DNA from: Chloroflexota bacterium
GTDB taxonomy: Bacteria > Chloroflexota > Anaerolineae > Anaerolineales > UBA4823
Assembly: GCA_029265355.1 (NCBI GenBank)
Contig: JAJUJL010000012.1
Coordinates: forward strand, 62,001-126,000
Reading direction: 5' to 3'
Length of the DNA stretch: 64,000 bases
Shown: piece after piece, positions 1 to 64,000 of the stretch
How positions within the stretch are numbered: position 1 is the first letter of the stretch
How the letters are laid out: every line of letters begins with the position of its first letter
Notes under the pieces: generated by a model
What the model saw: the letters and a program-made list of their open reading frames with translations, nothing else
Database searches by the model: none
Told to the model about the DNA's origin: nothing
Position numbers and translations under genes: made by a program

Positions 1-684
1 CAACTGGCTTTCATCAATGGATTGGGAATCGATTGCTGCAGTGATGTCCACGTATTCGCTGAGCGAGCCATCGTCTTCCACCACGCGCACGTAGGGTATT
101 TCCTGCTCCTCAGGGTCTGTGGGCAGGTAATAAACCTTGTTTTCGATGTGCCAGTGAATGCCGCGTCCCAGGCCTTCGCGCTTGCTACCGCCGCCGGTTT
201 TGAGCACCAGGAAAGTGCTGATGGGTGTGTTGCTGCGATCATTGGCATAACTGCGGATTTCACGCAGGCTATCATCAGAGAATTTTTGCGGCGAATGGCA
301 CAGCTCACAAGTTTCACGCGCCGGGCGCAGGTCGCCTGCCCGGATGGGGAATTCATAGTCCTTGAAAGCCAGGGAGATAATGTGCTTGGCATCGCCCGCT
401 TTGCGGGTGATGCGGGTGGCGATAAAACCCTTCCCGATGTGGCAATCCACGCAATCGATGCGGGCGTGGGGGGAAGTCAGGTAAGCGGTATATTCCGGCG
501 GCATGGTATGGCAGGTTTCGCCGCAAAAGGGAGGAGAGTTGGTGTATTCCCAGGCATAAGCGCTGCCCGTCAGCACCACCAGGGTCAAGATGCCCATGAC
601 CACGTAAGGCATGACGCGCACCCAGCGTGACGCGCCTGCGGGGGGGAAGAAGAAATTTTTCAGCCAGCGGGCGATTTTTTTCAC
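1..684 (-). CDS. NapC/NirT-type membrane multihaem cytochrome c (C-terminus off window)
   Basis: Reading the minus strand from a GTG at 684 gives 228 codons open to the window edge. Residues about 24-44 form one membrane anchor, followed by CGETCH (54-59), CVDCH (78-82) and CELCH (126-130) haem-binding motifs. This is the plan of NapC/NirT/NrfH quinol-oxidising cytochromes, which pass electrons from menaquinol to periplasmic or exterior partners. The start is chosen because GGAGAG lies 6 nt upstream. The gene diverges from a sensor kinase gene. The electron acceptor partner would lie left of the window and is not visible. A four- or five-haem count is expected for the family, but only three motifs are seen here. 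Confidence 0.85.
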   Translation of the reverse strand, partial: MKKIARWLKNFFFPPAGASRWVRVMPYVVMGILTLVVLTGSAYAWEYTNSPPFCGETCHTMPPEYTAYLTSPHARIDCVDCHIGKGFIATRITRKAGDAKHIISLAFKDYEFPIRAGDLRPARETCELCHSPQKFSDDSLREIRSYANDRSNTPISTFLVLKTGGGSKREGLGRGIHWHIENKVYYLPTDPEEQEIPYVRVVEDDGSLSEYVDITAAIDSQSIDESQL

Positions 685-847
685 GAACCACTCTCCAATG
701 GAGGCGCTGCGATAACAAATGATTACATAAAAAAATCATGGCGACGGAGCAGCTTGCAGGAGAGCATATTCGTCGCTATACTACTATATGTTGGGTTATT
801 TACCCGACGGCTAACAGCCTATCAGATGAGATGATTTTACCTTAATT

Positions 848-882
848 GGTGATTAATGAACGTTTAAATAACGTAAATCACC
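848..882. promoter_or_regulatory. Dyad in the cytochrome/kinase divergent region
   Basis: The arms GGTGATT (848-854) and AATCACC (876-882) are perfect inverted repeats, with an inner ACGTT/AACGT pair between them. The dyad ends 12 nt before the GTG of the kinase gene and lies in the 210-bp AT-rich space between divergent genes. It could be a regulator binding site or an RNA hairpin. No known consensus was matched. Confidence 0.4.
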
Positions 883-894
883 CCAAAAAAAGAA

Positions 895-2406
895 GTGCTT
901 GAAACATTCGATTTACGCACGGTAATCATATTTTTTATATATGGCCTGGCTTTCTTCAGCATGGGCCTGGCAATGATGCTGGAGTCGCGCCGGACACCGC
1001 TTCTGGCAGAGGCGCGTGTGCTGCGCCCTTTGGCTTTTTTCGGCTTTGTCCACGGTATGCATGAGTGGCTAGAGATGTACCTGCATATTCGCCAATGGTT
1101 TAAACTGCCGATTCTGCCCATGACGCCCTGGCTGAGATTAACCCTGCTGGTGATTTCTTTCTCGGCCTTGATTTTCTTTGGCATGCAGACATTCCTGCCT
1201 TCCAGCGATCGATTTTTCAAGCGCCATGCTGCTCTCAGCGCGGCCTTCTTGCTTCTCTATGCCTTCATTGCTGTGCTGGTTGGTATCAGCCACCAGCACC
1301 AACTGACCCTACAGTTGGAAGAAGCAGACGCCCTCGCCCGTTATATGTTAGCCGTTCCAGGAGCTGGCCTGGCAGCCTTTGCTCTCTTCCGCCAGGCGTC
1401 GCAAACGACGATCCAACGCGAACGCTTCCGCCTGGTACAAAACTTACACCTGGCAGCTTTGTGCTTCGGACTGTACGCATGCACGCAGCTTGTTGTGACG
1501 CGCTCGGATTTGTTTCCGGCCAATTTCATCAACCAGGCTGCGTTTATCCGCTGGACGGGCATACCCATCCAGATGGTGCGAGCTTTGCTGGCGATCTTCA
1601 TCACAATCAGCATGATTCGCGCCAGCCAGGTAGTGGAAGACGAGCGTCGCTGGCAATTCGAGACCGATCACCGCCAGCGCCTGGAAGCGATGCAGCAGGC
1701 GCAAAGGGACCTGGAAGAAAAAGAAGCCATGCGCCGTGAACTGCTGCAGCGCACGGTGATGGCTCAAGAAGATGAGCGCGCCCGCGTGGCGCGTGAGCTA
1801 CACGATGAAACAGCCCAGTTTCTCACTGCGCTGACCTTGAATCTGGTGGCTTTGCAGAAAAAGATTGCACATGACACCGAGGCCGGCAAAATCCTGGAGC
1901 AGATCAATGCCCTGAGCCGGGATATGTCCCAAGGTATTCACCGCCTGGTGCGCGATCTGCGCCCAGCCCAACTCGACAGCCTGGGCCTGGTCGCTGCTCT
2001 GCAATACCTGGCGGATGACGCCTCGCGGCAGGCAGGTTTGAAGGTGGACTTGCAGATCCAGGGTCACCGCCGGCGGTTGGATCCGGTGATCGAAACCGTC
2101 TTTTTCCGCATCGCCCAAGAAGCGCTGACGAACATTTCTCGTCATGCTCAGACATCTAATGCCTGGGTCTATTTGACCTTCGAACAACAGCAGGTGATCC
2201 TGAAGGTCGTTGACCAGGGAGTTGGCTTCGAGCCGCATAACGTGGGCTCCAAATCTCGTTGGGGTCTGGCGGGCATTGCAGAACGGGCTACTGCCGTCGG
2301 CGGTCGTTTTCAGTTGGAATCTGCTTTGGGACGCGGCACGGTTGTCGAGGTCATTATCCCAACACCGGATACATCTCAAGGAAACCAGCCAGAGGATGGA
2401 TCATGA
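895..2406 (+). CDS. Membrane sensor histidine kinase, NarL/HisKA_3 family
   Basis: The 503-residue protein has an N-terminal half with about seven hydrophobic segments (residues 8-243) and an odd FVHGMHEWLEM stretch near residue 52. A coiled-coil linker (about 245-290) follows, then a HisKA_3 box ARVARELHDET with the phospho-His near residue 303, an N box QEALTNISRHAQ and a G-rich ATP lid WGLAGIAERA. It should autophosphorylate and pass phosphate to the response regulator that overlaps its stop codon by 4 nt. GTG at 895 is used as start; ATG at 961 is possible but would remove the first membrane segment. The stimulus is unknown. Divergence from a NapC-type cytochrome suggests a respiratory or redox role (inference). 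Confidence 0.9.
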   Translation: MLETFDLRTVIIFFIYGLAFFSMGLAMMLESRRTPLLAEARVLRPLAFFGFVHGMHEWLEMYLHIRQWFKLPILPMTPWLRLTLLVISFSALIFFGMQTFLPSSDRFFKRHAALSAAFLLLYAFIAVLVGISHQHQLTLQLEEADALARYMLAVPGAGLAAFALFRQASQTTIQRERFRLVQNLHLAALCFGLYACTQLVVTRSDLFPANFINQAAFIRWTGIPIQMVRALLAIFITISMIRASQVVEDERRWQFETDHRQRLEAMQQAQRDLEEKEAMRRELLQRTVMAQEDERARVARELHDETAQFLTALTLNLVALQKKIAHDTEAGKILEQINALSRDMSQGIHRLVRDLRPAQLDSLGLVAALQYLADDASRQAGLKVDLQIQGHRRRLDPVIETVFFRIAQEALTNISRHAQTSNAWVYLTFEQQQVILKVVDQGVGFEPHNVGSKSRWGLAGIAERATAVGGRFQLESALGRGTVVEVIIPTPDTSQGNQPEDGS

Positions 2407-3086
2407 AGGACATTCGACTGATTTTAGTAGATGATCATGAGATTGTACGCACCGGGCTCAAAGCGTATTTCAGCGCACAACCCGGGTTTATCGTAGTGGC
2501 AGATGTTCCCAATGGCGCACAGGCCATTGAGCAGATTGAAAGGACGAATCCAGACTTGGTGGTGATGGACATCAGTATGCCCGATATGGATGGTCTCGAA
2601 GCCACCCGGTTGATCAAGGCGCGCTATCCTGAGGTGCAGGTGCTGGCTTTGACGGTGCACGATGACAAGCAACACTTGTTCGAAATGTTGGCAGCCGGAG
2701 CATCTGGCTACCTGACCAAGCAAGCTGCCGCAGAGGAGCTGGTCGCCGCGGTGCGGGTTGTGGCCAACGGACAGGTTTATTTGCAGCCAGCCCTGGCGCG
2801 TTGGCTGCTGGACGATTACCGCCGCCTGTTATCCGATGTCCCTGAAAGCCGCGCTTCTCAAACCACAGAGAGAGGAAAAGACCTGGACATCTTGAGCAAG
2901 CGCGAACGCCAGGTTTTAGAACTGGTAGCGGGAGGAATGACTAATCCACAAATTGGCAGACAGCTTGGCATCAGCCCCAAAACGGTAGCCCGTCACCGCG
3001 AGCGCATCATGAGCAAGCTGGACATGCACTCCGCCGCGGATTTGGTCAAATTCGCGATTCGCACGGGCCTGATCGATGCGCGCTGA
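2403..3086 (+). CDS. LuxR/NarL-family response regulator
   Basis: The 227-residue protein begins at the ATG overlapping the kinase stop (ATGA). The receiver domain has the acidic pair D10-D11, phosphoacceptor D56 (MDISMPDMDG) and Lys in the LTKQ segment. The C-terminal HTH reads LSKRERQVLELVAGGMTNPQIGRQLGISPKTV, typical of GerE/LuxR DNA-binding domains, here quoted by its conserved parts SKRERQVL and NPQIGRQLGIS. It is the obvious output partner of the preceding kinase and probably acts as a phosphorylation-dependent transcription factor. Confidence 0.92.
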   Translation: MKDIRLILVDDHEIVRTGLKAYFSAQPGFIVVADVPNGAQAIEQIERTNPDLVVMDISMPDMDGLEATRLIKARYPEVQVLALTVHDDKQHLFEMLAAGASGYLTKQAAAEELVAAVRVVANGQVYLQPALARWLLDDYRRLLSDVPESRASQTTERGKDLDILSKRERQVLELVAGGMTNPQIGRQLGISPKTVARHRERIMSKLDMHSAADLVKFAIRTGLIDAR

Positions 3087-3249
3087 GGCTCTAATCGGTT
3101 TTTTTCGTTTATCTCAGACATCATTAATCTATATGTGCCAGAATCTAAGTTAGACTCTAAGCCTGTTTCTGACTGTGTGCAGGGCGCTGGTTACGCTCAT
3201 AAAAATGCACAGCGAAATAGCTACCCTACGGAGGATAACTTTCACCGAC

Positions 3250-3765
3250 ATGGAAAACACGCTGAACACGACATCAACGGTTCGCTCTGCGGGGCGAACA
3301 AAATTCATTGTCGGCGGCTTATTGATCGTGGCTGCTGTCATCTACCTGATCGTTTCTTCCACCCAGGCCAATGCGCAATATTTCCTGACTGTTGATGAGC
3401 TACAAGCCAAGGGCAGCAGCGTCTCCGGGCGCGATCTGCGCATTTCTGGCGCAGTGATTGGCGATTCGATCCAGTATGACGCCTCTACCCTGACGCTGAC
3501 CTTCACGGTGGCGCATGTTCCTGGCGACAACAAAGAGATCGAAGCTCAGGGCGGCCTTGCACAAGTGCTCCACGAAGCAGTCACGGATCCCACCCGAAAT
3601 CGCTTGCAAGTGGTCTACAATGGCGTGATGCCCGACCTGCTACGCAATGAAGCGCAGGCGATTATGACAGGACGCATTGGCGAGGATGGCCGCTTCTACG
3701 CCGATGAGCTGCTGCTCAAGTGCCCCACGAAATACGAAGAAGCCGTTCCAGAACAAAGCGGTTAG
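3250..3765 (+). CDS. ccmE: Cytochrome c maturation haem chaperone CcmE, CxxxY type
   Basis: The 171-residue protein has one N-terminal membrane anchor (about 18-37) and an OB-fold domain with the family pattern VxYNGVMPDLLR and GRIGEDGRFYADELLLKC. CcmE holds haem covalently outside the membrane before handing it to CcmF. In the classical proteins the haem ligand is His in an HxxxY motif. Here the site reads C158-P-T-K-Y162, the CxxxY variant known from archaea and some sulphate reducers. GGAGG lies 15 nt upstream of the chosen ATG, a long spacing, so the start is not certain. The gene opens the ccm locus. Confidence 0.88.
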   Translation: MENTLNTTSTVRSAGRTKFIVGGLLIVAAVIYLIVSSTQANAQYFLTVDELQAKGSSVSGRDLRISGAVIGDSIQYDASTLTLTFTVAHVPGDNKEIEAQGGLAQVLHEAVTDPTRNRLQVVYNGVMPDLLRNEAQAIMTGRIGEDGRFYADELLLKCPTKYEEAVPEQSG

Positions 3766-3800
3766 TCGCTTGCTGCTCACCCGCTTGGACTTCTTTGGCA

Positions 3801-3828
3801 GGAACGCTTGCCTCACGGCAGGCGTTCC
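3801..3828 (+). terminator. Hairpin between ccmE and ccmF
   Basis: GGAACGCTTGCC (3801-3812) pairs with GGCAGGCGTTCC (3817-3828) with one mismatch and a 4-nt loop. Only a short TT follows, so it may be a weak terminator, a processing site or an mRNA-stability element between ccmE and ccmF. Confidence 0.5.
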
Positions 3829-3910
3829 TTAAGTGCTGATGATTGAGACCTGACGTCACTATTCCCCCTCGCCCTGCAATTTCCTTACTGATGGTGCCTG
3901 AATACGGAGA

Positions 3911-5971
3911 ATGTCTATGATTGCAAACCTTGGTTATGGCTCTCTGGTGATCACCTTCCTGCTATCATTGTACGGCGTTTTCGCTGCGGTTTATGGCGCG
4001 CGCCGGAATGCGCCTGCCTGGGTGGACAGTGCGCGCAACGCCATGTTGTTGACCTTTCCGCTGCTGACCTTGTCGGCCTTGAGCATTATCTACCTGCTGG
4101 TGAATGGCAACTACGAAGTGGAGTATGTCGCCTCGGTAACCAGCAACAGCATGCCGATGTATCTCAAGGTGACCGCCCTGTGGGGCGGGCAGGCAGGTTC
4201 GCTGGTGTTTTGGACCTGGCTGATGGCAGCCTTTGCCTCTGCGGTTACCTTGCGCAAATGGGATCGCGACCGCGAGTTCTTGCCCTGGGTCATCGTGGTA
4301 GCATTGATTACCCTGGCCTTTTTCCTGTTGATGATCATTTTCTTTGAGAATCCCTTCGAACGCATCTGGCGACTGCCTTTTGGTCAACCCGTTAAGGCCA
4401 TGTTTCCGCCAGCCGGAGCCGAGCTGCTCATCCAGCCAGATGGTCGCGGGCTGAACCCGCTGCTGCGTCACCCGGGGATGATCATTCACCCGCCGATGCT
4501 TTACCTGGGTTTCGTCTCTTTCGTGATCCCGTACGCTTTCGCCATCGCTGCTCTGGTCACCGGGCGCACCGACGATCGCTGGATCCGCCTCACCCGTCGT
4601 TGGACGCTGGTGGCCTGGCTTTTCCTCTCGCTTGGACTGGTGCTGGGTGGACGTTGGGCTTACGATGTGCTCGGCTGGGGTGGGTATTGGGGCTGGGATC
4701 CGGTGGAGATTGCCGCCTTCATGCCCTGGCTCACCGGGACTGCCTTCCTTCATTCCGTGATGATCCAGGAAAAGCGCGGCATGCTCAAGCACTGGAATAT
4801 GGTGCTGGTTATCCTGACTTATGACCTGGTGATCTTTGGCACTTTCTTGACTCGCTCGGGTGTGCTTTCTTCGGTGCATGCTTTTGCTCAGAGCGCCATC
4901 GGCCCGCTGTTCTTCGTCTTTATCGGTCTGACGTTGATCGCTTCGGTGGCTTTACTGCTCTACCGCTGGTCTGAGCTAAAGGCCGAAGCCGAGATGACCT
5001 CGCTGTTCTCGCGAGAAGCGCTCTTCCTTTTGAATAACCTGCTCTTCCTGGGCATCCTGGTGGTGTGTTTTTGGGGAGTGATCTTCCCCTTAATTTCTGA
5101 GCTGGTCACCGGGCAAAAAGTGACCGTGGGTCCGCCTTTCTATGAGCGCGCCACAGGCCCGCAGTTTGCTGCTCTATTGCTGTTGATGGGTGTGGCGCCC
5201 CTGGCTGCCTGGCGGCACTCGACCGCCAAGACGCTGGGACGCGCCATCTGGCGCCCTGCGCTTTTCTCTTTGCTCGTTCTGGCAGCCGTGATCGTCAGCG
5301 GTGTGACCAATTGGGCCGCCCTGTTGGGATTCTGGCTGTCGGCTTTCGTGGCTTCGGTAACTCTGTACGAATTCTGGCGCGGCGCGCTGGCCCGCCATCG
5401 CACGTCTGGCGAATCGTTGCCGCTGGCGCTGTGGCGCTTGATGGGGCGCAACCGCCGTCGCTACGGTGGTTACATCATTCACCTGGGTGTGGTGCTGATG
5501 GCGATTGGTGTTATTGGCATCGAGCTTTTTCAGACCGAAACCCAGGGCACGATTGCCCAGGGTGAGCGCCTGACACTCGGCCGTTTTGCAATCCAGTTCG
5601 ATGAGCTGGCTAATTTCGACACCCCAGATGGTCGCAACGTGGCGCGCGCCGTGGTCAGCGTTTACAAGGATGGCGAAAAAGTCCGTGAGCTGTACCCACG
5701 CCGGGATTACTATTACGAGTCGCAACAGCCCATGACTATCCCTGGCGTGCGCAGCACCTGGGAGGATGATTTCTACGTTCTGCTGGTGGATTGGCAGCCG
5801 GTTTCGGCCTCTGGGGCGACCTTTAAGGTGTATCATAACCCGTTGGTAAACTGGTTATGGTTGGGCAGTATCATTTTCATCTTGGGTACAATGGTAGCTG
5901 CCTGGCCGGATAAAGACCCCGAAACTGAGGCCAGAATGGTGCGCCGCACGCTGGTCGCCGCCAGGGCATAG
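3911..5971 (+). CDS. ccmF: Haem lyase subunit CcmF
   Basis: The 686-residue polytopic protein has about 14 hydrophobic segments. It carries LWGGQAGSLVFW near residue 95 and the haem-handling WWD-type signature WGGYWGWDPVEIAAF near residue 255. CcmF receives haem from CcmE and, with CcmH, attaches it to CxxCH cysteines of apocytochromes outside the membrane. Its length is usual for the family. ATG at 3911 follows GGAGA. It is the second gene of the maturation locus and is followed 31 nt later by ccmH. Confidence 0.95.
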   Translation: MSMIANLGYGSLVITFLLSLYGVFAAVYGARRNAPAWVDSARNAMLLTFPLLTLSALSIIYLLVNGNYEVEYVASVTSNSMPMYLKVTALWGGQAGSLVFWTWLMAAFASAVTLRKWDRDREFLPWVIVVALITLAFFLLMIIFFENPFERIWRLPFGQPVKAMFPPAGAELLIQPDGRGLNPLLRHPGMIIHPPMLYLGFVSFVIPYAFAIAALVTGRTDDRWIRLTRRWTLVAWLFLSLGLVLGGRWAYDVLGWGGYWGWDPVEIAAFMPWLTGTAFLHSVMIQEKRGMLKHWNMVLVILTYDLVIFGTFLTRSGVLSSVHAFAQSAIGPLFFVFIGLTLIASVALLLYRWSELKAEAEMTSLFSREALFLLNNLLFLGILVVCFWGVIFPLISELVTGQKVTVGPPFYERATGPQFAALLLLMGVAPLAAWRHSTAKTLGRAIWRPALFSLLVLAAVIVSGVTNWAALLGFWLSAFVASVTLYEFWRGALARHRTSGESLPLALWRLMGRNRRRYGGYIIHLGVVLMAIGVIGIELFQTETQGTIAQGERLTLGRFAIQFDELANFDTPDGRNVARAVVSVYKDGEKVRELYPRRDYYYESQQPMTIPGVRSTWEDDFYVLLVDWQPVSASGATFKVYHNPLVNWLWLGSIIFILGTMVAAWPDKDPETEARMVRRTLVAARA

Positions 5972-6002
5972 GATTTGGGCAATGCAACCGAGGAGAGTAG
6001 GA

Positions 6003-6488
6003 ATGAAGAAATTTTTATTGATCGGTTTGCTGACCTGTTTACTGGCTGGCTTGTCCACCGGCCTGGCTTTGGCACAGGATCCTCAGCCAGGCCTGCCGTC
6101 CGATGACCAGGTGAACGCCATCGCCAAGCAGCTTTATTGCCCGGTCTGTGAGAACATTCCTCTGGATGTGTGCGGCACGCAAGCCTGCGCCCAATGGCGC
6201 GAGCTGATCCGCGAAAAGCTGAGCCAGGGTTGGAGCGAGGCGCAGATCAAGCAATATTTTGTCGATCAATACGGCGATCGGGTGCTGGCTACGCCGCCAG
6301 CGCGCGGTCTGAACTGGCTGGTCTATGTCGTTCCACCGCTTGCCATACTGCTGGGAGCTTTCATGCTGTACCGCGCCTTCCGCGCCTGGAAGCAGCCTGC
6401 ACTGCCATTGGCGGAGAGCAACAGCAGCCTCCAGTCTCCGGCGGATGAGTACGTGCGCCGCCTGGAAGAAGAACTGCGCAATCGCTGA
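6003..6488 (+). CDS. ccmH: Cytochrome c biogenesis protein CcmH
   Basis: The 161-residue protein has a signal sequence (1-24), then the redox motif YCPVCEN and the conserved helix segment CAQWRELIREKLSQGWSEAQI followed by QYGDRVLA, all diagnostic for CcmH/CycL; these are quoted in pieces from residues about 40-95. A membrane segment follows at about 105-125. It keeps apocytochrome cysteines reduced for haem ligation with CcmF. ATG at 6003 is preferred over the in-frame ATG at 5982 because GGAGAG lies 7-12 nt before it. The family usually shows RCxxCQ, so CPVCEN is a variant. Confidence 0.9.
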   Translation: MKKFLLIGLLTCLLAGLSTGLALAQDPQPGLPSDDQVNAIAKQLYCPVCENIPLDVCGTQACAQWRELIREKLSQGWSEAQIKQYFVDQYGDRVLATPPARGLNWLVYVVPPLAILLGAFMLYRAFRAWKQPALPLAESNSSLQSPADEYVRRLEEELRNR

Positions 6489-6519
6489 GATTTTACAGAC
6501 TGGGAGCAAATTTGCAAAC

Positions 6520-7089
6520 ATGACAAACTTGCCTGAGACAACAATTATCGAAACATCGAAACCTCAACCACTGAGCTGGGGGCGGATGTTGGTGTGGTTG
6601 GGCGTGCTGGCGCTGCTGGCATTGCTGGCATTGGGTGTGCGGCGCGCCCAGCAAGGCCCGGTCCAGGAAGGGGATCGAGTTCCAAATTTCACGTTGACTA
6701 CCTTTGAGGGTGAAACGGTCAATCTCACCGATTTGCAGGGCAAGGTGGTGGTATTGAATTTTTGGGCTTCCTGGTGCACTCCCTGCGAGCAGGAGGCGGC
6801 TGACCTGGAAGCAGCCTGGCGCGAATACCAGCCAGGCGGAGAAGTGGTCTTCCTGGGGGTGGATTACGTGGACACCGAGCCGGAGGCGATGGCTTACTTG
6901 AAGAAATTCGACATTACCTATCCCAATGGCCCCGACCTCGGCACACGCATCTCACAGGCTTTCCGCATTCGCGGCGTCCCGGAAACATACATCATCGACC
7001 GGGAAAACGTGCTCCGCTATACGAAGATTGGGCCTTTCGACTCGAAGGCTGAAATCATTGCCATCATCGAACCGCTGCTCAATGAGTAA
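6520..7089 (+). CDS. Membrane-anchored thiol-disulfide oxidoreductase (ResA/CcmG-like)
   Basis: The 189-residue protein has an anchor at about 22-41 and a TlpA-like thioredoxin domain with the active site W85-C-T-P-C89 and the cis-Pro segment RGVPETYIID. Proteins of this family reduce CcmH or apocytochrome cysteines on the outer face of the membrane. The start is ATG 6520, 9 nt after GGGAGC; a longer open frame upstream overlaps ccmH in another frame and is not used. Position in the operon supports the CcmG role. Confidence 0.9.
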   Translation: MTNLPETTIIETSKPQPLSWGRMLVWLGVLALLALLALGVRRAQQGPVQEGDRVPNFTLTTFEGETVNLTDLQGKVVVLNFWASWCTPCEQEAADLEAAWREYQPGGEVVFLGVDYVDTEPEAMAYLKKFDITYPNGPDLGTRISQAFRIRGVPETYIIDRENVLRYTKIGPFDSKAEIIAIIEPLLNE

Positions 7090-7126
7090 CCGGCGGTGGG
7101 ATAATTACGAACGCGGTGGATAAAAG

Positions 7127-7672
7127 ATGGATATCGGTTCGATATTTCTGATACTCGGCCTGCTGGTTTTGGTGGGCTTGTTCGTAGCGCGACCTTTGAT
7201 CGAACGCAGCGCAGTGGCTGTGAGCCAGCAAGAGCACGAATTGTCTGCTCTGATGGCAGAGCGTGACCAGGTATTGAACGCTTTGCAAGAGCTGGATTTT
7301 GACTTCAAACTGGGCAAAATCCCCGAAGATGAGTATCCGGCGCAACGCGCTGCCTTATTGCAGCACGGCGCTGAGGTCCTGCGCAAGCTGGATGCATACC
7401 AGCCCGCGCCGCTCAGCGAGGCTGCTGAAGATCGCCTGGAGCAGGCGATTGCCCGGCGGAGGGCAGATGCTGCGGCGATGCCGCGCAACGGCGCCGGTTC
7501 TCGCTTAAAAGTGAGTGCGGTGGCAGCCGCGCAGGAGGACGATCTGGAGGCTTTGATCGCCACTCGCCGCCGTGAGCGCACCGAAAAGGCGGCTGGCTTC
7601 TGCTCACAGTGCGGCGCTCCGCTGCAGCAGTCTGATCATTTCTGTCCCAAATGCGGCTCAAAACAAAAGTAA
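7127..7672 (+). CDS. Membrane protein with C-terminal zinc ribbon, CcmI-like helical region
   Basis: The 181-residue protein has one N-terminal membrane segment (about 5-22), a helical region with LDFDFKLGKIPEDEYPAQRA near residues 55-75, and a C-terminal zinc ribbon with CSQC (about 160) and CPKC (about 175). The position in the ccm operon and the helix-rich middle suggest a CcmI-like apocytochrome-handling or assembly role, but this is inference. The PEDxY helical motif recurs at the C-terminus of the next protein. Confidence 0.75.
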   Translation: MDIGSIFLILGLLVLVGLFVARPLIERSAVAVSQQEHELSALMAERDQVLNALQELDFDFKLGKIPEDEYPAQRAALLQHGAEVLRKLDAYQPAPLSEAAEDRLEQAIARRRADAAAMPRNGAGSRLKVSAVAAAQEDDLEALIATRRRERTEKAAGFCSQCGAPLQQSDHFCPKCGSKQK

Positions 7673-7713
7673 GCGGCTGCCAATAGAAAGACTCTCAAAG
7701 AAAATTTCTCCCA

Positions 7714-9669
7714 ATGAACAAACGATTAATCGCTCTTCTTCTGTTGATGATGGCAACTTCAGTGCTGCTGTCTGCCTGCGAATTCTCGCTGGCAGCCGAT
7801 ATCACACCGCCGCCGGGTGCGCAGCAAATCTCCACTGCCCGCACGCAACCGGCAGGCACCAGCGGGCCGCTCTACCCGCTGGTGCCGCCCGACCCGGTCA
7901 ATGGGCAGGCGATCTACGCCGAGAAGTGCGCTCCCTGTCACGGGAATACTGGGTTGGGAGATGGCCCCCAGGCCTCACAGTTGCCTAATCCGGTGACCGC
8001 GCTGGCCTCCCTGGAAGTGGCTCGCCAGGCTACCCCGGCGCGTTGGTACACCCAGGTCACCCAGGGCAACCTCGAAAAATTCATGCCCCCTTTCCGCAGC
8101 CTCTCAGAGCGAGAGCGTTGGGATGTGGTGGCGTATGCTTTCTCGCTCAGTTTACCGGCTGAAGTATCCAGCACGGGGGCTGCATTGTATCAAGAAAACT
8201 GCGCCCGCTGCCATGGCGCAACCGGGCAGGGCGATGGCGTGGAGGCTGCCAACCTGGGAACCACGGTGGTAAACCTGACCGACCAGGCCAAGATGGCGCA
8301 ACGTACCCAGGCCGACTTTTACGCCGCCATCACCAATGGCGTTGCGCCGGCGATGCCCGCATTTGCCAGCACGTTGAGCGAGGACGAGCGTTGGGTGTTG
8401 GCAGGCTACCTGCGCACATTGTCATTTGTATCCAGCAACCAGCCTCAGGCAAGCCAGCAAACTGGTGACCAAGGCACGCCTGCGCCGGAAACCACGCCCA
8501 TCACTGCCACCCTGCCGGTGAGCGGCACCGCAGTGGCGGCAGCCCCCGAAGCTGCGACCAGCCTGGGTGTGATCAGCGGCAGCGTGGTGAACGCATCTGG
8601 CGGCGATGCACCGGTGGGCGCTGAAGTGCTGTTGCGCGGCTTCGACGATATGACCGAGGTCTACTCACAGACCACCACGGTTGGGGAGAATGGCACTTAC
8701 ACCTTCGAGAATGTCGAGATGCCCGAGGGCCGCGTCTTCATGGTCACACTGGATTACAACGATGCGGTCTATGGTTCGGATATTGCCATTGTCGAAGCCG
8801 GCACAACCAGCATGGATCTGCCGGTGACTGTGTATGACACCACGAGCGATACATCATCGCTCTCGGCTGATCGCCTGCACCTGTTCTTCGAGTTCACTGA
8901 AGATCAGCGCAGTGTACGCGTTATCCAGCTTTTCATTTTGTCGAACAGCAGCAATAAGACGGTGGTGCCGCCAGCAGAAGGACAGCCCAGCGTGACCTTT
9001 AGTTTGCCCGAGGGGGCTACCAACCTGGAGTTTCAGGATGGTGTTTTGGGCGGGCGTTACATCGAAACCGAAGATGGATTCGGCGACACCGCCGCCATAC
9101 GCCCGGGCAGCGGCACGCACGAGGTGCTGTTTGCCTATGAGCTGCCTTACGATCGCAAGCTGGACCTGGCGCAGAAGATGACCCTGCCGGTTGGCGCGGT
9201 GATCATCTTGCTGCCGGAAGGCGGCGTGAAAGTCAAGGGCGATACCCTGCAAGATGCCGGTGTGCGCGATGTGCAGGGCGTGCAGTATCACCTGTACAAC
9301 GGTCAAGGCCTGGCGGCCGGTTCTCTGCTCAACCTGACGCTGAGCGGTGCGCCAGCGACCGCCTCTGCTGGCATCACACTGGGTTCTTCGACCAACCTGG
9401 TGGTCGGATTGGGCGCCTTTGGGTTAGCGCTGGTAGCGGCGGGCGTCTGGTTATACCGGCGCAGCCGCAGCAGCGAGCAGGAAACCGACTTGATCGAAGA
9501 GGCCGAGCTTCCGGTTAGCGATGCAGAGGAAAGCGCTGAATCTTTGATCGACGCGATCATTGCCCTGGATGACCTGTACCAGGACGGCCAACTTCCAGAA
9601 GACGCCTACCAGCAGCGCCGCGCGGAGCTAAAGGCTCGCTTGGAGGAAGTGTATCGTCGCGGGCAGTGA
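7714..9669 (+). CDS. Dihaem cytochrome c lipoprotein with regulatory-like beta domain and cytoplasmic tail
   Basis: The 651-residue protein has a lipobox LLSAC22, then two cytochrome c domains with CAPCH (72-76) and CARCH (about 163-167), each with a distal Met candidate (KFMPPF; PAMPAF). A low-complexity linker follows, then a carboxypeptidase-regulatory-like beta domain (about 285-365), a further beta region, a membrane helix (about 565-587) and an acidic tail with LYQDGQLPEDAYQQRRAEL. It lies inside the ccm operon and overlaps ccmA by 4 nt. It is probably an electron carrier on the outer face; the partner is unknown. Both a lipid anchor and a transmembrane helix are unusual. Confidence 0.8.
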   Translation: MNKRLIALLLLMMATSVLLSACEFSLAADITPPPGAQQISTARTQPAGTSGPLYPLVPPDPVNGQAIYAEKCAPCHGNTGLGDGPQASQLPNPVTALASLEVARQATPARWYTQVTQGNLEKFMPPFRSLSERERWDVVAYAFSLSLPAEVSSTGAALYQENCARCHGATGQGDGVEAANLGTTVVNLTDQAKMAQRTQADFYAAITNGVAPAMPAFASTLSEDERWVLAGYLRTLSFVSSNQPQASQQTGDQGTPAPETTPITATLPVSGTAVAAAPEAATSLGVISGSVVNASGGDAPVGAEVLLRGFDDMTEVYSQTTTVGENGTYTFENVEMPEGRVFMVTLDYNDAVYGSDIAIVEAGTTSMDLPVTVYDTTSDTSSLSADRLHLFFEFTEDQRSVRVIQLFILSNSSNKTVVPPAEGQPSVTFSLPEGATNLEFQDGVLGGRYIETEDGFGDTAAIRPGSGTHEVLFAYELPYDRKLDLAQKMTLPVGAVIILLPEGGVKVKGDTLQDAGVRDVQGVQYHLYNGQGLAAGSLLNLTLSGAPATASAGITLGSSTNLVVGLGAFGLALVAAGVWLYRRSRSSEQETDLIEEAELPVSDAEESAESLIDAIIALDDLYQDGQLPEDAYQQRRAELKARLEEVYRRGQ

Positions 9670-10442
9670 GCGCGTTGGAAGTTACCTTGAAGCACGAGGT
9701 CCACGTAGTAAATGACCCAGAGGCCACCAAGATCAACCCTATGATCGACGTTCGTAAGCTGGTAAAACGATTTGGCCTGAAGACCGTGCTGCGCGGCCTG
9801 GATTTTCAAGTTCAGCCGGGCGAGTTTGTGGCTTTGCTGGGGCCGAACGGAGCTGGCAAAACCACCTTCCTGCGCATACTGGCTTCCTTATCGCGCCCCA
9901 ACCTGGGACAGGTGACCATTGCCGGTCATGCTTTGCCAGGCCAGGCTGCTGCTGTGCGCCGGCGATTAGGCGTGGTTTCGCACTTGCCATTGCTGTACAA
10001 CGATCTGACTGCCGAGGAGAATCTGCGTTTCTTCGGGCGCATGTACGCCGTGCCAGATCTCGACCGGCGCATCACGGAAGTCCTTGAACTGGTTGGCCTG
10101 GCGGCGCGCAGGCGCGACCTGGTACGCACCTTCTCGCGCGGCATGCAGCAGCGCCTGGCGATCGGGCGGGCGGTGTTGCACGATCCGGACGTGATGCTGT
10201 TCGACGAGCCGCACACCGGCCTGGATCAGGACGCTTGCCAGATGCTGGATGGTGTGCTGCGCGAGGTGGCGGCGCGCGGCCGCACGGTGGTGATGACCTC
10301 CCACGACCTGGCGCGGTCCGCAGACCTGGCCTCGCGCTTCGATGTGCTTTCGCGTGGCGTGATCATCGCTTCCGTGCAGCGCAAAGAGATCGAGCCGAAT
10401 GATTTGCTGGCTTTCTATCGCCAGGCAACCGCGGGAGCCTGA
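9666..10442 (+). CDS. ccmA: Haem exporter ATP-binding subunit CcmA
   Basis: The 258-residue ABC ATPase has Walker A GPNGAGKTT, a signature written FSRGMQQRLAIGRA (SRGMQQR replaces the usual LSGGQ, as is common in CcmA) and Walker B VMLFDEPHTGLD with a switch His in TSHD. With CcmB it forms the ABC complex that releases holo-CcmE from CcmC. GTG 9666 overlaps the previous stop; ATG 9741 is an alternative that begins directly at the ABC domain (MIDVRKLVKRF). Confidence 0.92.
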   Translation: MSALEVTLKHEVHVVNDPEATKINPMIDVRKLVKRFGLKTVLRGLDFQVQPGEFVALLGPNGAGKTTFLRILASLSRPNLGQVTIAGHALPGQAAAVRRRLGVVSHLPLLYNDLTAEENLRFFGRMYAVPDLDRRITEVLELVGLAARRRDLVRTFSRGMQQRLAIGRAVLHDPDVMLFDEPHTGLDQDACQMLDGVLREVAARGRTVVMTSHDLARSADLASRFDVLSRGVIIASVQRKEIEPNDLLAFYRQATAGA

Positions 10443-10445
10443 GCG

Positions 10446-11165
10446 ATGAAGACCGCTTCCTCGCTTTCCAGAGTGCAGGCCGAGACGCCCAGGTTCACCT
10501 TGCTGCGCGCCACGGCAGCCATTGTGTGGAAAGACCTGGCAGCCGAGCTGCGCAGCCGCGAGCTGCTTTCTTCGATGCTGGTTTTTGCGCTGCTGGTCAT
10601 TTTGATCTTCAATTTCGCGCTGGAGCTGGACGCCCGCACACGTTCCACGGTCACCGCCGGCGTCTTGTGGGTGACCTTTGCCTTTGCCGGTACGTTGGGT
10701 TTGAATCGCTCCATGGCGGTTGAGAAAGACCGTGGCTGCCTGGACGGGCTGCTGCTGGCACCGGTGGATCGCAGCGCGATCTATTTTGGCAAAGCCATCG
10801 GCAACCTGATGTTCATGCTGCTGGTAGAGATCATTGTGCTGCCGCTCTACAGCGTTTTGTACAACACCAACCTGTTCAACCCTGGTTTGCTGCTGGTGAT
10901 CTTCTTGGGTTCGGTTGGTTATATTGCCGTGGGCACTCTGCTGGCGACCATGGCGGTGCAAACCCGCACCCGCGATGTGCTATTGCCCATCCTGCTCTTT
11001 CCGCTGGTGCTGCCCGTGCTCATTTCGGCGGTCAGAGCCAGCACCGGTTTCCTGGGCGGTGCGCCGCTGGAAGAGATCCTTCCGGCGCTGAATTTGCTGA
11101 TCGTTTACGACATCATCTTCATTGCTGCTGCTTTTATGGTCTTTGATTACATCGTGGAGGAGTAA
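10446..11165 (+). CDS. ccmB: Haem exporter permease subunit CcmB
   Basis: The 239-residue protein has six predicted membrane segments. The family elements WKDLAAELRSRELLSSML near residue 30 and LNRSMAVEKDRGCLDGLLLAP near residue 85 (shown in part) fit CcmB. It starts 3 nt after ccmA and forms the transmembrane half of the CcmAB transporter that works with CcmC and CcmE. Confidence 0.92.
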   Translation: MKTASSLSRVQAETPRFTLLRATAAIVWKDLAAELRSRELLSSMLVFALLVILIFNFALELDARTRSTVTAGVLWVTFAFAGTLGLNRSMAVEKDRGCLDGLLLAPVDRSAIYFGKAIGNLMFMLLVEIIVLPLYSVLYNTNLFNPGLLLVIFLGSVGYIAVGTLLATMAVQTRTRDVLLPILLFPLVLPVLISAVRASTGFLGGAPLEEILPALNLLIVYDIIFIAAAFMVFDYIVEE

Positions 11166-11170
11166 ATCAG

Positions 11171-11863
11171 ATGGAAATACAAGTCAAGCCTCGTGCGCTC
11201 ACTATCTTGGATGGCGTATCCGCTGTCCTCTTCTTTGCTGCTCTCGCCATGGTCTTCTTCTACGCACCTATGGAGGCCGTGATGGGACAGGTGCAGCGCG
11301 TTTTCTATTTTCACATTTCCACTGCCTGGGTGGGGATGCTCGGCTTCATGTCGGCTGGCGTAGCGGGCATTGCTTACCTGCGCACGAATAACCGCAAATG
11401 GGATATCGTCGGCACAGCCGCGGTCGAGATCAGCCTGGTTTTCTTCTTTATTGCCATCGTTAGCGGCTCGATCTGGGCGCGACCGGCCTGGAACACCTGG
11501 TGGACCTGGGATGTACGCCTGACGACCGCCACGGTGGTGGAGCTGGTGTACTTTGCCTATATGTTCCTGCGCCAGGGCATCGACGACCCTGACCGGCGCG
11601 CTCGCTTCGGCGCAGTGTACACCATCCTGGGTTTTATCAGCGTACCGCTCACCTTCATCTCCATCCGCATCTTTCAAAGTATCCATCCGGTGGTCATCGG
11701 ACCAGGCGAGGAGCGCATGGGTATGACGCCCGAGATGCGCAATACGATGTTCTTCAGCTTGTTCACCTTCTCGGTGCTGTTTGTGGACCTGCTCTGGCAT
11801 CGCATTCGCCTGGGATGGCTGTCGGATAAAATCGAGCAGTTGCGCTTGAAGTTTGCGCAATAG
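11171..11863 (+). CDS. ccmC: Haem-handling protein CcmC
   Basis: The 230-residue protein has six membrane segments and the tryptophan-rich signature WNTWWTWDVRLTTA near residue 110, with flanking His residues (FYFHIS near 45 and SIHPV near 180) that fit the axial haem ligands of CcmC. It loads haem onto CcmE. The gene starts 5 nt after ccmB. Confidence 0.93.
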   Translation: MEIQVKPRALTILDGVSAVLFFAALAMVFFYAPMEAVMGQVQRVFYFHISTAWVGMLGFMSAGVAGIAYLRTNNRKWDIVGTAAVEISLVFFFIAIVSGSIWARPAWNTWWTWDVRLTTATVVELVYFAYMFLRQGIDDPDRRARFGAVYTILGFISVPLTFISIRIFQSIHPVVIGPGEERMGMTPEMRNTMFFSLFTFSVLFVDLLWHRIRLGWLSDKIEQLRLKFAQ

Positions 11864-11871
11864 AGGTGATC

Positions 11872-12039
11872 ATGATCTTTCAAGCTGATACACCCAATAC
11901 CGTTGGTTATATGATCGCTGGCTATGCCGTCATCCTCTCGGTCATCGCCATTTATTTGATCAGCCTGTACCTGCGCCAGCGCTCGCTGCGCCAGGATCTG
12001 CAGCTTTTCCATGAAATGGATGAGGAAAAGACGCCATGA
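11872..12039 (+). CDS. ccmD: Small haem exporter subunit CcmD
   Basis: A 55-codon gene starts 8 nt after ccmC, with GAGGTGATC before the ATG. It has a short acidic N-terminus, one membrane helix (about 13-34, MIAGYAVILSVIAIYLISLY) and a charged tail with LRQRSLRQDLQ. This is the standard design of CcmD, which stabilises the CcmABC-CcmE complex. Its stop overlaps the next ATG. Confidence 0.85.
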   Translation: MIFQADTPNTVGYMIAGYAVILSVIAIYLISLYLRQRSLRQDLQLFHEMDEEKTP

Positions 12040-12245
12040 AATCCGAGGAAACCCAGGTGCCTTTGCCGGCAGAGGGCGCTCTGATCACCACGGCTTGCAA
12101 AGGCACCATCCGTTACGAAAAGAATGTACCGACTCTGGTGTATAAAGGACGGCGCCTGTACTTCTGCTTGCCAACTTGCAAACGCTCGTTCGAGTATGAT
12201 CCCAAAACCTCCTGCCTGGCGGGCGACCCGCTGCTGGATAGCTAA
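12036..12245 (+). CDS. YHS/TRASH-like small cysteine protein
   Basis: The 69-residue protein overlaps the ccmD stop by 4 nt. It has a cysteine at residue 21 (TACKG) and the segment YKGRRLYFCLPTCKRSFEYDP, shown here as its core YFCLPTC, which matches the YHS pattern YxGxxYYFCsxxCkxxF. YHS/TRASH domains bind metal ions. No membrane segment or signal peptide is seen, so it should be cytoplasmic. Co-translation with ccmD suggests a metal- or haem-related accessory role (inference). Confidence 0.75.
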   Translation: MKSEETQVPLPAEGALITTACKGTIRYEKNVPTLVYKGRRLYFCLPTCKRSFEYDPKTSCLAGDPLLDS

Positions 12246-12329
12246 TGGAACGATCACTCGGCGGGGTCTAGATTTTACCCTGGGGGATGGTTAGCAAGGA
12301 TCATCACCCAGCTCACAAGGGAGGGCGCT

Positions 12330-13118
12330 GTGCGCCGTGGGGAATTGCTCGTGCTGAGCCTGCTGGTTGTATATGCATTCTTGACGCTATTGGCCTTCTT
12401 TCGGGATGCTACCGGACAGCCCTACGTGCTCGGCTTGCGGGCAGCCTTGCCGCTGGTGGGCACGCTGGTGGCCTTTGTGCATGCCTGGCAGCGCAGAGGG
12501 ATCGTGCAGGCAGGCTTGTTTTTCGGGTTAACTTTCTTAATCAGCCTGCTGTTCGAGGGTGCTTCGGTGTTGAGCGGGCTGATCTACGGGCAGTACCACT
12601 ACACCGAGCGGCTGGGGCCGCAATTCCTCAACCTGGTGCCGTATGTCATCCCGGCGGCCTGGTTCATGATGCTTTACCCGGCTTATGTTGTCGCTTCTTG
12701 GCTGGTACGCCCGGATAGGAGCCGCACGTGGGCCGGATTGCTGGTCGCGGCGTTGGTTGGGCTGATCCTGGTTTGCTGGGATTTGGTAATGGAACCCTTG
12801 ATGACCGCCAGGCAGCTCTGGGTTTGGGATCAGCCAGGCTTCTACTACGGCATCCCACTGCAGAATTTTGCCGGCTGGTGGCTGACCGGCTTCGCTGTCG
12901 TGCTGGCTTTCCTGTGGATGGGCGGGCGCCTGGAACGCAGTGACAGGTCGTTTGATCGCTGGATGGCGCTGCTCCTGGCGGTCACGTTTGTGAGCAATTC
13001 CCTGGATTCCCTGCTGTACAAATTATATCTTCCGCCGCTGCTGGCAACGCTGACGATGCTGGTCTGGCTGTTTTTGTTCTGGCGAGCGAAAAGAATGACC
13101 GACAGTGTAAGTTTGTAG
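12330..13118 (+). CDS. Carotenoid biosynthesis protein, CruF/DUF422-like
   Basis: The 262-residue polytopic membrane protein has seven or so helices and family landmarks LLFEGASVLSGLIYGQYHY near residue 80, VPYVIPAAWFMM near 108 and VCWDLVMEP near 148. These fit the DUF422 group that includes carotenoid 1,2-hydratases such as CruF and the bacterioruberin hydratase. GTG 12330 is preceded by GGGAGG at a good distance. No other carotenoid genes are nearby, so the substrate is not settled. Confidence 0.72.
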   Translation: MRRGELLVLSLLVVYAFLTLLAFFRDATGQPYVLGLRAALPLVGTLVAFVHAWQRRGIVQAGLFFGLTFLISLLFEGASVLSGLIYGQYHYTERLGPQFLNLVPYVIPAAWFMMLYPAYVVASWLVRPDRSRTWAGLLVAALVGLILVCWDLVMEPLMTARQLWVWDQPGFYYGIPLQNFAGWWLTGFAVVLAFLWMGGRLERSDRSFDRWMALLLAVTFVSNSLDSLLYKLYLPPLLATLTMLVWLFLFWRAKRMTDSVSL

Positions 13119-13149
13119 GAGCACAGGCGTTTTATGCCCATGCCCCTAC
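13115..13149. terminator. Palindrome between convergent genes
   Basis: GTAGGAGCACAGGC (13115-13128) pairs with GCCCATGCCCCTAC (13136-13149), with a few mismatches, in the short gap between the carotenoid gene and the fumarase beta gene. It may end transcription on both strands. The GTAGGGGCA-type arm is shared with the element at 15101-15233. Confidence 0.5.
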
Positions 13150-13151
13150 CA

Positions 13152-13778
13152 TCAATATGCCTTTGACAGCAGTTCTGCCAGCACCTCGCCAGACTGCTTC
13201 TCGATCACGGCGTGCTGGCTGCCGCCATGCGAATCCATCGTCACTACCACGGGGAAATCCTTGACCTCGATCACCCACATCGCTTCCGGTACGCCGAAAT
13301 CTAGCTTGTAGACGCCCAGCACCCTTGTCACGGTTTGGGCGATCAGCGAAGCCGCCCCGCCGATGGCATGGAAATACACGCCGGGCACCTGCTGGCAGGC
13401 TTCCAGAGTCTTGGGTCCCATGCCGCCTTTGCCGATCACGCCTTTGACGTTGAAGTGGCGCATCACGTCGCCCTGGTAAGGCTCTTCGCGCGAGCTGGTC
13501 GTTGGACCGGCAGCCACGAAACGGTAATCGCCCGTGTCGAGGCCGGCGACCACTGGGCCGCAGTGATAGATCACGCCGCCGTCCAGCAGCGGCTTGATCG
13601 CCTCATAGACCTGCAAATCATCGCCCTGCGGCGGACGAGTTTTTTTGACGAACGTCTCCACCATCCACTTGTGAGCCGCGTCGCGCCCGGTGATCATCAC
13701 CCCGCTGAGCGCCACCGGCGCGCCGACCTTTAGCCCGCGGATGGTTTTGTCGCTGATGGGAATGGTTACTTTTTGCAT
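13152..13778 (-). CDS. Class I fumarate hydratase, beta (C-terminal) subunit
   Basis: The 208-residue protein matches the C-terminal domain of iron-sulphur fumarases and tartrate dehydratases, with LSGVMITGRDAAHK, YHCGPVV, AAGPTTSSRE, GKGGMG and FHAIGGAA. It combines with the alpha subunit encoded upstream to interconvert fumarate and malate. The preceding alpha gene is 365 bp away, a gap filled by repeats, which is unusual for this normally tight pair. Confidence 0.93.
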   Translation of the reverse strand: MQKVTIPISDKTIRGLKVGAPVALSGVMITGRDAAHKWMVETFVKKTRPPQGDDLQVYEAIKPLLDGGVIYHCGPVVAGLDTGDYRFVAAGPTTSSREEPYQGDVMRHFNVKGVIGKGGMGPKTLEACQQVPGVYFHAIGGAASLIAQTVTRVLGVYKLDFGVPEAMWVIEVKDFPVVVTMDSHGGSQHAVIEKQSGEVLAELLSKAY

Positions 13779-14143
13779 ATTATCTCCTGTATTATTCCGA
13801 ACCGCGAAGAAAAAAGATCAACACAAAGGACGCAAAGGAGGTACAAAGTCCACAAAGGGCATTTATTAAGTACTTTGTGATCTTTGTCTTCATTCTTTGT
13901 GGTCTTCGTGTTTCACCTTATTTGATCTTAGCTGTCATTGCGAGATGTTTCCATGACGCTGGAAGCGTCATCCGGACTGGGAATGACAGATATGTCATGA
14001 GTAGACCAGCGTAGTGTGCTGGTCGTGGCAATCTCCTATCAGATCATTTTGCGTGGCCCACATCGTGCGAGCAGCTTTTCCCTTGGCGTCTTCGTGGTTT
14101 ATCTCTGTGCATGGTCTACTCGGGGCGAGCAGCTTTCGCCGGA
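13779..14143. repeat. Dispersed intergenic repeats between the two fumarase genes
   Basis: This 365-bp gap has no convincing gene. 13810-13915 holds short CTTTGTG/CTTCGTG-like repeats and their complements. 13916-14078 resembles 24838-24958: both have CTGTCATTGCGA near the left and a 63-nt block (14016-14078 versus 24896-24958) that differs at about three positions. A partial inverted copy occurs near 35379-35420. The repeats seem to have entered between two genes of one enzyme. Confidence 0.75.
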
Positions 14144-15016
14144 TCAGGCGTAGCTGGCCTGCCCATCCTGCCAGGTCATGCGCCGTCGGCGGTAAGCCCA
14201 GCACATATAGGAAACCGACACGAAGTAGCTGGCGGGCAGCCGGTTCAGGGCCGTGATCTTGGTGTCCAGCACGGTGGTGTTGCCGCCGAAGCCCATCGGG
14301 CCGATGCCGAGCTGGTTGGATTCCTGCGTCAGGCGTTCCTCGAGCGCCGCCAGCTCCGGGTTCGGGTTGGTATCGCCCATCTGGCGGAAGAGCACTTCTT
14401 TGGAGGCATAGTAGGATGAACCGCGGTCGCCGCCGATCGCCACGCCCAGGATGCCCGGCGCGCAGCCTTTGCCCTGCGCCTTGTGCACCGCGTCCAGCAC
14501 CACCTTGCGCACGCCGGCCAGGTCGCGGCCCGCGCCCAGAGCACTGTTGGGCAGCGAATATTGCGCTCCCACATTCTCGCAGCCGCCGCCTTTCAGCATC
14601 AGATCGACAGTCAGCGTCTCACCATCCACCTCTTCGAAGTGGATGGAGGGGAAGTGGTGCCCGCCCAGGTTGTTGCCGGAATTGCGCCCGGTGAGCGAAT
14701 CCACCGAGTTGGGGCGCAGGTAGGAGCGCCTGGTGGCTTCTGCTACCGCGGCTTCGATCTGAGCGCGCAGCTTGCGCGTGCTCCAGCCTTCGGGGTGGTA
14801 GACGTAAAAGATGGGTGTGCCGGTGTCCTGGCAGATGGGCGTCGAATTGGCGCGCGCCAGCTCCACATTCTTCAGGATGGTTTCCAGCGCGCCGCGCGCC
14901 GCCGAACCGGGGGCTTCTTTTTCCACCGCCTGGCGTAGCGAGGCTTCCACATCGGGCGGCAGGTCGGTCGCCGCCCGGCGGATGAGTTCGAGGATGGGTT
15001 CGGTCAGATCTTGCAT
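14144..15016 (-). CDS. Class I fumarate hydratase, alpha (N-terminal) subunit
   Basis: The 290-residue protein is the [4Fe-4S]-binding half of a two-subunit class I fumarase. The three cluster cysteines are in PICQDTGTP (about 62), GGGCENVG (about 147) and GKGCAPGILG (about 186). GGDRGSS follows the last. ATG 15016 follows GGAGG at 5 nt. It works with the beta subunit downstream in the TCA cycle. A tartrate dehydratase activity cannot be excluded from sequence. Confidence 0.93.
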   Translation of the reverse strand: MQDLTEPILELIRRAATDLPPDVEASLRQAVEKEAPGSAARGALETILKNVELARANSTPICQDTGTPIFYVYHPEGWSTRKLRAQIEAAVAEATRRSYLRPNSVDSLTGRNSGNNLGGHHFPSIHFEEVDGETLTVDLMLKGGGCENVGAQYSLPNSALGAGRDLAGVRKVVLDAVHKAQGKGCAPGILGVAIGGDRGSSYYASKEVLFRQMGDTNPNPELAALEERLTQESNQLGIGPMGFGGNTTVLDTKITALNRLPASYFVSVSYMCWAYRRRRMTWQDGQASYA

Positions 15017-15334
15017 AGTTCCTCCAAAGAAATTATGCGTTGGTTATTGTCAAGAGGTGGTATCTCTATGATACCTCAGATTGTCGATTCCTCTGCTGGA
15101 TAGGGGCACGGCAATGAACGGAATTCAACCAGATTTCCAGGACCCCCAGCCGTACCCGGTCTGCGACGAAAGGTCAGGACACGGCGGGATGGTTGCCTGC
15201 GTGGTTGACATCGATCGCACCGTCGTGCCCCTACGCTCGAAATCGTCTCTTGTGCTAAGATACTTGTACATTTCAATCTCGTTATTTGCGATCCTGGCGC
15301 CTGCGCGTTTTATTTTGTATTCAGGTTCGTTGAA
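15017..15334. other. Intergenic region with a small element bounded by inverted repeats
   Basis: No gene is seen in this 318-bp divergent gap. It contains a 133-bp stretch (15101-15233) bounded by perfect 10-bp inverted repeats TAGGGGCACG and CGTGCCCCTA. A TTGACA (minus strand, 15048-15053) lies upstream of the fumarase alpha start and may be part of its promoter. Confidence 0.55.
15101..15233. repeat. Short element with 10-bp terminal inverted repeats
   Basis: TAGGGGCACG (15101-15110) and CGTGCCCCTA (15224-15233) are perfect inverted repeats around 113 bp with no open frame. The arms resemble the palindrome at 13115-13149. A miniature non-autonomous mobile element is plausible, but no target-site duplication was recognised. 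Confidence 0.45.
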
Positions 15335-17746
15335 ATGCCGCTGCTCTGGCTTTCACTGTGCTTCTTAACCGGTATCCTGCTGGCGAGCTGGCTGGGCGCC
15401 GGTTGGGCTGCCGCTGCCGCGGGTGTTGCCGCCCTGGCGCTGCTGCTGGGCTGGGTGCTCGAGCGGCGCTACCCTGGCAACCTGCCTGCCTGGGCGGCGC
15501 CTCTGCTGCACGCCGCACCGCTGCCGCTGTGGCTGCTGGCGCTGGCGCTTACCGCCGGCGCGCTGCGCTTCGCTGCCAGCCTGCCCGACCGCGAAGCCCC
15601 CAAATCACTGGCTTTCTACAACGACAACCTGGAGCGCCTCACCGTGGAGGGGGTGATCGTCGCCCCGCCGCGCCGCCTGGACGATTACAGTGAGGTACGC
15701 CTGCGCGTCGATCTGCTCACCGTCGAGGGTGATGAAACGGGTAAAACCGTTCAGGGGCTGCTGCTGGCGCGGCTGCCGCGCGAAGAGGACTGGCGCTATG
15801 GCGACCGGCTGCGGTTGACCGGCATGCTGCAGACCCCACCTGAGACAGAGGCCTTTTCCTACCGCGACTACCTGAGCCGGCAGGGTGTGCTGAGCTGGAT
15901 GCCATCGGCGCGCGCTGAGGTAATCAGCAGTGGGCAGGGCAGCCGCTTTTTCAGCGCATTATACGACTTTCGTCTGCATGCGCTCGACCGCCTGTACCGC
16001 ATCTTCCCCGATCCCGAGGCCTCCTTCCTGGCGGGTGTGCTGCTGGGCGAGGAGTCCGGCATCCCGCAGCAGATGGAACGCGCCTTTCAAAATACTGGCA
16101 CGTCGCACGTCATCGCCATATCCGGATTCAATATCACCATTCTCGCCGGGCTGTTCACCTGGATCTTCAGCCGCCTGGTGGGTCGCTGGCGCGGCGCGCT
16201 GCTGGCGGCCCTCATGATCTCGCTCTATACCCTGCTGGTGGGCGCGGGGGCGGCGGTGGTGCGAGCGGCCATCCTGGGTGTGCTGGCGCTGGGCGCGCGC
16301 CAGGTGGGGCGGCGGCAGCAGGGCGTCAACAGCTTGTCCTTTGTAGCGGCGGTCATGGCGCTCTTTAACCCCAACGTGCTGTGGGATGTGGGCTTCCAGC
16401 TTTCGTTCACCGCCACGCTGGGGCTGGTGCTGTACGCCGATCCGTTGGTGGCGGGTTTCAACAACCTCTTCAACCGCCTGTTCGGACGCTGGATCCCAGC
16501 GCAGGCGGTGCAGCGCATCTCCGGTCCGGTGGGCGAGTACCTGCTGTTCACGCTGGCGGCGCAGGTGATGATCCTGCCGGTGCTGGTCTACCATTTCCAG
16601 CGGCTGTCGCTGGTTTCGCTGCTCGCCAACCCGGCCATCCTGCCGGCGCAGCCGGCGGTGATGCTGGCAGGCGGGCTGGCGCTACTGCTGGGGCTGACCG
16701 ATATTCGCCTGGGCCAGCTCGCCGCCTGGCTGGCCTGGCCGTTTGCCGCCTACACCATCCGAGCGGTGGAAGCGTTTAACCGCCTGCCGGGCGGTGTGCT
16801 GGTTTTTGGCAGGATGGCGATCATTTGGGTGGCGCTGTACTACGCCGTTTTGCTGGGCTTCACTTTCTTTGGGAAGCAGCTCAAGGCCTGGGCGGCGAGG
16901 CGGCTGGGAGAGTTCTCGCCGCAGGCGGCCGCCCTGCGCGGGCTGGCGCTGCTCGGCTTGCTCTTGCTCAACGGCGTGGTATGGCAGAGCGTGCTGGCGC
17001 GTCCCGATGGACATTTACACGTGACCGTGCTCTCGGTGGGCAGCGCCGATGCGCTGCTGGTGCAGACTCCGGATGGCAGGCGGCTGCTGATCGACGGCGG
17101 TCCCAGCACCACGCGGCTGGCGGAGGCGCTGGGTAGGCGCCTGCCGCTGCTCGACCGCCATCTGGACGCCTGGATCGTCGCCGCACCTTCGCAGGAGAAC
17201 CTGGCGGCGCTGCCCGACCTGGTGGAGCGCTACCCGCCCGCGCAGGTGCTGTGGGCGGGTGAGACATCCGGAACGGCGGCGGGGAGGCGGCTGGTGCGCG
17301 AGCTGGCAAGGCTGAATATCCCGCTGGTGTCTCTCGAAAGCGGGCAGACGCTCGACCTGGGTGAGGGCGTGATGCTGCGCTTGCTGGCAACCGGCAGACG
17401 CGGCGCGGCGTTGCTGCTGGAGTGGAGGCGCTTCCGCCTGCTGCTGCCGCTGGGTGTGGATTTCGAGAGCCTGCCGCTCTTGCTGGAAGATCCTGCCCTG
17501 AAAGATGTAACCGCCGTGCTGCTGGCGGAGAGCGGCTACGCCCCCGCCAACCCGCCGGAGCTGATCGAGCATCTCAACCCACGGCTGGCGCTGATCAGCG
17601 TGGCGGCGGGGGATTGGCAGGGACTGCCATCAGAGGAGACGCTGCATGCGCTGGAGGGGAGAACGGTGCTGAGGACGGATCAGGCGGGGTGGATTGAGCT
17701 GATTACGAACGGTGGGCAGATATGGGTGGAGGTGGAACGGAAGTGA
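15335..17746 (+). CDS. comEC: ComEC/Rec2-type DNA uptake channel with degenerate MBL domain
   Basis: The 803-residue protein has an N-terminal DUF4131-like region, the Competence domain with FLAGVLLGEESGIPQQ and TSHVIAISGFNI (residues about 230-270), many membrane helices to about 545, and a C-terminal metallo-beta-lactamase-like domain starting VTVLSVGSADALLV. ComEC moves single-stranded DNA across the membrane during transformation. In the usual domain the HxHxDH metal site follows LIDGG; here that region reads IVAAPSQENLAAL, so the metal ligands are missing. No strong ribosome site precedes ATG 15335. No other competence genes are in the window. Confidence 0.9.
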   Translation: MPLLWLSLCFLTGILLASWLGAGWAAAAAGVAALALLLGWVLERRYPGNLPAWAAPLLHAAPLPLWLLALALTAGALRFAASLPDREAPKSLAFYNDNLERLTVEGVIVAPPRRLDDYSEVRLRVDLLTVEGDETGKTVQGLLLARLPREEDWRYGDRLRLTGMLQTPPETEAFSYRDYLSRQGVLSWMPSARAEVISSGQGSRFFSALYDFRLHALDRLYRIFPDPEASFLAGVLLGEESGIPQQMERAFQNTGTSHVIAISGFNITILAGLFTWIFSRLVGRWRGALLAALMISLYTLLVGAGAAVVRAAILGVLALGARQVGRRQQGVNSLSFVAAVMALFNPNVLWDVGFQLSFTATLGLVLYADPLVAGFNNLFNRLFGRWIPAQAVQRISGPVGEYLLFTLAAQVMILPVLVYHFQRLSLVSLLANPAILPAQPAVMLAGGLALLLGLTDIRLGQLAAWLAWPFAAYTIRAVEAFNRLPGGVLVFGRMAIIWVALYYAVLLGFTFFGKQLKAWAARRLGEFSPQAAALRGLALLGLLLLNGVVWQSVLARPDGHLHVTVLSVGSADALLVQTPDGRRLLIDGGPSTTRLAEALGRRLPLLDRHLDAWIVAAPSQENLAALPDLVERYPPAQVLWAGETSGTAAGRRLVRELARLNIPLVSLESGQTLDLGEGVMLRLLATGRRGAALLLEWRRFRLLLPLGVDFESLPLLLEDPALKDVTAVLLAESGYAPANPPELIEHLNPRLALISVAAGDWQGLPSEETLHALEGRTVLRTDQAGWIELITNGGQIWVEVERK

Positions 17747-17750
17747 GGTC

Positions 17751-18213
17751 TCCATTTACGGATAAGGTGTGGACGGAGAAGGTGGGACGGGTAAGGGTTA
17801 GGCGTGGAGGTAGCCAGGAGACCGGCGGGTTGAGTAGGTGTTGGATTGGTTTTGGTCGTAGGCGCCAGGGTGTCGGTAGCCGGCGCGTGGGTCACCTCCC
17901 AGGGGAACGGCTGAGCAGGCATGAAGGTTGGTGTAAGTGTACCGGGACCATAAGCAGAGCTGGTGACATCGGTGGTATAGGGTGGAGGGTGCGTTCCCTC
18001 CCTGACAATAAACCCGCCATCCTTTGTCAACAATACGTTGAAGCTATCTGTTCCAACAATAGTTCGACCTACGTTAAGTAAACCGCCGAAAGTTTTTAGA
18101 GTAAATCGGCCATCACGTTGGCGGTTTACTCCAGGGTTTCGCCGGTGCTTGTCAGATTTTTGTAAAAACACTTCCGGCGAAACACCTAAAGAAAAAGAAA
18201 ATCTGTCTATCAA
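17751..18213 (-). other. Unexplained stretch after comEC with a doubtful open frame
   Basis: This stretch is less GC-rich than comEC. One minus-strand frame is open from a TTG at 18213 and runs into the comEC 3' end. Its product has a Thr/Pro-rich part similar in style to secreted proteins of this genome (TDTLAPTTKTNPTPTQPAG). There is no ribosome site or signal peptide, so it may be a remnant of a secreted-protein gene or chance. I do not call it a gene. Confidence 0.3.
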
Positions 18214-18389
18214 CTGATATTTTTTTAGTATAGCGGGATTGGTACTCGGGGTCTAGTGACTTTTTATCTCCCCCTAAAGGCAAATGTACGATATTGGATA
18301 CTGAGAATGTGTGATTTTGACACAAATTAGATGGAAGGCGCCAAAACAATCCGAGCGGCGCTGCGCTCGTGCGTGCCAAGGGGATGGCG

Positions 18390-18534
18390 GCAGGGTGCAG
18401 CGTTTCTGCTGGAAGATGCAGCCCCAAAAGATGTGACCGCCGTGCTGCTGGCGGAGAGCGGCTAAGCTCCTGCCAACCCGCCAGAGATGATCGCGCATTC
18501 GGGAATTGCGGATGATCTGGTCATGATATAATAC
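18390..18534 (+). pseudogene. Fragment of a second comEC copy (upstream half)
   Basis: From about 18408 the plus strand encodes FLLEDAAPKDVTAVLLAESG, then a TAA stop, then APANPPEMIAH. This lines up with comEC LLEDPALKDVTAVLLAESGY followed by APANPPELIEH (17485-17575). The TAC codon has become TAA. Similarity fades at about 18534, where the ABC-F promoter begins. The matching C-terminal part resumes at 20401. Confidence 0.8.
18506..18532 (+). promoter_or_regulatory. Promoter for the ABC-F leader
   Basis: A perfect TATAAT lies at 18527-18532. TTGCGG at 18506-18511 is a possible but weak -35 box at a short 15-bp spacing. Transcription would begin near 18539-18541, only a few bases before the ATG of the leader ORF at 18543. 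Confidence 0.6.
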
Positions 18535-18542
18535 TTTCAATC

Positions 18543-18644
18543 ATGATTTACGTTGATCGAATTGGGCAGACAATGCTTTTCATCGGGGTTCGTGGCTTTA
18601 TTTCCGCCAGGGTTCATCGAATCGCGCCTGCTGCCCAGACCTAG
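18543..18644 (+). CDS. 33-residue leader peptide upstream of the ABC-F gene
   Basis: ATG 18543 opens 33 codons ending at TAG 18642-18644, with internal ATG at 18573 preceded by GGGCAG. The peptide begins MIYVDRIGQT and ends HRIAPAAQT. It lies between a promoter and an intrinsic terminator in front of a ribosome-acting ATPase. That fits a leader whose translation, stalled by a drug, decides whether the terminator forms. The first start would be almost leaderless. The role is inferred from layout. Confidence 0.6.
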   Translation: MIYVDRIGQTMLFIGVRGFISARVHRIAPAAQT

Positions 18645-18720
18645 CACCTTGTCCGGTGGATATATTCCACGAAAAAGAATTTTGACGCCGCAGGCCTGAC
18701 CTGCGGCGTTTGTTTTATTG
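18645..18720 (+). promoter_or_regulatory. Transcription attenuator in front of the ABC-F gene
   Basis: A perfect 10-bp stem ACGCCGCAGG (18685-18694) / CCTGCGGCGT (18700-18709) with a 5-nt loop is followed by TTGTTTTATT, a strong intrinsic terminator ending just before the GGAGGT ribosome site. Upstream, GTGGA/TCCAC (18656-18670) and CACC/GGTG (18645-18658) hairpins overlap and exclude each other. GCCTGC in the leader ORF (around 18626-18632) can pair with GCAGGC (18690-18695) in the terminator stem and would act as an antiterminator. Confidence 0.75.
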
Positions 18721-18730
18721 GAGGTAACGT

Positions 18731-20392
18731 ATGATTGCCATCAGTCTTTCGAATGTTAGCTTGATCCTTGGCGCGCATCCTGTGTTTAAAAACCTGTCCT
18801 GGGAGATTCAACAAGGCCAAAAGATCGGTTTGATCGGAGCCAATGGCGCGGGGAAATCCTCACTCTTCAAGCTGATCACCGGGGAGTTCAGCCCCGAGCC
18901 AGGCGGAGGAGTTGTGCGCGCCAAAGGGGTGACGGTGGGCTACCTGCCTCAGCAGCCGGAATTTGACTCGCACCAAACGGTCTTCGAAGTCGCCATGCAA
19001 GGCAACCCGCGGGTAGCTGAGCTCGAGGCCAGTTTGACTCGCCTGGAGGACAGCCTGGGCGACCCGGCGGTGTACAACCACCCGCAGAGATTGGCGCAAT
19101 CGCTGGAAAATCAGCTCAAACTCCTGGAAGAGTACACGTTTTTAGGCGGGGAGAGCTATCCGAACAGGGTTCGTGAGCTTCTGCTTGGGCTCGGCCTGCC
19201 GGAAGTTGAATTAGAAAAACCCTGCACCGCGTTGAGCGGGGGCCAGAAAAAGCTGCTTGGGATCGCTCGCTTGTTGCTGGCTCGGTCCTCCGTGCTGCTG
19301 TTGGATGAGCCGGACAACCACCTGGACCTGGAAGGGAAGACTTTCCTGGAGCGGCTGATCAGCGAGTATCCGGGGACAGTCGTCATCATCTCTCACGACC
19401 GCTACCTTCTAGACGCCGTCGTGACTCATATTGCTGAGATCGAGGATGGCCGGTTGGTCACTTTCGCAGGCGACTACTCAAGCTACATTTTCGACAAGCA
19501 GCAGCGCCTGGCGCGACAGGAAGAGTTGTACCAGATCCAGCAGCGTGAGATCGCCCGCCTGGAAATGGCCCGCCGGCGGTATGCGTTATGGGTCCAGGTG
19601 AATGATAAATTCGCCAGCCGGTTGCGGGCGATGGAGACTCGCCTGGCGCGGATCGAGAAAATGGAGCGACCGACCCTGGAACGGCGCCGAATGGGACTCG
19701 AGCTGAACGGCTGGCGTGGGTCCAATAAAGTGGTAGAGCTCATCGGGGTGAAGAAATCCTTTGGCAGTCAGGTGGTTGTAGACGGTATCAACCTGATGCT
19801 CCACCATGGAGAACGGGTCGGATTGATCGGCCCAAACGGAGCAGGAAAATCGGTCCTGCTGCGCTTGATATTGGGGAGCGAAATTCCAGATGCCGGTGAG
19901 GTTGCCCTCGGACCTGGCGTCCGGGTGGGTTATTACGCTCAAGAGTATGAGAACCTGGATTACAGCCAGACCTTGCTGGAGGCGATCCGCTACGCGAGTG
20001 AGATGAGCGAAGCCAGCGCCGTTTCTTTTCTCATTCGTTACCTTTTTACTTACCACCAGGCAAACCAGAGCATAGGCGAGCTTTCCGGGGGAGAGCGAAG
20101 CCGGCTTCAACTGGCCTTGTTAGTCCTGTCGGGAGCGAACTTTCTGCTCTTGGACGAGCCTACCAACAACCTGGATATCGCTTCGTCGGAGGTGCTCGAG
20201 AATGCATTGGCTGATTTTGTTGGCACGGTCTTCGTGATCTCCCACGACCGTTATTTCCTGGATCGCACCGTAAATCGTCTCCTGATATTAGAAGACAGCC
20301 GGCTGGCTGAATTCACCGGCGGTTACAGCGATTACGCTGCGCAGCGAGAGCTCTTTACAACAAAGAATAGAAGGCTGAAAACCGGATTATAG
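18731..20392 (+). CDS. ABC-F family ATPase, probable ribosome-protection (antibiotic resistance) protein
   Basis: The 553-residue soluble protein has two ABC domains without membrane segments: Walker A GANGAGKSS (36-44), signature LSGGQKK and DEPDNHLD in the first; GPNGAGKSV, LSGGERSR and DEPTNNLD in the second. An arginine-rich helical linker with RQEELYQIQQREIARLEMA and RLARIEKMERPTLERRR lies between them. ABC-F proteins enter the ribosomal E site; resistance members dislodge drugs, others tune translation. The GGAGGT site is directly behind a terminator hairpin and leader ORF, the arrangement seen for inducible resistance members. The gene sits inside a broken comEC copy, so acquisition by transfer is likely. 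The drug class cannot be read from sequence. Confidence 0.85.
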   Translation: MIAISLSNVSLILGAHPVFKNLSWEIQQGQKIGLIGANGAGKSSLFKLITGEFSPEPGGGVVRAKGVTVGYLPQQPEFDSHQTVFEVAMQGNPRVAELEASLTRLEDSLGDPAVYNHPQRLAQSLENQLKLLEEYTFLGGESYPNRVRELLLGLGLPEVELEKPCTALSGGQKKLLGIARLLLARSSVLLLDEPDNHLDLEGKTFLERLISEYPGTVVIISHDRYLLDAVVTHIAEIEDGRLVTFAGDYSSYIFDKQQRLARQEELYQIQQREIARLEMARRRYALWVQVNDKFASRLRAMETRLARIEKMERPTLERRRMGLELNGWRGSNKVVELIGVKKSFGSQVVVDGINLMLHHGERVGLIGPNGAGKSVLLRLILGSEIPDAGEVALGPGVRVGYYAQEYENLDYSQTLLEAIRYASEMSEASAVSFLIRYLFTYHQANQSIGELSGGERSRLQLALLVLSGANFLLLDEPTNNLDIASSEVLENALADFVGTVFVISHDRYFLDRTVNRLLILEDSRLAEFTGGYSDYAAQRELFTTKNRRLKTGL

Positions 20393-20398
20393 GAATAG

Positions 20399-20541
20399 AT
20401 CTGGCGCTGGAGGGGATTCCGCTGCTGAGGGCAGACCAGGAGGGGCAGATCGAGCTGGCGACCGATGGGAAGTTGATGGGGCTGGAACAGCGCACAAACA
20501 GTTATGAAATTTACCTGATTTTGCGCGATAATTATCCATGA
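20399..20541 (+). pseudogene. Fragment of a second comEC copy (C-terminal end)
   Basis: The frame from 20401 reads LALEGIPLLRADQEGQIELAT..., matching comEC HALEGRTVLRTDQAGWIELIT near its C-terminus, and runs to a TGA at 20539-20541. Together with 18390-18534 it makes a comEC 3' end interrupted by the ABC-F gene. About 16 codons of the parental sequence are missing at the junction. Confidence 0.78.
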
Positions 20542-20602
20542 GCCTGCCCCGCGGTTCACACGGGTTATTAAAACCTTAAACCAGCACTCAAAGGAAGCGC
20601 CT

Positions 20603-21445
20603 ATGGACATTTACCTCGCTCCGGAACGTGCCTTTCATTACAGCCCAAAATTTACGGTCGAGATCGCCCGCGACCGGGTGGAACAAAAGAAGACCAGCCT
20701 GGTTGCCGGCACCGTCGGGGCGATGTTTTCCCGCCCCAAACCGGATGAGATCCAACTGCTCTCGGTCGAGAGCCGGTTGGAGCCGTTCTGGCTGATCAAC
20801 GTTTTTGTGCGCACGGTCTACGATAAGCAGCGCGTGTTCACCATCCCGGTCAGCGGGCCGGAAGTGAAACAGGTCACCCTCCTGGGGCAGGAGGTGCCGG
20901 TCAGCGTCAGTCCCAAGGGCGGCGCCAGCTTCACGCTCAACGCAGTGGAGCACTGCCTGGAAGAATCCCGCGGCAGCTACAACTTCGATGGGTCGGGGAC
21001 GAGAACCGACTTGAGCAAATACCAGCCCTTTACCAGGCTGGAGATATCGGACCTTGGGCAGTTTGCGCCGCCGGACGTGCTGGTGGTGCCGCCGCAAGCC
21101 AATGCTACCACGGTCATCCGGGCGGTGCTGGCGGACGTGGTCAAGCCGGTGCAGGCGCAGACCATTCACGAGGAGCGCGTGGATGTGGAAGCCCTCGAGC
21201 TGTATTTCCGCCCGGTGTATGCCTTCGAATATAACTGGGCGGCGAAAGGCAAGCGCAATGTGCTGGAGTTCGACGCGCTGACCGGCGAGATCAATTCGGG
21301 CGGGAAGAAGCTCTCCGATCAGATCAAGAGCATGGTCACCCGCGACCTGATCTTCGACGTCACCGCCGATGCGGTGGGGATGGTCGTGCCGGGCGGGAGT
21401 ATTGCGGTCAAGCTGATCAAGGCGGTGGTGGACCGTGGTAAATGA
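20603..21445 (+). CDS. Uncharacterised 280-residue protein
   Basis: ATG 20603 follows AAGGAAG at 7 nt. The protein has no signal peptide and is mostly beta-rich at the N-terminus (IQLLSVESRLEPFWLINVFVRTVYD), followed by a central Pro-rich turn (FAPPDVLVVPPQANATT) and a C-terminal amphipathic segment (IFDVTADAVGMVVPGGSIAV). The VYAFEYNWAAKGK and FDALTGEI segments resemble a repeated small beta unit. I do not recognise a family. Codon use fits its neighbours, so it is probably a real gene. Confidence 0.7.
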   Translation: MDIYLAPERAFHYSPKFTVEIARDRVEQKKTSLVAGTVGAMFSRPKPDEIQLLSVESRLEPFWLINVFVRTVYDKQRVFTIPVSGPEVKQVTLLGQEVPVSVSPKGGASFTLNAVEHCLEESRGSYNFDGSGTRTDLSKYQPFTRLEISDLGQFAPPDVLVVPPQANATTVIRAVLADVVKPVQAQTIHEERVDVEALELYFRPVYAFEYNWAAKGKRNVLEFDALTGEINSGGKKLSDQIKSMVTRDLIFDVTADAVGMVVPGGSIAVKLIKAVVDRGK

Positions 21446-21677
21446 GCCGCGCAGCCGGTTCGTTTGGGAGCGCTAAGCGCAGCGCGGGATATCGATCCAG
21501 AGGGATCTTGGTCGGCGATGATCGCCCAGACCACCAGAGCAATCTTTGAGATGCTTTTCCCCTTCTGAATTCACGTTTCTTTCTCCATCCTGAAATTCAG
21601 ACTGGTCTGTATGAAGCTCCGGTTGCCAAATCTAAAAGGAATGCAGGTCGAGTAAACCCACCTGAAGTGCGTCACTG

Positions 21678-22061
21678 CTACTTTTTTCGTTTCGCCGCGG
21701 CTTTCTCCAAATTTTCCTGAACCCTGAACTTCACAATTTTGCGGATGAGGTCGAACGGGATAGGCTTGGCCAACGGAAACTGCACCGAGCCTTTGGCGCT
21801 TTCATAGCCCGCCAGCTCGGCCTTGAATTTCTCGATCCCGGATGGCGTGGGGTAAAAACCGATGTGTTTCTTGAAGGCCGCGAAATGCACCAGGTTGCCG
21901 TGCAGGGTAAAGGTTGGTATCCCGTAATTAATCGTCTCTGCCGCATCGGGCGCAGCCTCCCGGATTACTGCCCGGATTTTGTGCAAGAGCTGCTGAACGT
22001 CCTCTGGAAAGGCCGCGATATATTCGTCTATGCTGTGGGCTGATGATCTAGAAGCTGCCAT
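21678..22061 (-). CDS. DUF1801 (YdhG-like) small protein
   Basis: The 127-residue protein shows IDEYIAAFPEDVQQLLHKIR, DAAETINYGIPTFTLHG, HIGFYPTPSGI and GSVQFPLAKPIPFDLI, the usual landmarks of the DUF1801 family (frataxin-like fold, role poorly known; one member called an iron chaperone). ATG 22061 follows GGGAGTACT. The gene stands alone in a cluster of small minus-strand genes. Confidence 0.85.
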   Translation of the reverse strand: MAASRSSAHSIDEYIAAFPEDVQQLLHKIRAVIREAAPDAAETINYGIPTFTLHGNLVHFAAFKKHIGFYPTPSGIEKFKAELAGYESAKGSVQFPLAKPIPFDLIRKIVKFRVQENLEKAAAKRKK

Positions 22062-22139
22062 AGTACTCCCGTTACTTCGACTGGCGAGATGTTCTTGAGA
22101 GGCAAACCAATTATAGACCGGGCATTTTCTCTCTTATAG

Positions 22140-22337
22140 TCAGCCGCCTTGATTGCGCGCCCGCTCCTGGTCCTGTCCGTTTTTGTACAGCAGCACCAGC
22201 CCGGTGAACGGAGCCAGAAACCAGCCCAAGAAGAACCACAGCAGCGCACTGCGCCGCGTGTTCTGCGCCCATTGTGCACAAAAAATTCCAAAGAGAAAGA
22301 AAACCAGGCCAATATCGGCGTAATTGCTGGTATCCAT
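22140..22337 (-). CDS. Small two-helix membrane protein
   Basis: ATG 22337 follows GGAGG at 8 nt and gives 65 residues with two hydrophobic segments (about 9-26 and 32-53) and a charged tail (NGQDQERARNQGG). It resembles many short envelope proteins of unknown role. A longer upstream start at 22361 lacks a ribosome site. Confidence 0.65.
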   Translation of the reverse strand: MDTSNYADIGLVFFLFGIFCAQWAQNTRRSALLWFFLGWFLAPFTGLVLLYKNGQDQERARNQGG

Positions 22338-22357
22338 GTGAATTGCCTCCTTGTGAC

Positions 22358-22729
22358 TCACACGTGCTGGTCGACCAGGATCGGGTTCCCATCCGGGTCG
22401 AGCGCCACAAAATAGGCCGGCCCGCTGCTGCTCTCATTGGCTTCGGTGATCAATTCCACACCCTGCGCCTTCAACATCCGCTGCAACTCGCGCACGTCGG
22501 TGAACGACTCCAGCTTCTGGGCGTTTTGATCCCAACCGGGATTGAAGGTGAGCATATTCTTGTCGAACATGCCCTGGAAGAGACCGATGACAGTGCCACC
22601 GTTCTTGAGGATCAGCCAGTTCTGGGCTGCATCGCCGCCGGTGACCTCGAAGCCGAATTTTTCGTAGAAAGCTCGCGAAGCCGCCAGGTCTTTCACGGTC
22701 AGGCTGATTGAGAATGCGCCGAGCTGCAT
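22358..22729 (-). CDS. VOC-family (glyoxalase-like) protein
   Basis: The 123-residue protein has the beta-alpha-beta-beta-beta pattern of the vicinal oxygen chelate family: [22 protein letters not shown] at the start, [16 protein letters not shown] in the middle and [16 protein letters not shown] at the end. The AGGAG site sits well before ATG 22729. Metal ligands are not obvious, and substrate cannot be assigned; bleomycin-type drug binding and small lyases both belong to this fold. Confidence 0.85.
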
Positions 22730-22881
22730 GATTTTTCTCTCCTTTGGCTGACTGCTTGGCCGGAAAAATGTAGTGGAGTAATTCTATCCGATTTTTGATT
22801 TGTCGCCTGTATGAGAAAAAAGACCAGGGAGTTTTGCTGCCCTGCAAGACTCCCTGGCTCAATTGTTTTTGGGATGGATTT

Positions 22882-23871
22882 CTACTCCTCTTTAGCCAGG
22901 TTCCAATAAGCAAAATGGGTGACGCGGTAGATGTAATTGCCTGGGTAAGCAGCTCGAACAAAAACACCCACCCGTCCCTTCTCGAAATGATCGTCTTCCA
23001 CCTCTGCCACCTGGAAGCCGTTGGCGAAGACCACGATCAGGCCGCCCTCGGCGCGCACGCCGATCACGTTTTCCTCATCCGGCCCCGTGTGGATGGCGAT
23101 GCTCATATCCTTCTCGAACAGCGTCTCGGCGTCGTAGGGGTCGGCATCGTCCAGGCGCAGGATTCGCAACGTGCCATCGCAACTGACCGACACGATGTAG
23201 CCGTAGGAGACCCCGGCCAAATGCGGCGGCCCGCGGAAGATGATGCCGTAAGCGTCATTCCCGGAGCAATCTTCGCTTTCAAAGGTCATCTCGATGAAGG
23301 CATCGCTCAGCGTATGGTAGCTAAACCACCAGGTGCTGAAGCCCGCTTGCTTGCCGGTCACGTACAGCTCGCCGTCCTTGAACTGCAGGCGGATATTGCT
23401 GTTGTTGGGCAGCAACCTGGTCTCGGCTTGCGCCCACTCGGTCAGGTAGGCGATCTCCATAGGATTTTCGTAGTCAGGCTTGCCAAGGGCCGTGTTTGGA
23501 TCGAAGACAGGGCCGAGAGTGGCTGTGGCAGCCGGCTGGGCGGGAGTGGGCAATGCTGCTGTTGGCTGGGCCGTGGCGGGCGCGGGATAAGGGGCGCTGG
23601 CCTCTGCCGCGGATGTTGGAGACACAGCGGTCGGCTGGGCGGCCGCTGGGGCGGCCTCGCTGGGCGGCGGCGCTGTCTCTGTCGAGGCTGGCGGCTGAAC
23701 GGGAACCGCTGTGTCGGGCGCTGATGTGTCAGCCTCTGTCGCAGCCGGGGCTGCTGGTGTATCGGTTACGGCGACAAAGGCGGTGGGCGCCTCGCCACCG
23801 GGCGCCGGCAAAGTGCACGCTCCGGTGAAGAGCAGGAAAAAAATTGCGAGCAATAACGCTATTCGCTTCAT
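22882..23871 (-). CDS. Lipoprotein with Ala/Pro/Thr-rich stalk and beta-sandwich domain
   Basis: ATG 23871 follows GGAGGG at 5 nt. The 329-residue product has the lipobox FTGAC, a long Ala/Pro/Thr stalk (about 20-115) and a C-terminal domain with YENPMEIAYLTEW, IEMTFESEDCSGNDAYGIIF and FEKGRVGVFVRA. The latter pattern fits the LamG/DUF1080-like beta sandwich that binds sugars in many secreted proteins. It should be exposed on the cell surface. The ligand is not known. Confidence 0.75.
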   Translation of the reverse strand: MKRIALLLAIFFLLFTGACTLPAPGGEAPTAFVAVTDTPAAPAATEADTSAPDTAVPVQPPASTETAPPPSEAAPAAAQPTAVSPTSAAEASAPYPAPATAQPTAALPTPAQPAATATLGPVFDPNTALGKPDYENPMEIAYLTEWAQAETRLLPNNSNIRLQFKDGELYVTGKQAGFSTWWFSYHTLSDAFIEMTFESEDCSGNDAYGIIFRGPPHLAGVSYGYIVSVSCDGTLRILRLDDADPYDAETLFEKDMSIAIHTGPDEENVIGVRAEGGLIVVFANGFQVAEVEDDHFEKGRVGVFVRAAYPGNYIYRVTHFAYWNLAKEE

Positions 23872-24011
23872 AACGACCCTCCTGAAATCTGACGCGCAGC
23901 AGCTCACCCGAAAAAACTGCCTGTCGCTGCTTTGTTGGAAAACAAACTGATTCAGCAGGCACAACCTGGCTGCTCAACAGGAACAAAAAGATTATAACAT
24001 GCGGTCATTTG

Positions 24012-24830
24012 TCAGACTGCAGCAACAATGAACAACCGCCGAAAGGGATAGAGCGTCTTACCGTCGGGTCGCACGGGATATGCCTGCCGCAGTCGCCGGG
24101 TGTATTCTGCAAGATAAATCTCCCGCTGTGTGTCGTCGAGTTCATTCAGCACCGGTCGCAGCCCGGTTCCCTTGACCCACTCGAGCACGGCATCCTCGCC
24201 TTCCAATACCTGCAGGTATTCGGTTTCCCAGATGTCGAGGCTTGTGGTGTAGCCAACCAGCAGGTCATAGTATGTCTGTGCATTTTCCACCCACTTTCGA
24301 GCTAACGCCTGCCGCAGCGCCTGCGAACCCAACCTCCCTCCGCCGGGAGCGCCGTTTTCCAGGGTCTCGCGCATCAGGCGATGCGAGGCCGCCTCCCAGT
24401 TCAGCGGCATCTGCACCGCCAAGCAACCTCCGGGTTTCAAGTAACTGGCCAGTCGCGGAAAGAGCTGCGCATGGTCTTCGATCCACTGCAGCGTGGCATT
24501 CGAATAGATTAGATCGGGCGGCTTGGCGGGCGACCAGGCGCGGATATCTGCCTCGATCCAGTGTACCCTGGAGGGCTCGGCGGCGGCCTGGGCCAGCATC
24601 TCCTTCGAATTGTCCACACCGTAGACCTGTGCCGAAGGCCAGCGCTGCGCAATGAGGCGCGTCACCTGCCCTGAACCGCATCCCAGGTCGTAGATGATCG
24701 CCGGGGAGGCGAGAGGTACCCGCTCAAGAAGCTCGAGCGCCGGCCTCAAGCGGTGATCGGAGAACTTGAGGTATTGGGATGGATCCCAATGCGTGCCCGC
24801 AAGCTGCCCTGGATGATTATTGGGGGACAT
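24012..24830 (-). CDS. tam: Trans-aconitate 2-methyltransferase-like SAM methyltransferase
   Basis: The 272-residue protein has the SAM-binding motif I YDLGCGSGQVTRLIA, the acidic VYGVDNSKEML, IEADIRAW and the Tam-type SNATLQWIEDHAQLFPRLASYL (given by its core NATLQWI). WDPSQYLKFSDHRLRPALELL at the N-terminus is typical of Tam. Tam methylates trans-aconitate, a by-product of the TCA cycle. ATG 24830 follows GGAGGAGG. The subfamily assignment is good but related methyltransferases are possible. Confidence 0.85.
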   Translation of the reverse strand: MSPNNHPGQLAGTHWDPSQYLKFSDHRLRPALELLERVPLASPAIIYDLGCGSGQVTRLIAQRWPSAQVYGVDNSKEMLAQAAAEPSRVHWIEADIRAWSPAKPPDLIYSNATLQWIEDHAQLFPRLASYLKPGGCLAVQMPLNWEAASHRLMRETLENGAPGGGRLGSQALRQALARKWVENAQTYYDLLVGYTTSLDIWETEYLQVLEGEDAVLEWVKGTGLRPVLNELDDTQREIYLAEYTRRLRQAYPVRPDGKTLYPFRRLFIVAAV

Positions 24831-25204
24831 ATTCCTCCTCCTTATTTTGATCTTAACTGTCATTGCGAAACCAGCGTCGGTTTTTTTACTCGCCTGTGCT
24901 GGTCGTGGCAATCTCCTATCAGGTCATTTTGCGTGACCCACATCGTGCGAGCAGCTTTGTAGACCAGTTATCCTGAACGTAGTAAAGGATCTCTCTGGTT
25001 GCCTTGCGTGATGTTTCGCTGCGCTCAACAGCACATCATAACACTGCAGCGGGCGACCGAATAGCCTGCCTGGATAATCCGGCAACACCCCGGCCACCTT
25101 GCGCTTTTGCAAGGCGCTCATCTATTCTTTATTTGTGCGCATCCTTTCCGCACCTTACTCGACTTAAATATTAATAGCGATTAATCTGCCCGGAGGGCCT
25201 GCCT
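24831..25204. repeat. Dispersed repeats upstream of the first multihaem gene
   Basis: No gene is seen. 24838-24958 is the second copy of the repeat at 13916-14078 (CTGTCATTGCGA and a nearly identical 63-nt block). 24968-24990 has ATCCTGAACGTAGTAAAGGAT, a variant of a short repeat also seen near 48044. An AT-rich stretch at 25163-25185 (TTAAATATTAATAGCGATTA) may hold the promoter of the gene at 25205. Confidence 0.65.
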
Positions 25205-26815
25205 ATGCCTGGTAAAAATATCACCTTCTGGATGAGTGTTGGCTTGCTGCTGGTACTGGCAGCGGCTGGCCTGGCTCTGGCAGACGCTCAACCGGCGGCA
25301 GCCGCGCCGGGCTTCACCCTGGCAAGGGTTGCGGCGTGGTCTGCGCCCAAAACAGCACCCCAGGTGGCACCCCTGGCAGCCCCCCAACAGGTCGAGGCTG
25401 CCGAACCCCCGCATTACCCGCTGCGCTGCACCAACTGCCATGACTTCACCGGGCAGTGCGCCGCCTGCCACCAATCCGATCATCCCAGCGGTCACTACGA
25501 GGTCGAATGCATCGCCTGCCATGTCCCCGGCGATTGGATGCAGGTGATGGTCGATCACATGCAAGCCAGTTTGTTCGACTGCCAGGGCTGCCACCTCGAA
25601 ACGCGCCCTGCCGATCATGGCGAGGGTCAATGCATTACTTGTCACCGCACCTCGAGTTGGGAACCGCCCATCTACCCACACGTGCTGGCGGACACTGCCG
25701 ACTGCGCTGGATGCCACCAGGAAGCCGCCCCGGTAACCCATCCCATACGGCAGTGCTCTGAATGCCACGTGCCCGGCATCTGGGTGCCATCCATCTTCGA
25801 TCACACCAGCCCAGCGGCGTCTGACTGCCAGAGCTGCCATGAGGTCATCCGCCCGGCGAACCACTACCAGGGGCAGTGTTCCGGCTGCCACCAGCCCGGT
25901 ATAGGCTGGAAGTTTGTGCACCGCGGCGGGCAGGCCCTGGACTGCGCTGGTTGTCACGAGGCGAGGCGTCCGCTGAACCATTACCAGGGGCAGTGCTCTG
26001 CCTGCCATTCTCCCGGAGAGTGGGAAGACGCTCGCTTCAACCACGACGCAGCAAAAGCTACCAACTGCCAGACCTGTCACGGCAGTCAGCGCCCGGTTAA
26101 TCACTACTCCGGGCAGTGTTCGCAGTGTCACACTCCAGGTGCGCCCTGGAAAAACGCCAGGATGGATCATACCGGGTTGAGCGACTGCCAGTCCTGCCAC
26201 ACGCGCCCGGCTGGGCACTACCCGGGGCAGTGCTCGCAGTGCCACACCCCAGGTGCGCCCTGGCAGAACGGCAAGATGGATCACACCGGGTTGAGCGACT
26301 GCCAGTCCTGCCACACGCGCCCGGCTGGGCACTACCAGGGACAGTGCTCGCAGTGCCACACGCCCGGCTCGCCCTGGCAGAACGGCAAGATGGATCACAC
26401 CGGGTTGAGCGACTGCCAGTCCTGCCACACGCGCCCGGCTGGGCACTACCAGGGGCAGTGTTCGCAGTGCCACACGCCTGGCTCGCCCTGGCAGAACGGC
26501 AAGATGGATCACACCGGGCTGAAAGACTGCGATTCCTGCCACACGGCCCCAGCAGATCATTGGAGCGGCCAGTGCTCGCAGTGCCACTCTCCCGGAAGCG
26601 GCTGGAATAATATCCGCGTCAACGGGCACACCTTCCCAATGACGCATGGTAAAGCCGGCGGAGTGTGTTCCAACTGCCACGTGGACACCCAGCGCAAGGT
26701 GAACTGTTTTCGATGTCACGATCAAGCCAAGCTGGATAAGAAGCACTTCGAAAAAGGGATACTTGACTATGCTTCGCGCTGCATGGAGTGCCATGGAGAT
26801 GGGAAAAAGCCTTGA
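25205..26815 (+). CDS. Predicted 24-haem secreted cytochrome c
   Basis: The 536-residue protein has a signal peptide (MPGKNITFWMSVGLLLVLAA...ALA) and 24 CxxCH motifs, one per 22 residues, mostly arranged as pairs in units of the form DCQSCH...HYxGQCSQCHTPG...MDHTGL. Extra conserved His residues in GHY and DHT could be distal ligands. Four units from about 26120 to 26590 are almost identical. Such proteins wire electrons over long distances. No lipobox or membrane helix besides the signal is seen. GGAGGG precedes ATG 25205. It needs the ccm system, which is encoded 13 kb upstream. Confidence 0.85.
   Translation: MPGKNITFWMSVGLLLVLAAAGLALADAQPAAAAPGFTLARVAAWSAPKTAPQVAPLAAPQQVEAAEPPHYPLRCTNCHDFTGQCAACHQSDHPSGHYEVECIACHVPGDWMQVMVDHMQASLFDCQGCHLETRPADHGEGQCITCHRTSSWEPPIYPHVLADTADCAGCHQEAAPVTHPIRQCSECHVPGIWVPSIFDHTSPAASDCQSCHEVIRPANHYQGQCSGCHQPGIGWKFVHRGGQALDCAGCHEARRPLNHYQGQCSACHSPGEWEDARFNHDAAKATNCQTCHGSQRPVNHYSGQCSQCHTPGAPWKNARMDHTGLSDCQSCHTRPAGHYPGQCSQCHTPGAPWQNGKMDHTGLSDCQSCHTRPAGHYQGQCSQCHTPGSPWQNGKMDHTGLSDCQSCHTRPAGHYQGQCSQCHTPGSPWQNGKMDHTGLKDCDSCHTAPADHWSGQCSQCHSPGSGWNNIRVNGHTFPMTHGKAGGVCSNCHVDTQRKVNCFRCHDQAKLDKKHFEKGILDYASRCMECHGDGKKP
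26126..26581 (+). repeat. Four 114-bp tandem repeats inside the multihaem gene
   Basis: GACTGC anchors of successive units lie at 26183, 26297, 26411 and 26525, an exact 114-bp (38-codon) period. Each unit encodes two CxxCH motifs. The middle units are nearly identical at DNA level, so recent expansion or gene conversion, with variable haem number among strains, is likely. Confidence 0.9.
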
Positions 26816-26862
26816 TAGGCCTTGTGGTGGGGAGCACTGACTTCATACCTAACACCCCATTC

Positions 26863-26892
26863 CCGGGCGTGCGATCCCCATCGCATGCCCGG
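26863..26892 (+). terminator. Intrinsic terminator after the 24-haem gene
   Basis: CCGGGCGTGCGAT (26863-26875) pairs with ATCGCATGCCCGG (26880-26892) with one wobble, a CCCC loop and a short T-run (CTTTT) a few bases later. It separates the two multihaem genes, so they may be transcribed apart. Confidence 0.75.
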
Positions 26893-27018
26893 TGTGCTTT
26901 TCCTGGTAAGAGTATTGGCTTAATAAATTAATGCAACTCATTTAGCAGTACCTGCAGTGCCTCCCCAACGTCTTAAGTAACGAGTGCACACATTGACGCG
27001 CGCGTGGAGGACTGGGTA

Positions 27019-28302
27019 ATGAGTGGAAAGAGTGGTATCTCCCTGATGCTTATTGGCCTACTGCTGGTATTGGCTGCAACGGCTGCGGCGCTGGCTGATG
27101 TGGGGCGTGCCGCAGCCGCGCAAGATTTTTCAATGGATAATTCCACGGCGCTGTTGGCTGCCGGGGCTGAAGCGCAGCCAACCCAGGCTCCAGAAGCGCA
27201 TCACTACCCTTTACGCTGCACCGACTGCCACGACTTCACCGGGCAGTGCATCATCTGCCACGCGACAGATCGCCCCGACGGTCACTACCAGATCGAATGC
27301 CTCTCCTGCCATATCCCCGGGGACTGGAAGCAAGTCGTGGTTGATCACGATCATCCCCAGATGATCGATTGCCAGACCTGCCACCTGGGAATCCGCCCGC
27401 AGGAGCACCACGAAGGGCAGTGCTACACCTGCCACATCGCCCGCGGCTGGTTGCCGCCTATCTACCCGCACATGCTGCCAGAAACAGCCGACTGCGCCGG
27501 CTGCCACCAGCAGGCCGCGCCGGAAGTGCACCCCACCTGGCAGTGTTCCGAATGCCATGTGCCCGGCGTCTGGAAGCCCTCCACCTTCACCCACCGCGAT
27601 CCACGGGCCGCCGATTGCCTGGTTTGCCACGAAGCTTCCCGCCCCGCCAATCACTACGAACAGCAGTGTTCTCACTGCCACCGACCTGGCATCGGTTGGC
27701 GTTTCTTGCACCTTCACCCAGAGCAATTAGATTGTGCGGGATGCCATGCCGCCGTTACCGCGCCGGCCAACCATTACCAGGCGCAGTGCTCAGCCTGTCA
27801 CAACACCCGCGCCTGGGAACAGGCGCGCTTCAATCACCGCGCCGTGAATGCCAGCGACTGCCAGTCGTGCCACACGCGTCCCGCCGGGCACTACCCGGGC
27901 CAGTGCAGCAACTGTCACACTGCTGGCAGCGACTGGGCGAGCGCCCGCATGAATCACAGCGGGCTGAGCGACTGCCAATCTTGCCATACGCCGCCGGCTG
28001 GGCACTACACCGGGCAGTGCAGCAACTGCCACAATCCGGACAGGACCTGGTCGAGTGTGGATATGGATCACACCGGGCTAACCGACTGCCAGGCATGCCA
28101 TACGCCCCCCGAGGATCACTACACTGGCGACTGCAACAACTGCCACAATCCGAACACCTCGTGGAATGACGTGGACTTTGACCACACGGGATATACGGAC
28201 TGCGCAGACTGTCACACAGCACCCGACAATCACTACCGCGGCCCGTGTAATGTGTGTCACAGCCCGGATGTGCCCTGGGAGGAGACGACCAAGGGCGGCT
28301 GA
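27019..28302 (+). CDS. Predicted 19-haem secreted cytochrome c, paralogue of the preceding gene
   Basis: The 427-residue protein has a signal peptide and 19 CxxCH motifs. Its first 290 residues follow the preceding protein motif by motif (HYPLRCTDCHDFTGQC, CHIPGDWKQVVVDH, YPHMLPETADCAGCHQ), which shows gene duplication. The later units are more divergent (GHYTGQCSNCHNP) and not recently amplified. ATG 27019 follows GGAGG at 8 nt; an upstream GTG is less likely. It ends without the C-terminal CSNCH...CFRCH...CMECH block of its paralogue. Confidence 0.83.
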   Translation: MSGKSGISLMLIGLLLVLAATAAALADVGRAAAAQDFSMDNSTALLAAGAEAQPTQAPEAHHYPLRCTDCHDFTGQCIICHATDRPDGHYQIECLSCHIPGDWKQVVVDHDHPQMIDCQTCHLGIRPQEHHEGQCYTCHIARGWLPPIYPHMLPETADCAGCHQQAAPEVHPTWQCSECHVPGVWKPSTFTHRDPRAADCLVCHEASRPANHYEQQCSHCHRPGIGWRFLHLHPEQLDCAGCHAAVTAPANHYQAQCSACHNTRAWEQARFNHRAVNASDCQSCHTRPAGHYPGQCSNCHTAGSDWASARMNHSGLSDCQSCHTPPAGHYTGQCSNCHNPDRTWSSVDMDHTGLTDCQACHTPPEDHYTGDCNNCHNPNTSWNDVDFDHTGYTDCADCHTAPDNHYRGPCNVCHSPDVPWEETTKGG

Positions 28303-28429
28303 TCTCTTTTGCTCTCATCTTGGCGGGTATAAAACCACAACGGACATCCCCTGCGGCCTAAGGTCACCTGCCCCGGAAAGCCGGGTATCGGGTTCTGGGG
28401 GAGGTCGGGAGGGGCGTAATTGCGAGCGC

Positions 28430-30817
28430 TCAAGCATTTTGCTCAGCAAAAACGATCTCGGCTCGCGCCTCGTGTGCGATGCTGGACGGCATTGGAATGC
28501 TGAGCGTCTGCGCCTGCGGATCGTAAAGCCAATCGTTGGTGACTACCCCATTAACGGTAATGCGCTCGGGAGGAGCGCAGCGTTGCAATAGCCAGGTGAT
28601 TTTGCGTACTTCAGGTTGGCCCGGGTAGTCCCCCTGCGCTGCAGATATCTCCAGGCTCAACCCTGTGCTAACTGGCTGGACCGAAAAGCGGGTGAGCGAA
28701 AACTCGCCCCTCAGGTAGCCGCGCGTGCGCCCGTCGTCGTCGTAGAAATCCAGCCGAGCTGGATAGGGAGGCCAGCAGCGCAGCTCGAGCTCATCGAAGC
28801 GATGCTCGTCAGGGATGTGCTGCAGCTCGGGCCCCAATGGCAGAAGCGAGCCGCCGCGCGCCAGCAGCGGCAGGTGATCGAGGTCGGCGGGCAGGGCAAT
28901 TGTCCCCGGCCCCTGCCAGGTCTGGGTTGACCAGAAATCGTGCCACTCGCCGGCGGGCAGGTACACCTGGCGCTGGAGTGCGCCAGCTTCGACCACCGGG
29001 CATTGCATCAGCGCCTCGCCCAACATGGCCTGGTCGGCGATGTCCAGCGCCTGGCGGTCATTCCAGAAAGCCAGCGCCAGCGGCCTGAGCGCTGGCAATC
29101 CCTTCAGCCAGGCCTGCCAGGCGAGTTGGCAGAAGTAGGGCAACAGCCGGTAGCGCAGCAAGGCGTGGTGGCGGAAGCTGGCCTCCGCCTGGGCGCCATG
29201 GGACCAGGGGAAACGCGTATCGTCAATATCGGGCGGGCGCCAGAAATAGCGGGCGATGGGATTGAGCAGCGTCCACTGAGCGTGGCGTATGTGTGTCTCA
29301 AGAGTGGTTTTGCCGTCCAGGCCAAACACATCCGCCCCCCACCAGGCAAAGCCCAGCAGGCTCAGGTTCAGCCCGGCGCGCAATGTGCGCCGCAGGCAAT
29401 CATAGCTGGGCTTCTGGTCGCCCAGGAACAGGGCGGGATAGCGCTGGGATCCCGCCCACACCGACCGGGAAAAGACCAGGCCGCGGCGGTCATCCAGCGC
29501 CTGCATGCCTTCATACAGGGCGCGCCCGTAATAAAACCCATACAGGTTGTGGTACTCGCTGCCATGCATGCCGGCGGTCGAGTGGGCGTCTTCCGGCAAG
29601 TACTCGCCGTCGTCGTTCTTGAAGAAAGCCACGCCCTGCTCATACAGCGGCTTCAGCCGTGCGTTCCACCACGCTCCAGCGGCAGGATTGGCGAAATCCA
29701 GCATCCCTCCGACCCCGAACCACCAGTGCGCCTCATCGTGGGCCAGCAACCCCTGCTGACGAGCCTGATCATACTCCGGCAGGGCCAGCGCCGCGTCATG
29801 TTCCGCGCCGCGGGGCAAGTTGTGCGCCAGGCGGTTCAGCAGCCAGCGCTGGAAGGGGCGGCCGCGATGGTTGAGAAACGGCGTCAGGATCAATCCCAGG
29901 CGCACGCCCATGGCTTTCAAGCTGCTGAGCATTCGCTGTGGATCGGGGAACAATGCCCGGCGCCAGCGGAAGTTATGGAAGCCCTCTTCCCAATGGTAAT
30001 CCAGGATGACAGCATCGAGGGGAATGCCGCATTGGTGGTGCTGCTGTGCATGCGCCAGCACCGTCTCCTGGCTGCCTTGTGGGTAGCTGGTGACCCACAA
30101 GCCAAATGCCCAGCGCGGCGGCAGCGGCGGGCGCCCGGTCAAGGCCGTGTAACTGCCCAGGATAGTCTCGAAATCCGGGCCGTAGATCAGCAGGTAATCC
30201 ACGCCCGGGCCGTCGGCCTCGATCTCCAATACATTGCTGTGACGGCCCAGCTTCCAGCGTGAAGGATGGCTGTTCAACAGCCAGAAGGCATAGCCGCGGC
30301 TGCTCAGGAAAATGGGGATGGCGGAGTAGGTGGCGCGCGACTGGAGCAGCGAGATTGCGTCACGGATGCGCAGCTCTAACCTGCCGCTGCGCCGCGGGAA
30401 GGCGTCGAACCATTCGCCCCAGCCATAGAAGCGCTCGCCTGGGTGGATGTGCAACCCCAGGCGCACGCCCTGGCGCACGCGCCGCAAACCAGCCTGCACC
30501 TGCACCTTGGGAATATCGAGAGAGATGGATGGGATGCGCCGCTGGAGCCCCTGGCGCGGAGGAAATGCTTCGGAGAAGATGGGCGCCTCATCGATACTCC
30601 CTGCACCAGCCTGCACCAGGCCGGCATGCACACCGGCTTCCAGGCGGGCAGCAGGTGGAGAGGGCAACGGCGGCGAGAGCAGCACCGCCTCCATCCAGGG
30701 GCGGTCGGATGGGTAACCGCCACCCGGCGCGGCGTGCGTCACGCGCAGCACGTTATCCGCCAGGCGGCGCAGGCGCACCTGTCCTGAAGCTGTAGCCAGG
30801 TAAATGGTTTCTTCCAC
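28430..30817 (-). CDS. Glycoside hydrolase family 31 (alpha-glucosidase/alpha-xylosidase-like)
   Basis: The 795-residue protein has the GH31 layout: N-terminal beta domain, catalytic barrel with WAFGLWVTSYPQGS, DAVILDYHWEEGFHNF, nucleophile region FFKNDDGEY (Asp near residue 402), RSVWAGSQRYPALFLGDQ (acid/base Asp near 465) and FAWWGADVFG, then C-terminal beta domains. It has no signal peptide and should act in the cytoplasm on alpha-linked sugars. GTG 30817 follows GGGGGAG. The exact substrate (maltose, isoprimeverose, sulfoquinovose) is not evident. Confidence 0.92.
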   Translation of the reverse strand: MEETIYLATASGQVRLRRLADNVLRVTHAAPGGGYPSDRPWMEAVLLSPPLPSPPAARLEAGVHAGLVQAGAGSIDEAPIFSEAFPPRQGLQRRIPSISLDIPKVQVQAGLRRVRQGVRLGLHIHPGERFYGWGEWFDAFPRRSGRLELRIRDAISLLQSRATYSAIPIFLSSRGYAFWLLNSHPSRWKLGRHSNVLEIEADGPGVDYLLIYGPDFETILGSYTALTGRPPLPPRWAFGLWVTSYPQGSQETVLAHAQQHHQCGIPLDAVILDYHWEEGFHNFRWRRALFPDPQRMLSSLKAMGVRLGLILTPFLNHRGRPFQRWLLNRLAHNLPRGAEHDAALALPEYDQARQQGLLAHDEAHWWFGVGGMLDFANPAAGAWWNARLKPLYEQGVAFFKNDDGEYLPEDAHSTAGMHGSEYHNLYGFYYGRALYEGMQALDDRRGLVFSRSVWAGSQRYPALFLGDQKPSYDCLRRTLRAGLNLSLLGFAWWGADVFGLDGKTTLETHIRHAQWTLLNPIARYFWRPPDIDDTRFPWSHGAQAEASFRHHALLRYRLLPYFCQLAWQAWLKGLPALRPLALAFWNDRQALDIADQAMLGEALMQCPVVEAGALQRQVYLPAGEWHDFWSTQTWQGPGTIALPADLDHLPLLARGGSLLPLGPELQHIPDEHRFDELELRCWPPYPARLDFYDDDGRTRGYLRGEFSLTRFSVQPVSTGLSLEISAAQGDYPGQPEVRKITWLLQRCAPPERITVNGVVTNDWLYDPQAQTLSIPMPSSIAHEARAEIVFAEQNA

Positions 30818-30874
30818 TGCTGCACTCCCCCGCTGATGGGGCCTGGGCTCACTGCCAGCCTGCCCGCGGTATGA

Positions 30875-31903
30875 TCATGGCACGATCACGGTGCGGATGA
30901 AGCCGCTGGAGGCTTCCAGTTCGTCCAGCACCTGGTTGATGGCTGCCGCCTGCAGCGGAACGCGCCGGTTGATGAGCGGCTCCACATCCAACTGGCCAGC
31001 GCGAGCATAGGTCAGCAGCTCCAGTATTTCGCTGCCCAAGTGATCGGCGACGCCGATGATGCTGGCTTGCTTACCGAGCAACTCGGTGTACGTGGCGATC
31101 TCCAGCGGCAGGTCAGCGATGCCGGCGATGGCGGCTCGCCCGAAGACGCCCAATGATTGCACTGCCTGGCGCATGGTGAGCGGCAGCCCGATCAGCTCCA
31201 GGGACACATCCACGCCGCGCCCGCCGGTCATCTCACGGATCACATGCACCGGGTCGCCCTGGGTGGCGTTCACGGCGATGGCGCCCATGCGCTCCGCCAG
31301 CTCCAGCTTGGCGGGTTGCACGTCCACAGCGTAGATTTCGCTTGCTCCCAGCGCTCGCGCCAACTGCAGCGCCGAAAAGCCCAGCCCACCCATCCCAAAG
31401 ATGGCCACCCGCTGACCGGATTTCAGGCCGGCGATGTGCAGGGCGTGCAGCGAGGTGGCGGAAGAGCACATCATCACCGCCCCCGCTTCGAAGGAAATCT
31501 CTTCTGGCAAATGGAAAGCGCTGCGCGCCGGCACGGCGATGTACTCAGCGTAGCCGCCATCGGCGTATTTGCCGATCATCTTGCCGCTGGTGCAGAACTG
31601 CTCACTGCCCTGGTAGCAGTACTCGCACTCCCCGCAGGTGAGCAAGTAGTGCAGGCACACCCGGTCGCCGGGCCGGAAACGCTGCACCAGCTCGCCCACC
31701 GCCGCCACCTCGCCTGCCACCTCGTGTCCGAGCGTCAGCGGCAGCGGGTGCACCGGCGAGCGCCCGGCGCGGTAGTGGGCGTCCGAGTGGCAAATGCCGG
31801 CAGCTTTCACACGTACCAGCAGGTCCGTGGGCCCAGGTTGTGGGATGGGCAATTCGAATTCTCGCAACGGCAGGCCGGGTTGTACCAGGCGGACGGCTTT
31901 CAT
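30875..31903 (-). CDS. Zinc-dependent medium-chain alcohol dehydrogenase
   Basis: The 342-residue protein has the catalytic zinc Cys in AAGICHSDAHY, GHEVAGEVAAVG with the zinc His, four structural zinc cysteines in LTCGECEYC and EQFC, and the nucleotide-binding GMGGLGFSALQLA. It should oxidise alcohols or reduce aldehydes with NAD(P). It follows a small gene by 3 nt and ends before the GH31 gene, so the three may be co-transcribed. Confidence 0.9.
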   Translation of the reverse strand: MKAVRLVQPGLPLREFELPIPQPGPTDLLVRVKAAGICHSDAHYRAGRSPVHPLPLTLGHEVAGEVAAVGELVQRFRPGDRVCLHYLLTCGECEYCYQGSEQFCTSGKMIGKYADGGYAEYIAVPARSAFHLPEEISFEAGAVMMCSSATSLHALHIAGLKSGQRVAIFGMGGLGFSALQLARALGASEIYAVDVQPAKLELAERMGAIAVNATQGDPVHVIREMTGGRGVDVSLELIGLPLTMRQAVQSLGVFGRAAIAGIADLPLEIATYTELLGKQASIIGVADHLGSEILELLTYARAGQLDVEPLINRRVPLQAAAINQVLDELEASSGFIRTVIVP

Positions 31904-31906
31904 GGC

Positions 31907-32161
31907 TCACTCCTTGCTCAGTATGCTGCGCTCCAATCCCAGGTGTGAGATGATGATTTCCAAAGGCCAATGGCGGTGCTCATCGAAAGCTTTGCGCGCA
32001 TCCAGCAGAGCGCGCTTCTTTTCTTCCTTGTGGCGCACAAACAGACCGGAAACCTGCTTTATGCTCAGGTATTCGGCGATGCTGGCTGGTGTGCCGTTGC
32101 TGTGGGCAATTGCTTCCCGCACCAGGTCTTCCAAGGCCCGTCGGTAAACGCCAATATCCAT
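31907..32161 (-). CDS. Uncharacterised 84-residue soluble protein
   Basis: ATG 32161 is preceded by AGGGAGTC. The protein is helical and charged, with IDIGVYRRALEDLVREAI-like start, ASIAEYLSIKQVSGLFVRHKEEKKRALL-like middle (quoted in part) and HRHWPLEIIISHLGLE at the end. No family was recognised. It is 3 nt upstream of the alcohol dehydrogenase gene and probably in the same transcript. Confidence 0.6.
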   Translation of the reverse strand: MDIGVYRRALEDLVREAIAHSNGTPASIAEYLSIKQVSGLFVRHKEEKKRALLDARKAFDEHRHWPLEIIISHLGLERSILSKE

Positions 32162-32505
32162 AGGATGACTCCCTGTGGTGGCTTAAGGGCGCTTTGGGCT
32201 ATGCGACCGCCCAGAAAACCCCAATAGATATTTTAACTAATTGTATCAAAATAAACGCTGGGATCAACGGCCAGGGATTTGCAGCAAGGTTTCAATGAGC
32301 ATGCAGATATCGCTGCGAAGCACCGCAGGTTAGCGATATGGCAGTCTCTCATCAGCGGAGGAGATTGGCGCCAGCCGGTAAACACTGCTGCTTTGTACTG
32401 GCAGCTTGATTAAAGGCGCGGGGTCTGCGCGGCGTAATACCGTGCAGACCCGGGGGTGAAGACAGACTCAGCAAGCGAGCTGCGAAAGCTGCCTGGCTGA
32501 AATGG
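32162..32505. other. Intergenic stretch without recognised content
   Basis: No gene, repeat copy or convincing terminator was found in this 344-bp stretch between two minus-strand genes. The left part is AT-rich next to the gene ending at 32161 and could carry its promoter. Confidence 0.5.
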
Positions 32506-32703
32506 TTAAAAGAGCGCTACCAGAAGCAAGATGGGCGCCAGGACGATCAGCAGCACAACGCCCACGGCAGCGAGAATGGCAAAAATCAGGCCGAGGGCTG
32601 AACCCAACAGACCCAGCACCAACCCGATGATGCCGCCTACCAGCCCAACGATCAGGCCGAATATACCTCCCACGATACCAACGATCCATTCAATCAGCGC
32701 CAT
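32506..32703 (-). CDS. Small glycine-zipper hydrophobic membrane protein
   Basis: The 65-residue protein is almost wholly hydrophobic with regular glycines (IVGIVGGIFGLIVGLVGGI), forming two membrane helices. GGAG lies 9-12 nt before ATG 32703. Such glycine-zipper peptides can oligomerise in membranes, as in some small toxins and stress proteins, but no partner gene is adjacent. Low complexity makes family assignment unsafe. Confidence 0.6.
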   Translation of the reverse strand: MALIEWIVGIVGGIFGLIVGLVGGIIGLVLGLLGSALGLIFAILAAVGVVLLIVLAPILLLVALF

Positions 32704-32976
32704 AACAGCATACTCCTTTCTATCCTTCTCAGGTCTGGAGATGCAGGCTGCGTTGGACTCACAGCGTCAACCGGCATTCCCATAAACCCATTTGATAAGA
32801 TATACGGATATCCTTGCAGATAGTTGCGCAAAATAGTGACTGGCGTAAAAAGATTAAAGTGTAACAAAATAATTTTGAAATATATTGCCTTTTGATATTG
32901 ACATTTTGAAAATATGACATAAAATATTCAAGTGTGTTGACAGGATAACGGCTTGCCCTACCCTGCGGAGGAATCG

Positions 32977-34308
32977 ATGAATAGCACCGCCACACCATCA
33001 GACAGTCGTTGGAGGAAGCCCTTCTTCACCATCTGGAGCGGGCAGGCCATCTCGCTGCTCGGCTCGCAGCTCGTACAATTCGCCTTGATCTGGTGGCTGA
33101 CCCGCTCCACCGGTTCGGCCACTGTCCTGGCGGTCGCCAGCCTGGTTGGGCTGCTGCCACAGGTGCTGTTGGGACCGTTCATCGGCGCCTGGGTGGATCG
33201 CTCCAACCGACGCCTGGTGATGATGGTCGCCGACAGCCTGGTCGCCCTGGCAACCCTGTTGCTGGCAGCGCTGTTTGCCCTGGGCTGGGTGCAAATCTGG
33301 CATGTGTACCTGCTCATGCTGGTGCGCTCCGTGGCGGGCGGCTTCCACTATCCCGCTATGCAGGCCTCCACCTCGCTGATGGTGCCCAAGGAGCACCTGG
33401 CGCGGGTACAAGGCCTGAACCAAATGTTGCATGGCGGCTTGAACATCCTGTCAGCGCCGCTGGGTGCGCTGTTGCTGGAGCTTCTGGATGTGCAGGGAGT
33501 GCTGTTTATCGACGTGTTCACCGCCCTGCTGGCAGTGGCGCCGCTGTTCTTCATCCCCGTGCCCCAACCGCAGCGTATGCCGGAAGTTGCCGCCGATGGC
33601 TTCTGGCAGGATTTCCGTGGTGGTTTGCGCTATGCCCTGGGCTGGCCCGGCCTGGTGATCATTGGTGTGATGGCGGCGTTGATCAACCTGCTGCTGGCTC
33701 CCGCCTCAGCCCTGATCCCGATCCTGGTCACTCAGCATTTCAATGGACAGGCCTGGCAACTTGCCTGGATGCAGACTGCCTCCGGCGTAGGTGTGATCGC
33801 TGGCGGGCTGGCGTTGGGTGTGTGGGGCGGTTTTCGCCGCCGCATTTTCACCAGCCTGGTCGGCCTGCTGGGCATCGGCGCAGGTAGCATATTAATGGGC
33901 CTGACTCCTGCCTCGGCCTTCTTGCTGGGTGTGGGCGCCATGTTCCTGGTGGGTTTCTTTCTGCCCGTAGCCAACGGCCCACTGTTGGCTGCCGTGCAGG
34001 CCACTGTCGAACCCGCCATGCAGGGGCGTGTATTCACCCTGATCGGCAGCGTTTCCGCTGGCATGGCGCCTGTGGGCCTGCTCATTGCCGGCCCGGTCGC
34101 TGACCGCCTGGGTGTGCTCACCTGGTACCTGCTGGGCGGGGTGATGTGCCTGTTGATGGGCGTGCTGGGCTTTTGCATCCCGGCGGTGGTGCACCTGGAA
34201 GATCATCGCCAGCCCTTCCCGCCGCAGGTTGACGCACTCACCCTCGAGTCGACCCTGGCGTCCGCGGAAGCGTCTGAGTACGAAGACCCGGTCATTCATA
34301 TTCGCTGA
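32977..34308 (+). CDS. MFS efflux transporter, DHA3 (macrolide-efflux-like) group
   Basis: The 443-residue protein has 12 hydrophobic segments and the start FFTIWSGQAISLLGSQLVQF with GAWVDRSNRR (loop 2-3 motif A variant) and FHYPAMQAS, typical of the MFS_3/DHA3 group that contains Mef-type exporters. Substrate is not known. ATG 32977 has GGAGG 6 nt upstream; an earlier in-frame TTG is less likely. A TTGACA at 32937-32942 may be part of the promoter. Confidence 0.85.
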   Translation: MNSTATPSDSRWRKPFFTIWSGQAISLLGSQLVQFALIWWLTRSTGSATVLAVASLVGLLPQVLLGPFIGAWVDRSNRRLVMMVADSLVALATLLLAALFALGWVQIWHVYLLMLVRSVAGGFHYPAMQASTSLMVPKEHLARVQGLNQMLHGGLNILSAPLGALLLELLDVQGVLFIDVFTALLAVAPLFFIPVPQPQRMPEVAADGFWQDFRGGLRYALGWPGLVIIGVMAALINLLLAPASALIPILVTQHFNGQAWQLAWMQTASGVGVIAGGLALGVWGGFRRRIFTSLVGLLGIGAGSILMGLTPASAFLLGVGAMFLVGFFLPVANGPLLAAVQATVEPAMQGRVFTLIGSVSAGMAPVGLLIAGPVADRLGVLTWYLLGGVMCLLMGVLGFCIPAVVHLEDHRQPFPPQVDALTLESTLASAEASEYEDPVIHIR

Positions 34309-34364
34309 TCATTCTCGCTCTGCCCGGTTTCAAGGCGCAGGCAGCGAACCAATCTCCTTCCTGT

Positions 34365-34399
34365 CCTTCCCTCAAAATGAAAATCGTTTTGGGGGAAGG
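34365..34399 (+). terminator. Hairpin after the MFS gene
   Basis: CCTTCCCTCAAAA (34365-34377) pairs with TTTTGGGGGAAGG (34387-34399) with one wobble and a 9-nt loop. There is no T-run after it. It may be a weak terminator or protect the mRNA end. Confidence 0.45.
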
Positions 34400-34451
34400 A
34401 TAAATGGTTTCTCCCTTTCAACCCTGTAAATCGATTCCGAAACGGCGGTGT

Positions 34452-34463
34452 TATAATCAGCGT
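34452..34463 (+). promoter_or_regulatory. -10 box giving a leaderless transcript
   Basis: TATAAT at 34452-34457 lies 6 nt before the ATG of the DsbA-like gene and no ribosome site is present between them. The transcript would begin at or next to the start codon. Confidence 0.55.
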
Positions 34464-35243
34464 ATGGAATCAAACCTTAATGACCCTGCTGAGATCAGGG
34501 ATAACCCCATCGCTGCTGATACCGTCACTTTTCGTCGTTCGCACCTGTACGCCGCCTTGTTGCCGCTGGCCTTTGTGCTCGGTTTGAGCGTCGGCTACCT
34601 GCTCTGGGGCCGCGCCCCCTCCGGCGCTGCTTCCCAGCAGGCTGCCGCCCCTGCATCCGCCCAAGCCGCTGCAGATTCCTCCGCCGCTTCCGGGCAGGAT
34701 CGCCAGGTGCGCCGCTACGACATTCCCGTTGACGATGACCCATCCCTGGGCCCGGCGGATGCTGCCATCACGATCATCGAATTTTCCGACTACGAGTGCC
34801 CCTTCTGCACCAAGTGGCATGACGAAGTCTGGCCGCAGATCCAGGCTGCATATCCCACTCAGGTGCGCCTGGTGTATCGCGACTTCCCGCTCTCCAGTAT
34901 TCACAGCAATGCCATTCCTGCCGCCGAGGCGGCCAACTGCGCCGGTGAGCAGGACAAATACTGGGAATATCATAGCGCATTGTTCTCGAATGCCTACGGC
35001 CTGGGTCGCAGCAGCTTCGAGCGCTACGCTGCCGACTTGAAAATGGACCTATCGGCCTTCACCGAGTGCCTGGACAGTCGCCGCTACCAGAAAGAAGTGG
35101 AAGACGATTACAACTTCGCCGCCGAGCTGGGCATCCGCTCGACGCCGACCTTCTTCATTAACGGTATTGCCCTGGTCGGCGCTCAGCCGTTCGAGGTCTT
35201 CAAGGAAGTCATCGACCTTGAGCTGGCAGGCGAATTGGAATAA
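34464..35243 (+). CDS. Membrane-anchored DsbA/thioredoxin_4-family protein
   Basis: The 259-residue protein has one anchor (about 29-48), an Ala/Gln-rich linker and a DsbA-like domain with ITIIEFSDYECPFCTKWHDEV (active site CPFC), a second cysteine in EAANCAGEQDKYWEYH and the cis-Pro segment IRSTPTFFINGIAL. It probably forms or isomerises disulfides outside the membrane. ATG 34464 is preferred over an upstream ATG because a TATAAT ends 6 nt before it. Confidence 0.88.
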   Translation: MESNLNDPAEIRDNPIAADTVTFRRSHLYAALLPLAFVLGLSVGYLLWGRAPSGAASQQAAAPASAQAAADSSAASGQDRQVRRYDIPVDDDPSLGPADAAITIIEFSDYECPFCTKWHDEVWPQIQAAYPTQVRLVYRDFPLSSIHSNAIPAAEAANCAGEQDKYWEYHSALFSNAYGLGRSSFERYAADLKMDLSAFTECLDSRRYQKEVEDDYNFAAELGIRSTPTFFINGIALVGAQPFEVFKEVIDLELAGELE

Positions 35244-35290
35244 TCCACAGGCTCATCCGTAGATTTTGCGAATTGCGCAGATGATCAAGA

Positions 35291-35326
35291 CCGCTGACAG
35301 GCTTCCTTGTGCTCTCAGCGGTTTTT
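35291..35326 (+). terminator. Intrinsic terminator after the DsbA-like gene
   Basis: CCGCTGA (35291-35297) pairs with TCAGCGG (35315-35321) and is followed by TTTTTCTT. The loop of 17 nt is long, but the T-run is clear. Confidence 0.7.
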
Positions 35327-35639
35327 CTTGACCTTGCAGGGGACGGTGTGACCTGCCCAGGCAGCGGCGGCGCAAATTGAGCTGACGGGGGATTGCCACG
35401 ACCAACACCTTGTGTGGTCTCTTAAGTACCCCTCGCCACTCGAATCGAACCACGTGAGGATCATGCCGCCCTTGCGCCGTGATCGACACGCGTTGCTGCG
35501 GTGCAGCCGTGACGGTTCCCTGAAAGGGAATGCGCGAAGCGCCGTGGTGTTACTCTCAACGGCCGTGAAGATCATCAACGAGCTGTGGTAGACTCCACCT
35601 GCAACTTCGCAGCCTCCACTTTAACCACAGGTGTTGCTC
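35327..35639. other. Intergenic region with a partial repeat copy
   Basis: No gene is seen. On the minus strand 35379-35420 reads GTGTTGGTCGTGGCAATC, close to the GTGCTGGTCGTGGCAATC of the repeats at 14016 and 24896. Near 35430-35455 a GGTTCGATTCGAG string looks like a tRNA T-arm but lacks pairing arms. Confidence 0.5.
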
Positions 35640-36782
35640 ATGAAAATCTTGACTGTAGACGTTGGTACTGGTACGCAAGACATCTTCCTGTACGACTCTC
35701 ACCTGGATCTGGAAAATTGCTTCAAACTGGTGGTGCCCTCGCCCACCATGATTGTGCACCGGCGCATCCAGGCAGCCACCCGTCGCGGCCAGGCGTTGCT
35801 GCTGAGCGGCGTGATCATGGGCGGCGGACCGTCTCAGTGGGCGGCGGAAGACCACATTCGCGCCGGGTTGACTGTGTACGCCACACCGGATGCAGCGCGC
35901 TCGTTCAACGACGACTTGCAAGCTGTTGAGCGGATGGGCATCCGCCTCGTCAGCGCAGACGAGGCCGCCCGCTTGCCAGACTCGGTGCAGCGCATCGAGC
36001 TGCGCGATTTCGATTTCCCTGCCATCGCCCGCTCTTTCGAACAGTTCGGCGTCTCGCTCACAGACCTGGACGCGGTTGCCGTGGCGGTGTTCGACCATGG
36101 CAACGCCCCGCCGGAGGTTTCCGATCGGCAATTTCGCTTCGACTACCTGGACGAGCGCATCCGCCTTCACAACCGGTTGAGCGCCTTTGCCTTCCGGGCC
36201 GAGGAGGTTCCCGAAATCATGACCCGCCTGCGGGCAGTGGCGGTTTCGGCGCAAGGCATTGACGCCCCGCTGGTGCTGATGGACACCGCCCCGGCTGCTG
36301 TGCTGGGGGCGACTTTCGACCCGCACGTTGCCGCACAGGCGCGCCGGCTGATTGCCAACGTGGGCAATTTCCACACGTTGGCCTTTCGCCTGGGTCCAGG
36401 CGGTATCGAGGGTGTCTTCGAGCACCACACCGGGTTGTTGGACATGCCGAAATTGGAGGCGCTGCTGCGCGCCCTGGCAGATGGCAGCCTGAGACACGCC
36501 GATGTATTTGGCGACCACGGGCACGGCGCGCTGGTGTACGACCCTCAGCCGCTATCTCTGGAAAAGGGTCCCTTCGGTGTGGTGGTCACAGGGCCGCGGC
36601 GCGCCATGTTAGAAGCATCTGTGCTCAGGCCGTATTTTGCTGTGCCGTTCGGGGACATGATGATTGCGGGGTGCTTCGGGCTGCTGGCGGCCACTGCCGA
36701 TGTGTTGCCAGAGCTGGGCGAGCCCATCCGCCAGTCTTTAGCTGGCGCTGGCGGGCGCGGCACACCACCCTGGGAGGTGTAG
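35640..36782 (+). CDS. DUF1786 family protein
   Basis: ATG 35640 gives a 380-residue protein opening with MKILTVDVGTGTQDIFLYDS, the family hallmark with an ASKHA-like phosphate-binding loop, and ENCFKLVVPSPT and GVIMGGGPS soon after. DUF1786 proteins are annotated vaguely (once as pyruvate formate-lyase activating-like) without proven function. No radical-SAM CxxxCxxC motif is present here, so that label is not supported. A regulator with a periplasmic-binding-like domain is encoded convergently next door, 4 nt from the stop. Confidence 0.75.
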   Translation: MKILTVDVGTGTQDIFLYDSHLDLENCFKLVVPSPTMIVHRRIQAATRRGQALLLSGVIMGGGPSQWAAEDHIRAGLTVYATPDAARSFNDDLQAVERMGIRLVSADEAARLPDSVQRIELRDFDFPAIARSFEQFGVSLTDLDAVAVAVFDHGNAPPEVSDRQFRFDYLDERIRLHNRLSAFAFRAEEVPEIMTRLRAVAVSAQGIDAPLVLMDTAPAAVLGATFDPHVAAQARRLIANVGNFHTLAFRLGPGGIEGVFEHHTGLLDMPKLEALLRALADGSLRHADVFGDHGHGALVYDPQPLSLEKGPFGVVVTGPRRAMLEASVLRPYFAVPFGDMMIAGCFGLLAATADVLPELGEPIRQSLAGAGGRGTPPWEV

Positions 36783-36786
36783 GCGA

Positions 36787-37779
36787 TCAAGGAAGGCGGG
36801 TTTCGCCCGTGTGCGCCACGCTGTAGCCGGGCAGACCGCCCGCCAGCTTGCGGAAGGTGCTGGCGTTGAGCGCATCAAGCAATCGCTGGAACAATCCTTG
36901 CCCGGCCTGCTCTGCTGGCAGCACCAGGTCGTAGCGCTCCTGGAACAAGGGGATGAAGTCCAGCTCCGCCTGGCGGGCAGCCGCTTCCAGGCCCAGGGCG
37001 ACATCTGCCTCGCCGCTCGATACAGCGCGGGCGGCTTCGGTGTGCGTGTGTACCTCGCTGGCAAAGCCGATGATCTGAGCGGAATTAGCGCCGAGCAAGC
37101 GCAAATTGTGTTCCAGCCACAGGCGTGTGCCCGAGCCGCGGTTGCGGTTCGCCAGCGTCACCTCCGGGCGTAGCAGATCTGCCAGGCCGCGAATACCCCG
37201 CGGATTGTCCGAGTGCACCATCAGACCCTGAGTGCGCTCTGCCACTGTCACCAACAGCACATCCTGATCCGGAAAGAAATGGCGCGCGTAGGGCAGGTTG
37301 TGTTCGCCGCTTTCCGCATCCAACAGGTGGCAGCCAGTCAGGTGCGCAGTGCCCTGGCGCAGCGCCACCAGGCCGTTGAGCGAGCCCACCGCGATCAAGA
37401 GCAGTTCCAAGGCGCGTCGCTCCTTGAGTTGCTCTGCCAACAACTCCAGCGCCAGGTCATGGCTGGCGAGCATTACCAAGAGCTCGCACTCCGCCAATTG
37501 CGGCAAAATGACCTGCTGAAAAATGAAAGCGCGCGCCCGCGCCTGGTAAAACTTTTCAACGAAGCCGCCGGAGAGCTGGGTATCCACCATCTCTACCAAT
37601 CCGACCTGCTCGAGCTGCTTGAGGTGGTGCCGCACCCAGGCGGGGTGCTCGCCCAACACTTTGCCAAGCTGGGTGAGCGTGGCAGGAGCGTCCATCAGCA
37701 AGCGCAGGATTGCCAGCCGGCGCGGGTCGCTCAGCAGGCGGATTTGTTCGAGGGAGTGCAGGGTTTCAATATCTGGCAT
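36787..37779 (-). CDS. Fusion regulator: ArsR-type HTH plus PBP-like ligand-binding domain
   Basis: The 330-residue protein has a winged helix (about 8-80) with LLSDPRRLAILRLLMDAPATLT and HHLKQLEQVGLVEMV, then a domain from about 115 on with LLLIAVGSLNGLVAL, RGIRGLADLLRPEVTLANRNRGSGTRLWLEH (quoted by GSGTRLWLE) and DVALGLEAAARQ. The second part matches the PBP-like domain found in molybdate/MoeA-associated regulators. It likely senses a small anion or cofactor precursor and controls nearby genes. A TAAAAT -10 candidate lies at 37796-37801 on its strand. Confidence 0.8.
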   Translation of the reverse strand: MPDIETLHSLEQIRLLSDPRRLAILRLLMDAPATLTQLGKVLGEHPAWVRHHLKQLEQVGLVEMVDTQLSGGFVEKFYQARARAFIFQQVILPQLAECELLVMLASHDLALELLAEQLKERRALELLLIAVGSLNGLVALRQGTAHLTGCHLLDAESGEHNLPYARHFFPDQDVLLVTVAERTQGLMVHSDNPRGIRGLADLLRPEVTLANRNRGSGTRLWLEHNLRLLGANSAQIIGFASEVHTHTEAARAVSSGEADVALGLEAAARQAELDFIPLFQERYDLVLPAEQAGQGLFQRLLDALNASTFRKLAGGLPGYSVAHTGETRLP

Positions 37780-38094
37780 GGGACCATTAAGAAAAATTTT
37801 ACCGATAAGAACAGTTTAATATGCGGCTATTCAAAAGTCAATCGTATCCATGTACCCCCCATTTTTCCAGGTGGTCGCCTACCCGTTTCGCCGGTAGACT
37901 TCTCCCTGGGAGTTGCTATACTGTACATACTTAGATACCACCCAGTCACTGCGAGCGAAGCGAAGCATGACCAGTCACTGCGAGCGAAGCGAAGCAGCCC
38001 CGCCGTGGGAGGAGATTGCTTCAGCAACCGCCTTCGCAGCGCCCCTGCGCTGAGAAGATACTCGCAGTGGCAACGAATAAAGGAGAAAATATCC
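37780..38094. other. Divergent intergenic region with a 26-bp direct repeat
   Basis: A 26-bp unit at 37942-37967 is repeated exactly at 37971-37996; it contains CACTGCGAGCGAAGCGAAGC. Related GCGAAGCGAAG strings occur at 54149-54159. The start regions of both flanking genes lie here. No gene is visible. Confidence 0.6.
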
Positions 38095-39003
38095 ATGTCT
38101 AACGACACCAACATCCTTGCCGCTCTCTCCGACGCCATGGCAGACGCGGCCGAGAAAGCCGGCGCCGCCACGCTGCTGGTCAGCGCCCGTCGGCGCATGC
38201 CGGCCAGCGGCGTCGCCATCTCCCCGAACCTGGTACTGACCGCTGAGCATGTGGTCGAGCGCGATGACGACATTCGCATCCTGTTGCCGAATGGCAGCGA
38301 ATTGGGCGCCTCGTTGGTAGGGCGCGACCCGGGCAGCGACCTGGCGCTGCTGCGACTGGAGCGCGCTGCAGCGGTCGCCGCCCAGGCTGCCAGCCGGCCA
38401 GCGCGCGTCGGGCAAATCGTGCTGGCGCTGGGCAGACCCGATTCGGGCGGCATTCAGGCTTCCCTGGGTGTGATCAGCGCAATGGGTGGACCGGTGCGCA
38501 CCGGGCGCGGCGGCTTGCTCGAACAGTACATCCGCACCGACGCCATCCCCTACCCCGGCTTCTCCGGCGGCCCGCTGGTGGACGCCGAAGGGCGCGTGGT
38601 GGGCATCAACACCTCCGGTTTGTCGCGCGGCGCCTCGCTCACCATCCAGGCTGAGCTGGCCTGGAAAGTGGCAGAAACGCTGAAGCAACACGGGCGCATC
38701 CGCCGCGGCTTCCTGGGCGTGCGCAGCCAGCCGGTGGAGGTCTCAGTAACCCAGCAGGCAGCCCTGGGGCGGGAGCAGGCCTCCGGCCTGCTGCTGGTGG
38801 GTGTGGAGCGCGGCAGCCCGGCCGATTCCGGCGGCTTGCTGGTGGGCGACATCCTTGTGGCGATCAACAGCCAACCGGTGAGCGATCCCGACGAGCTGCT
38901 GGCGCTGCTGACCGGCGAAGTGGTCGGAAAACCCACGCCGGTGCAGGTGCTGCGCGGCGGGCAGCCGGCCACGATCACAGTTACAATAGGGGAGCGCGCA
39001 TAG
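38095..39003 (+). CDS. HtrA/DegP-like serine protease with PDZ domain, no signal peptide
   Basis: The 302-residue protein has the S1C triad His in LTAEHVVE, Asp in GRDPGSDLALLR and Ser in YPGFSGGPLVD, followed by a PDZ domain (RRGFLGV...GLLLVGVERGSPADSGGLLVGDIL, given in parts). No signal peptide or anchor is seen, so it should be cytoplasmic or exported by another route. ATG 38095 has AGGAG 11 nt upstream. It forms an apparent operon with a second protease and a LuxR-type regulator. Confidence 0.88.
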   Translation: MSNDTNILAALSDAMADAAEKAGAATLLVSARRRMPASGVAISPNLVLTAEHVVERDDDIRILLPNGSELGASLVGRDPGSDLALLRLERAAAVAAQAASRPARVGQIVLALGRPDSGGIQASLGVISAMGGPVRTGRGGLLEQYIRTDAIPYPGFSGGPLVDAEGRVVGINTSGLSRGASLTIQAELAWKVAETLKQHGRIRRGFLGVRSQPVEVSVTQQAALGREQASGLLLVGVERGSPADSGGLLVGDILVAINSQPVSDPDELLALLTGEVVGKPTPVQVLRGGQPATITVTIGERA

Positions 39004-39012
39004 GAGCTTCGA

Positions 39013-39627
39013 ATGTCAAGAACATTAAACCCCAACGAACTCAGCGACGCCCTGGCCAGTGTGGCAGGGCGCATCCGCCGCAGCCTGGCGGTGGTGCACA
39101 ATGGGCGGCGCGGCGCTGGTGCTGGCGTGGTGTGGCGCTCGGATGGCTTGATCGTCACCAACAACCACGTTATCGCCCACGGCAAGCCGCGCGTCACGCT
39201 GGATGATGGGCGCGAATACCCGGCGCGCATCCTGGCCCAAGACACTGAAATCGACCTGGCGCTGCTGCATATCGAAGCCAAAGATCTGCCCGCCGCCCCG
39301 ATCGCCGACTCGCGCGGCCTGCGCGTGGGCCAGATGGTGATGGCGATCGGTCACCCGTGGGGGCAGCGCGCCTGCCTGACCACGGGCATCGTCAGCGGCC
39401 TCTCCCAGGTGGAGACACGCGGTCAGCGCGGCTCAGCGCCGGTGATTCGCTCCGATGTGCGCCTGGCGCCGGGCAACTCCGGCGGTCCGCTGATCAACGC
39501 TTCTGGCGGAGTGGTGGGCATCAACACCATGATCGTGGGCGGCGACATCAGCCTGGCGATTCCCAGCCAGCTTGTGGAGGGCTTCGTGCAGCAAGCGCTG
39601 GGCGAGCTATCAGGGGCGCCGGCCTGA
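39013..39627 (+). CDS. HtrA-like serine protease lacking a PDZ domain
   Basis: The 204-residue protein carries the trypsin-like core only: TNNHVIAHG with catalytic His, DTEIDLALLHI with Asp and LAPGNSGGPLINA with Ser. There is no signal peptide and no PDZ domain. It starts 9 nt after the previous gene, behind AGGAG, and overlaps the next start codon. Two HtrA-like proteins in one operon may form mixed oligomers. Confidence 0.88.
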   Translation: MSRTLNPNELSDALASVAGRIRRSLAVVHNGRRGAGAGVVWRSDGLIVTNNHVIAHGKPRVTLDDGREYPARILAQDTEIDLALLHIEAKDLPAAPIADSRGLRVGQMVMAIGHPWGQRACLTTGIVSGLSQVETRGQRGSAPVIRSDVRLAPGNSGGPLINASGGVVGINTMIVGGDISLAIPSQLVEGFVQQALGELSGAPA

Positions 39628-40253
39628 TGCGCCTGGCAATCGCCGCCCACGCCCCGGCGCTGCGCGCTGGGCTGCGAATCTTGCTGGGGGCTGCAGCCGG
39701 CATCGAGGTAGTCTCAGAAGCCGCCTCCCTGGCAGAACTGCCCACGTCAGAAGAGATTGACGTTTTGGTGCTGGCGGCCGAGTCTACCTGGCGAGATGAC
39801 CTGGAGGACTGGCTGTCCCCTGGCAGTTCCACCGCTGTGCTGCTGCTGGTGGGGGAGGAAAGCGCCGCGCTGCGCTGGCTGGCGGAGTTGGGCGCTCGCG
39901 CCTGGGGCGCGCTGCCGCTCGAATCATCTGGCGATGAGTTGCTGGCGGCTGTGCACGCCCTGGAACAGGGGCTGGTGGCCGGATCGCCGCGCCTGCTACA
40001 ACCGCTGTTTGACAGTAGCCTGGCAGGAGGCCCGGCGCTGGACGAACCGCCCGGCGGGGCGCTGACCGAGCGCGAAGCAGAGGTGCTGCAGCTCCTGGCC
40101 CAAGGCCTGGCCAATAAACAGATCGCCGTGCAGCTTGGCATCAGCGAGCACACGGTCAAGTTTCATGTCTCGGCGATTTACACCAAGCTGGGGGCGTCGA
40201 GCCGGACGGAAGCGGTGCGTATCGGCGTCCGTCTGGGGTGGGTGACTTTGTAA
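39627..40253 (+). CDS. LuxR-type regulator with degenerate receiver domain
   Basis: The 208-residue protein has a C-terminal LuxR HTH (LTEREAEVLQLLAQGLANKQIAV and SEHTVKFHVSAIYTKLGASSR, shown in parts). The N-terminal 120 residues have receiver-like secondary structure, but the acidic pair is replaced by AAHAP and the phosphoacceptor position reads DVLVLAAEST, with Ala where Asp is expected. It is therefore unlikely to be phosphorylated. Its ATG overlaps the upstream protease stop, so synthesis is coupled to the two proteases. Confidence 0.85.
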   Translation: MRLAIAAHAPALRAGLRILLGAAAGIEVVSEAASLAELPTSEEIDVLVLAAESTWRDDLEDWLSPGSSTAVLLLVGEESAALRWLAELGARAWGALPLESSGDELLAAVHALEQGLVAGSPRLLQPLFDSSLAGGPALDEPPGGALTEREAEVLQLLAQGLANKQIAVQLGISEHTVKFHVSAIYTKLGASSRTEAVRIGVRLGWVTL

Positions 40254-40331
40254 TCCCTGCAGGCGGGTAAAACTCAGCACTTGCAGCGCGGTGCGTATCG
40301 GCGTCCGTCTGGGGTGGGTGACTTTGTAATC
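40212..40331 (+). repeat. Duplication of the regulator gene's 3' end
   Basis: A 44-nt sequence at 40212-40255, covering the last codons and stop of the regulator gene, is repeated exactly at 40288-40331. The 76-bp offset suggests a local tandem duplication. The second copy is untranslated. Confidence 0.9.
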
Positions 40332-40332
40332 A

Positions 40333-40377
40333 TTTAGAGTGTTTGCCAGCGGCCTTACCGCTGGTAAACACTCTAAA
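40333..40377. terminator. Long hairpin after the protease-regulator operon
   Basis: A 20-bp arm at 40333-40352 (TTTAGAGTGTTTGCCAGCGG) pairs with 40358-40377, with one wobble and a 5-nt loop CCTTA. A-rich and T-rich ends allow termination on either strand. Confidence 0.7.
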
Positions 40378-40406
40378 CCCAAATCCCAGCATGGTAAAAT
40401 CTTGGA

Positions 40407-40841
40407 GTGAAAGCTCGCTACCCCCACAAAGACCCGCAAACCATTCAAAAGATCCTCAGCGAATGCCGCACCATTGCCGTGGTCGGGCTGTCATCGCAGC
40501 CTGAGAAAGCTGGTTATTACGTCCCAGCCTACCTGCAATCGCAAGGTTACCGCATCATCCCAGTCAATCCCCATCTCAGCGAAGCGCTGGGCGAGAAAGC
40601 CTACGCCAGCCTGCTGGATATCTCCGAGGCGGTGGACCTGGTGCTGATCTTTCGCCGCAGCGAGGCGGTGCCGCCTTTCGTCGATCAGGCCATCCAAATC
40701 GGCGCTAAAGCGGTGTGGATGCAGCTTGGAATCCTGCACCCGGAAGCCGCCGAAAAAGCGCGCCAGGCAGGGCTGTTGGTGGTGATGAACGCCTGCATGC
40801 TGGTGGAGCATCGCAACCGCCTGGATCAAATCCCGCGTTAA
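40407..40841 (+). CDS. CoA-binding domain protein (CoA_binding_2)
   Basis: The 144-residue protein is a single Rossmann-like CoA-binding domain: TIAVVGLSSQPEKAGYYVPAYL, GYRIIPVNPHL, VDLVLIFRRSEAVP, AVWMQLGI and VVMNACMLVEHRN. These match the YccU-type family, of unknown cell role. GTG 40407 lies 6 nt after a TAAAAT box (40395-40400), so its mRNA may be leaderless. Confidence 0.88.
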   Translation: MKARYPHKDPQTIQKILSECRTIAVVGLSSQPEKAGYYVPAYLQSQGYRIIPVNPHLSEALGEKAYASLLDISEAVDLVLIFRRSEAVPPFVDQAIQIGAKAVWMQLGILHPEAAEKARQAGLLVVMNACMLVEHRNRLDQIPR

Positions 40842-40850
40842 AGAATTTTC

Positions 40851-42182
40851 TTAATGATTGCCCATTGACTGAGACTGGTTCATCATCAAACCGGCCGCTT
40901 TCCTGCCGATCTCTACGGCGAAGTTGGTGCCGCGATCCCAGGGGTACACCTGGCTCATGCTGGCGTAGTACAGCCCAGGCAGCGGCGTCTGGATGCTGGG
41001 GATGTTCTTTGAATGATTCACCAGCGGCACCGGTTGGGCGTAAACGGTGCGGAACAGCCAGGTCTTCTGCACCCACGCAGGTGTAAAATCCGGGTTGATG
41101 CGACTGAAAGCTGGCAAGAAGCGCTGCAAGAGTTGCTCCTGCGACAGGGAGAAGTATTCGTGCTCCGGCTCCAGGTAATCGCCGGCATACACGATGTGGC
41201 TGCCGCCGAAGTATGCCGGTGAGAGGAAATTGGTATGCTCAACCAGCGCCAGGAAGGGGAAACCCGCCGACTTAGGCAGGTTGAACCAGTAATAACCTTG
41301 GGTGGAAAGCTGCTGCTGAAGAGCCAGCACCATCACCACCGCCCCCATGCTCTTGAGCTCTAAGAGACCTTTCAGGTAATCCGGCGGCAAGGACGGCGCC
41401 ATCTTAGCCAGCAGCGCCGGCGAGGTGGTGCTCAGCACCTGTTGGTACTGCGCCGGGCCTTTGGCAGTATCCAGCGTGAGCAGCCCGGCAGCATGCGGCT
41501 CGATGCGTCGCACGGCATGGTTCAGATGGATGCGAACGCCCATCTGGCGCAGCTTCTCAGCGAACTGGTCAGCAAAGGCCTGGAAGCCGCCCTGGTAGGT
41601 ACCCAGGCGGGTAGTGCGCGCTTTGAGCCGCGCCCACATCCAGGCCATGTTAACCTGGGAGGCGTAGCGCTCGCCAAACTTGCCGATCATCAGCGGTTGC
41701 CACATCAGCTCATACACCCGATCGCCGGCCCAGCGACGCATCCAGGCGTCCACGGTGGTTTTCTCGAAAGCCTGCCAGTTGTTGGTCAGGCGCAGGTAAA
41801 GCCCAACCAGACCGAAGCGCAGCTTGTCGATGCCAAAACCCAGCCCCGGAAAGGCCAGCGCCGCCGGGATCGAATCGAAGGGGTAGAAACGCCCGTTGTG
41901 GTACATCACCGTGTAGGGCCGTGGGAAGAGCACTTTGTCGCTCCAGCCCAGCTCTTCGATCAATCCCAGCATGTGGCGGTCGCTTTGGAACCAATGGTGG
42001 TAGAACTTTTCCACCGACCAATCCCAGCCCGGCTCTTTGAAGCCAGACGCCAGGCCGCCGACGTAATCGTTGGCCTCGTAGATGGTGACGTGATGCCCGG
42101 CGCGCGCCAGGTCGTAGGCGGCCGCCATGCCGCCGATGCCGGCGCCCAAGATGGCAATGTTTTTGCGATTCTCTTGTGTCAT
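40851..42182 (-). CDS. FAD-dependent amine-oxidase/protoporphyrinogen-oxidase-like protein
   Basis: The 443-residue protein opens with the FAD dinucleotide motif [24 protein letters not shown] (core [10 protein letters not shown]) and has [12 protein letters not shown] after the second strand. The C-terminal [22 protein letters not shown] is a second FAD contact. It belongs to the flavin amine oxidase/HemG-like superfamily, often paired with glycosyl- or polyprenyl-lipid enzymes. The gene follows a flippase-like gene by 16 nt, and they may act on the same lipid pathway (inference). Confidence 0.82.
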
Positions 42183-42198
42183 GCAGTTTCCTGTGTGT

Positions 42199-43248
42199 TT
42201 ATCCGGCTTCGTCGGGCAGGGCAGGTGGTTTTTCGACCTGCATTTCCCGGGCCAGGTTTTCGCTCCAGCGCACCCCCTCGCGCGCCAGATAGTAAGCGCC
42301 CAGGGCTGTGATTGGCACCCACAGGGCGACGTGCAATACCAGGGTGTAAGCCGCCGCCAGCGCCTGTGGCACATTGAACGCTACCAGCACGGCAATGCCC
42401 GGCCCATCGAAGGTGCCGATGTAACCCGGGGCGGAGGGGATGGTGGTTGCCAGGTTGACGATACCGTTCATCAGCATCAACGCAAAGAAGCTCACCTCGA
42501 AAGGGAAGGCATGCATCACGAACCAGTATTTGCCGGTTTCAAACAGCCAGATGACCACCGATGTCACGAAGACCATCAGCGCGTCGCGCGGCGAGCGCAG
42601 CGATTCCAGCCCGCCCAGGAATTTCTCGACCAGCCCCTGGGCTCGGGATTGAAAACGCACCGGTAAAAATCGCACCACCAGCGTATGCGCCAGTCGGTTG
42701 GCCTGGACGGGGAATGCCGCTGCCAGCAAGAAGAGCGCCAGGGCGCCGACAAAGGCTGCCGTTCCCCACAGCGCCAGGCTTTGGATATCGCCGATGAAGC
42801 CCGAGTTGTGCGTCAGGCGCGCCAGCTCGGGCAGGTTCAGGAAGACGAATGCCAGCATGACCACACCATCGTAAACGCGCTCGACGATGATGGTTGCCAG
42901 CGAGGCCGAGATGGGCACCCCCTCGCGCCGTTTGAGGATCACCGCTCGCAGCACCTCGCCGGCGCGCGCTGGGTAAATGTTGTTGCCCATGTAACCGATC
43001 GCCACCACGGGGAACATCTCGCGCGTGGAAATGGCCTTCACCGGGCGCAGCAGGTAATGCCAGCGCCAGGCCCGCGCCCACACGCCCAGGAAATACACCG
43101 CCACCCCCGGAAGCAGCCACCAGTAATTGGCTTGCTGCAAGGCGGCGCCCAGGTCTTCCAGGTGCAGGCCGCGCAGCGCCAGGTACAGGAAGGCCAGGCT
43201 GATCACCAGCCCCAGCCAGAATTGCCAGCGTTTGATCCAGCTCATCAT
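42199..43248 (-). CDS. LPG_synthase_TM / UPF0104-type integral membrane protein
   Basis: The 349-residue polytopic protein has about eight helices with [32 protein letters not shown] and [13 protein letters not shown], the signature of the lysylphosphatidylglycerol synthase membrane (flippase-like) family. Start ATG 43248 (or 43245) follows GGATGGA. It lacks the catalytic aminoacyl-transfer domain, so it probably flips or handles a lipid. It precedes the FAD oxidoreductase. Confidence 0.85.
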
Positions 43249-43377
43249 TCCATCCGCAATTTTTGGCGTGTTGTGCGAGCATCGCTCGCAATCAACACGC
43301 CTTGTTCTGGTATGTATAACGCAGCCGTGCCCAGCTTCTGACAGAGCCAGGGCGGCTGGTAATGGCATCCAGGGGAT

Positions 43378-43390
43378 TATAATACCCAGC
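43378..43390 (+). promoter_or_regulatory. -10 box giving a leaderless transcript
   Basis: TATAAT (43378-43383) is separated from ATG 43391 by ACCCAGC, 7 nt. No ribosome site fits between. The miaB promoter has almost the same text before its ATG. Confidence 0.6.
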
Positions 43391-44773
43391 ATGCCAAAGC
43401 GCCGGGTTTTCTTGCTGGTTTTGGTCGTTGTTGCATCGCTTGTACTGGCAGGTGTACTGGTTTACCGCTGGGGAACACCCCGCCTGGTGCAAATGCAGCC
43501 GGAAGGCGGCGCGCAGGGCATCCCTGCCGGCGCTCCGCTGCGATTGACTTTCTCGCGCGAGATGCAACGCGCAACCGTGGAAGAGCAGCTCAAATTGCAG
43601 CCAAATGTGCAGGGCCAGCTTGCCTGGGAAGGGCGCACGCTGACTTTCACCCCCGCCCAGCCCTGGCCCAGCGGGGGCACAGTGCAAGTCAGGCTGGGAA
43701 AGGGCGGACGGGCAGCAGGTTTCCTGTCGCTGCCCCTTTCTCAAGAATACATCTGGAGCTTCGATGTGGCTGCACCGCGCCTGACCTACTTATACCCCTC
43801 GACTGGCCCCGCCGGAATTTACAGCTTGAACCTGACTACTGGGGAGATTCAGACGCTGGTTCCTGAAAGCGAAAACGTGCTCGATTTTGATGTGAGCAGT
43901 ACTGGCGTTGAAATCTACTACACCGACGCGCCGCCGGACGGCAGCACCGTGCTGCACCGCTTGAACATTTTGGCCGGTGAGGACCAGGTCCTACTGGCCT
44001 GTGACCAGTCCCTGTGCCGCGCTGGTGCAATCTCACCGGCAGGGGACTTCCTGGCTTACGAGCGCACCCCCCTGGACGAGTCCGCCGCCACCCAGGTTTG
44101 GCTGCTGCCGTTGGAAAATGACGCGCCGGCTCAGCCCTTTGCCGCCGGCGAAGCTGCCCACCAGACACAGTCGCCGCATTGGTCGCCAACAGGTTTGCTC
44201 ACTTACTACGATTCCACCCTCGCCGGCTTTGTGGTGCTGGACCCACGTTTTGGTCAGATCGCTCGCTTCCCAGGTCAGACCGGCATGCCCGGCGACTGGG
44301 ATGTACAGGGAGAGCACTATGTCTTCCCTGAAGTCGAGCTCGACCCACTCAGCAGCTCGCCTGCCTTGACCGACGTGGTCACCGTATCTTCCAGCCACCT
44401 GCTGCGCTTCCGCCTGGACGGCAGTTTTGTTGACCTGACCCGGTCCAACGATGTCGAAGACGCCTCTCCGTCTTTTTCGCCGGATGGTAACCGTATCGCT
44501 TTCGGGCGTAAGTTCCTCGATCCTGAGCGTTGGTCATACGGACGGCAGGTTTGGTTCATGAACGCCGATGGAAACGAGGCGCGCCAGGTGACCGATGAAC
44601 CGCCCTACAACCACTATGACTTTGCCTGGAGCCCGGATGGCGCCTGGTTGGCGTATGTGCGTTTTAACAAAGACCGCTTGACCGATTTGCCCGAACTGTG
44701 GTTGATGAACGCAGATGGCAGCCAGCCGCGTGAGATGATCAAGGGAGCGTATGCACCGCAATGGATACCCTAG
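43391..44773 (+). CDS. Membrane-anchored Big_5 / WD40-like (PD40) protein
   Basis: ATG 43391 gives 460 residues with an N-terminal anchor (about 6-25), a Big_5-type Ig-like domain (PEGGAQGIPAGAPLRLTFSREMQRATVEE, in part) and TolB-like beta-propeller units with SPDGNRIAFGRKF and WSPDGAWLAYVRF. It faces outside the membrane and probably binds a protein or peptidoglycan ligand. Its stop overlaps the next start by 13 nt. Confidence 0.82.
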   Translation: MPKRRVFLLVLVVVASLVLAGVLVYRWGTPRLVQMQPEGGAQGIPAGAPLRLTFSREMQRATVEEQLKLQPNVQGQLAWEGRTLTFTPAQPWPSGGTVQVRLGKGGRAAGFLSLPLSQEYIWSFDVAAPRLTYLYPSTGPAGIYSLNLTTGEIQTLVPESENVLDFDVSSTGVEIYYTDAPPDGSTVLHRLNILAGEDQVLLACDQSLCRAGAISPAGDFLAYERTPLDESAATQVWLLPLENDAPAQPFAAGEAAHQTQSPHWSPTGLLTYYDSTLAGFVVLDPRFGQIARFPGQTGMPGDWDVQGEHYVFPEVELDPLSSSPALTDVVTVSSSHLLRFRLDGSFVDLTRSNDVEDASPSFSPDGNRIAFGRKFLDPERWSYGRQVWFMNADGNEARQVTDEPPYNHYDFAWSPDGAWLAYVRFNKDRLTDLPELWLMNADGSQPREMIKGAYAPQWIP

Positions 44774-45294
44774 AAGCACATCAATCGCCAGTCATTGAAC
44801 AGCCTGCGCCCGATTTTAGCCTGCCAGACCTGGACGGCCAACTGCACCAGTTATCCGGCTACGCAAGGCGCATCGTGGTGCTTAACTTCTGGTCGGCGGA
44901 ATGTCCGCACGCCGAGCGCACCGACCGGGAGCTGCTGCGCTTGCAGGCGCAATGGGGCGACAAAGTCGTCGTTTTGAATATCGCTTCCAATGCCAATGAG
45001 CCGCTCGAGTTGCTGCGCCAGGTTGCGCTGGTCCGCAGCCTTTCCATTGTGCTGCGGGACGATAACCACGCCGTTGCCGATCTCTACGCGGCGGTGACCA
45101 CGCCGCACATTTATGTGATCGACGCCCAGGGCTTGCTGCGCTACCAGGGGGCTTTCGACGACGTCAATTTCCGCCAGCGCAGGCCGACTCGCGAGTATTG
45201 CAAAGAAGCCGTAGAAGCATTGTTGGCAGGGCAGCGGCCGCCGGTGGAGCAGACTCCGTCCTACGGCTGCACCATCGTGCGCCATGCATTGTAA
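44761..45294 (+). CDS. Redoxin (peroxiredoxin-like) protein with one active-site cysteine
   Basis: The 177-residue protein has a thioredoxin fold with APDFSLPDLDG, VVLNFWSAECPHAERT and TTPHIYVIDAQG. Only Cys48 remains of the usual CxxC, so it resembles peroxiredoxin-like or single-cysteine redoxins. Further cysteines occur in EYCKEA and SYGCTIV. No signal peptide is seen. Overlap with the upstream membrane protein suggests co-expression. Confidence 0.82.
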   Translation: MDTLEAHQSPVIEQPAPDFSLPDLDGQLHQLSGYARRIVVLNFWSAECPHAERTDRELLRLQAQWGDKVVVLNIASNANEPLELLRQVALVRSLSIVLRDDNHAVADLYAAVTTPHIYVIDAQGLLRYQGAFDDVNFRQRRPTREYCKEAVEALLAGQRPPVEQTPSYGCTIVRHAL

Positions 45295-45569
45295 GCGTTC
45301 AAGCATTAAGGGTTCGATGATTTAAACACACAAGCTGAATCTCCCGTCATTTGAAGCATCCTTCTGGGGAGCGTAACCTGGAACTTCGCCTCCCAGTCCG
45401 ATAAACCTTTCGGTCGCTGAGCGAAGCTGTGCTTCACCGCTTCCTCGGAGTGACGTTCTTTATCGCTCCGACTCTGTATCGCTTTTGGAGGCCGGAAATT
45501 CCAGTCGGTGCGCCTGCGAACAATTGAAATTCCCAAGTATAATCATACAATATTTGTCCGAATTATGCC
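45295..45569. other. Intergenic stretch with repeat-like palindromes
   Basis: No gene is seen. GAGCGAAGCTGTGCTTCACCGC and GGAGTGACGTTC segments resemble short dispersed repeats seen elsewhere in the window, in degenerate form. The right part turns AT-rich ahead of the promoter at 45570. Confidence 0.45.
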
Positions 45570-45598
45570 TTGACAATATAGTCCATTTGTTCTATATT
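45570..45598 (+). promoter_or_regulatory. Strong sigma70-type promoter
   Basis: TTGACA (45570-45575) and TATATT (45593-45598) are separated by 17 bp. Transcription would begin near 45605, which is an ATG. It should drive the FAD-linked oxidase gene. Confidence 0.8.
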
Positions 45599-45604
45599 GT
45601 GGCT

Positions 45605-45670
45605 ATGCTTCACCAGGGAAATAACCGTTGGCCAGGAAAAATGCCATGCAGTCCGATAATCGAGATGTGA
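45605..45670 (+). CDS. Possible leaderless 21-residue ORF overlapping the oxidase start
   Basis: ATG 45605 lies 6 nt after the -10 box and opens 21 codons (MLHQGNNRWPG...) ending at TGA 45668-45670, beyond the oxidase start at 45646 and in a different frame. If used, it would couple or limit oxidase translation. It may equally be chance. Confidence 0.3.
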   Translation: MLHQGNNRWPGKMPCSPIIEM

Positions 45671-47076
45671 AAAACGTCCGCAGCGATAGCAAGCATAATG
45701 CTGCCAAAGGCGAGATTGCGCTCGCCAAGATTCGCCGAGCAGTCAGAGGACAGGTTATTGTGCCTGGCGATGCTGCGTATGAGGAGTCGTGCACGGTATT
45801 CTACGGAGGCATCGACAAGAAACCGAGGCTGGTTATTCGCCCGGTGGATGCCGCCGACGTGGCGCACACGGTCTCGCTGGCGCGCGAGAATGGCCTGGAA
45901 CTGGCCGTGCGCAGCGGAGGCCACAGCAGCGCCGGTCACAGCCTATCTGACGGCGGCGTCGTGCTGGATCTGCGCGACATGAAAGCGCTGCACATTGACC
46001 CTGCCAGCCGCACGGCCTGGGCGCAAACCGGCCTGACCGCCGGAGAATACACTGCGGCGGCTGACGCTTACGACCTGGCGACCGGTTTCGGCGACGCCGC
46101 CTCGGTGGGCATCGGCGGGATCACGCTGGGCGGCGGCATCGGCTACCTGGTGCGTAAGCACGGCCTGACCATCGACAGCCTGCTGGCAGCCGAAGTGGTG
46201 ACCGCTGATGGGCAGGTGCTGCAAGTGGATGCCGAGACGCACCCCGACCTGTTCTGGGCGATGCGCGGCGGGGGCGGCAACTTCGGCGTGGCGACCCGCT
46301 TCCAGTTCCGCCTGCACGAGCTGGGCACGATCATGGGCGGGATGCTTTTCCTGCCGGCGACGCCTGAGACCATCGCTGGTTTCATCGCCGAGGCCGAGGC
46401 CGCGCCGGAAGAGCTTTCCACCATTGCTAACATCATGCCTGCCCCACCGATGCCCTTCATCCCAGAGGAACTGTACGGCAAAATGATCATTTTCGGGATG
46501 ATGGTGTACGCTGGGGATAGCCAGGCTGGAGAGCGCGTTGTGGCGCCATTCCGGGCGCTGGCGAAACCGCTCGCCAACATGCTGCGCCCCATGCGCTATC
46601 CGGAAATGTACATGCCAGAGGAAGAAGGCAACCGCCCAACCGCTGCTGCACAGACCTTATTCCTCGATCGGGTCGACCACGGTACCGCCCAAACAATTAT
46701 CCAATATCTACAGGATTCTGACGCCGGGATGCGCGTCGCGCAACTGCGCGTGCTCGGCGGAGCGATGAGCCGCGTACCGGTCGAGGCGACCGCTTTCGCC
46801 CATCGCCATTCGCGCATCATGGCGAGCGTAGCGGCATTTTACGAAGGCCCAGAAGACCGGCTGGCGCGGCAGGCGTGGGTAGAAGGTTTTGCCAAAGCCT
46901 TGCAGCAGAGCGATCGGGGCGCGTATGTGAACTTCCTGGGAGACGAGGGCGCGGAAAGAGTGCGCTCCGCTTATCCCGGCGCCACCTGGGACAGGCTCAG
47001 GCAAGTCAAGCAGCGCTATGACCCGACCAATCTGTTCCGGCTCAATCAGAACATACCGCCAGCCGAGCAAGCGTAG
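45646..47076 (+). CDS. FAD-linked oxidase, berberine-bridge-enzyme type
   Basis: The 476-residue protein has the PCMH-type FAD domain with RSGGHSSAGHS (His for covalent FAD) and SVGIGGITLGGGIGYLVRKHGLTID, shown in part, and the C-terminal BBE segment RYDPTNLFRLNQNI. The second covalent Cys of bicovalent members is absent (GFGDAASVGIGG), so flavin is probably bound once. ATG 45646 follows AGGAAAA; TTG 45628 is an alternative. No signal peptide. It oxidises an alcohol, sugar or alkaloid-like substrate that cannot be named. Confidence 0.88.
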   Translation: MQSDNRDVKNVRSDSKHNAAKGEIALAKIRRAVRGQVIVPGDAAYEESCTVFYGGIDKKPRLVIRPVDAADVAHTVSLARENGLELAVRSGGHSSAGHSLSDGGVVLDLRDMKALHIDPASRTAWAQTGLTAGEYTAAADAYDLATGFGDAASVGIGGITLGGGIGYLVRKHGLTIDSLLAAEVVTADGQVLQVDAETHPDLFWAMRGGGGNFGVATRFQFRLHELGTIMGGMLFLPATPETIAGFIAEAEAAPEELSTIANIMPAPPMPFIPEELYGKMIIFGMMVYAGDSQAGERVVAPFRALAKPLANMLRPMRYPEMYMPEEEGNRPTAAAQTLFLDRVDHGTAQTIIQYLQDSDAGMRVAQLRVLGGAMSRVPVEATAFAHRHSRIMASVAAFYEGPEDRLARQAWVEGFAKALQQSDRGAYVNFLGDEGAERVRSAYPGATWDRLRQVKQRYDPTNLFRLNQNIPPAEQA

Positions 47077-47080
47077 CTAT

Positions 47081-48016
47081 TTAATAGCTCAGCTCGCCGC
47101 GCGCCTTCTTCTCCTGTGGCAGCAAGCAGGCGTATAAAAACTCATGCACCGGCGTGGGCACGCCAAACTGGCGACCCATGCGCACCACGGCGCCGTTTTG
47201 CGATTCCAGCTCGGAGGGGCGCCCGTCGGCGATATCGCGCTGCATGGAAGCCAGAACACCCACAGGCAGGTTGTCGATGAACGCCAGGCGGCGCTCGACG
47301 GCGTCTTCCGGCAAGTTCACACCGCGCGCTTGCGCTACCGCCTGCACCTCTTTCAGGGCATGCACCAGCAGTTCACGCGTCTCCGGCAGCGAGCGCACCA
47401 CGCCCACCGGCGCTCGGGTGACAGCGCCCATGCCGCTGATGGAAGCGATAAACATGAATTTGGTCCACATGGCAACCAGGATATTCGCTGGCACCTCTGC
47501 ATTCACGCCGGCGCGCAGGAAAGCCTGGCGCAGGTTCTCAGCGCGTGGGCTGGGGGCGCCGTCCAGCTCGCCAAAAGCCACGTAGGGCTCGATGCCGACA
47601 TGCCGGATCTCACCCGGCGCAGCCAACAGGACCGAGATTTGGCACATACCGCCCAGCACGTGCGCTTTCCCCAACACAGCCGCAAGCTGCTCCGGCGCTT
47701 CGACGCCGTTTTGCAGCGGGACAACAAAGGTGTGTTTTCCTACCAGTGGGCGCAAGGCGTGCGCCGCTTCCGGCACCTGCCAGGCCTTGACGCCCAGCAA
47801 GATAACATCCACTTCCCCCAACTTAGCAGGGTCGTCCGTTGCCTGCGCCGGCTGGATATGAAAATCACCTTTGATGCTCTTGACGGTCAAGCCGTGTTTT
47901 TGGATGGCTTCCAGGTGCGCCCCACGGGCGATGAATGTCACTTCTTCGCCCGCCTGCGCTAACCGCCCGCCGAAATACCCACCCACACCTCCGCTTCCGT
48001 AAACTGCAATGCGCAT
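47081..48016 (-). CDS. panE: 2-dehydropantoate 2-reductase (ketopantoate reductase)
   Basis: The 311-residue protein opens with MRIAVYGSGGVGGYFGGRLA, the NADP-binding motif of ApbA/PanE, and has VPLQNGVEAPEQLA, ATRE-less NILVAMWTKFMFIASISGMGA (catalytic Lys in W-T-K) and PSELESQNGAVVRMG. It reduces ketopantoate in coenzyme A synthesis; some paralogues act on other 2-oxo acids. ATG 48016 follows AGGAG. The stop lies 4 nt from that of the convergent oxidase gene. Confidence 0.87.
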   Translation of the reverse strand: MRIAVYGSGGVGGYFGGRLAQAGEEVTFIARGAHLEAIQKHGLTVKSIKGDFHIQPAQATDDPAKLGEVDVILLGVKAWQVPEAAHALRPLVGKHTFVVPLQNGVEAPEQLAAVLGKAHVLGGMCQISVLLAAPGEIRHVGIEPYVAFGELDGAPSPRAENLRQAFLRAGVNAEVPANILVAMWTKFMFIASISGMGAVTRAPVGVVRSLPETRELLVHALKEVQAVAQARGVNLPEDAVERRLAFIDNLPVGVLASMQRDIADGRPSELESQNGAVVRMGRQFGVPTPVHEFLYACLLPQEKKARGELSY

Positions 48017-48351
48017 AATCGCCGCTCCTTTTTTTAAACTGTCATCCTGAACGAAGTTCAAGGAACCAGATCCTTCACTGACCCGCCCTGCAGGTTGGTT
48101 CAGCGCCTGCCCTGGATGGGAATGAGGAGATGACATGACATCCTTGTGCGTGGCCACTGAAATGCGTCAACTTTTCGCCAGGGATCGACTTCTTCGATTA
48201 TACTCTCACCCCCTCCCTGCCCACTCCCATTTTGTGAAGCAAAAGAGATGGAGGGGGGCGCAGCCCTTTTCTCGCCGTCCCAAACCCCAAAAAATAGTGT
48301 ACAATCCCATCCACGCAACCAGCCCGCAATCAGGGCAATGGATGAGGAGCT
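48017..48351. other. Divergent intergenic region
   Basis: No gene is seen. 48042-48079 holds GTCATCCTGAACGAAGTTCA and AGATCCTTC, a short repeat related to 24968-24990. TACAAT near 48299-48304 is a possible -10 box for the LysM gene. Confidence 0.5.
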
Positions 48352-49104
48352 ATGAGTGATAAAGAACGTGCACAAGATGTAATCGATGCCTACCGCCGGC
48401 ACCAACAAAGGGTGCGCAGCGCGCCGCTAATCATTGGCATTGCCGCCTTGCTGGTTGTCATCGGCGCGGCTATCCTAATTTTCTGGCTGCTGGGACCAGA
48501 CCGGCCGGCGTTTTCCTTGTTCGCCACCGCGACCCCGACACCGACCAATACGGCAACTGCTACGGCCACTTCTACGGTGACGCTCACCCCCACCAGCACT
48601 TCCACGCCGACGCTTACCCCCACCATCACCGAGACGCCCACCCCCACCGGACCGTTCGTATATGTCGTGGTGCAGGGCGATACGCTCTTCGATATCGCCC
48701 AGCGCTTCAACGTAGATCTGTTCGTGCTGATTGCCATCAACGGCCTGGATCCCACCAACCCGGTAATTGATATTGGCGACCAGCTTACCATCCCCAGCGC
48801 CGACACCGAACTGCCCACAGCCACGGCTCTGCCGGACAATCTGCGCAGAGGTTCGATCATCGAGCACCTGGTGCTGCCGGGAGAAACGCTGGCCATCATT
48901 GCCGAGCTGTACAACAGCACAATCGAGGCTATTGTCGAGGAGAACAGCCTCGATAACCCCAATGATATCTTTGCCGGTCAAAAACTGCGCGTGCCGGTCA
49001 ACCTGGTAACGCCGGTGCCAACCAACACCCCTGGCACACCGGGCATCCTGATTACCGCCCCGCCCACGGCCACAACTGCAGCGACCGCCACACCAACTCC
49101 CTGA
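48352..49104 (+). CDS. Membrane-anchored protein with two LysM domains
   Basis: The 250-residue protein has a short cytoplasmic N-terminus, one membrane helix (about 24-48), a Thr/Pro-rich stalk (about 55-100) and two LysM repeats: VVVQGDTLFDIAQRFNVD (about 102-148) and HLVLPGETLAIIAELYNS (about 170-215). LysM binds peptidoglycan or chitin-like glycans. It has no catalytic domain. GAGGAG precedes ATG 48352. A Thr/Pro-rich tail ends the protein. Confidence 0.88.
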   Translation: MSDKERAQDVIDAYRRHQQRVRSAPLIIGIAALLVVIGAAILIFWLLGPDRPAFSLFATATPTPTNTATATATSTVTLTPTSTSTPTLTPTITETPTPTGPFVYVVVQGDTLFDIAQRFNVDLFVLIAINGLDPTNPVIDIGDQLTIPSADTELPTATALPDNLRRGSIIEHLVLPGETLAIIAELYNSTIEAIVEENSLDNPNDIFAGQKLRVPVNLVTPVPTNTPGTPGILITAPPTATTAATATPTP

Positions 49105-49117
49105 GATCACCTGTATT

Positions 49118-49160
49118 CGTTGGGCGCTGTGCGAGCGTTTGTTTCACATAGCGCCCAACG
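49118..49160. terminator. Hairpin between convergent genes
   Basis: CGTTGGGCGCT (49118-49128) pairs perfectly with AGCGCCCAACG (49150-49160); the loop is 21 nt with further weak pairing. It lies between the LysM gene and the CapA-like gene and may stop transcription from both. Confidence 0.6.
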
Positions 49161-49166
49161 CTGCGC

Positions 49167-50729
49167 TTATAGCCCGGTACCCAGGATCACCAGCCACAGG
49201 CGCCCGCCTTGCTGGCGCAAGCCCACGAACAAACTCTTGTTGCGCACCCAGCCGTCCTCGCCCAGCTCGCCGTTGCCGGCGTGCCAGTGAGAAGGCTGAG
49301 AGGCGGGCACAGCCGGCTTTACTGAAAAAAGCACGCTGGCAAGGTATTCCACATCGTAGGCTGCTGCCAGCGCCTGGGCTTCCTGCACGCGATGGATTTC
49401 ATAAGCGGAGAGGCGCTGGTTATTCTCCAGATTTGGCGAGGCGGCATACTGCAGCCACTGCTCGAACAACTTCTGCACGGCGGCATCTTGCGCCATGTCA
49501 GCCAGGTCGTCGAGAGGCAGGCTGGAGAGATAGCCAGGCAGCCAACCTTGCGTGCCGACAGGTAGGCTGGCGAGGCGCATGCGCTCCAGCACCTCGGCGG
49601 CCTCGCCTGCTTCTGCGATGCTGACGGCGCCGTCCTGGTCGACATGCGTGGGGATGAGATCAAAGCCGGTGTAATGTGCGCCCTCGAAATACACCCTGAG
49701 AATGACCCCCTGCTGGTGATCGCGCAGGTCCTGGTCAAAGACAAAGTTGCCCAACCCGTAGAAGACCGGCACGCCATCGATCTGCTGCCAGCCCTGCACC
49801 ACGTGGGTATGGTTGCCTATCACCAGGTCAGCGCCGTATTCCACCGCCTTTTGCGCCAGGTCGCGCTGGATATAGGTTGGCGTGGGGCTGTCCTCCGGCC
49901 CCCAATGCGGCATGGCAATGACCACATCCGCAACCCGCCGGGCGGCGGCAATGGCGGCTTTTAGATTCTCGGGCGTGAGCACAGCGATGCCGGGCGTATA
50001 TGGGCCAGCGAAGGCCAGCGGCTCGATGTGCCCCAGCGAGACAAAACCGAAGCGCACGCCGTTCAGCTCAACCACCACCGGCTGCATGGCCTCGCTGTGC
50101 TCAGCGCCCGCGCCAATGGGAGTGATGCCCACGCGACGCAGATTCTGCAGCGTGTCGAAGAAAGCCCGGTCGCCGCAGTTGGTCAGGCCGCAGTTTTTGA
50201 TGTGGTTGGTGGCGGTGCTCATCAGGTCGAAGCCAGCGCGCTGCAGGGCGTCGGCGTTGTTCGCCTCACCCACCAGCACGTAAGTGCGCACACAACCGGT
50301 GCGCGGCGAGTGGTCGCTCAGCGTGGCGTTGAGCGTGCCGATCGCCAGGTCGGCGTCCTGGATCAGGCCGCGCACCTGCTCATAGGGATAATCTACATCA
50401 TCCCGGGCATCGATAGCTGCCTGCACACAGCGGGCGGGCACAATCACACCGGTGAACAGCAGCGTGGTGAGCGTTGGGATTGGCGTTAGCGTGACATGGG
50501 GAGGCGTGCCTGGGCTCGCGATGGGCGACAGGTCTGGCGTGGGCGAGGGCGGAGGAAAAGTGGGTGTATGTGTCAGGGGTGGCTGCGACGCCTCGATGGT
50601 CGGACTGGCAAGCGGCGATGGGGTCCCCGCAGAGGGCGCTGGTTCCGCCGCGGCGCGGTTGGGAGCACAGCCGCATACCTGGAGCGCCAGCACAAGCATC
50701 ATGAGTATGCCAATCGCCATTCGTCTCAT
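49167..50729 (-). CDS. CapA-family (PGA_cap metallophosphatase-like) lipoprotein
   Basis: The 520-residue protein has the lipobox LQVCGC, a Pro/Thr-rich stalk (about 25-85) and the PGA_cap domain with DADLAIGTLNATLSD, MSTATNHIKNCG, MPHWGPEDSPT, GADLVIGNHTHVVQG and FYGLGNFVFDQ. These residues bind metals in related phosphodiesterases. CapA proteins are linked to polyglutamate capsule synthesis, but no capB/C genes are here. Its ATG overlaps the queG stop by 4 nt. Confidence 0.88.
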   Translation of the reverse strand: MRRMAIGILMMLVLALQVCGCAPNRAAAEPAPSAGTPSPLASPTIEASQPPLTHTPTFPPPSPTPDLSPIASPGTPPHVTLTPIPTLTTLLFTGVIVPARCVQAAIDARDDVDYPYEQVRGLIQDADLAIGTLNATLSDHSPRTGCVRTYVLVGEANNADALQRAGFDLMSTATNHIKNCGLTNCGDRAFFDTLQNLRRVGITPIGAGAEHSEAMQPVVVELNGVRFGFVSLGHIEPLAFAGPYTPGIAVLTPENLKAAIAAARRVADVVIAMPHWGPEDSPTPTYIQRDLAQKAVEYGADLVIGNHTHVVQGWQQIDGVPVFYGLGNFVFDQDLRDHQQGVILRVYFEGAHYTGFDLIPTHVDQDGAVSIAEAGEAAEVLERMRLASLPVGTQGWLPGYLSSLPLDDLADMAQDAAVQKLFEQWLQYAASPNLENNQRLSAYEIHRVQEAQALAAAYDVEYLASVLFSVKPAVPASQPSHWHAGNGELGEDGWVRNKSLFVGLRQQGGRLWLVILGTGL

Positions 50730-51856
50730 GCCAGCGCCGCCTCGATTTCTGCCTGCACAGCGGCATCCGATTCATTCCCCAGCGACTGCTGCAGCAGCCT
50801 TTGCGCGAGCTGGCCGCCAATTTGCCCCAATGCCCAGGCAGCATGGCCGCGCACCAGCGGCTCGGGATCGCCCGAAAGCGCCTGCCCCAAGGCAGGCGCC
50901 GCGGCCCGCTCGCCAGTGTTGCCCAACGCCACGCACACATTGCGCAGGTAGCCGCGTCGTTTAGCGCGCTGGATTGGACTGCGCTTGAATTTGCGATTGA
51001 AGGCTTCGGGGGTCAGCGAGAGCTCTTGGATCAAATCTGGGGCAGGTATGTTTGCCCGCGGCGCAAAAGCCGGGTCGCCCTGCGGCGCAGCGAAGCGCAG
51101 GTTCCACGGGCAGACCTGCTGGCAAATATCGCAACCGAAAATCCAGTTGCCCATCTGCGGGCGCAGCTCGCGCGGTATGGCGCCTTTGAGTTCGATGGTC
51201 AGGTAGGAGATACACCGCCCGGCATCCAACGTGCGGTCTGGGAGGATGCACTGCGTGGGACAGGCCTCGATGCAGCGGGTGCAGGCGCCGCAATGGTCGG
51301 CTGTAAAGGGCGGGTCTGGATCCAGCTCAATCCCCAGCAAGATTTCAGCCAGCAGGAAGTACGAGCCCAGGCGGGGATGGATCAGGCAGGTGTTCTTGCC
51401 GATCCAGCCCAACCCGGCCAGTTGGGCGTAATCGCGCTCCAGTATGGGGCCCGTATCGGTGTACCAACGGTTGGGAATGCTGCGACCCAGGCGCTGCTCC
51501 AGGTAAGCCACCAGCGCCTGCAGGCGCCCTGGCAGCACCTCATGATAATCATCCCCCCAGGCGTAGGCCGCCACCCGACCACGCGGCGAGCCACTCTCCG
51601 CCGCAGCGGTTTGCTCCGGCGCTGGATAGCGGATGCCCAGCGAGAGCACCGAGCGAACTTCAGGCAGAATGCGGCGCAGGTCGGAGCGCCGCTCTCGGGC
51701 TGATGCGCTTTCCAGGTAGGCCATCTGCGCATGCCGCCCGGCCTGCAGCCATCGCTCGTAGGCCAGCAGGTGTGGGGCAGGCGCTGGGGAAGTCACGCCT
51801 ACCAGGTCGAAACCCAGGCGATGCGCCTCGGCTTTGAGGTCGTGGGTCAGGGACAC
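50726..51856 (-). CDS. queG: Epoxyqueuosine reductase
   Basis: The 376-residue protein has the cobalamin-dependent QueG core (YTDTGPILERDYAQLAGLGWIGKNTCLI, in part; catalytic Asp in TDTGP), two [4Fe-4S] motifs CGACTRCIEACPTQC and CDICQQVCPWN, and a C-terminal HEAT-like part (GHAAWALGQIGG). It makes the last step of queuosine modification in tRNA. GTG 51856 is chosen as start; a TTG at 51877 right before GGAGG is also open. Confidence 0.92.
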   Translation of the reverse strand: MSLTHDLKAEAHRLGFDLVGVTSPAPAPHLLAYERWLQAGRHAQMAYLESASARERRSDLRRILPEVRSVLSLGIRYPAPEQTAAAESGSPRGRVAAYAWGDDYHEVLPGRLQALVAYLEQRLGRSIPNRWYTDTGPILERDYAQLAGLGWIGKNTCLIHPRLGSYFLLAEILLGIELDPDPPFTADHCGACTRCIEACPTQCILPDRTLDAGRCISYLTIELKGAIPRELRPQMGNWIFGCDICQQVCPWNLRFAAPQGDPAFAPRANIPAPDLIQELSLTPEAFNRKFKRSPIQRAKRRGYLRNVCVALGNTGERAAAPALGQALSGDPEPLVRGHAAWALGQIGGQLAQRLLQQSLGNESDAAVQAEIEAALA

Positions 51857-51883
51857 TTGAGCCCCCCGCACCTCCAAATGAGA

Positions 51884-52930
51884 TCACTCACAGTTGAGAG
51901 TGAAGTTGACCTGCTGAGAGCGCAGGTCATCCGGAGCGGTGACATGGAAGCGCGCCCAACCCTGAACATCGTCGGTGAAAGCCAGTGTATAGGTAATCTT
52001 GTGCACACCCGGACCCAGGTCGATGGTGGTGGGAGCGGGCAGCTCGATGGGAAAACCGGTCTCAGCCTCTAGCAGGTAGGTGACTTTCACGGCCTTGTTG
52101 ATGGCAAACTCGGCATTGAAGGTGAAGGTGTGCGGGCAGGCGGCGGTCACATCTGCATTGTCCACTACCAGGGAGGCGCTCACCACCACGCTGCCGGATT
52201 GAGTCGGTGTGGGGGTGGTGTTCTCGGTACCGGTCGGCGAGGGTGTGCCCGGTGCAGCGGCGGCGCCATCCACATTGATCACCGTGTAGAAAGGTGCATC
52301 GGCGCGGCCTCCCAGTCCGAAGTTCAAGCCATTGGCAGTGCGCAGCATCCAATAGCTGGTGTACTTGCCAGCGTTAAGCGGCGCGGTCAGCTCCACCGAC
52401 AGGTCGATGGAGGCTCCGGGAGCAACGCTGAGCGGCAGCGGGATGGAGGCCGGCGCGCCCATCTGCTCGCCGCCGTAGAAGACCAGGGAATAAGCGGTCG
52501 TCCAGGTGGCGGTGCCGCTGTTTTGCAAACGCCAGGTCTTGGTGAACTTCTCGCCTGGCTTGAATGTTGTGCCATCCGGCACGGTAACATCGCTGACAAA
52601 GGTGATCACATTGGTGCCAGCGACGGTGGGCGTTTGCCCGGCGGGGTTCACCGTCGGCGCAGGTGTGGTAGCGGTGGGCGTGATCACCTCGGTTGGCGCA
52701 GGCGTCTCCGTTGGAGTGGGGCTGGGCGGGGTGCGCGTGATCGAGGCGCCTTCTGTCAGGCGCGCCTGGGCGGTCGCCGCGGCGGCGGTGAAGATCGCCT
52801 GCGGGTTGGGCTGGTCGGTGCTGGGGGTTGATGTTTGCTGGCCCAGGCTGCAGGCGGACAGGAGCGAAAACACCAGAATGAGGGTGGTGAGCCGCGCCAA
52901 AGATTTGCGCGACAGGTGCCGTGGTTTCAA
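51884..52930 (-). CDS. Lipoprotein with NBR1-type Ig domain
   Basis: TTG 52930 follows GGAGGTACATT and gives 348 residues: lipobox LLSAC, the segment PQAIFTAAAATAQARLT, a Thr/Pro stalk, an Ig domain of the NBR1 type (TKTWRLQNSGTATWTTAYSL and PLSVAPGASIDLSV, shown in part) and a second beta domain with TFNAEFAINKAVKVTYLL. It is anchored outside the membrane. The domain is a binding module without known enzymatic role. It is the third of three related genes. Confidence 0.8.
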   Translation of the reverse strand: MKPRHLSRKSLARLTTLILVFSLLSACSLGQQTSTPSTDQPNPQAIFTAAAATAQARLTEGASITRTPPSPTPTETPAPTEVITPTATTPAPTVNPAGQTPTVAGTNVITFVSDVTVPDGTTFKPGEKFTKTWRLQNSGTATWTTAYSLVFYGGEQMGAPASIPLPLSVAPGASIDLSVELTAPLNAGKYTSYWMLRTANGLNFGLGGRADAPFYTVINVDGAAAAPGTPSPTGTENTTPTPTQSGSVVVSASLVVDNADVTAACPHTFTFNAEFAINKAVKVTYLLEAETGFPIELPAPTTIDLGPGVHKITYTLAFTDDVQGWARFHVTAPDDLRSQQVNFTLNCE

Positions 52931-52947
52931 AATGTACCTCCGAAATT

Positions 52948-54105
52948 TTAGCGCTCGATGCGCAGCGAGTTCCAAACCGCCCAATCATCCTGGTACGCGC
53001 CATCGGCGATCACCACCAGCGCAAAACGCACGCTCTTGCCCGCCAGGTTGGACAGGTTGAGATCGATGCTGGTGAGGTCGCCGCTGCAGGTCTTGGGCCA
53101 CTGTTGCAGCATTTTCAGTTCGCTGCCTTCCAGGTAGTTGATCTGGAAGATCACCTTCCCATTGTGGCAGGAGCTGCCTGGGGTCCAGAAGCCCAGCGTG
53201 CCGCGCAGTCGGTCGCCAGATTGCACAGTGTAGGACGGAAACAGACCAGAAAGCACGCCTTCCGGGTCATGGCGCGGGAAGGTGAGCAAAATCTTTCCCG
53301 AAGTCAGGCCTGTTTCCAGGCGAATGCGGTCTTTGATCTTGGCCACGCCATTGGGGTCATCCTCAGCGCCGCCAAAGGTCAGTGAGGCGCCCGGGTTATC
53401 GCGCACTGCGCTGACCCACTCGGCGTACTGCGCCTGGGCCAGGAAATCGAAAGCCAGTTGTTTGGGCGTCACCACGCGGATCTGCACCCAGAACGGCTTG
53501 CTGCCATCGCCCAGGCCGAACGGATTGTTCGAGGCATTGCGCAGCATGAAATTGCCGCGGTAAGAGCCGGCTGAAGCCGGGGCGACCAGGTTGACCGAGA
53601 GATCGATCTCTTCTCCGGGAGCGACATTGCGCGGCAGCGGCACCGAAGCCGGCGCGCCCATGATCTCGCCGCCAGCGAACACCAGGGCATAAGCCGTGTT
53701 CCAGGTGCACGATCCAGCGTTGCGAATGCGCCAGGTCTTGACAAAAGCCTCGCCAGGCCTGAGCTGGGTGTCATCCGGAATGGTGACATCTCTGACAAAG
53801 CGCGCCCTGTCGCAGGGCACCGGCGTGGCGGTGGCGGTCGGCGGGCTGGTTGGGCCAGGGGTGTAGGTGGGAATGGGCGTCAATGTGCCAGGGGGCAAGA
53901 TCGCCGTGGGCGCCAGGGTGGGAACAGACTGGGTAGCGGGCGGCTGGGCAATCAGCGTGGTTTGAGCGATGACGGTCAGCGCTGCCTGGGTGTAAAGCGC
54001 GCTGCGGCTATCTCGTGGCTGCCCGCGCCTGGGCATATTGCAGGCGCTCAGCAGCATCGCAGCCAGCAGCGCCGCCAGGAAAAACCATTTGCTTCTTTCA
54101 ACCAT
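52948..54105 (-). CDS. Lipoprotein with NBR1-type Ig domain and beta-sandwich C-terminus
   Basis: ATG 54105 gives 385 residues with lipobox LLSAC, SALYTQAALTVIAQTT after the cysteine, a Pro/Thr stalk, an NBR1-type Ig domain (KTWRIRNAGSCTWNTAYALV; PRNVAPGEEIDLSVNLVAP, in parts) and a C-terminal beta domain with LTFPRHDPEGVLSG and GTLGFWTPGSSCHNG. It follows a related gene and lies 17 nt upstream of the next one, so an operon is likely. Confidence 0.82.
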   Translation of the reverse strand: MVERSKWFFLAALLAAMLLSACNMPRRGQPRDSRSALYTQAALTVIAQTTLIAQPPATQSVPTLAPTAILPPGTLTPIPTYTPGPTSPPTATATPVPCDRARFVRDVTIPDDTQLRPGEAFVKTWRIRNAGSCTWNTAYALVFAGGEIMGAPASVPLPRNVAPGEEIDLSVNLVAPASAGSYRGNFMLRNASNNPFGLGDGSKPFWVQIRVVTPKQLAFDFLAQAQYAEWVSAVRDNPGASLTFGGAEDDPNGVAKIKDRIRLETGLTSGKILLTFPRHDPEGVLSGLFPSYTVQSGDRLRGTLGFWTPGSSCHNGKVIFQINYLEGSELKMLQQWPKTCSGDLTSIDLNLSNLAGKSVRFALVVIADGAYQDDWAVWNSLRIER

Positions 54106-54213
54106 CGCTGACCCTTGCCTCAATCGTTGAGATGCTTTTTCGCCCTGAGCGAAGCGAAGAGCCTTCAGAAAAAACCAAAGAGCCCTTCGCTTCGCAAAAC
54201 AGGACATTCTTCA
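54106..54213. repeat. Inverted repeat between lipoprotein genes
   Basis: GCGAAGCGAAG (54149-54159) and CTTCGCTTCGC (54185-54195) are perfect inverted repeats and related to the direct repeats at 37942-37996. The hairpin may stabilise or end the upstream mRNA. Confidence 0.6.
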
Positions 54214-55146
54214 CTAAGGTATGGTGAAATCCACCGTGCGGGTAGCGCAGACGCCTTTCTCGCCGTTTTCAGTGCACAGTTTGATGGTGGCGCGGGCGGT
54301 CTTGCCCGAGTTGCCCGAACCAATCGCCCCGCCAACATAGAAAGTTTTGCCGGCTGGCAGGATGTCTCCGCCAGGCGGGCACTCGCCCGAGGTGCCCATG
54401 AACGGCGCGTCGCTGGCGGATGGGCCATACAGCACGGTGCCGTCCGAGACCAACTCGATCTTCAGGTTCATCGAGTGCAACTGCGAGCCGCCGGTATTGA
54501 CCACCTGGAAAACAGCAGTGGGTGCACTGCCGCATGCGTGCACATTGGCGAAACCAGCGCTGAACAGCGCGCCCTGGGTGGCGGTGGGAGTCTTGGTGGG
54601 TGGCGGGGGCGGCGGGGTGACGAACGGCAGCGGAGCGGTGTCGCCGGTGACGGTGGTCGTCTCCGCCCACACCCAGCAGTACTGCCCGGGGCGGTTAGGG
54701 TTCTCGATATACCACCACGAGTTATTGGTGGTGCGCCCGGCGACGCGCGCCTTGACGCCAACTGCCAGCACGCCCACCGGTGGGTCATACACCACGCCTG
54801 GTCCGAGGCGGCAGTTGGTGTTCACGCTGGCGCTGATGGTAGGCGCTTCGGGCGTGGCCGTGGGAGCGGGCGTATCGGTAACGCCCAGGGTGGGCGAAGG
54901 CGGCGGCGCCTGCGTATCGGTTGGCAGCGCAGCCTGGGTGGGCGGTTGCTCGGGCGGCGCCTGAGTAGCTGCGGGGGCCGCGGCCGTGAGCTGCGCCTGC
55001 AGCGTCAGCGCCGCAGCGGTGTAGATCACCTCCGGAGGCGGCTGGGTTGGCGCGGAAGGCGCGCCGCCTGGAAAATTGCAGCCGGCTGCCACGAAAGCCA
55101 GCGCCAGTAGCAGGTGTACTGCGGGGTGAAAAACAGTTTTACGCAT
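54214..55146 (-). CDS. Lipoprotein with SH3b-like domain
   Basis: The 310-residue protein has lipobox FVAAGC, the segment EVIYTAAALTLQAQLT, a long Pro/Thr stalk, an SH3b-like domain (TNCRLGPGVVYDP, WWYIENPNRPGQYCWVWAE) and a C-terminal beta domain (FANVHACGSAPTAVFQV). SH3b domains bind wall peptides or proteins. It begins the three-gene lipoprotein cluster. Confidence 0.8.
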   Translation of the reverse strand: MRKTVFHPAVHLLLALAFVAAGCNFPGGAPSAPTQPPPEVIYTAAALTLQAQLTAAAPAATQAPPEQPPTQAALPTDTQAPPPSPTLGVTDTPAPTATPEAPTISASVNTNCRLGPGVVYDPPVGVLAVGVKARVAGRTTNNSWWYIENPNRPGQYCWVWAETTTVTGDTAPLPFVTPPPPPPTKTPTATQGALFSAGFANVHACGSAPTAVFQVVNTGGSQLHSMNLKIELVSDGTVLYGPSASDAPFMGTSGECPPGGDILPAGKTFYVGGAIGSGNSGKTARATIKLCTENGEKGVCATRTVDFTIP

Positions 55147-55530
55147 TGGATCCTCACTTCTCCTGTCACCACCTGACCTTCCGCCCTCTTTTCAAAGGGG
55201 AAAGGGAATGAAGGCGATGGCGGCATAGGGTATTCATCGCGTCTGCGCTACAGTCTACAACAATTCAGGGGAAAATGCAACTGCACCCCAGCACTGAAAA
55301 CCGTGAAGGTCATTTTTATTTGACATTCACGGCCATTTGCTATATATTGATGGTACAAGACACCTCCGGAATTCGAAGAGAAATAACGGGCTATCTGCGA
55401 TGCGGACCTCGAACAAGGGCCGGCAAACCTCGGGGTCTCATCAAAGACGTGCCTGGCGTGTTTATTGTTCCGGAGGCGCTTGAAACGCGCAGGTTTCCTG
55501 CGAAAATCCCATCTTCCGGAGGACAACAGA

Positions 55531-56766
55531 ATGAAAGGGCGAGCAGCTCGAGTTTTAACCGTTTGTTTTTTGCTGGCGCTCCTGCTCGGGGCAGCGCCTG
55601 CTCCTTTGCCGGCTGGAGGCTCTGCGGTGATCGCCGCCTGCGGCGCAAGCGCCGCGCCAGATAAAGTGGAAGCCGGCAAGGTGATCGACTTCGCCGGCAG
55701 TTTGCCAGCGCGGATGGCAAATGGCTGGAGTGAGATTTATTCCTTCCCCGGCGCAAAGTTCCTGCGGCTGCACCTGCAGGGTTTCAACTTGCAAGACGGC
55801 GACCGTTTGGTGATCTCTGCGCCCGATGGCTCCCAGGCTACTGAGTACAGCGGGCGCGGCGCCAATGGCAACGGTGATTTCTGGTCCTTTGCCGTGCTGG
55901 GCGATGCTGTGCGCTTGAGCCTGCTGGCGCCCTCTGGCAGGGAATACACCTTGAAAATCCGCGAGGTGGGTTACGGTACGGTGGATCTGAGCCAGGCGTT
56001 GCCTGCGCCGACTCCGGAGGTGGTGTGCGGCGACGATGGTCGCGAGGATATCGCCTGCCACCTGAACGAGACGGTGGTCAATGCCACCCAGTTGCCGGTA
56101 GCGCGCTTGCTGTTCACTGTCAAAAAAGTGCAGTACCTGTGCACGGGCGAACTGATCCGCGGCGCCAACGCCAACACGCTGATCACCAACGCCCACTGCA
56201 TCGATTCGCAGACCGTGGTCAGCACGCTGGAGGCGCGCTTCAACTACCAGTACACCACCTGCGGCGGGACGACCCTGGCAACCACTACCAGCTTCGCCGG
56301 CGGCACCTGGCTGAAGACCAACGCCGAGCGCTACAACGCTCGCAAGCCGGGCACGGGCCTGGATTACACGCTGCTGACTCTGCAAGGGACCCCCGAGGCG
56401 ATCTTTGGCGAGTTGATCCCCACCACGTTGACCGCCCCGGTGGGCACAACCATCAACTTCATCCAGCACCCGGCCGGGCTGCCCAAGAAGATTGGCTACT
56501 GGGAGGATAGCAACCAGGAAGTGCGTTGCCACATTTATACGATCAATATGACTTACGGTTCATCCAAACCCAACAGCCAGACCGGTTATGCTTGCGATAG
56601 CGAGGGCGGCTCCTCTGGCTCAGCCATCACCCGCGCCAGCGATGGTAAGGTGGTGGCGCTGCACCACTACGGCGGCGTTTCGACTGCGCCCTGCTTGAAC
56701 TCCGGTACGCACATGAGCCTGATCTGCCAGGACGCCGGCAGCCTGCTGATTTGCGATAGCCAGTAA
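55531..56766 (+). CDS. Secreted trypsin-like serine protease
   Basis: The 411-residue protein has a signal peptide (about 1-28), an N-terminal beta domain (about 45-145) and a peptidase domain with TNAHCID (His), GLDYTLLTL (Asp) and CDSEGGSSGSAI (Ser), similar to lysyl-endopeptidase/glutamyl-endopeptidase-type S1 enzymes. Several cysteines suggest disulfides. GGAGG precedes ATG 55531. It is likely exported and degrades protein outside the cell. Confidence 0.88.
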   Translation: MKGRAARVLTVCFLLALLLGAAPAPLPAGGSAVIAACGASAAPDKVEAGKVIDFAGSLPARMANGWSEIYSFPGAKFLRLHLQGFNLQDGDRLVISAPDGSQATEYSGRGANGNGDFWSFAVLGDAVRLSLLAPSGREYTLKIREVGYGTVDLSQALPAPTPEVVCGDDGREDIACHLNETVVNATQLPVARLLFTVKKVQYLCTGELIRGANANTLITNAHCIDSQTVVSTLEARFNYQYTTCGGTTLATTTSFAGGTWLKTNAERYNARKPGTGLDYTLLTLQGTPEAIFGELIPTTLTAPVGTTINFIQHPAGLPKKIGYWEDSNQEVRCHIYTINMTYGSSKPNSQTGYACDSEGGSSGSAITRASDGKVVALHHYGGVSTAPCLNSGTHMSLICQDAGSLLICDSQ

Positions 56767-56780
56767 CCCATGGTATCTAT

Positions 56781-56841
56781 CCGAAAATTATTGAGGTGTT
56801 GCGGCGCACAGCGCTGCAACACCTCTCTCCCGAATTTTCGG
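56781..56841 (+). terminator. Nested hairpin after the protease gene
   Basis: Outer arms CCGAAAATT (56781-56789) and AATTTTCGG (56833-56841) enclose GAGGTGTTGC (56793-56802) and GCAACACCTC (56816-56825). This makes a long stable hairpin 12 nt after the stop. Confidence 0.65.
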
Positions 56842-56872
56842 ATGAGTTCATAGAAGAGAGATAGCCGCATCG

Positions 56873-56909
56873 GCGGCGCGCCGGGATGGGACGGCGCGCC
56901 GCAGTTTTT
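56873..56909 (+). terminator. Intrinsic terminator
   Basis: GCGGCGCGCC (56873-56882) pairs perfectly with GGCGCGCCGC (56893-56902), loop of 10 nt, followed by AGTTTTTA. It is the second hairpin after the protease gene. Confidence 0.75.
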
Positions 56910-57156
56910 AATATGATCCAACAGTCTGATTCTATGATATACACTATATATCATGCTGAGCGCAGCCAAGAACATCTCCTTCGCCTGGACAGGCCTTCAC
57001 ACACCGCAGAATACTCACTCAGAGTGATATCGCACGCCTGGCTAACAAAGTGCGACCCGCTAGTCCTATCGAAGCCTCAAGAGTAATTTGCGACCTAGGC
57101 CAGACTCCCCGGCTCGATGATGGAACGCAGTCAACCATTTTTTAGGAGGATAGACA

Positions 57157-60100
57157 ATGACTCGCCTGTTTGCTTTGCTGTCCATTATTTTGCTGTTCGT
57201 CCCTGCGGCGCGGCCTGTTACCGTTTTTGAAGCTCTCTCCCCGGCTCTGCCCCCCGACGTCGAGCCGGGTTACCAGCTCAACAGCGAGGGCGACGAATGG
57301 GTGTGGGTGGATGCCAACCAGACCGAGTTGAAACCGCTTGCCCCACCGCTGAGGGTGCAGAATGAGTCCGATGCGCCGCCGGCAGCCAGCCAACAGCCGG
57401 TTGTTTCGGCTCGGGTCCAGGCCGAGGCAGCCCTGGGCGCGGCGCTGGATCGGGCGCGCGAGGCCGGGCCGCAAGCGGTGCTGGATTTTGTGGCTGCCCA
57501 GGCGGAACCCAACCATCCGTTGCTGCAGGCCGCCGCCCTGGACGCACAGTATGAATTGCAAGCCAGCGCGCCGCTCCCGGTCGTTCCCGCCGCCCCGCGG
57601 GTCAGCCTGAACAGCGGCCCCTGCACCTACGACACCATCCAGGCGGCCATCAACGCCGCTGTGAATGGGGATACCGTGCGCGTCTCGGCTGGCAGCTACA
57701 CGGAATCATTGGATGTCGTTGGTAAACGCATCACCATCCAGGGTGGCTATGACGCGACCTGCACCGCCCAGACCGGTGGGCTGACCACGGTCACTGCCGG
57801 CGTCGCCGGCAGCGTCTTGGATGTCAACAGTGGGGCTATACTGACGCTGCGCGGCCTGAACCTGACCGGCGGCTCCAGCTTTGGGGCTGGCGTGGACGTG
57901 CTGGGCGGCTCGCGCGTCACGCTCGACAACACCGACGTGCACGACAATAATGGCTCATCCGGGGCTGGATTGTATATCAGCAGCACTTCGGTGGTCACTT
58001 ACACCAATGACAGCGATATCTACAACAATGTCTCCAGCAGCAGCGGCGGCGGAGCGATTGTGTACGGTAAGCTGTCTGGCTTCAACACGAACTCCGATAT
58101 TTATTCCAACAGCGCTGTCAATGGAGGCGGCATTGCGATCAATGATCCCGGGAAGTTGATCCTGGATAACGCGGACGTGGTCGCCAACACTGCCAGCCAG
58201 TTGGGCGGCGGCATCTTTGTCTCCAGCGCGGCCATCACCCTGACCAACTCCGTTTTCATCGGAGAAACCGCTCCCTGTTGCCAGAGCGCAGCCACCGGTG
58301 GCGGCATCTATGCCCAGAATAGCCGGGTGACCCTGCTGGGCGATGCTAACGCCATCCTGAACAACACCGCCACTGGCAACGGCGGCGGCGTCTACCTGAC
58401 CAACTTCTCCAGCCTTTCGGCAAGCGGCGGCAGCCTGGGCTACGACACTGCTGCCTATGCCGGCAACGACGCTGTGCTCGGCGCTGGGATGTATACCATC
58501 AGCAGCACGGTCAGCTACAGCGGGCGCATCATCAACAACATCGCCAGCAATTCTGGCGGCGGCATCTATGCCGACCACAGCACGCTGGTGTTGAACAATA
58601 CCACGGTGGGCGGCGCGGCTGCCAACCAGCACAACCAGATCGGCGCCAGCGGACTGAACGGCGCCGGGATGTACTTGATCAACCAGACCCACGCCACGCT
58701 CGGCAACACCACCATCATCAGCAACACGCTTTCGAATACTTCCACCGGCTACGGCGGTGGCATGTACGTGCGCGCCGGCAGCGTGGTGACCATGACCAAC
58801 AGCAGCATCCAGGAACATTCTCTGCCATCCGCCTTCGACGGGCGCGGGGCGGCTGCTTACGTGTACGATTCCGTGCTCACGCTGAACAACACCGAGGTGC
58901 TGAGCAATACCACCAAAAACCTGGGCGGCGGCATGCGCCTGTTCGGCACAAGCACACTGAATGTCTTAGAAGGTTCTGTCTTCCGCAATAACCGGGCGCT
59001 GGGCGGCGTGGGCGGTGCGGTGGCCGCTACCAATACACCCGACATCAACGTGACCAACGCTATCTTCCAACACAACTCCGCCAGCACGCATGGCGGGGCG
59101 TTCTACCTGGACGCCGGTACGCTGGACTTCACCGGGGCATGGGATGTGCGCTATAACTGGGCCGGCGGCAACGGCGGCGCCATCGCCCTGTTGGGCACAG
59201 CGGATGCTTCTCTGATGGCCACCGGTGGGCCGTTCACCACCTACCTGGCGGTCAACCGCGCCGGTGCCAACGGCGGAGCGGTGTATGCCGGAAACAATAA
59301 AAACGTCGAGCTGTACGCCACCAACGGCTATCGCCTCAACCTGAATACCAACACGGCTGGCGCCCACGGCGGAGCGCTGTACGCTGATGCCGGCGCTTTC
59401 TTCGATATTTACGGCGACATCCAGGCTACTTCCAATAGCGCTGGCAGCGACGGCGGAATGGCTTACCTGAGTGGAGGGTCGCGCCTGTGGATGGACGACT
59501 ACTACACCACCCCTGTACAGGTGCTGGTCAACAGCGCAGACAGGGGCGGGGCTATTTTCGCCTCGGACAGCCCGCGGGTGGAATGCGACGGGGCAATCTT
59601 TGGTCTCATCACCAAAGGCAACGAAGCCACCTCCGGCAGCGGCGGGGCAATCTACCTGAGCGGCAGCACGTTCACGGCCGATAACTGCATCTTCCGCAAT
59701 AACCAGGCCCAGGCCGGAGACGGCGGCGCGATCGCAGCCTACACCTCCACTGTGACCATTGACGTCGATTACCCGACCGGCCTGCAGAGTGCGACCCGCG
59801 AGTCGGGAACAGCCAGCCCGGCCGCGCCCGAGGCCACCGCCTGCGATCCGCGAATCAAGCGGTGCAGCAGCCTGTATTCGAACACTGCTTCCAGCGACGG
59901 CGGAGCGATCTACTCCAACGCCGGCAAGCTGGTGGTCAACAGCACGCACCTGCACCGCAACACCGCCCAGCGCGGTGGGGCGATCTACCAGGAGGGTGCC
60001 GGCGCCACCGGCGTGATCTCCAACACGCTGGTTTACTCCAACACCAGCCTGCTGGCCTTTGGGGCGGGCATTCGCGTGGAGACCGGGGCCATGACCATCC

Positions 60101-60459
60101 GGCATGCCACGCTGGCCAACAACGTGGGCGGCGCCGGCTACTCGCCGGGCGCAGTGTCGAGCCACATTTATAATACGATCATCTGGGGCAATAGCACGGC
60201 TGCCTTTGGCAGCCTGACCGCTGCGGTGTGCAACATTGACCAGGGCGGCACCGCCGGCCCAGCCACCGACCCGCTCTTCTTCGCGCCGGGCGGCGGCGAG
60301 GACTACCGTCCGCAGTTTGGCTCACCGGCCATCGACGCCTGCACCAGCGGCCTGCCGCGCGACCTGCGCAACACAGCCCGCCCGCAGGGAGCTAAATACG
60401 ACATGGGCGTCTTCGAGATCGCCGTCAGCCGCCTGTACCTGCCGATGGTACGCAAATAG
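57157..60459 (+). CDS. Large secreted parallel beta-helix surface protein
   Basis: The 1100-residue protein has a signal peptide, a helical N-terminal part (to about 145), and then a long run of right-handed beta-helix coils with repeated GGxIY/GGGIY, NNTA and NSxxxGGG motifs (about 150-1060), as in polymorphic-membrane-protein repeats. It closes with DMGVFEIAVSRLYLPMVRK, the choice-of-anchor-type tail common in Chloroflexota surface proteins. It likely acts in adhesion or surface coating. A few cysteines (CDPRIKRC) could form disulfides. GGAGGATAGACA precedes ATG 57157. Confidence 0.88.
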   Translation: MTRLFALLSIILLFVPAARPVTVFEALSPALPPDVEPGYQLNSEGDEWVWVDANQTELKPLAPPLRVQNESDAPPAASQQPVVSARVQAEAALGAALDRAREAGPQAVLDFVAAQAEPNHPLLQAAALDAQYELQASAPLPVVPAAPRVSLNSGPCTYDTIQAAINAAVNGDTVRVSAGSYTESLDVVGKRITIQGGYDATCTAQTGGLTTVTAGVAGSVLDVNSGAILTLRGLNLTGGSSFGAGVDVLGGSRVTLDNTDVHDNNGSSGAGLYISSTSVVTYTNDSDIYNNVSSSSGGGAIVYGKLSGFNTNSDIYSNSAVNGGGIAINDPGKLILDNADVVANTASQLGGGIFVSSAAITLTNSVFIGETAPCCQSAATGGGIYAQNSRVTLLGDANAILNNTATGNGGGVYLTNFSSLSASGGSLGYDTAAYAGNDAVLGAGMYTISSTVSYSGRIINNIASNSGGGIYADHSTLVLNNTTVGGAAANQHNQIGASGLNGAGMYLINQTHATLGNTTIISNTLSNTSTGYGGGMYVRAGSVVTMTNSSIQEHSLPSAFDGRGAAAYVYDSVLTLNNTEVLSNTTKNLGGGMRLFGTSTLNVLEGSVFRNNRALGGVGGAVAATNTPDINVTNAIFQHNSASTHGGAFYLDAGTLDFTGAWDVRYNWAGGNGGAIALLGTADASLMATGGPFTTYLAVNRAGANGGAVYAGNNKNVELYATNGYRLNLNTNTAGAHGGALYADAGAFFDIYGDIQATSNSAGSDGGMAYLSGGSRLWMDDYYTTPVQVLVNSADRGGAIFASDSPRVECDGAIFGLITKGNEATSGSGGAIYLSGSTFTADNCIFRNNQAQAGDGGAIAAYTSTVTIDVDYPTGLQSATRESGTASPAAPEATACDPRIKRCSSLYSNTASSDGGAIYSNAGKLVVNSTHLHRNTAQRGGAIYQEGAGATGVISNTLVYSNTSLLAFGAGIRVETGAMTIRHATLANNVGGAGYSPGAVSSHIYNTIIWGNSTAAFGSLTAAVCNIDQGGTAGPATDPLFFAPGGGEDYRPQFGSPAIDACTSGLPRDLRNTARPQGAKYDMGVFEIAVSRLYLPMVRK

Positions 60460-60510
60460 CGCATCGCGAAATTCATTTACCGCGCAGGCGCCAAGGCGCG
60501 AAGGTTGAAA

Positions 60511-60545
60511 AAAACCAGGCAAAAGACAATTGCCTGGTTTTTCTT
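60511..60545. terminator. Bidirectional terminator
   Basis: AAAACCAGGCAA (60511-60522) pairs with TTGCCTGGTTTT (60530-60541); A-run on the left and T-run on the right serve both the adhesin gene and the convergent miaB gene. Confidence 0.85.
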
Positions 60546-60566
60546 TGTGTCTTTGAGACTTTGCGG

Positions 60567-61958
60567 TTAGCTGATTGAGATTAGCTCCACAAGTTTTTCG
60601 CTTCCAACCTGCCTGGGCAGCGCGGCCTGCATAGACCAGGGACCGGTCCAGGTGATGCGCACCGGCAAGACCTGGCCGCGCAGGTCGGCCTCGCTTTCCA
60701 CGAAGACCAGTTTATTGGTGGGCGTGCGCCCCTTCCAGCGGCCGCGCACCTGCTCCTCGAAGAGCACCTCCACCGTCTCCCCCAGGTAGGCGGCGTTGAT
60801 CTCGCCGGCGATGCGCTCCTGCTGCTCTTCCAGGAGGCGGAAGCGGCGCCACTTCTCCTCCTCGGGCACATCATCGGGCATGCGCCGCTCGGCGACCGTG
60901 CCGGGGCGCGGTGAGTAACGCGCCAGGTGCGCCACGTCCAGGCGCAGCTCCTCCAGCAGGTCATAGGTGCGCTGGAACTGCTCGTCGCTCTCACCAGGAA
61001 AGCCGACGATCACATCGGTGGCGATGGCCGCACCGGGTATCCGCTGGCGAATGCGCTGCACCAGGCGGCGGTAGTCCTCGGCGGTGTAGCCGCGGCGCAT
61101 GTTCTCAAGCACCCGGTCGTCGCCAGCCTGCACCGGCACCTCGATGTGCGGCATGACCTTGGGCAGCTTCGCCACCGCATCCAGCAGCTCGTCCGTCATC
61201 CAGTTGGGGTGCGAGGTGAGAAAGCGGATGCGCTGGATGCCATCCACGGTATGCACCCGGCGCAGCAGCTCGGGCAAGTCCGGGCCTCCAGGAAAATCCT
61301 TTCCATAGCGGTCGACGATCTGCCCCAACAGGGTGATCTCGCGCACACCCTGCTCCGCCAGTGAGCGGGCTTCGGCCACGATCTCGTCCGCCGGTCGGGA
61401 GCGCTCCACGCCGCGGCGGTAGGGGATGATACAGAAAGTGCAGGCGTGCGAGCAGCCCAGCACCACCGGCACGTGCGCTGCCACCAGCCGGCCGCGCTCT
61501 TCCGCCGGCAAAACCAACCCGCTGTGCGGTCGTCCGTTTCCGTGCTGCGCATCCTCATCCACCAACGCATAACGGCGCTCGACCTCGGCCTGTTCCAGGC
61601 GGCGGGTCTCTTCCTGGGTGAGGAACGCCACCAGCGGCCCGGGGTCGGAGGGCGGCGAGAAGACATCTACAAAGGGGAAGCGCTTCTTGAGCAGGGCGTG
61701 GCCCTTGACGCCCACCAGGCAGCCCATCAGGTTGATCACCAGGTCAGGGCGTTGTTTCTTGAGCGGCTTGAGCGAATGCAAACGCCCGACGGCCTTGTCC
61801 TCAGCCGACTGGCGTACCACGCAGGTATTGAGCACGATGACATCGGCCAGCTCGGGGCGGGCGGTGGCCCGGTATCCCAGGCGTTCCAGGGCGGAGGCGA
61901 CGCGCTGCGAGTCGGCGACGTTCATCTGGCAGCCTTCAGTCCAAATGTGATAGTTCAT
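60567..61958 (-). CDS. miaB: tRNA-2-methylthio-N6-dimethylallyladenosine synthase MiaB
   Basis: The 463-residue protein has the N-terminal MTTase domain with cysteines in EGCQMNVADS, LNTCVVR and MGCLVG, the radical-SAM motif GCSHACTFCIIPY and a C-terminal TRAM domain (LGETVEVLFEEQ onward). It adds the methylthio group to position 37 of tRNAs. Its -10 box TATAAT is on the minus strand at 61966-61971, 7 nt from ATG 61958, with no ribosome site between. Confidence 0.92.
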   Translation of the reverse strand: MNYHIWTEGCQMNVADSQRVASALERLGYRATARPELADVIVLNTCVVRQSAEDKAVGRLHSLKPLKKQRPDLVINLMGCLVGVKGHALLKKRFPFVDVFSPPSDPGPLVAFLTQEETRRLEQAEVERRYALVDEDAQHGNGRPHSGLVLPAEERGRLVAAHVPVVLGCSHACTFCIIPYRRGVERSRPADEIVAEARSLAEQGVREITLLGQIVDRYGKDFPGGPDLPELLRRVHTVDGIQRIRFLTSHPNWMTDELLDAVAKLPKVMPHIEVPVQAGDDRVLENMRRGYTAEDYRRLVQRIRQRIPGAAIATDVIVGFPGESDEQFQRTYDLLEELRLDVAHLARYSPRPGTVAERRMPDDVPEEEKWRRFRLLEEQQERIAGEINAAYLGETVEVLFEEQVRGRWKGRTPTNKLVFVESEADLRGQVLPVRITWTGPWSMQAALPRQVGSEKLVELISIS

Positions 61959-61971
61959 GTCGGGTATTATA
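61959..61971 (-). promoter_or_regulatory. -10 box giving leaderless miaB mRNA
   Basis: TATAAT (61971-61966 on the minus strand) is followed by ACCCGAC and then ATG 61958. The text is nearly the same as TATAATACCCAGC before ATG 43391. Confidence 0.65.
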
Positions 61972-62190
61972 ACGGATGGGAGGGGATTGAGGGGAAACAT
62001 TTCTCAGCGCAAGCGACCACAGAGTGGAATGCTACCCTGGAAGGCAGCAGCGGCGGGGCTGAGGCCGCGCGGCAGGATTCATACTCACAACCGTCTGATC
62101 CGAAGTTCAATGGTCACGTAGGCTCGATCAAAAACACCTCTCCCGGCCAGGCGCTAAGCTGCCGGGGGAGGCGAGGGATGGCAGGCAAGG

Positions 62191-62949
62191 CTACAGCTTC
62201 TCACAGTAGTGCTGCACTGCAAGGCGCATGAATTGGTTTAGCTCCGGGTGGATGCGCTCGAAGAAGGCTGCAAAGCGAGGGTCGTCATTGTAGCCATCCG
62301 CCAACCCGAGCAGGATTTCCTTGGTCGGCTCGTAGAAATAGCGCAGGTTTTGATGCCAGCGGGCGACGCCGGCTTGCGCCTGCGGGCTGGCCGGCCCGTA
62401 GGGCATGGCAGCCGCGATTTCCAGGTAGATTTCGCGCCCCTCTTCTAAAATCTGGCGCTTTTTCTCATCCGAATAGCTGCCCCAGCGCTGCCGGGATTGC
62501 TGGAAGGCTTCTGAGCTCCCCCAGCGCTGTTCGGCTTCGGCTTCGTATTCCTTCTGCTGCTCTTCGCTGAAGCCTTCGAAAAGTTCTTTGTTATCCATAG
62601 CAATGTTTCCTTTCAGTGCCAAGATGGTGCGTTCCACGGTATGCACCAGGCGACCCAGGCGCGCCTGCCGTTCCAACAATGCCTGGCGGTGCTGTTCCAG
62701 CGCAGTGAGCAGATCGAAATCGGGCTGGTCGAGCACCGCCTGGATCTCATCCAGGCTCAATCCCAGCTCACGCAGGAACAAGATCTGCTGCAGGCGTAGC
62801 ACAGCCGGGCGGTCGTACAGGCGGTAACCGTTGTGCGGGTTGCGCTGTGGGCGGAGCAGGCCGATCTGATCGTAGTAGTGCAACGTGCGAGCGCTGACGC
62901 CGGCGGATTCGGCAAGCTGATTGACGGTGTAGTATCCTTCCGTGGACAT
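62191..62949 (-). CDS. MerR-family regulator with TipAS drug-binding domain
   Basis: The 252-residue protein has an N-terminal MerR winged helix (YYTVNQLAESAGVSARTLHYYDQIGLL, in part, with PHNGYRLYD) and a C-terminal TipAS domain with AEQRWGSSEAFQQS, WGSYSDEKKRQI and FYEPTKEILLGLADGYNDDPRF. TipAS domains trap thiopeptide or other hydrophobic drugs. Upstream is a 19-bp-spacer promoter with a central dyad, so it likely controls itself. Its ATG is 6 nt from the -10 box. Confidence 0.9.
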   Translation of the reverse strand: MSTEGYYTVNQLAESAGVSARTLHYYDQIGLLRPQRNPHNGYRLYDRPAVLRLQQILFLRELGLSLDEIQAVLDQPDFDLLTALEQHRQALLERQARLGRLVHTVERTILALKGNIAMDNKELFEGFSEEQQKEYEAEAEQRWGSSEAFQQSRQRWGSYSDEKKRQILEEGREIYLEIAAAMPYGPASPQAQAGVARWHQNLRYFYEPTKEILLGLADGYNDDPRFAAFFERIHPELNQFMRLAVQHYCEKL

Positions 62950-62955
62950 GGATAT

Positions 62956-62986
62956 ATTCTAAACTATGACGTTACGTCAATGTCAA
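62956..62986 (-). promoter_or_regulatory. MerR-type promoter and operator
   Basis: On the minus strand TTGACA (62986-62981) and TAGAAT (62961-62956) are 19 bp apart, longer than the 17-bp norm, and the spacer holds the dyad TGACGTAACGTCA (62979-62967). This is the classical MerR activation geometry. The start codon follows 6 nt later. Confidence 0.85.
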
Positions 62987-63132
62987 GAGGCAATTGAGAT
63001 CACTTTTGTGTTCTTCTCTGCATCTTTGCAGCCTTCGTGTTTCAGGTTCCATCGCCAACCCACACTTGGGGTATACTTTTCGTGTGAAACCTGCCCCAGG
63101 AGCAGTTCCAACCTATTCAATCGAGGTACTGC

Positions 63133-64000
63133 ATGGATCTCCAAAAAGAAAAAAAACGTTGGGAAGACGAGACGCTCAAACCGGCGCTCAAACGTTTCCC
63201 CGAGCGCCAGCCCGAATTTCACACGCCCTCTGGCATACCGTTACCGCCGCTCTTCGTCCCGCCGGACCCCGACCCGGACTATGCTGAGAAGCTGGGCTTC
63301 CCCGGCGAGTATCCCTTCACCCGCGGCGTGCAGCCCAGCATGTACCGCGGCCGCTTCTGGACCATGCGCCAGTACGCTGGCTATGCCAGCGCTGAGGAGT
63401 CCAACCGGCGCTATCGCTTCCTTCTGGAAAAAGGACAGACCGGGCTGTCGGTGGCTTTCGACCTGCCGACGCAAATCGGCTATGATGCCGACGACCCCAT
63501 GGCGCAAGGTGAGGTGGGCAAAGTGGGCGTCTCGATCTGCTCGCTGGAAGATATGCAGCTTCTCTTCCGGGATATTCCATTGGACAAGGTTTCCACTTCA
63601 ATGACGATCAATGCGCCGGCGGCGGTGCTGCTGGCGCTGTACATCGCCGTCGCCAAACGGCAGGGCGTCGAGCCCAGGCAATTGCGCGGCACCATCCAGA
63701 ACGATATCCTCAAGGAATACATCGCCCGCGGCACGTATATCTTTCCGCCGCAACCATCGATGCGCCTGATCACCGACGTGTTTCGCTACTGCCAAGAGGA
63801 AGTGCCGCATTGGAACACGATCAGCATCTCCGGATATCACATCCGCGAGGCCGGTTCGACCGCCGTGCAGGAGGTGGCCTTCACGCTGGCGAACGCCATC
63901 GCCTATGTGCAGGCAGCGGTGGATTCCGGTATGGACGTGGACAGTTTCGCCGACCAGCTTTCGTTTTTCTTCAACGCCCACAACAACTTTTTGGAGGAAG
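63133..64000 (+). CDS. Methylmalonyl-CoA mutase large subunit (3' end off window)
   Basis: ATG 63133 opens a frame with no stop to the window edge (289 codons). [28 protein letters not shown], given by its core [12 protein letters not shown], and [30 protein letters not shown] mark the substrate-binding TIM barrel of methylmalonyl-CoA mutase alpha subunits. It isomerises methylmalonyl-CoA and succinyl-CoA with adenosylcobalamin; the B12 domain is beyond the window or on another gene. Propionate or branched substrate metabolism is suggested. Confidence 0.93.

Follow-up and report, generated by a model that had tools for sequence, protein, structure and literature searches.

The window analysed here, a stretch of 64,000 nucleotides from an Anaerolineales-like Chloroflexota bacterium, carries a comEC gene (15335–17746, + strand) whose 803-aa product is the sole PF03772 protein found in the source genome (5.05 Mb, rated 98% complete). 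Pfam recognizes two regions of this protein: an OB-fold domain (DUF4131; aa 19–185; 15389–15889, +; E 3.9e-17) and the Competence domain, that is, the channel (aa 236–510; 16040–16864, +; E 7.6e-52, 176.8 bits against a cut-off of 23). C-terminal to the Competence domain the Pfam scan gives no match, Lactamase_B being silent; this part of the protein (aa 561–803; 17015–17743, +) is a metallo-beta-lactamase (MBL)-fold domain that lacks the metal site. An earlier note on this DNA had set the start of the domain at 17014, which is one base out of frame, since the domain frame begins at 17015. The Competence domain, the OB fold, and the MBL-fold C-terminal domain, the last two common in ComEC/Rec2 DNA channels and not universal, together place the protein among these channels. 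The NCBIfam equivalog model TIGR00361 (ComEC_Rec2) scores 98 bits, below its cut-off of 190.05, and its match stops at aa 593. An intact second ComEC in the source genome is ruled out by the single PF03772 match and by the lack of any other ComEC-type MBL among the proteins found.

Upstream of comEC lie two fumarase genes (Fumerase, Fumerase_C; 13152–15016, −), and downstream an ABC-F type ATPase (18731–20392, +). A 177-aa open frame on the opposite strand (17680–18213, −), which has no Pfam match and may be non-coding, overlaps the end of comEC with its C-terminal end. DprA is present in 34 of the 38 genomes of the window's family (referred to below as f1), the window's own included, and an HHH_3 domain of the ComEA type, which is not specific for ComEA, in 37 of the 38, again with the window's own among them.

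The earlier note had also reported a decayed second copy of the gene. The match is real: a 92-bp relic of the 3′ part of comEC (18407–18498, +) is 88% identical to 17481–17572, contains an in-frame TAA, and scores 117 bits against a best of 28 bits in 200 dinucleotide shuffles. It is, however, a single local fragment of the same gene and not a gene copy; the motif II region lies outside it, and it gives no support to the idea of a lineage of such ComECs, which the note had seen hinted at in it. Further copies of comEC have been noted elsewhere. In one genome (G007), a second comEC split over two overlapping frames (L092:9258–10894) lies about 5 kb downstream of a copy with an intact frame, with the nuclease domains dead in both, and in a genome of another family of the order (G053, f4) the locus L328 carries a tandem pair of comEC genes, both without the HxHxDH motif.

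The C-terminal domain and its metal-site positions

The last 243 aa of the window ComEC align over nearly their whole length with the solved ComEC nuclease domains. A phmmer search with the window domain alone finds 9ic4 at E 7.4e-10, and a profile built of 42 relatives reaches 4.6e-30 to 9ic4, 2.2e-27 to 30bt, and 4.7e-13 to 9vc6; a profile–profile comparison of the order's degenerate domains with 43 intact relatives gives E 7.4e-57 over 248 columns. The AlphaFold2 model of the domain, computed from an alignment of relatives, has an MBL fold (pLDDT 95.9, pTM 0.92), and its nearest solved structure is again 9ic4 (Foldseek E 1.2e-19; Z 29.7, rmsd 2.3 over 239 residues). The full-length model is of moderate quality (pLDDT 78.7, pTM 0.62), and when it was used as a Foldseek query, the alignments ran through the C-terminal domain only among the matches listed. 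Chance similarity is far too weak an explanation for these matches, and the domain is a homologue of the ComEC nuclease domains.

In the ComEC of Moorella glycerini, metal coordination has been ascribed to H598, D600, D602, H603, and D700, and putative DNA binding to H725, as described in PMC12455585. These six positions, together with H726, which was added in this analysis, were scored; in terms of motifs, they are the ligands of HxDxDH, the Asp of SADIE, and the two His of HHGS. In the window protein, the seven positions are occupied by A, S, E, N, G, E, and S, so that none of the seven is kept. THPDADH of M. glycerini aligns with AAPSQEN (17180–17200, +; H598, D600, D602, and H603 replaced by A, S, E, and N), SADIE with PLGVD (17447–17461, +; D700 replaced by G707), and PHHGS with AESGY, where ESGY stands instead of HHGS (17528–17539, +; H725, H726, and S728 replaced by E, S, and Y). 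The motif I region reads VGSADA (17036–17053, +), while the intact proteins have VGQGDA. Finally, the N(R/N)FGHP loop is replaced by DWQGLP (17612–17629, +). To judge from sequence, this loop would be the "loop 2" pin needed by the ComEC of Legionella pneumophila, in which, according to PMC12455585, the loop 2 double mutation F689A/F691A blocks transformation.

Sequencing or assembly error is ruled out as the source of these replacements, as another 26 f1 loci share the losses. Across the f1 proteins, the C-terminal stretch of the alignment has 12 acidic or His columns with a conservation of at least 80%. The single His among them is H562, in the first, N-terminal strand, and one of the columns, E479, is in the channel; the aligned stretch of the 27 f1 domains holds no conserved Cys, and the D700 column is G in all 27. 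Judged from residue conservation, not from model geometry, the dinuclear metal site is absent. The nuclease activity has very probably been lost with it, as the acidic residues still conserved are not accompanied by the histidines that a dinuclear site requires; with no such site, the domain would not hydrolyse DNA by the known mechanism.

These results bear out much of the earlier note, in which VTVLSVGSADALLVQ and LIDGG were described as kept (both are seen in the alignment), the HxHxDH region as replaced, and the nuclease function as one that would be lost with the channel remaining. The losses at SADIE and PHHGS lie beyond those that it listed.

Distribution, repeated change, and selection

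The window ComEC has a match in 30 of the 38 f1 genomes, and the full-length proteins, the window's own excluded, are 44–56% identical to it. The seven positions were scored in 181 of 183 loci from f1, from the other families of the same order (f2–f15), and from other families of the class, the two remaining loci being cut by the contig. Among 27 f1 proteins, 21 keep none of the seven residues and six keep one; in f2–f15 (n = 53), 31 keep none, 15 one, six two, and one three. All 80 ComECs scored in the order therefore keep three residues or fewer (52 keep none), and no intact nuclease domain occurs among them. The other class families (n = 101) include 52 proteins with scores of 0 to 3 (18, 13, 13, and 8, respectively), six with 4, none with 5, and 43 intact ones (six with 6 and 37 with 7). 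The class sample is not random: it began with the 30 loci that matched best, and the rest were hand-picked among the matches listed, mostly one per genus. One of these families, f23, forms a graded series with scores of 6, 4, 3, and 2. A further 80 named loci, mostly titled Chloroflexota, Chloroflexi, Anaerolineae, or Anaerolineales bacterium, score 0 in 57 cases, 1 in 22, and 2 in one; they overlap the genome sample, as contigs of two of its genomes, G026 and G031, match CP070764.1 and JAGVAD010000016.1 in position or length. The lineage of such ComECs that the earlier note had suspected thus exists and takes in every ComEC scored in the order. Among open-licence papers searched by titles and abstract openings, none was found on the loss of the ComEC active site in Chloroflexi or Anaerolineae.

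Such domains easily escape Pfam. At E ≤ 0.01, Lactamase_B detects one of 76 domains of the order (four of the 80 scored proteins, cut or short, were left out) versus 43 of 43 intact domains of the class, so a degenerate domain is scored as absent in surveys. The histories of ComEC domain gain and loss in PMC6299819 are described there as built on Pfam hits, and therefore "absent" in them may include "dead". As a caution, whether the nuclease domain is missing or dead cannot be told from surveys based on Pfam.

The intact or degenerate state was mapped onto trees built from ComEC without its last 260 aa. A FastTree of 112 rows needs 10 changes when partial sites are counted as degenerate; a quick IQ-TREE run with 85 rows needs eight, at least five of them forced by starred branches; and a tree of 38 rows needs seven, with a single clade of all degenerate rows rejected (AU p 1.7e-61, for a group chosen after the trees were seen). 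Since the trees need 7–10 changes, the site has probably been lost repeatedly; the counts themselves carry no direction, and loss would be the likely one because a site made of many residues is more easily lost than regained.

The degenerate domains have not been released from selection. The dN/dS of the domain, computable in 21 of 25 degenerate pairs, ranges from 0.05 to 0.26 (0.06–0.26 in the 14 pairs with dS < 1), and two intact pairs give 0.09 and 0.28. Moreover, the order's domains share residues of their own: W640 is found in 78% of them versus none of the intact domains, R701 in 70% versus 9%, W786 in 78% versus none, N739 in 72% versus none, and P740 in 74% versus none; G690 and G707 are likewise common in the order and mostly missing from intact domains. 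This is the pattern of a kept, altered domain under purifying selection rather than of a decaying one. The order-wide recurrent loss and the selection on the domain, as well as the separate intact domain gene of some relatives described below, go beyond the earlier note.

Role of the domain and removal of the other strand

In our view, the window protein is probably a true ComEC, the extracellular C-terminal pseudo-nuclease of which has been kept by selection as a structural part. The domain would be packed on the channel mouth and the OB fold within the uptake complex and would possibly guide DNA over a remodelled surface on which W, R, F, and NP residues are conserved, while the non-transforming strand would be removed by another nuclease or displaced. 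We infer that catalysis is absent, that the domain has a structural role, and that DNA uptake continues; what the computations show is the homology and fold of the domain, the loss of its ligands, the spread of that loss across the order, the repeated changes of state, and the purifying selection. In active ComECs, mutation of metal ligands has been described to reduce or abolish transformation (PMC8579336, PMC12455585), and therefore a natural loss of the ligands implies a changed mechanism. The putative strand-separating loop is altered too, which weakens the idea of a domain that plays the same guiding role without cutting. As a counterpoint, the channel in Anaerolineales might serve something other than DNA uptake.

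An arrangement in which the dead ComEC domain is complemented in trans by a separate intact ComEC-type nuclease is unlikely for the window, although it is suggested by some relatives elsewhere in the class. Five of the seven genomes of the family f42 carry a detached gene, the product of which consists of a single hydrophobic helix and an intact nuclease domain of the ComEC type with the motifs HPDGDH, LLTGD or LLTAD, and HHG, and the ComEC domains are dead in all six genomes where they can be resolved, the comEC of the seventh (G250) being cut; in G250 and G297, the matches to such a detached gene are only partial or weak. The one genome of f32 (G188) likewise combines a detached intact domain with a dead ComEC domain. 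In one f42 genome (G227, L314), the detached nuclease gene (9153–10163) begins about 3 kb after comEC (3870–6149); the further f42 and f32 loci with such a gene are L315, L316, L317, L318, and L322. The detached domains cluster together in the tree (SH-aLRT starred), nested among the intact ComEC domains and separate from the standalone clades of secreted and of lipoprotein-like proteins. Six of the 38 f1 genomes encode a secreted intact MBL (E ≤ 1e-100), which belongs to another clade. Against this stands the window's genome, where three queries found no separate ComEC-type MBL, so that the arrangement is unsupported for the window itself. In the order, a separate intact-type MBL occurs in five of 151 genomes (E ≤ 1e-20, among at most 18 candidates scored per genome), and in the class, standalone MBLs, counted by hand among the matches listed (to about 1e-18), occur in eight of 74 genomes with degenerate domains versus eight of 43 with intact ones (Fisher p 0.27), by which compensation by a standalone MBL is rejected as a general rule.

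Two other standalone arrangements were observed. Three f35 loci (L319, L320, and L321; genomes G191, G267, and G221) encode an intact MBL with a lipoprotein-like N-terminus, and the f35 ComEC domains that were read (G191, G247, and G267) are without the motif. In G007, a secreted intact MBL (L090:3041–3943) adjoins a large protein (L090:4198–6897) with an Exo_endo_phos domain, which is of an extracellular nuclease-like kind.

Equally doubtful is a replacement of the EndA type, in which an unrelated nuclease cuts the strand as in Streptococcus pneumoniae, a precedent described in PMC8579336, PMC5031224, and PMC12455585. A search confined to the nuclease family PF01223 recovered no such protein from the window's genome and found one in eight of 248 genomes of the class. 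A conserved nuclease gene beside comEC was also sought and rejected: within about 4 kb of the gene, even the most widespread neighbour family is shared by no more than 18 of the 80 named loci; the 14 most frequent families were judged by eye, without a domain search.

There is a still smaller chance that the domain is functionless and on its way out, as might be suspected from the very divergent domains of f14, f18, and f24 and from the comEC fragments in the window, in G007, and elsewhere; against this, the frames are open across the order, dN/dS is far below 1, the domains have conserved residues of their own, and the fold is predicted with high confidence. That the 12 conserved acidic or His columns make up a new metal site in a domain that is still catalytic is highly improbable, given the lone N-terminal His, the column in the channel, the lack of conserved Cys, and the invariant G in place of D700.

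Taken further, the preferred reading of a structural pseudo-nuclease leads to a broader and more tentative proposal, which we regard as possible: that the whole order takes up DNA via a repurposed pseudo-nuclease ComEC without canonical strand degradation, that in one or more other families of the class ComEC is split, with a dead copy left in ComEC itself and the nuclease on a membrane-anchored protein of its own, and that some "nuclease-less" ComECs hide a pseudo-nuclease. The means by which the non-transforming strand is disposed of in bacteria whose ComEC lacks this nuclease is treated as an open question in PMC8579336. The order-wide loss amounts to a natural experiment: the class has intact relatives, the state has changed repeatedly, f23 forms a graded series, and one family has the nuclease as a separate gene; the detached nuclease of f42 and f32 may be the best lead on strand removal.

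Comparison with known systems

The closest known counterparts, the nuclease domains of ComEC from M. glycerini and M. thermoacetica (9ic4; 30bt by sequence), have the same architecture and fold as the window protein, which differs from them in having all seven active-site positions replaced. Outside competence, pseudo- and active MBL subunits form pairs, as in CPSF-100/CPSF-73 and INTS9/INTS11, and CPSF-100 and Integrator chains were among the matches of the structure search. CPSF-100 and INTS9 likewise keep the MBL fold without catalysis beside an active paralogue; unlike them, the window protein has no partner among the proteins found, and a candidate partner is seen only in f42 and f32. The ComECs with the "DUF4131 + Competence" (DC) profile in PMC6299819, given there as the predominant profile of Cyanobacteria, Bacteroidetes, and Alphaproteobacteria, have the same two Pfam domains as the window ComEC, which in contrast has a folded third domain that is invisible to Pfam. 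In S. pneumoniae, ComEC also has an MBL domain of full length, substituted at most of its metal positions and described as probably inactive (PMC5031224, PMC8579336, PMC12455585); by the published description, two of the seven positions remain there and EndA does the cutting, whereas the window protein keeps none and no PF01223 was found. A ComEC with a dead nuclease is thus known in kind from S. pneumoniae, as described in PMC5031224; here it is order-wide, has probably arisen repeatedly, is invisible to Pfam, and in two families is accompanied by a split of the system.

Follow-up and report, generated by a model that had tools for sequence, protein, structure and literature searches.

Two neighbouring genes of a Chloroflexota bacterium of the order Anaerolineales (assembly GCA_029265355.1) encode paralogous proteins that combine a predicted export leader with exceptionally dense CxxCH haem-binding motifs. 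What would such proteins do in this organism: relay or store electrons, assemble into conductive filaments, or catalyze a reaction? We examined the genes within the window (i.e., the whole 64,000-nucleotide stretch analyzed, positions 62,001 to 126,000 of contig JAJUJL010000012.1) and among related genomes.

Two adjacent paralogous cytochrome genes

Cytochrome A (536 amino acids [aa]; 25205..26815, forward strand) consists of a leader (approximately residues 1 to 34), a linker, 24 CxxCH motifs, and a C-terminal cap whose 31-13-25 motif spacing recurs in relatives; its ATG has GGAGG on the 5' side. Cytochrome B (426 aa; 27022..28302, forward strand) has a leader and 19 CxxCH motifs, lacks the cap, and is 59% identical to A. 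The reading frame proposed for B in the first-pass annotation (27004-28302) is real, but the gene probably starts not at GTG 27004 but at ATG 27022, which sits 18 nt inside it and is preceded by GGAGG. That the two genes are adjacent paralogs was borne out. Their dN/dS of 0.22 to 0.23 (pS, 0.64; pN, 0.26) is approximate because the synonymous distance is near saturation, which also implies an old duplication, and the ratio indicates that both proteins are under purifying selection.

A 13-bp terminator-like hairpin (26863..26892, forward strand) lies 3' of cytochrome A, and the 86-nt RNA of this intergenic region has a folding energy of -32.2 kcal/mol (z score, -4.62). Cotranscription is thus not to be assumed, and the two genes may be transcribed separately. 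A search of the window against Rfam returned no RNA families. The G+C fractions by codon position are similar in A (0.61/0.54/0.74) and B (0.62/0.53/0.73). An antisense open reading frame (25181-26794) was rejected as a mirror of the repeat frame, with codon-position G+C fractions (0.75/0.54/0.61) that are those of A reversed.

Arrays of di-haem units

Direct counting confirmed the previously reported 24 and 19 CxxCH motifs in A and B, respectively; 2,000 shuffled versions of mature A contained a mean of 0.48 motifs and a maximum of 4. The earlier estimate of one haem per approximately 22 residues likewise holds for the whole chains (22.3 aa per haem in A and 22.4 in B), and the values for the haem domains alone are 19.0 and 18.3 aa per haem. 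The motifs are paired, as had been noticed, with spacings of 17/24 and, further on, 15/23. Past the leader, both proteins are arrays of di-haem units of approximately 38 to 41 aa, each comprising two CxxCH motifs, two extra histidines, and one invariant tryptophan. The unit in A has the form CxxCH...W...[D/N]H...D-CxxCH-x-x-x-P-x-[N/G]-H-Y-x-G-Q. In a comparison of 77 four-unit segments drawn from many genomes and loci, the motif cysteines and histidines, the tryptophan, and the distal histidines either never vary or reach at least 99% conservation. A hydrophobic leader spans residues 3 to 34 in A and 1 to 33 in B, and there are no other membrane spans in either protein. For cleavage near residue 34, the calculated masses of the fully haem-loaded proteins would be approximately 70 kDa (A) and 55 kDa (B).

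Outside the motifs, there are 24 histidines in A (for 24 motifs) and 23 in B (for 19 motifs), and all cysteines of both mature proteins belong to CxxCH motifs. Because the distal histidines in A equal the haems in number, no haem is left with an evident free coordination position. This favours a role in electron transfer rather than in catalysis and points to bis-histidine haems of the electron transfer type without a catalytic site. A multihaem enzyme (e.g., a nitrogen, sulfur, or metal oxyanion reductase) instead of a carrier is accordingly very improbable: B and its relative in the gene cluster described below do weakly resemble the octahaem tetrathionate reductase family (NCBIfam TIGR04315), but this score, like those of all enzyme families, falls far under the curated cut-off, and every haem in A can have a distal histidine, with none spare.

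Four tandem di-haem units of 114 bp within A (26111..26549, forward strand) share 75 to 96% pairwise DNA identity. These are signs of recent duplication of di-haem units, by which the number of haems would grow. A full-length AlphaFold2 model of A (24 sequences; pLDDT, 53; pTM, 0.23) was discarded, and a four-unit model computed with no haem (pLDDT, 79; pTM, 0.46) had no fold match in the PDB (Foldseek, VIA).

Placement among known multihaem cytochromes

Above Pfam cut-offs, A matches Cytochrome_C7, Cytochrom_CIII, Cytochrom_c3_2, and Paired_CXXCH_1, and B matches Cytochrom_CIII and Cytochrome_C7. Both proteins score above the curated PF02085 and PF14522 cut-offs and have distal histidines matched to the motifs, which places them in the class III/c7 superfamily, with predicted bis-histidine ligation. 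Neither contains a domain of the NapC/NirT quinol dehydrogenase family (PF03264). Among solved structures, a profile of the family matched the Geobacter dodecahaem c7-type cytochrome 3ov0 (6e-11), HmcA (1h29; 3.8e-10), and also nonahaem cytochromes, while octahaem cytochromes showed weaker sequence similarity. Like A and B, 3ov0 (which we take to be GSU1996) carries c7-type haem repeats within one chain, but it is built of three-haem c7 domains with 12 haems, whereas A and B are built of two-haem units, each with the invariant tryptophan, and reach 19 to 24 haems. HmcA, the 16-haem high-molecular-weight cytochrome (1h29 and 1gws), also bears haem sites of the class III type along a single chain, but its c3-like domains are irregular, in contrast to the regular, stand-alone repeats of A and B. 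The small tetrahaem cytochrome CctA (1m1p), with only four haems, is a weak sequence match to B (E value, 0.013). The paired arrangement had been described as unlike the OmcS/OmcZ and NapC families; PDB searches indeed revealed no sequence match to OmcS, OmcE, or OmcZ, but by profile A and B have kin in the class III/c7 proteins HmcA and GSU1996.

A wire role has been proposed for A and B in common with the OmcS, OmcE, and OmcZ filaments, the haem density of which differs from theirs. That A and/or B polymerize end to end into conductive extracellular filaments of this type is, in our judgment, improbable, although their very high haem density, their repeat architecture, and an export leader in a cell showing no sign of an outer membrane to cross would suit such a structure. 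In addition to the missing sequence match to solved cytochrome filaments, the number of repeats appears free to vary among relatives, from 16 to 42 haems. OmcS and OmcE take a haem ligand from a neighbouring subunit, and OmcZ needs none (PMC12954529). In A, unlike in OmcS and OmcE, a single chain holds as many distal histidines as haems, so that no ligand from a neighbouring subunit would be needed.

Haem maturation, a NapC-like protein, and the cell envelope

As the first-pass annotation stated, the window includes a Ccm system. These System I genes (3175..11863, forward strand) encode CcmE, CcmF, CcmH (at approximately 6063-6401), CcmG-like and CcmI-like proteins, a two-CxxCH cytochrome c, a CcmA-like protein, CcmB, and CcmC. 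The genes for A and B are not part of this locus, from which they are separated by approximately 13 kb that includes several unrelated genes. The presence of ccm genes in the same window, the class III/c7 Pfam matches above cut-off, and the conservation of exact CxxCH motifs with matched distal histidines across relatives make it scarcely credible that the CxxCH units bind other metals or carry no haem.

The NapC-like protein reported previously is also present. The window edge cuts its gene, leaving the N-terminal part (1..735, reverse strand) of a 581-aa NapC/NirT-type multihaem protein (PF03264; E value, 5.8e-10), which is a possible quinol-side donor. Adjoining this gene is one for a lipoprotein-like 736-aa protein with 10 CxxCH motifs (L066:10438-12645).

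No Omp85 was detected in the source genome (estimated to be 98% complete), while seven control genomes were positive, and no porin was found in the window. The absence of Omp85 argues against an outer membrane and thus for a monoderm host, in which an exported protein would lie outside the sole membrane.

Relatives and a recurring gene cluster

Related stretches occurred in 21 of 61 relative genomes (E value, 1e-3), in 30 of 201 genomes of the order (1e-20), and in 2 of 301 genomes across the phylum (1e-25; one of the 2 is the source genome), counts that differ in threshold and do not form one rate. Judging from these searches, the repeat-cytochrome family is clearly concentrated in this order. 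A contig scan revealed only two named relatives, both of which are Chloroflexota metagenome-assembled genomes (one is CP070785.1). The usual relative has an N-terminal DUF5667-like domain of approximately 220 aa followed by 16 to 42 haems; for the source genome's copy, the DUF5667 match is marginal (27.2 bits; cut-off, 27). The member richest in haem sites among those observed here has 42 CxxCH motifs in a 1,074-aa frame (L033:12359-15580). The term "giant" applied to A and B is therefore a relative one, given these relatives and a published protein with 112 motifs (PMC11495043).

In 11 distinct genomes, the neighbours of the relative encode an 18-haem-type cytochrome, a ferredoxin-like protein, an FAD/NAD(P) oxidoreductase, and a protein with four transmembrane segments (four-TM), apparently b-type, with weak similarity to cytochrome b561 (E value, 2.4e-4; below cut-off). 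Several of these clusters also include a 21-haem cytochrome. In the source genome, contig C31 carries the full set, and two more fragments of repeat cytochromes lie where contigs C18 and C56 end. The cluster at L030:7008-15294, which encodes an 18-haem cytochrome, a 30-haem DUF5667-like repeat cytochrome, the ferredoxin-like protein, the FAD/NAD(P) oxidoreductase, the four-TM b-type protein, and a 21-haem cytochrome, and the core of which is found in the 11 genomes, is a possible electron-export pathway.

A has units and cap in common with the cluster-type repeat cytochromes (48 to 56% identity), and B has the units without the cap. Before the first motif, both have only a leader and a linker, with no DUF5667-like domain. 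No cluster partner genes (FeS, FAD, or b-type) were detected in the window by tblastn. A search of 37 further family genomes, several of which are incomplete, gave for the N-terminal part of A and B no ortholog and no match above 47% identity, the matches being to cluster-type repeats. A and B thus look like stand-alone, leader-only offshoots, i.e., duplicates of the cluster's repeat cytochrome in which the DUF5667-like domain was lost or never present.

Other members of the family vary in architecture. Five cytochromes (L050, L053, L057, L058, and L060) are hybrids in which an N-terminal region with 18- or 21-haem-type spacing precedes 17/24 di-haem units, which suggests module shuffling. In one relative (L065:1063-2637), an acidic tail is accompanied by a hydrophobic segment at the C terminus that runs into RRR, an ending reminiscent of a membrane or sorting anchor. 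Two closely similar fragments at contig ends (L031:7470-8210 and L032:3-632), with Thr/Pro-rich C termini, probably reflect assembly breaks on repeats.

Three genomes, all from the same genus, have the cluster oriented divergently from genes for an iron-dependent repressor (DtxR/FeoA domains) and the iron permease FTR1 (L045:12917-14550, L046:12823-14447, and L048:4112-5730). This arrangement raises an alternative, in which the repeat cytochromes are surface reductases of Fe(III) for uptake or respiration and not general relays. There is a precedent in the chloroflexote Ardenticatena maritima, which reduces Fe(III) and exchanges electrons with electrodes (PMC5808234). We regard this alternative as rather unlikely, as the iron neighbourhood was observed in a single genus and is absent both at the source genome's cluster and at the genes for A and B. 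It is, moreover, compatible with a relay role, as a choice of acceptor.

Proposed role

Overall, A and B are likely to be extracytoplasmic electron transfer cytochromes of the class III/c7 type, made of tandem di-haem units, with a role in relaying or storing electrons. This assignment, drawn from sequence, is based on the motifs, the leader, the matched distal histidines in A, the invariance of cysteines and histidines, purifying selection, and unit duplication; counting against it, the two genes do not adjoin the cluster's partner genes. In both chains, all haems would be bis-histidine ligated and close enough for hopping, so that each chain could serve as a relay and as a store of up to 24 (A) or 19 (B) electrons. 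The proteins would lie on the outer side of the single membrane, on the surface or in the wall of the cell. Their membrane donor could be the FAD-FeS-b-cytochrome cluster of contig C31 or the NapC-like protein at the window edge, and they would then pass electrons to an extracellular acceptor or partner. Iron may be one such acceptor, as hinted by the iron neighbourhood in one genus. More tentatively, and as a possibility that we consider less probable than not by some distance, A and B may be a detached outer element of a monoderm Chloroflexota electron-export system, in which electrons would pass from a cytoplasmic NAD(P)H-FAD enzyme and ferredoxin to the four-TM b-type membrane protein, on to the 18- and 21-haem cytochromes, and finally to the 16- to 42-haem repeat cytochrome, with reach or capacity evolving by gain and loss of di-haem units.

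Parts of this picture have precedents. The suggestion that such proteins serve extracellular electron flow in Chloroflexota is plausible given the export leader and the absence of Omp85, but large multihaem cytochromes of Anaerolineales, the motif number of which varies in pairs between close relatives, were already published in 2020 (PMC7399161, Fig. 5). These resemble A and B in phylum, very large size, paired change in motif number, and the lack of a porin partner and, compared by description, are likely homologous to them. The 24- and 49-haem cytochromes of Burkholderiales, for which wire and capacitor roles were proposed, have 22.4 and 23.4 residues per haem (PMC7399161); those are encoded beside an outer membrane porin in diderms, in contrast to A and B. 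With up to 112 CxxCH motifs in one protein (PMC11495043) and 22.4 residues per haem on record, neither the haem count nor the haem density of A and B is new. No description of the FAD-FeS-b-repeat-cytochrome cluster was found in the open-access literature searched, the scope of which is too narrow to establish absence.

Beyond a few Gram-positive thermophiles, little is known about how electrons cross the cell wall of monoderm bacteria. The repeat-cytochrome family represents a natural series whose members differ mainly in the number of di-haem units, so that the relation of length to electron reach or capacity is directly testable, and the recurring FAD-FeS-b-cytochrome cluster provides a specific candidate pathway in a group that is mostly uncultured.
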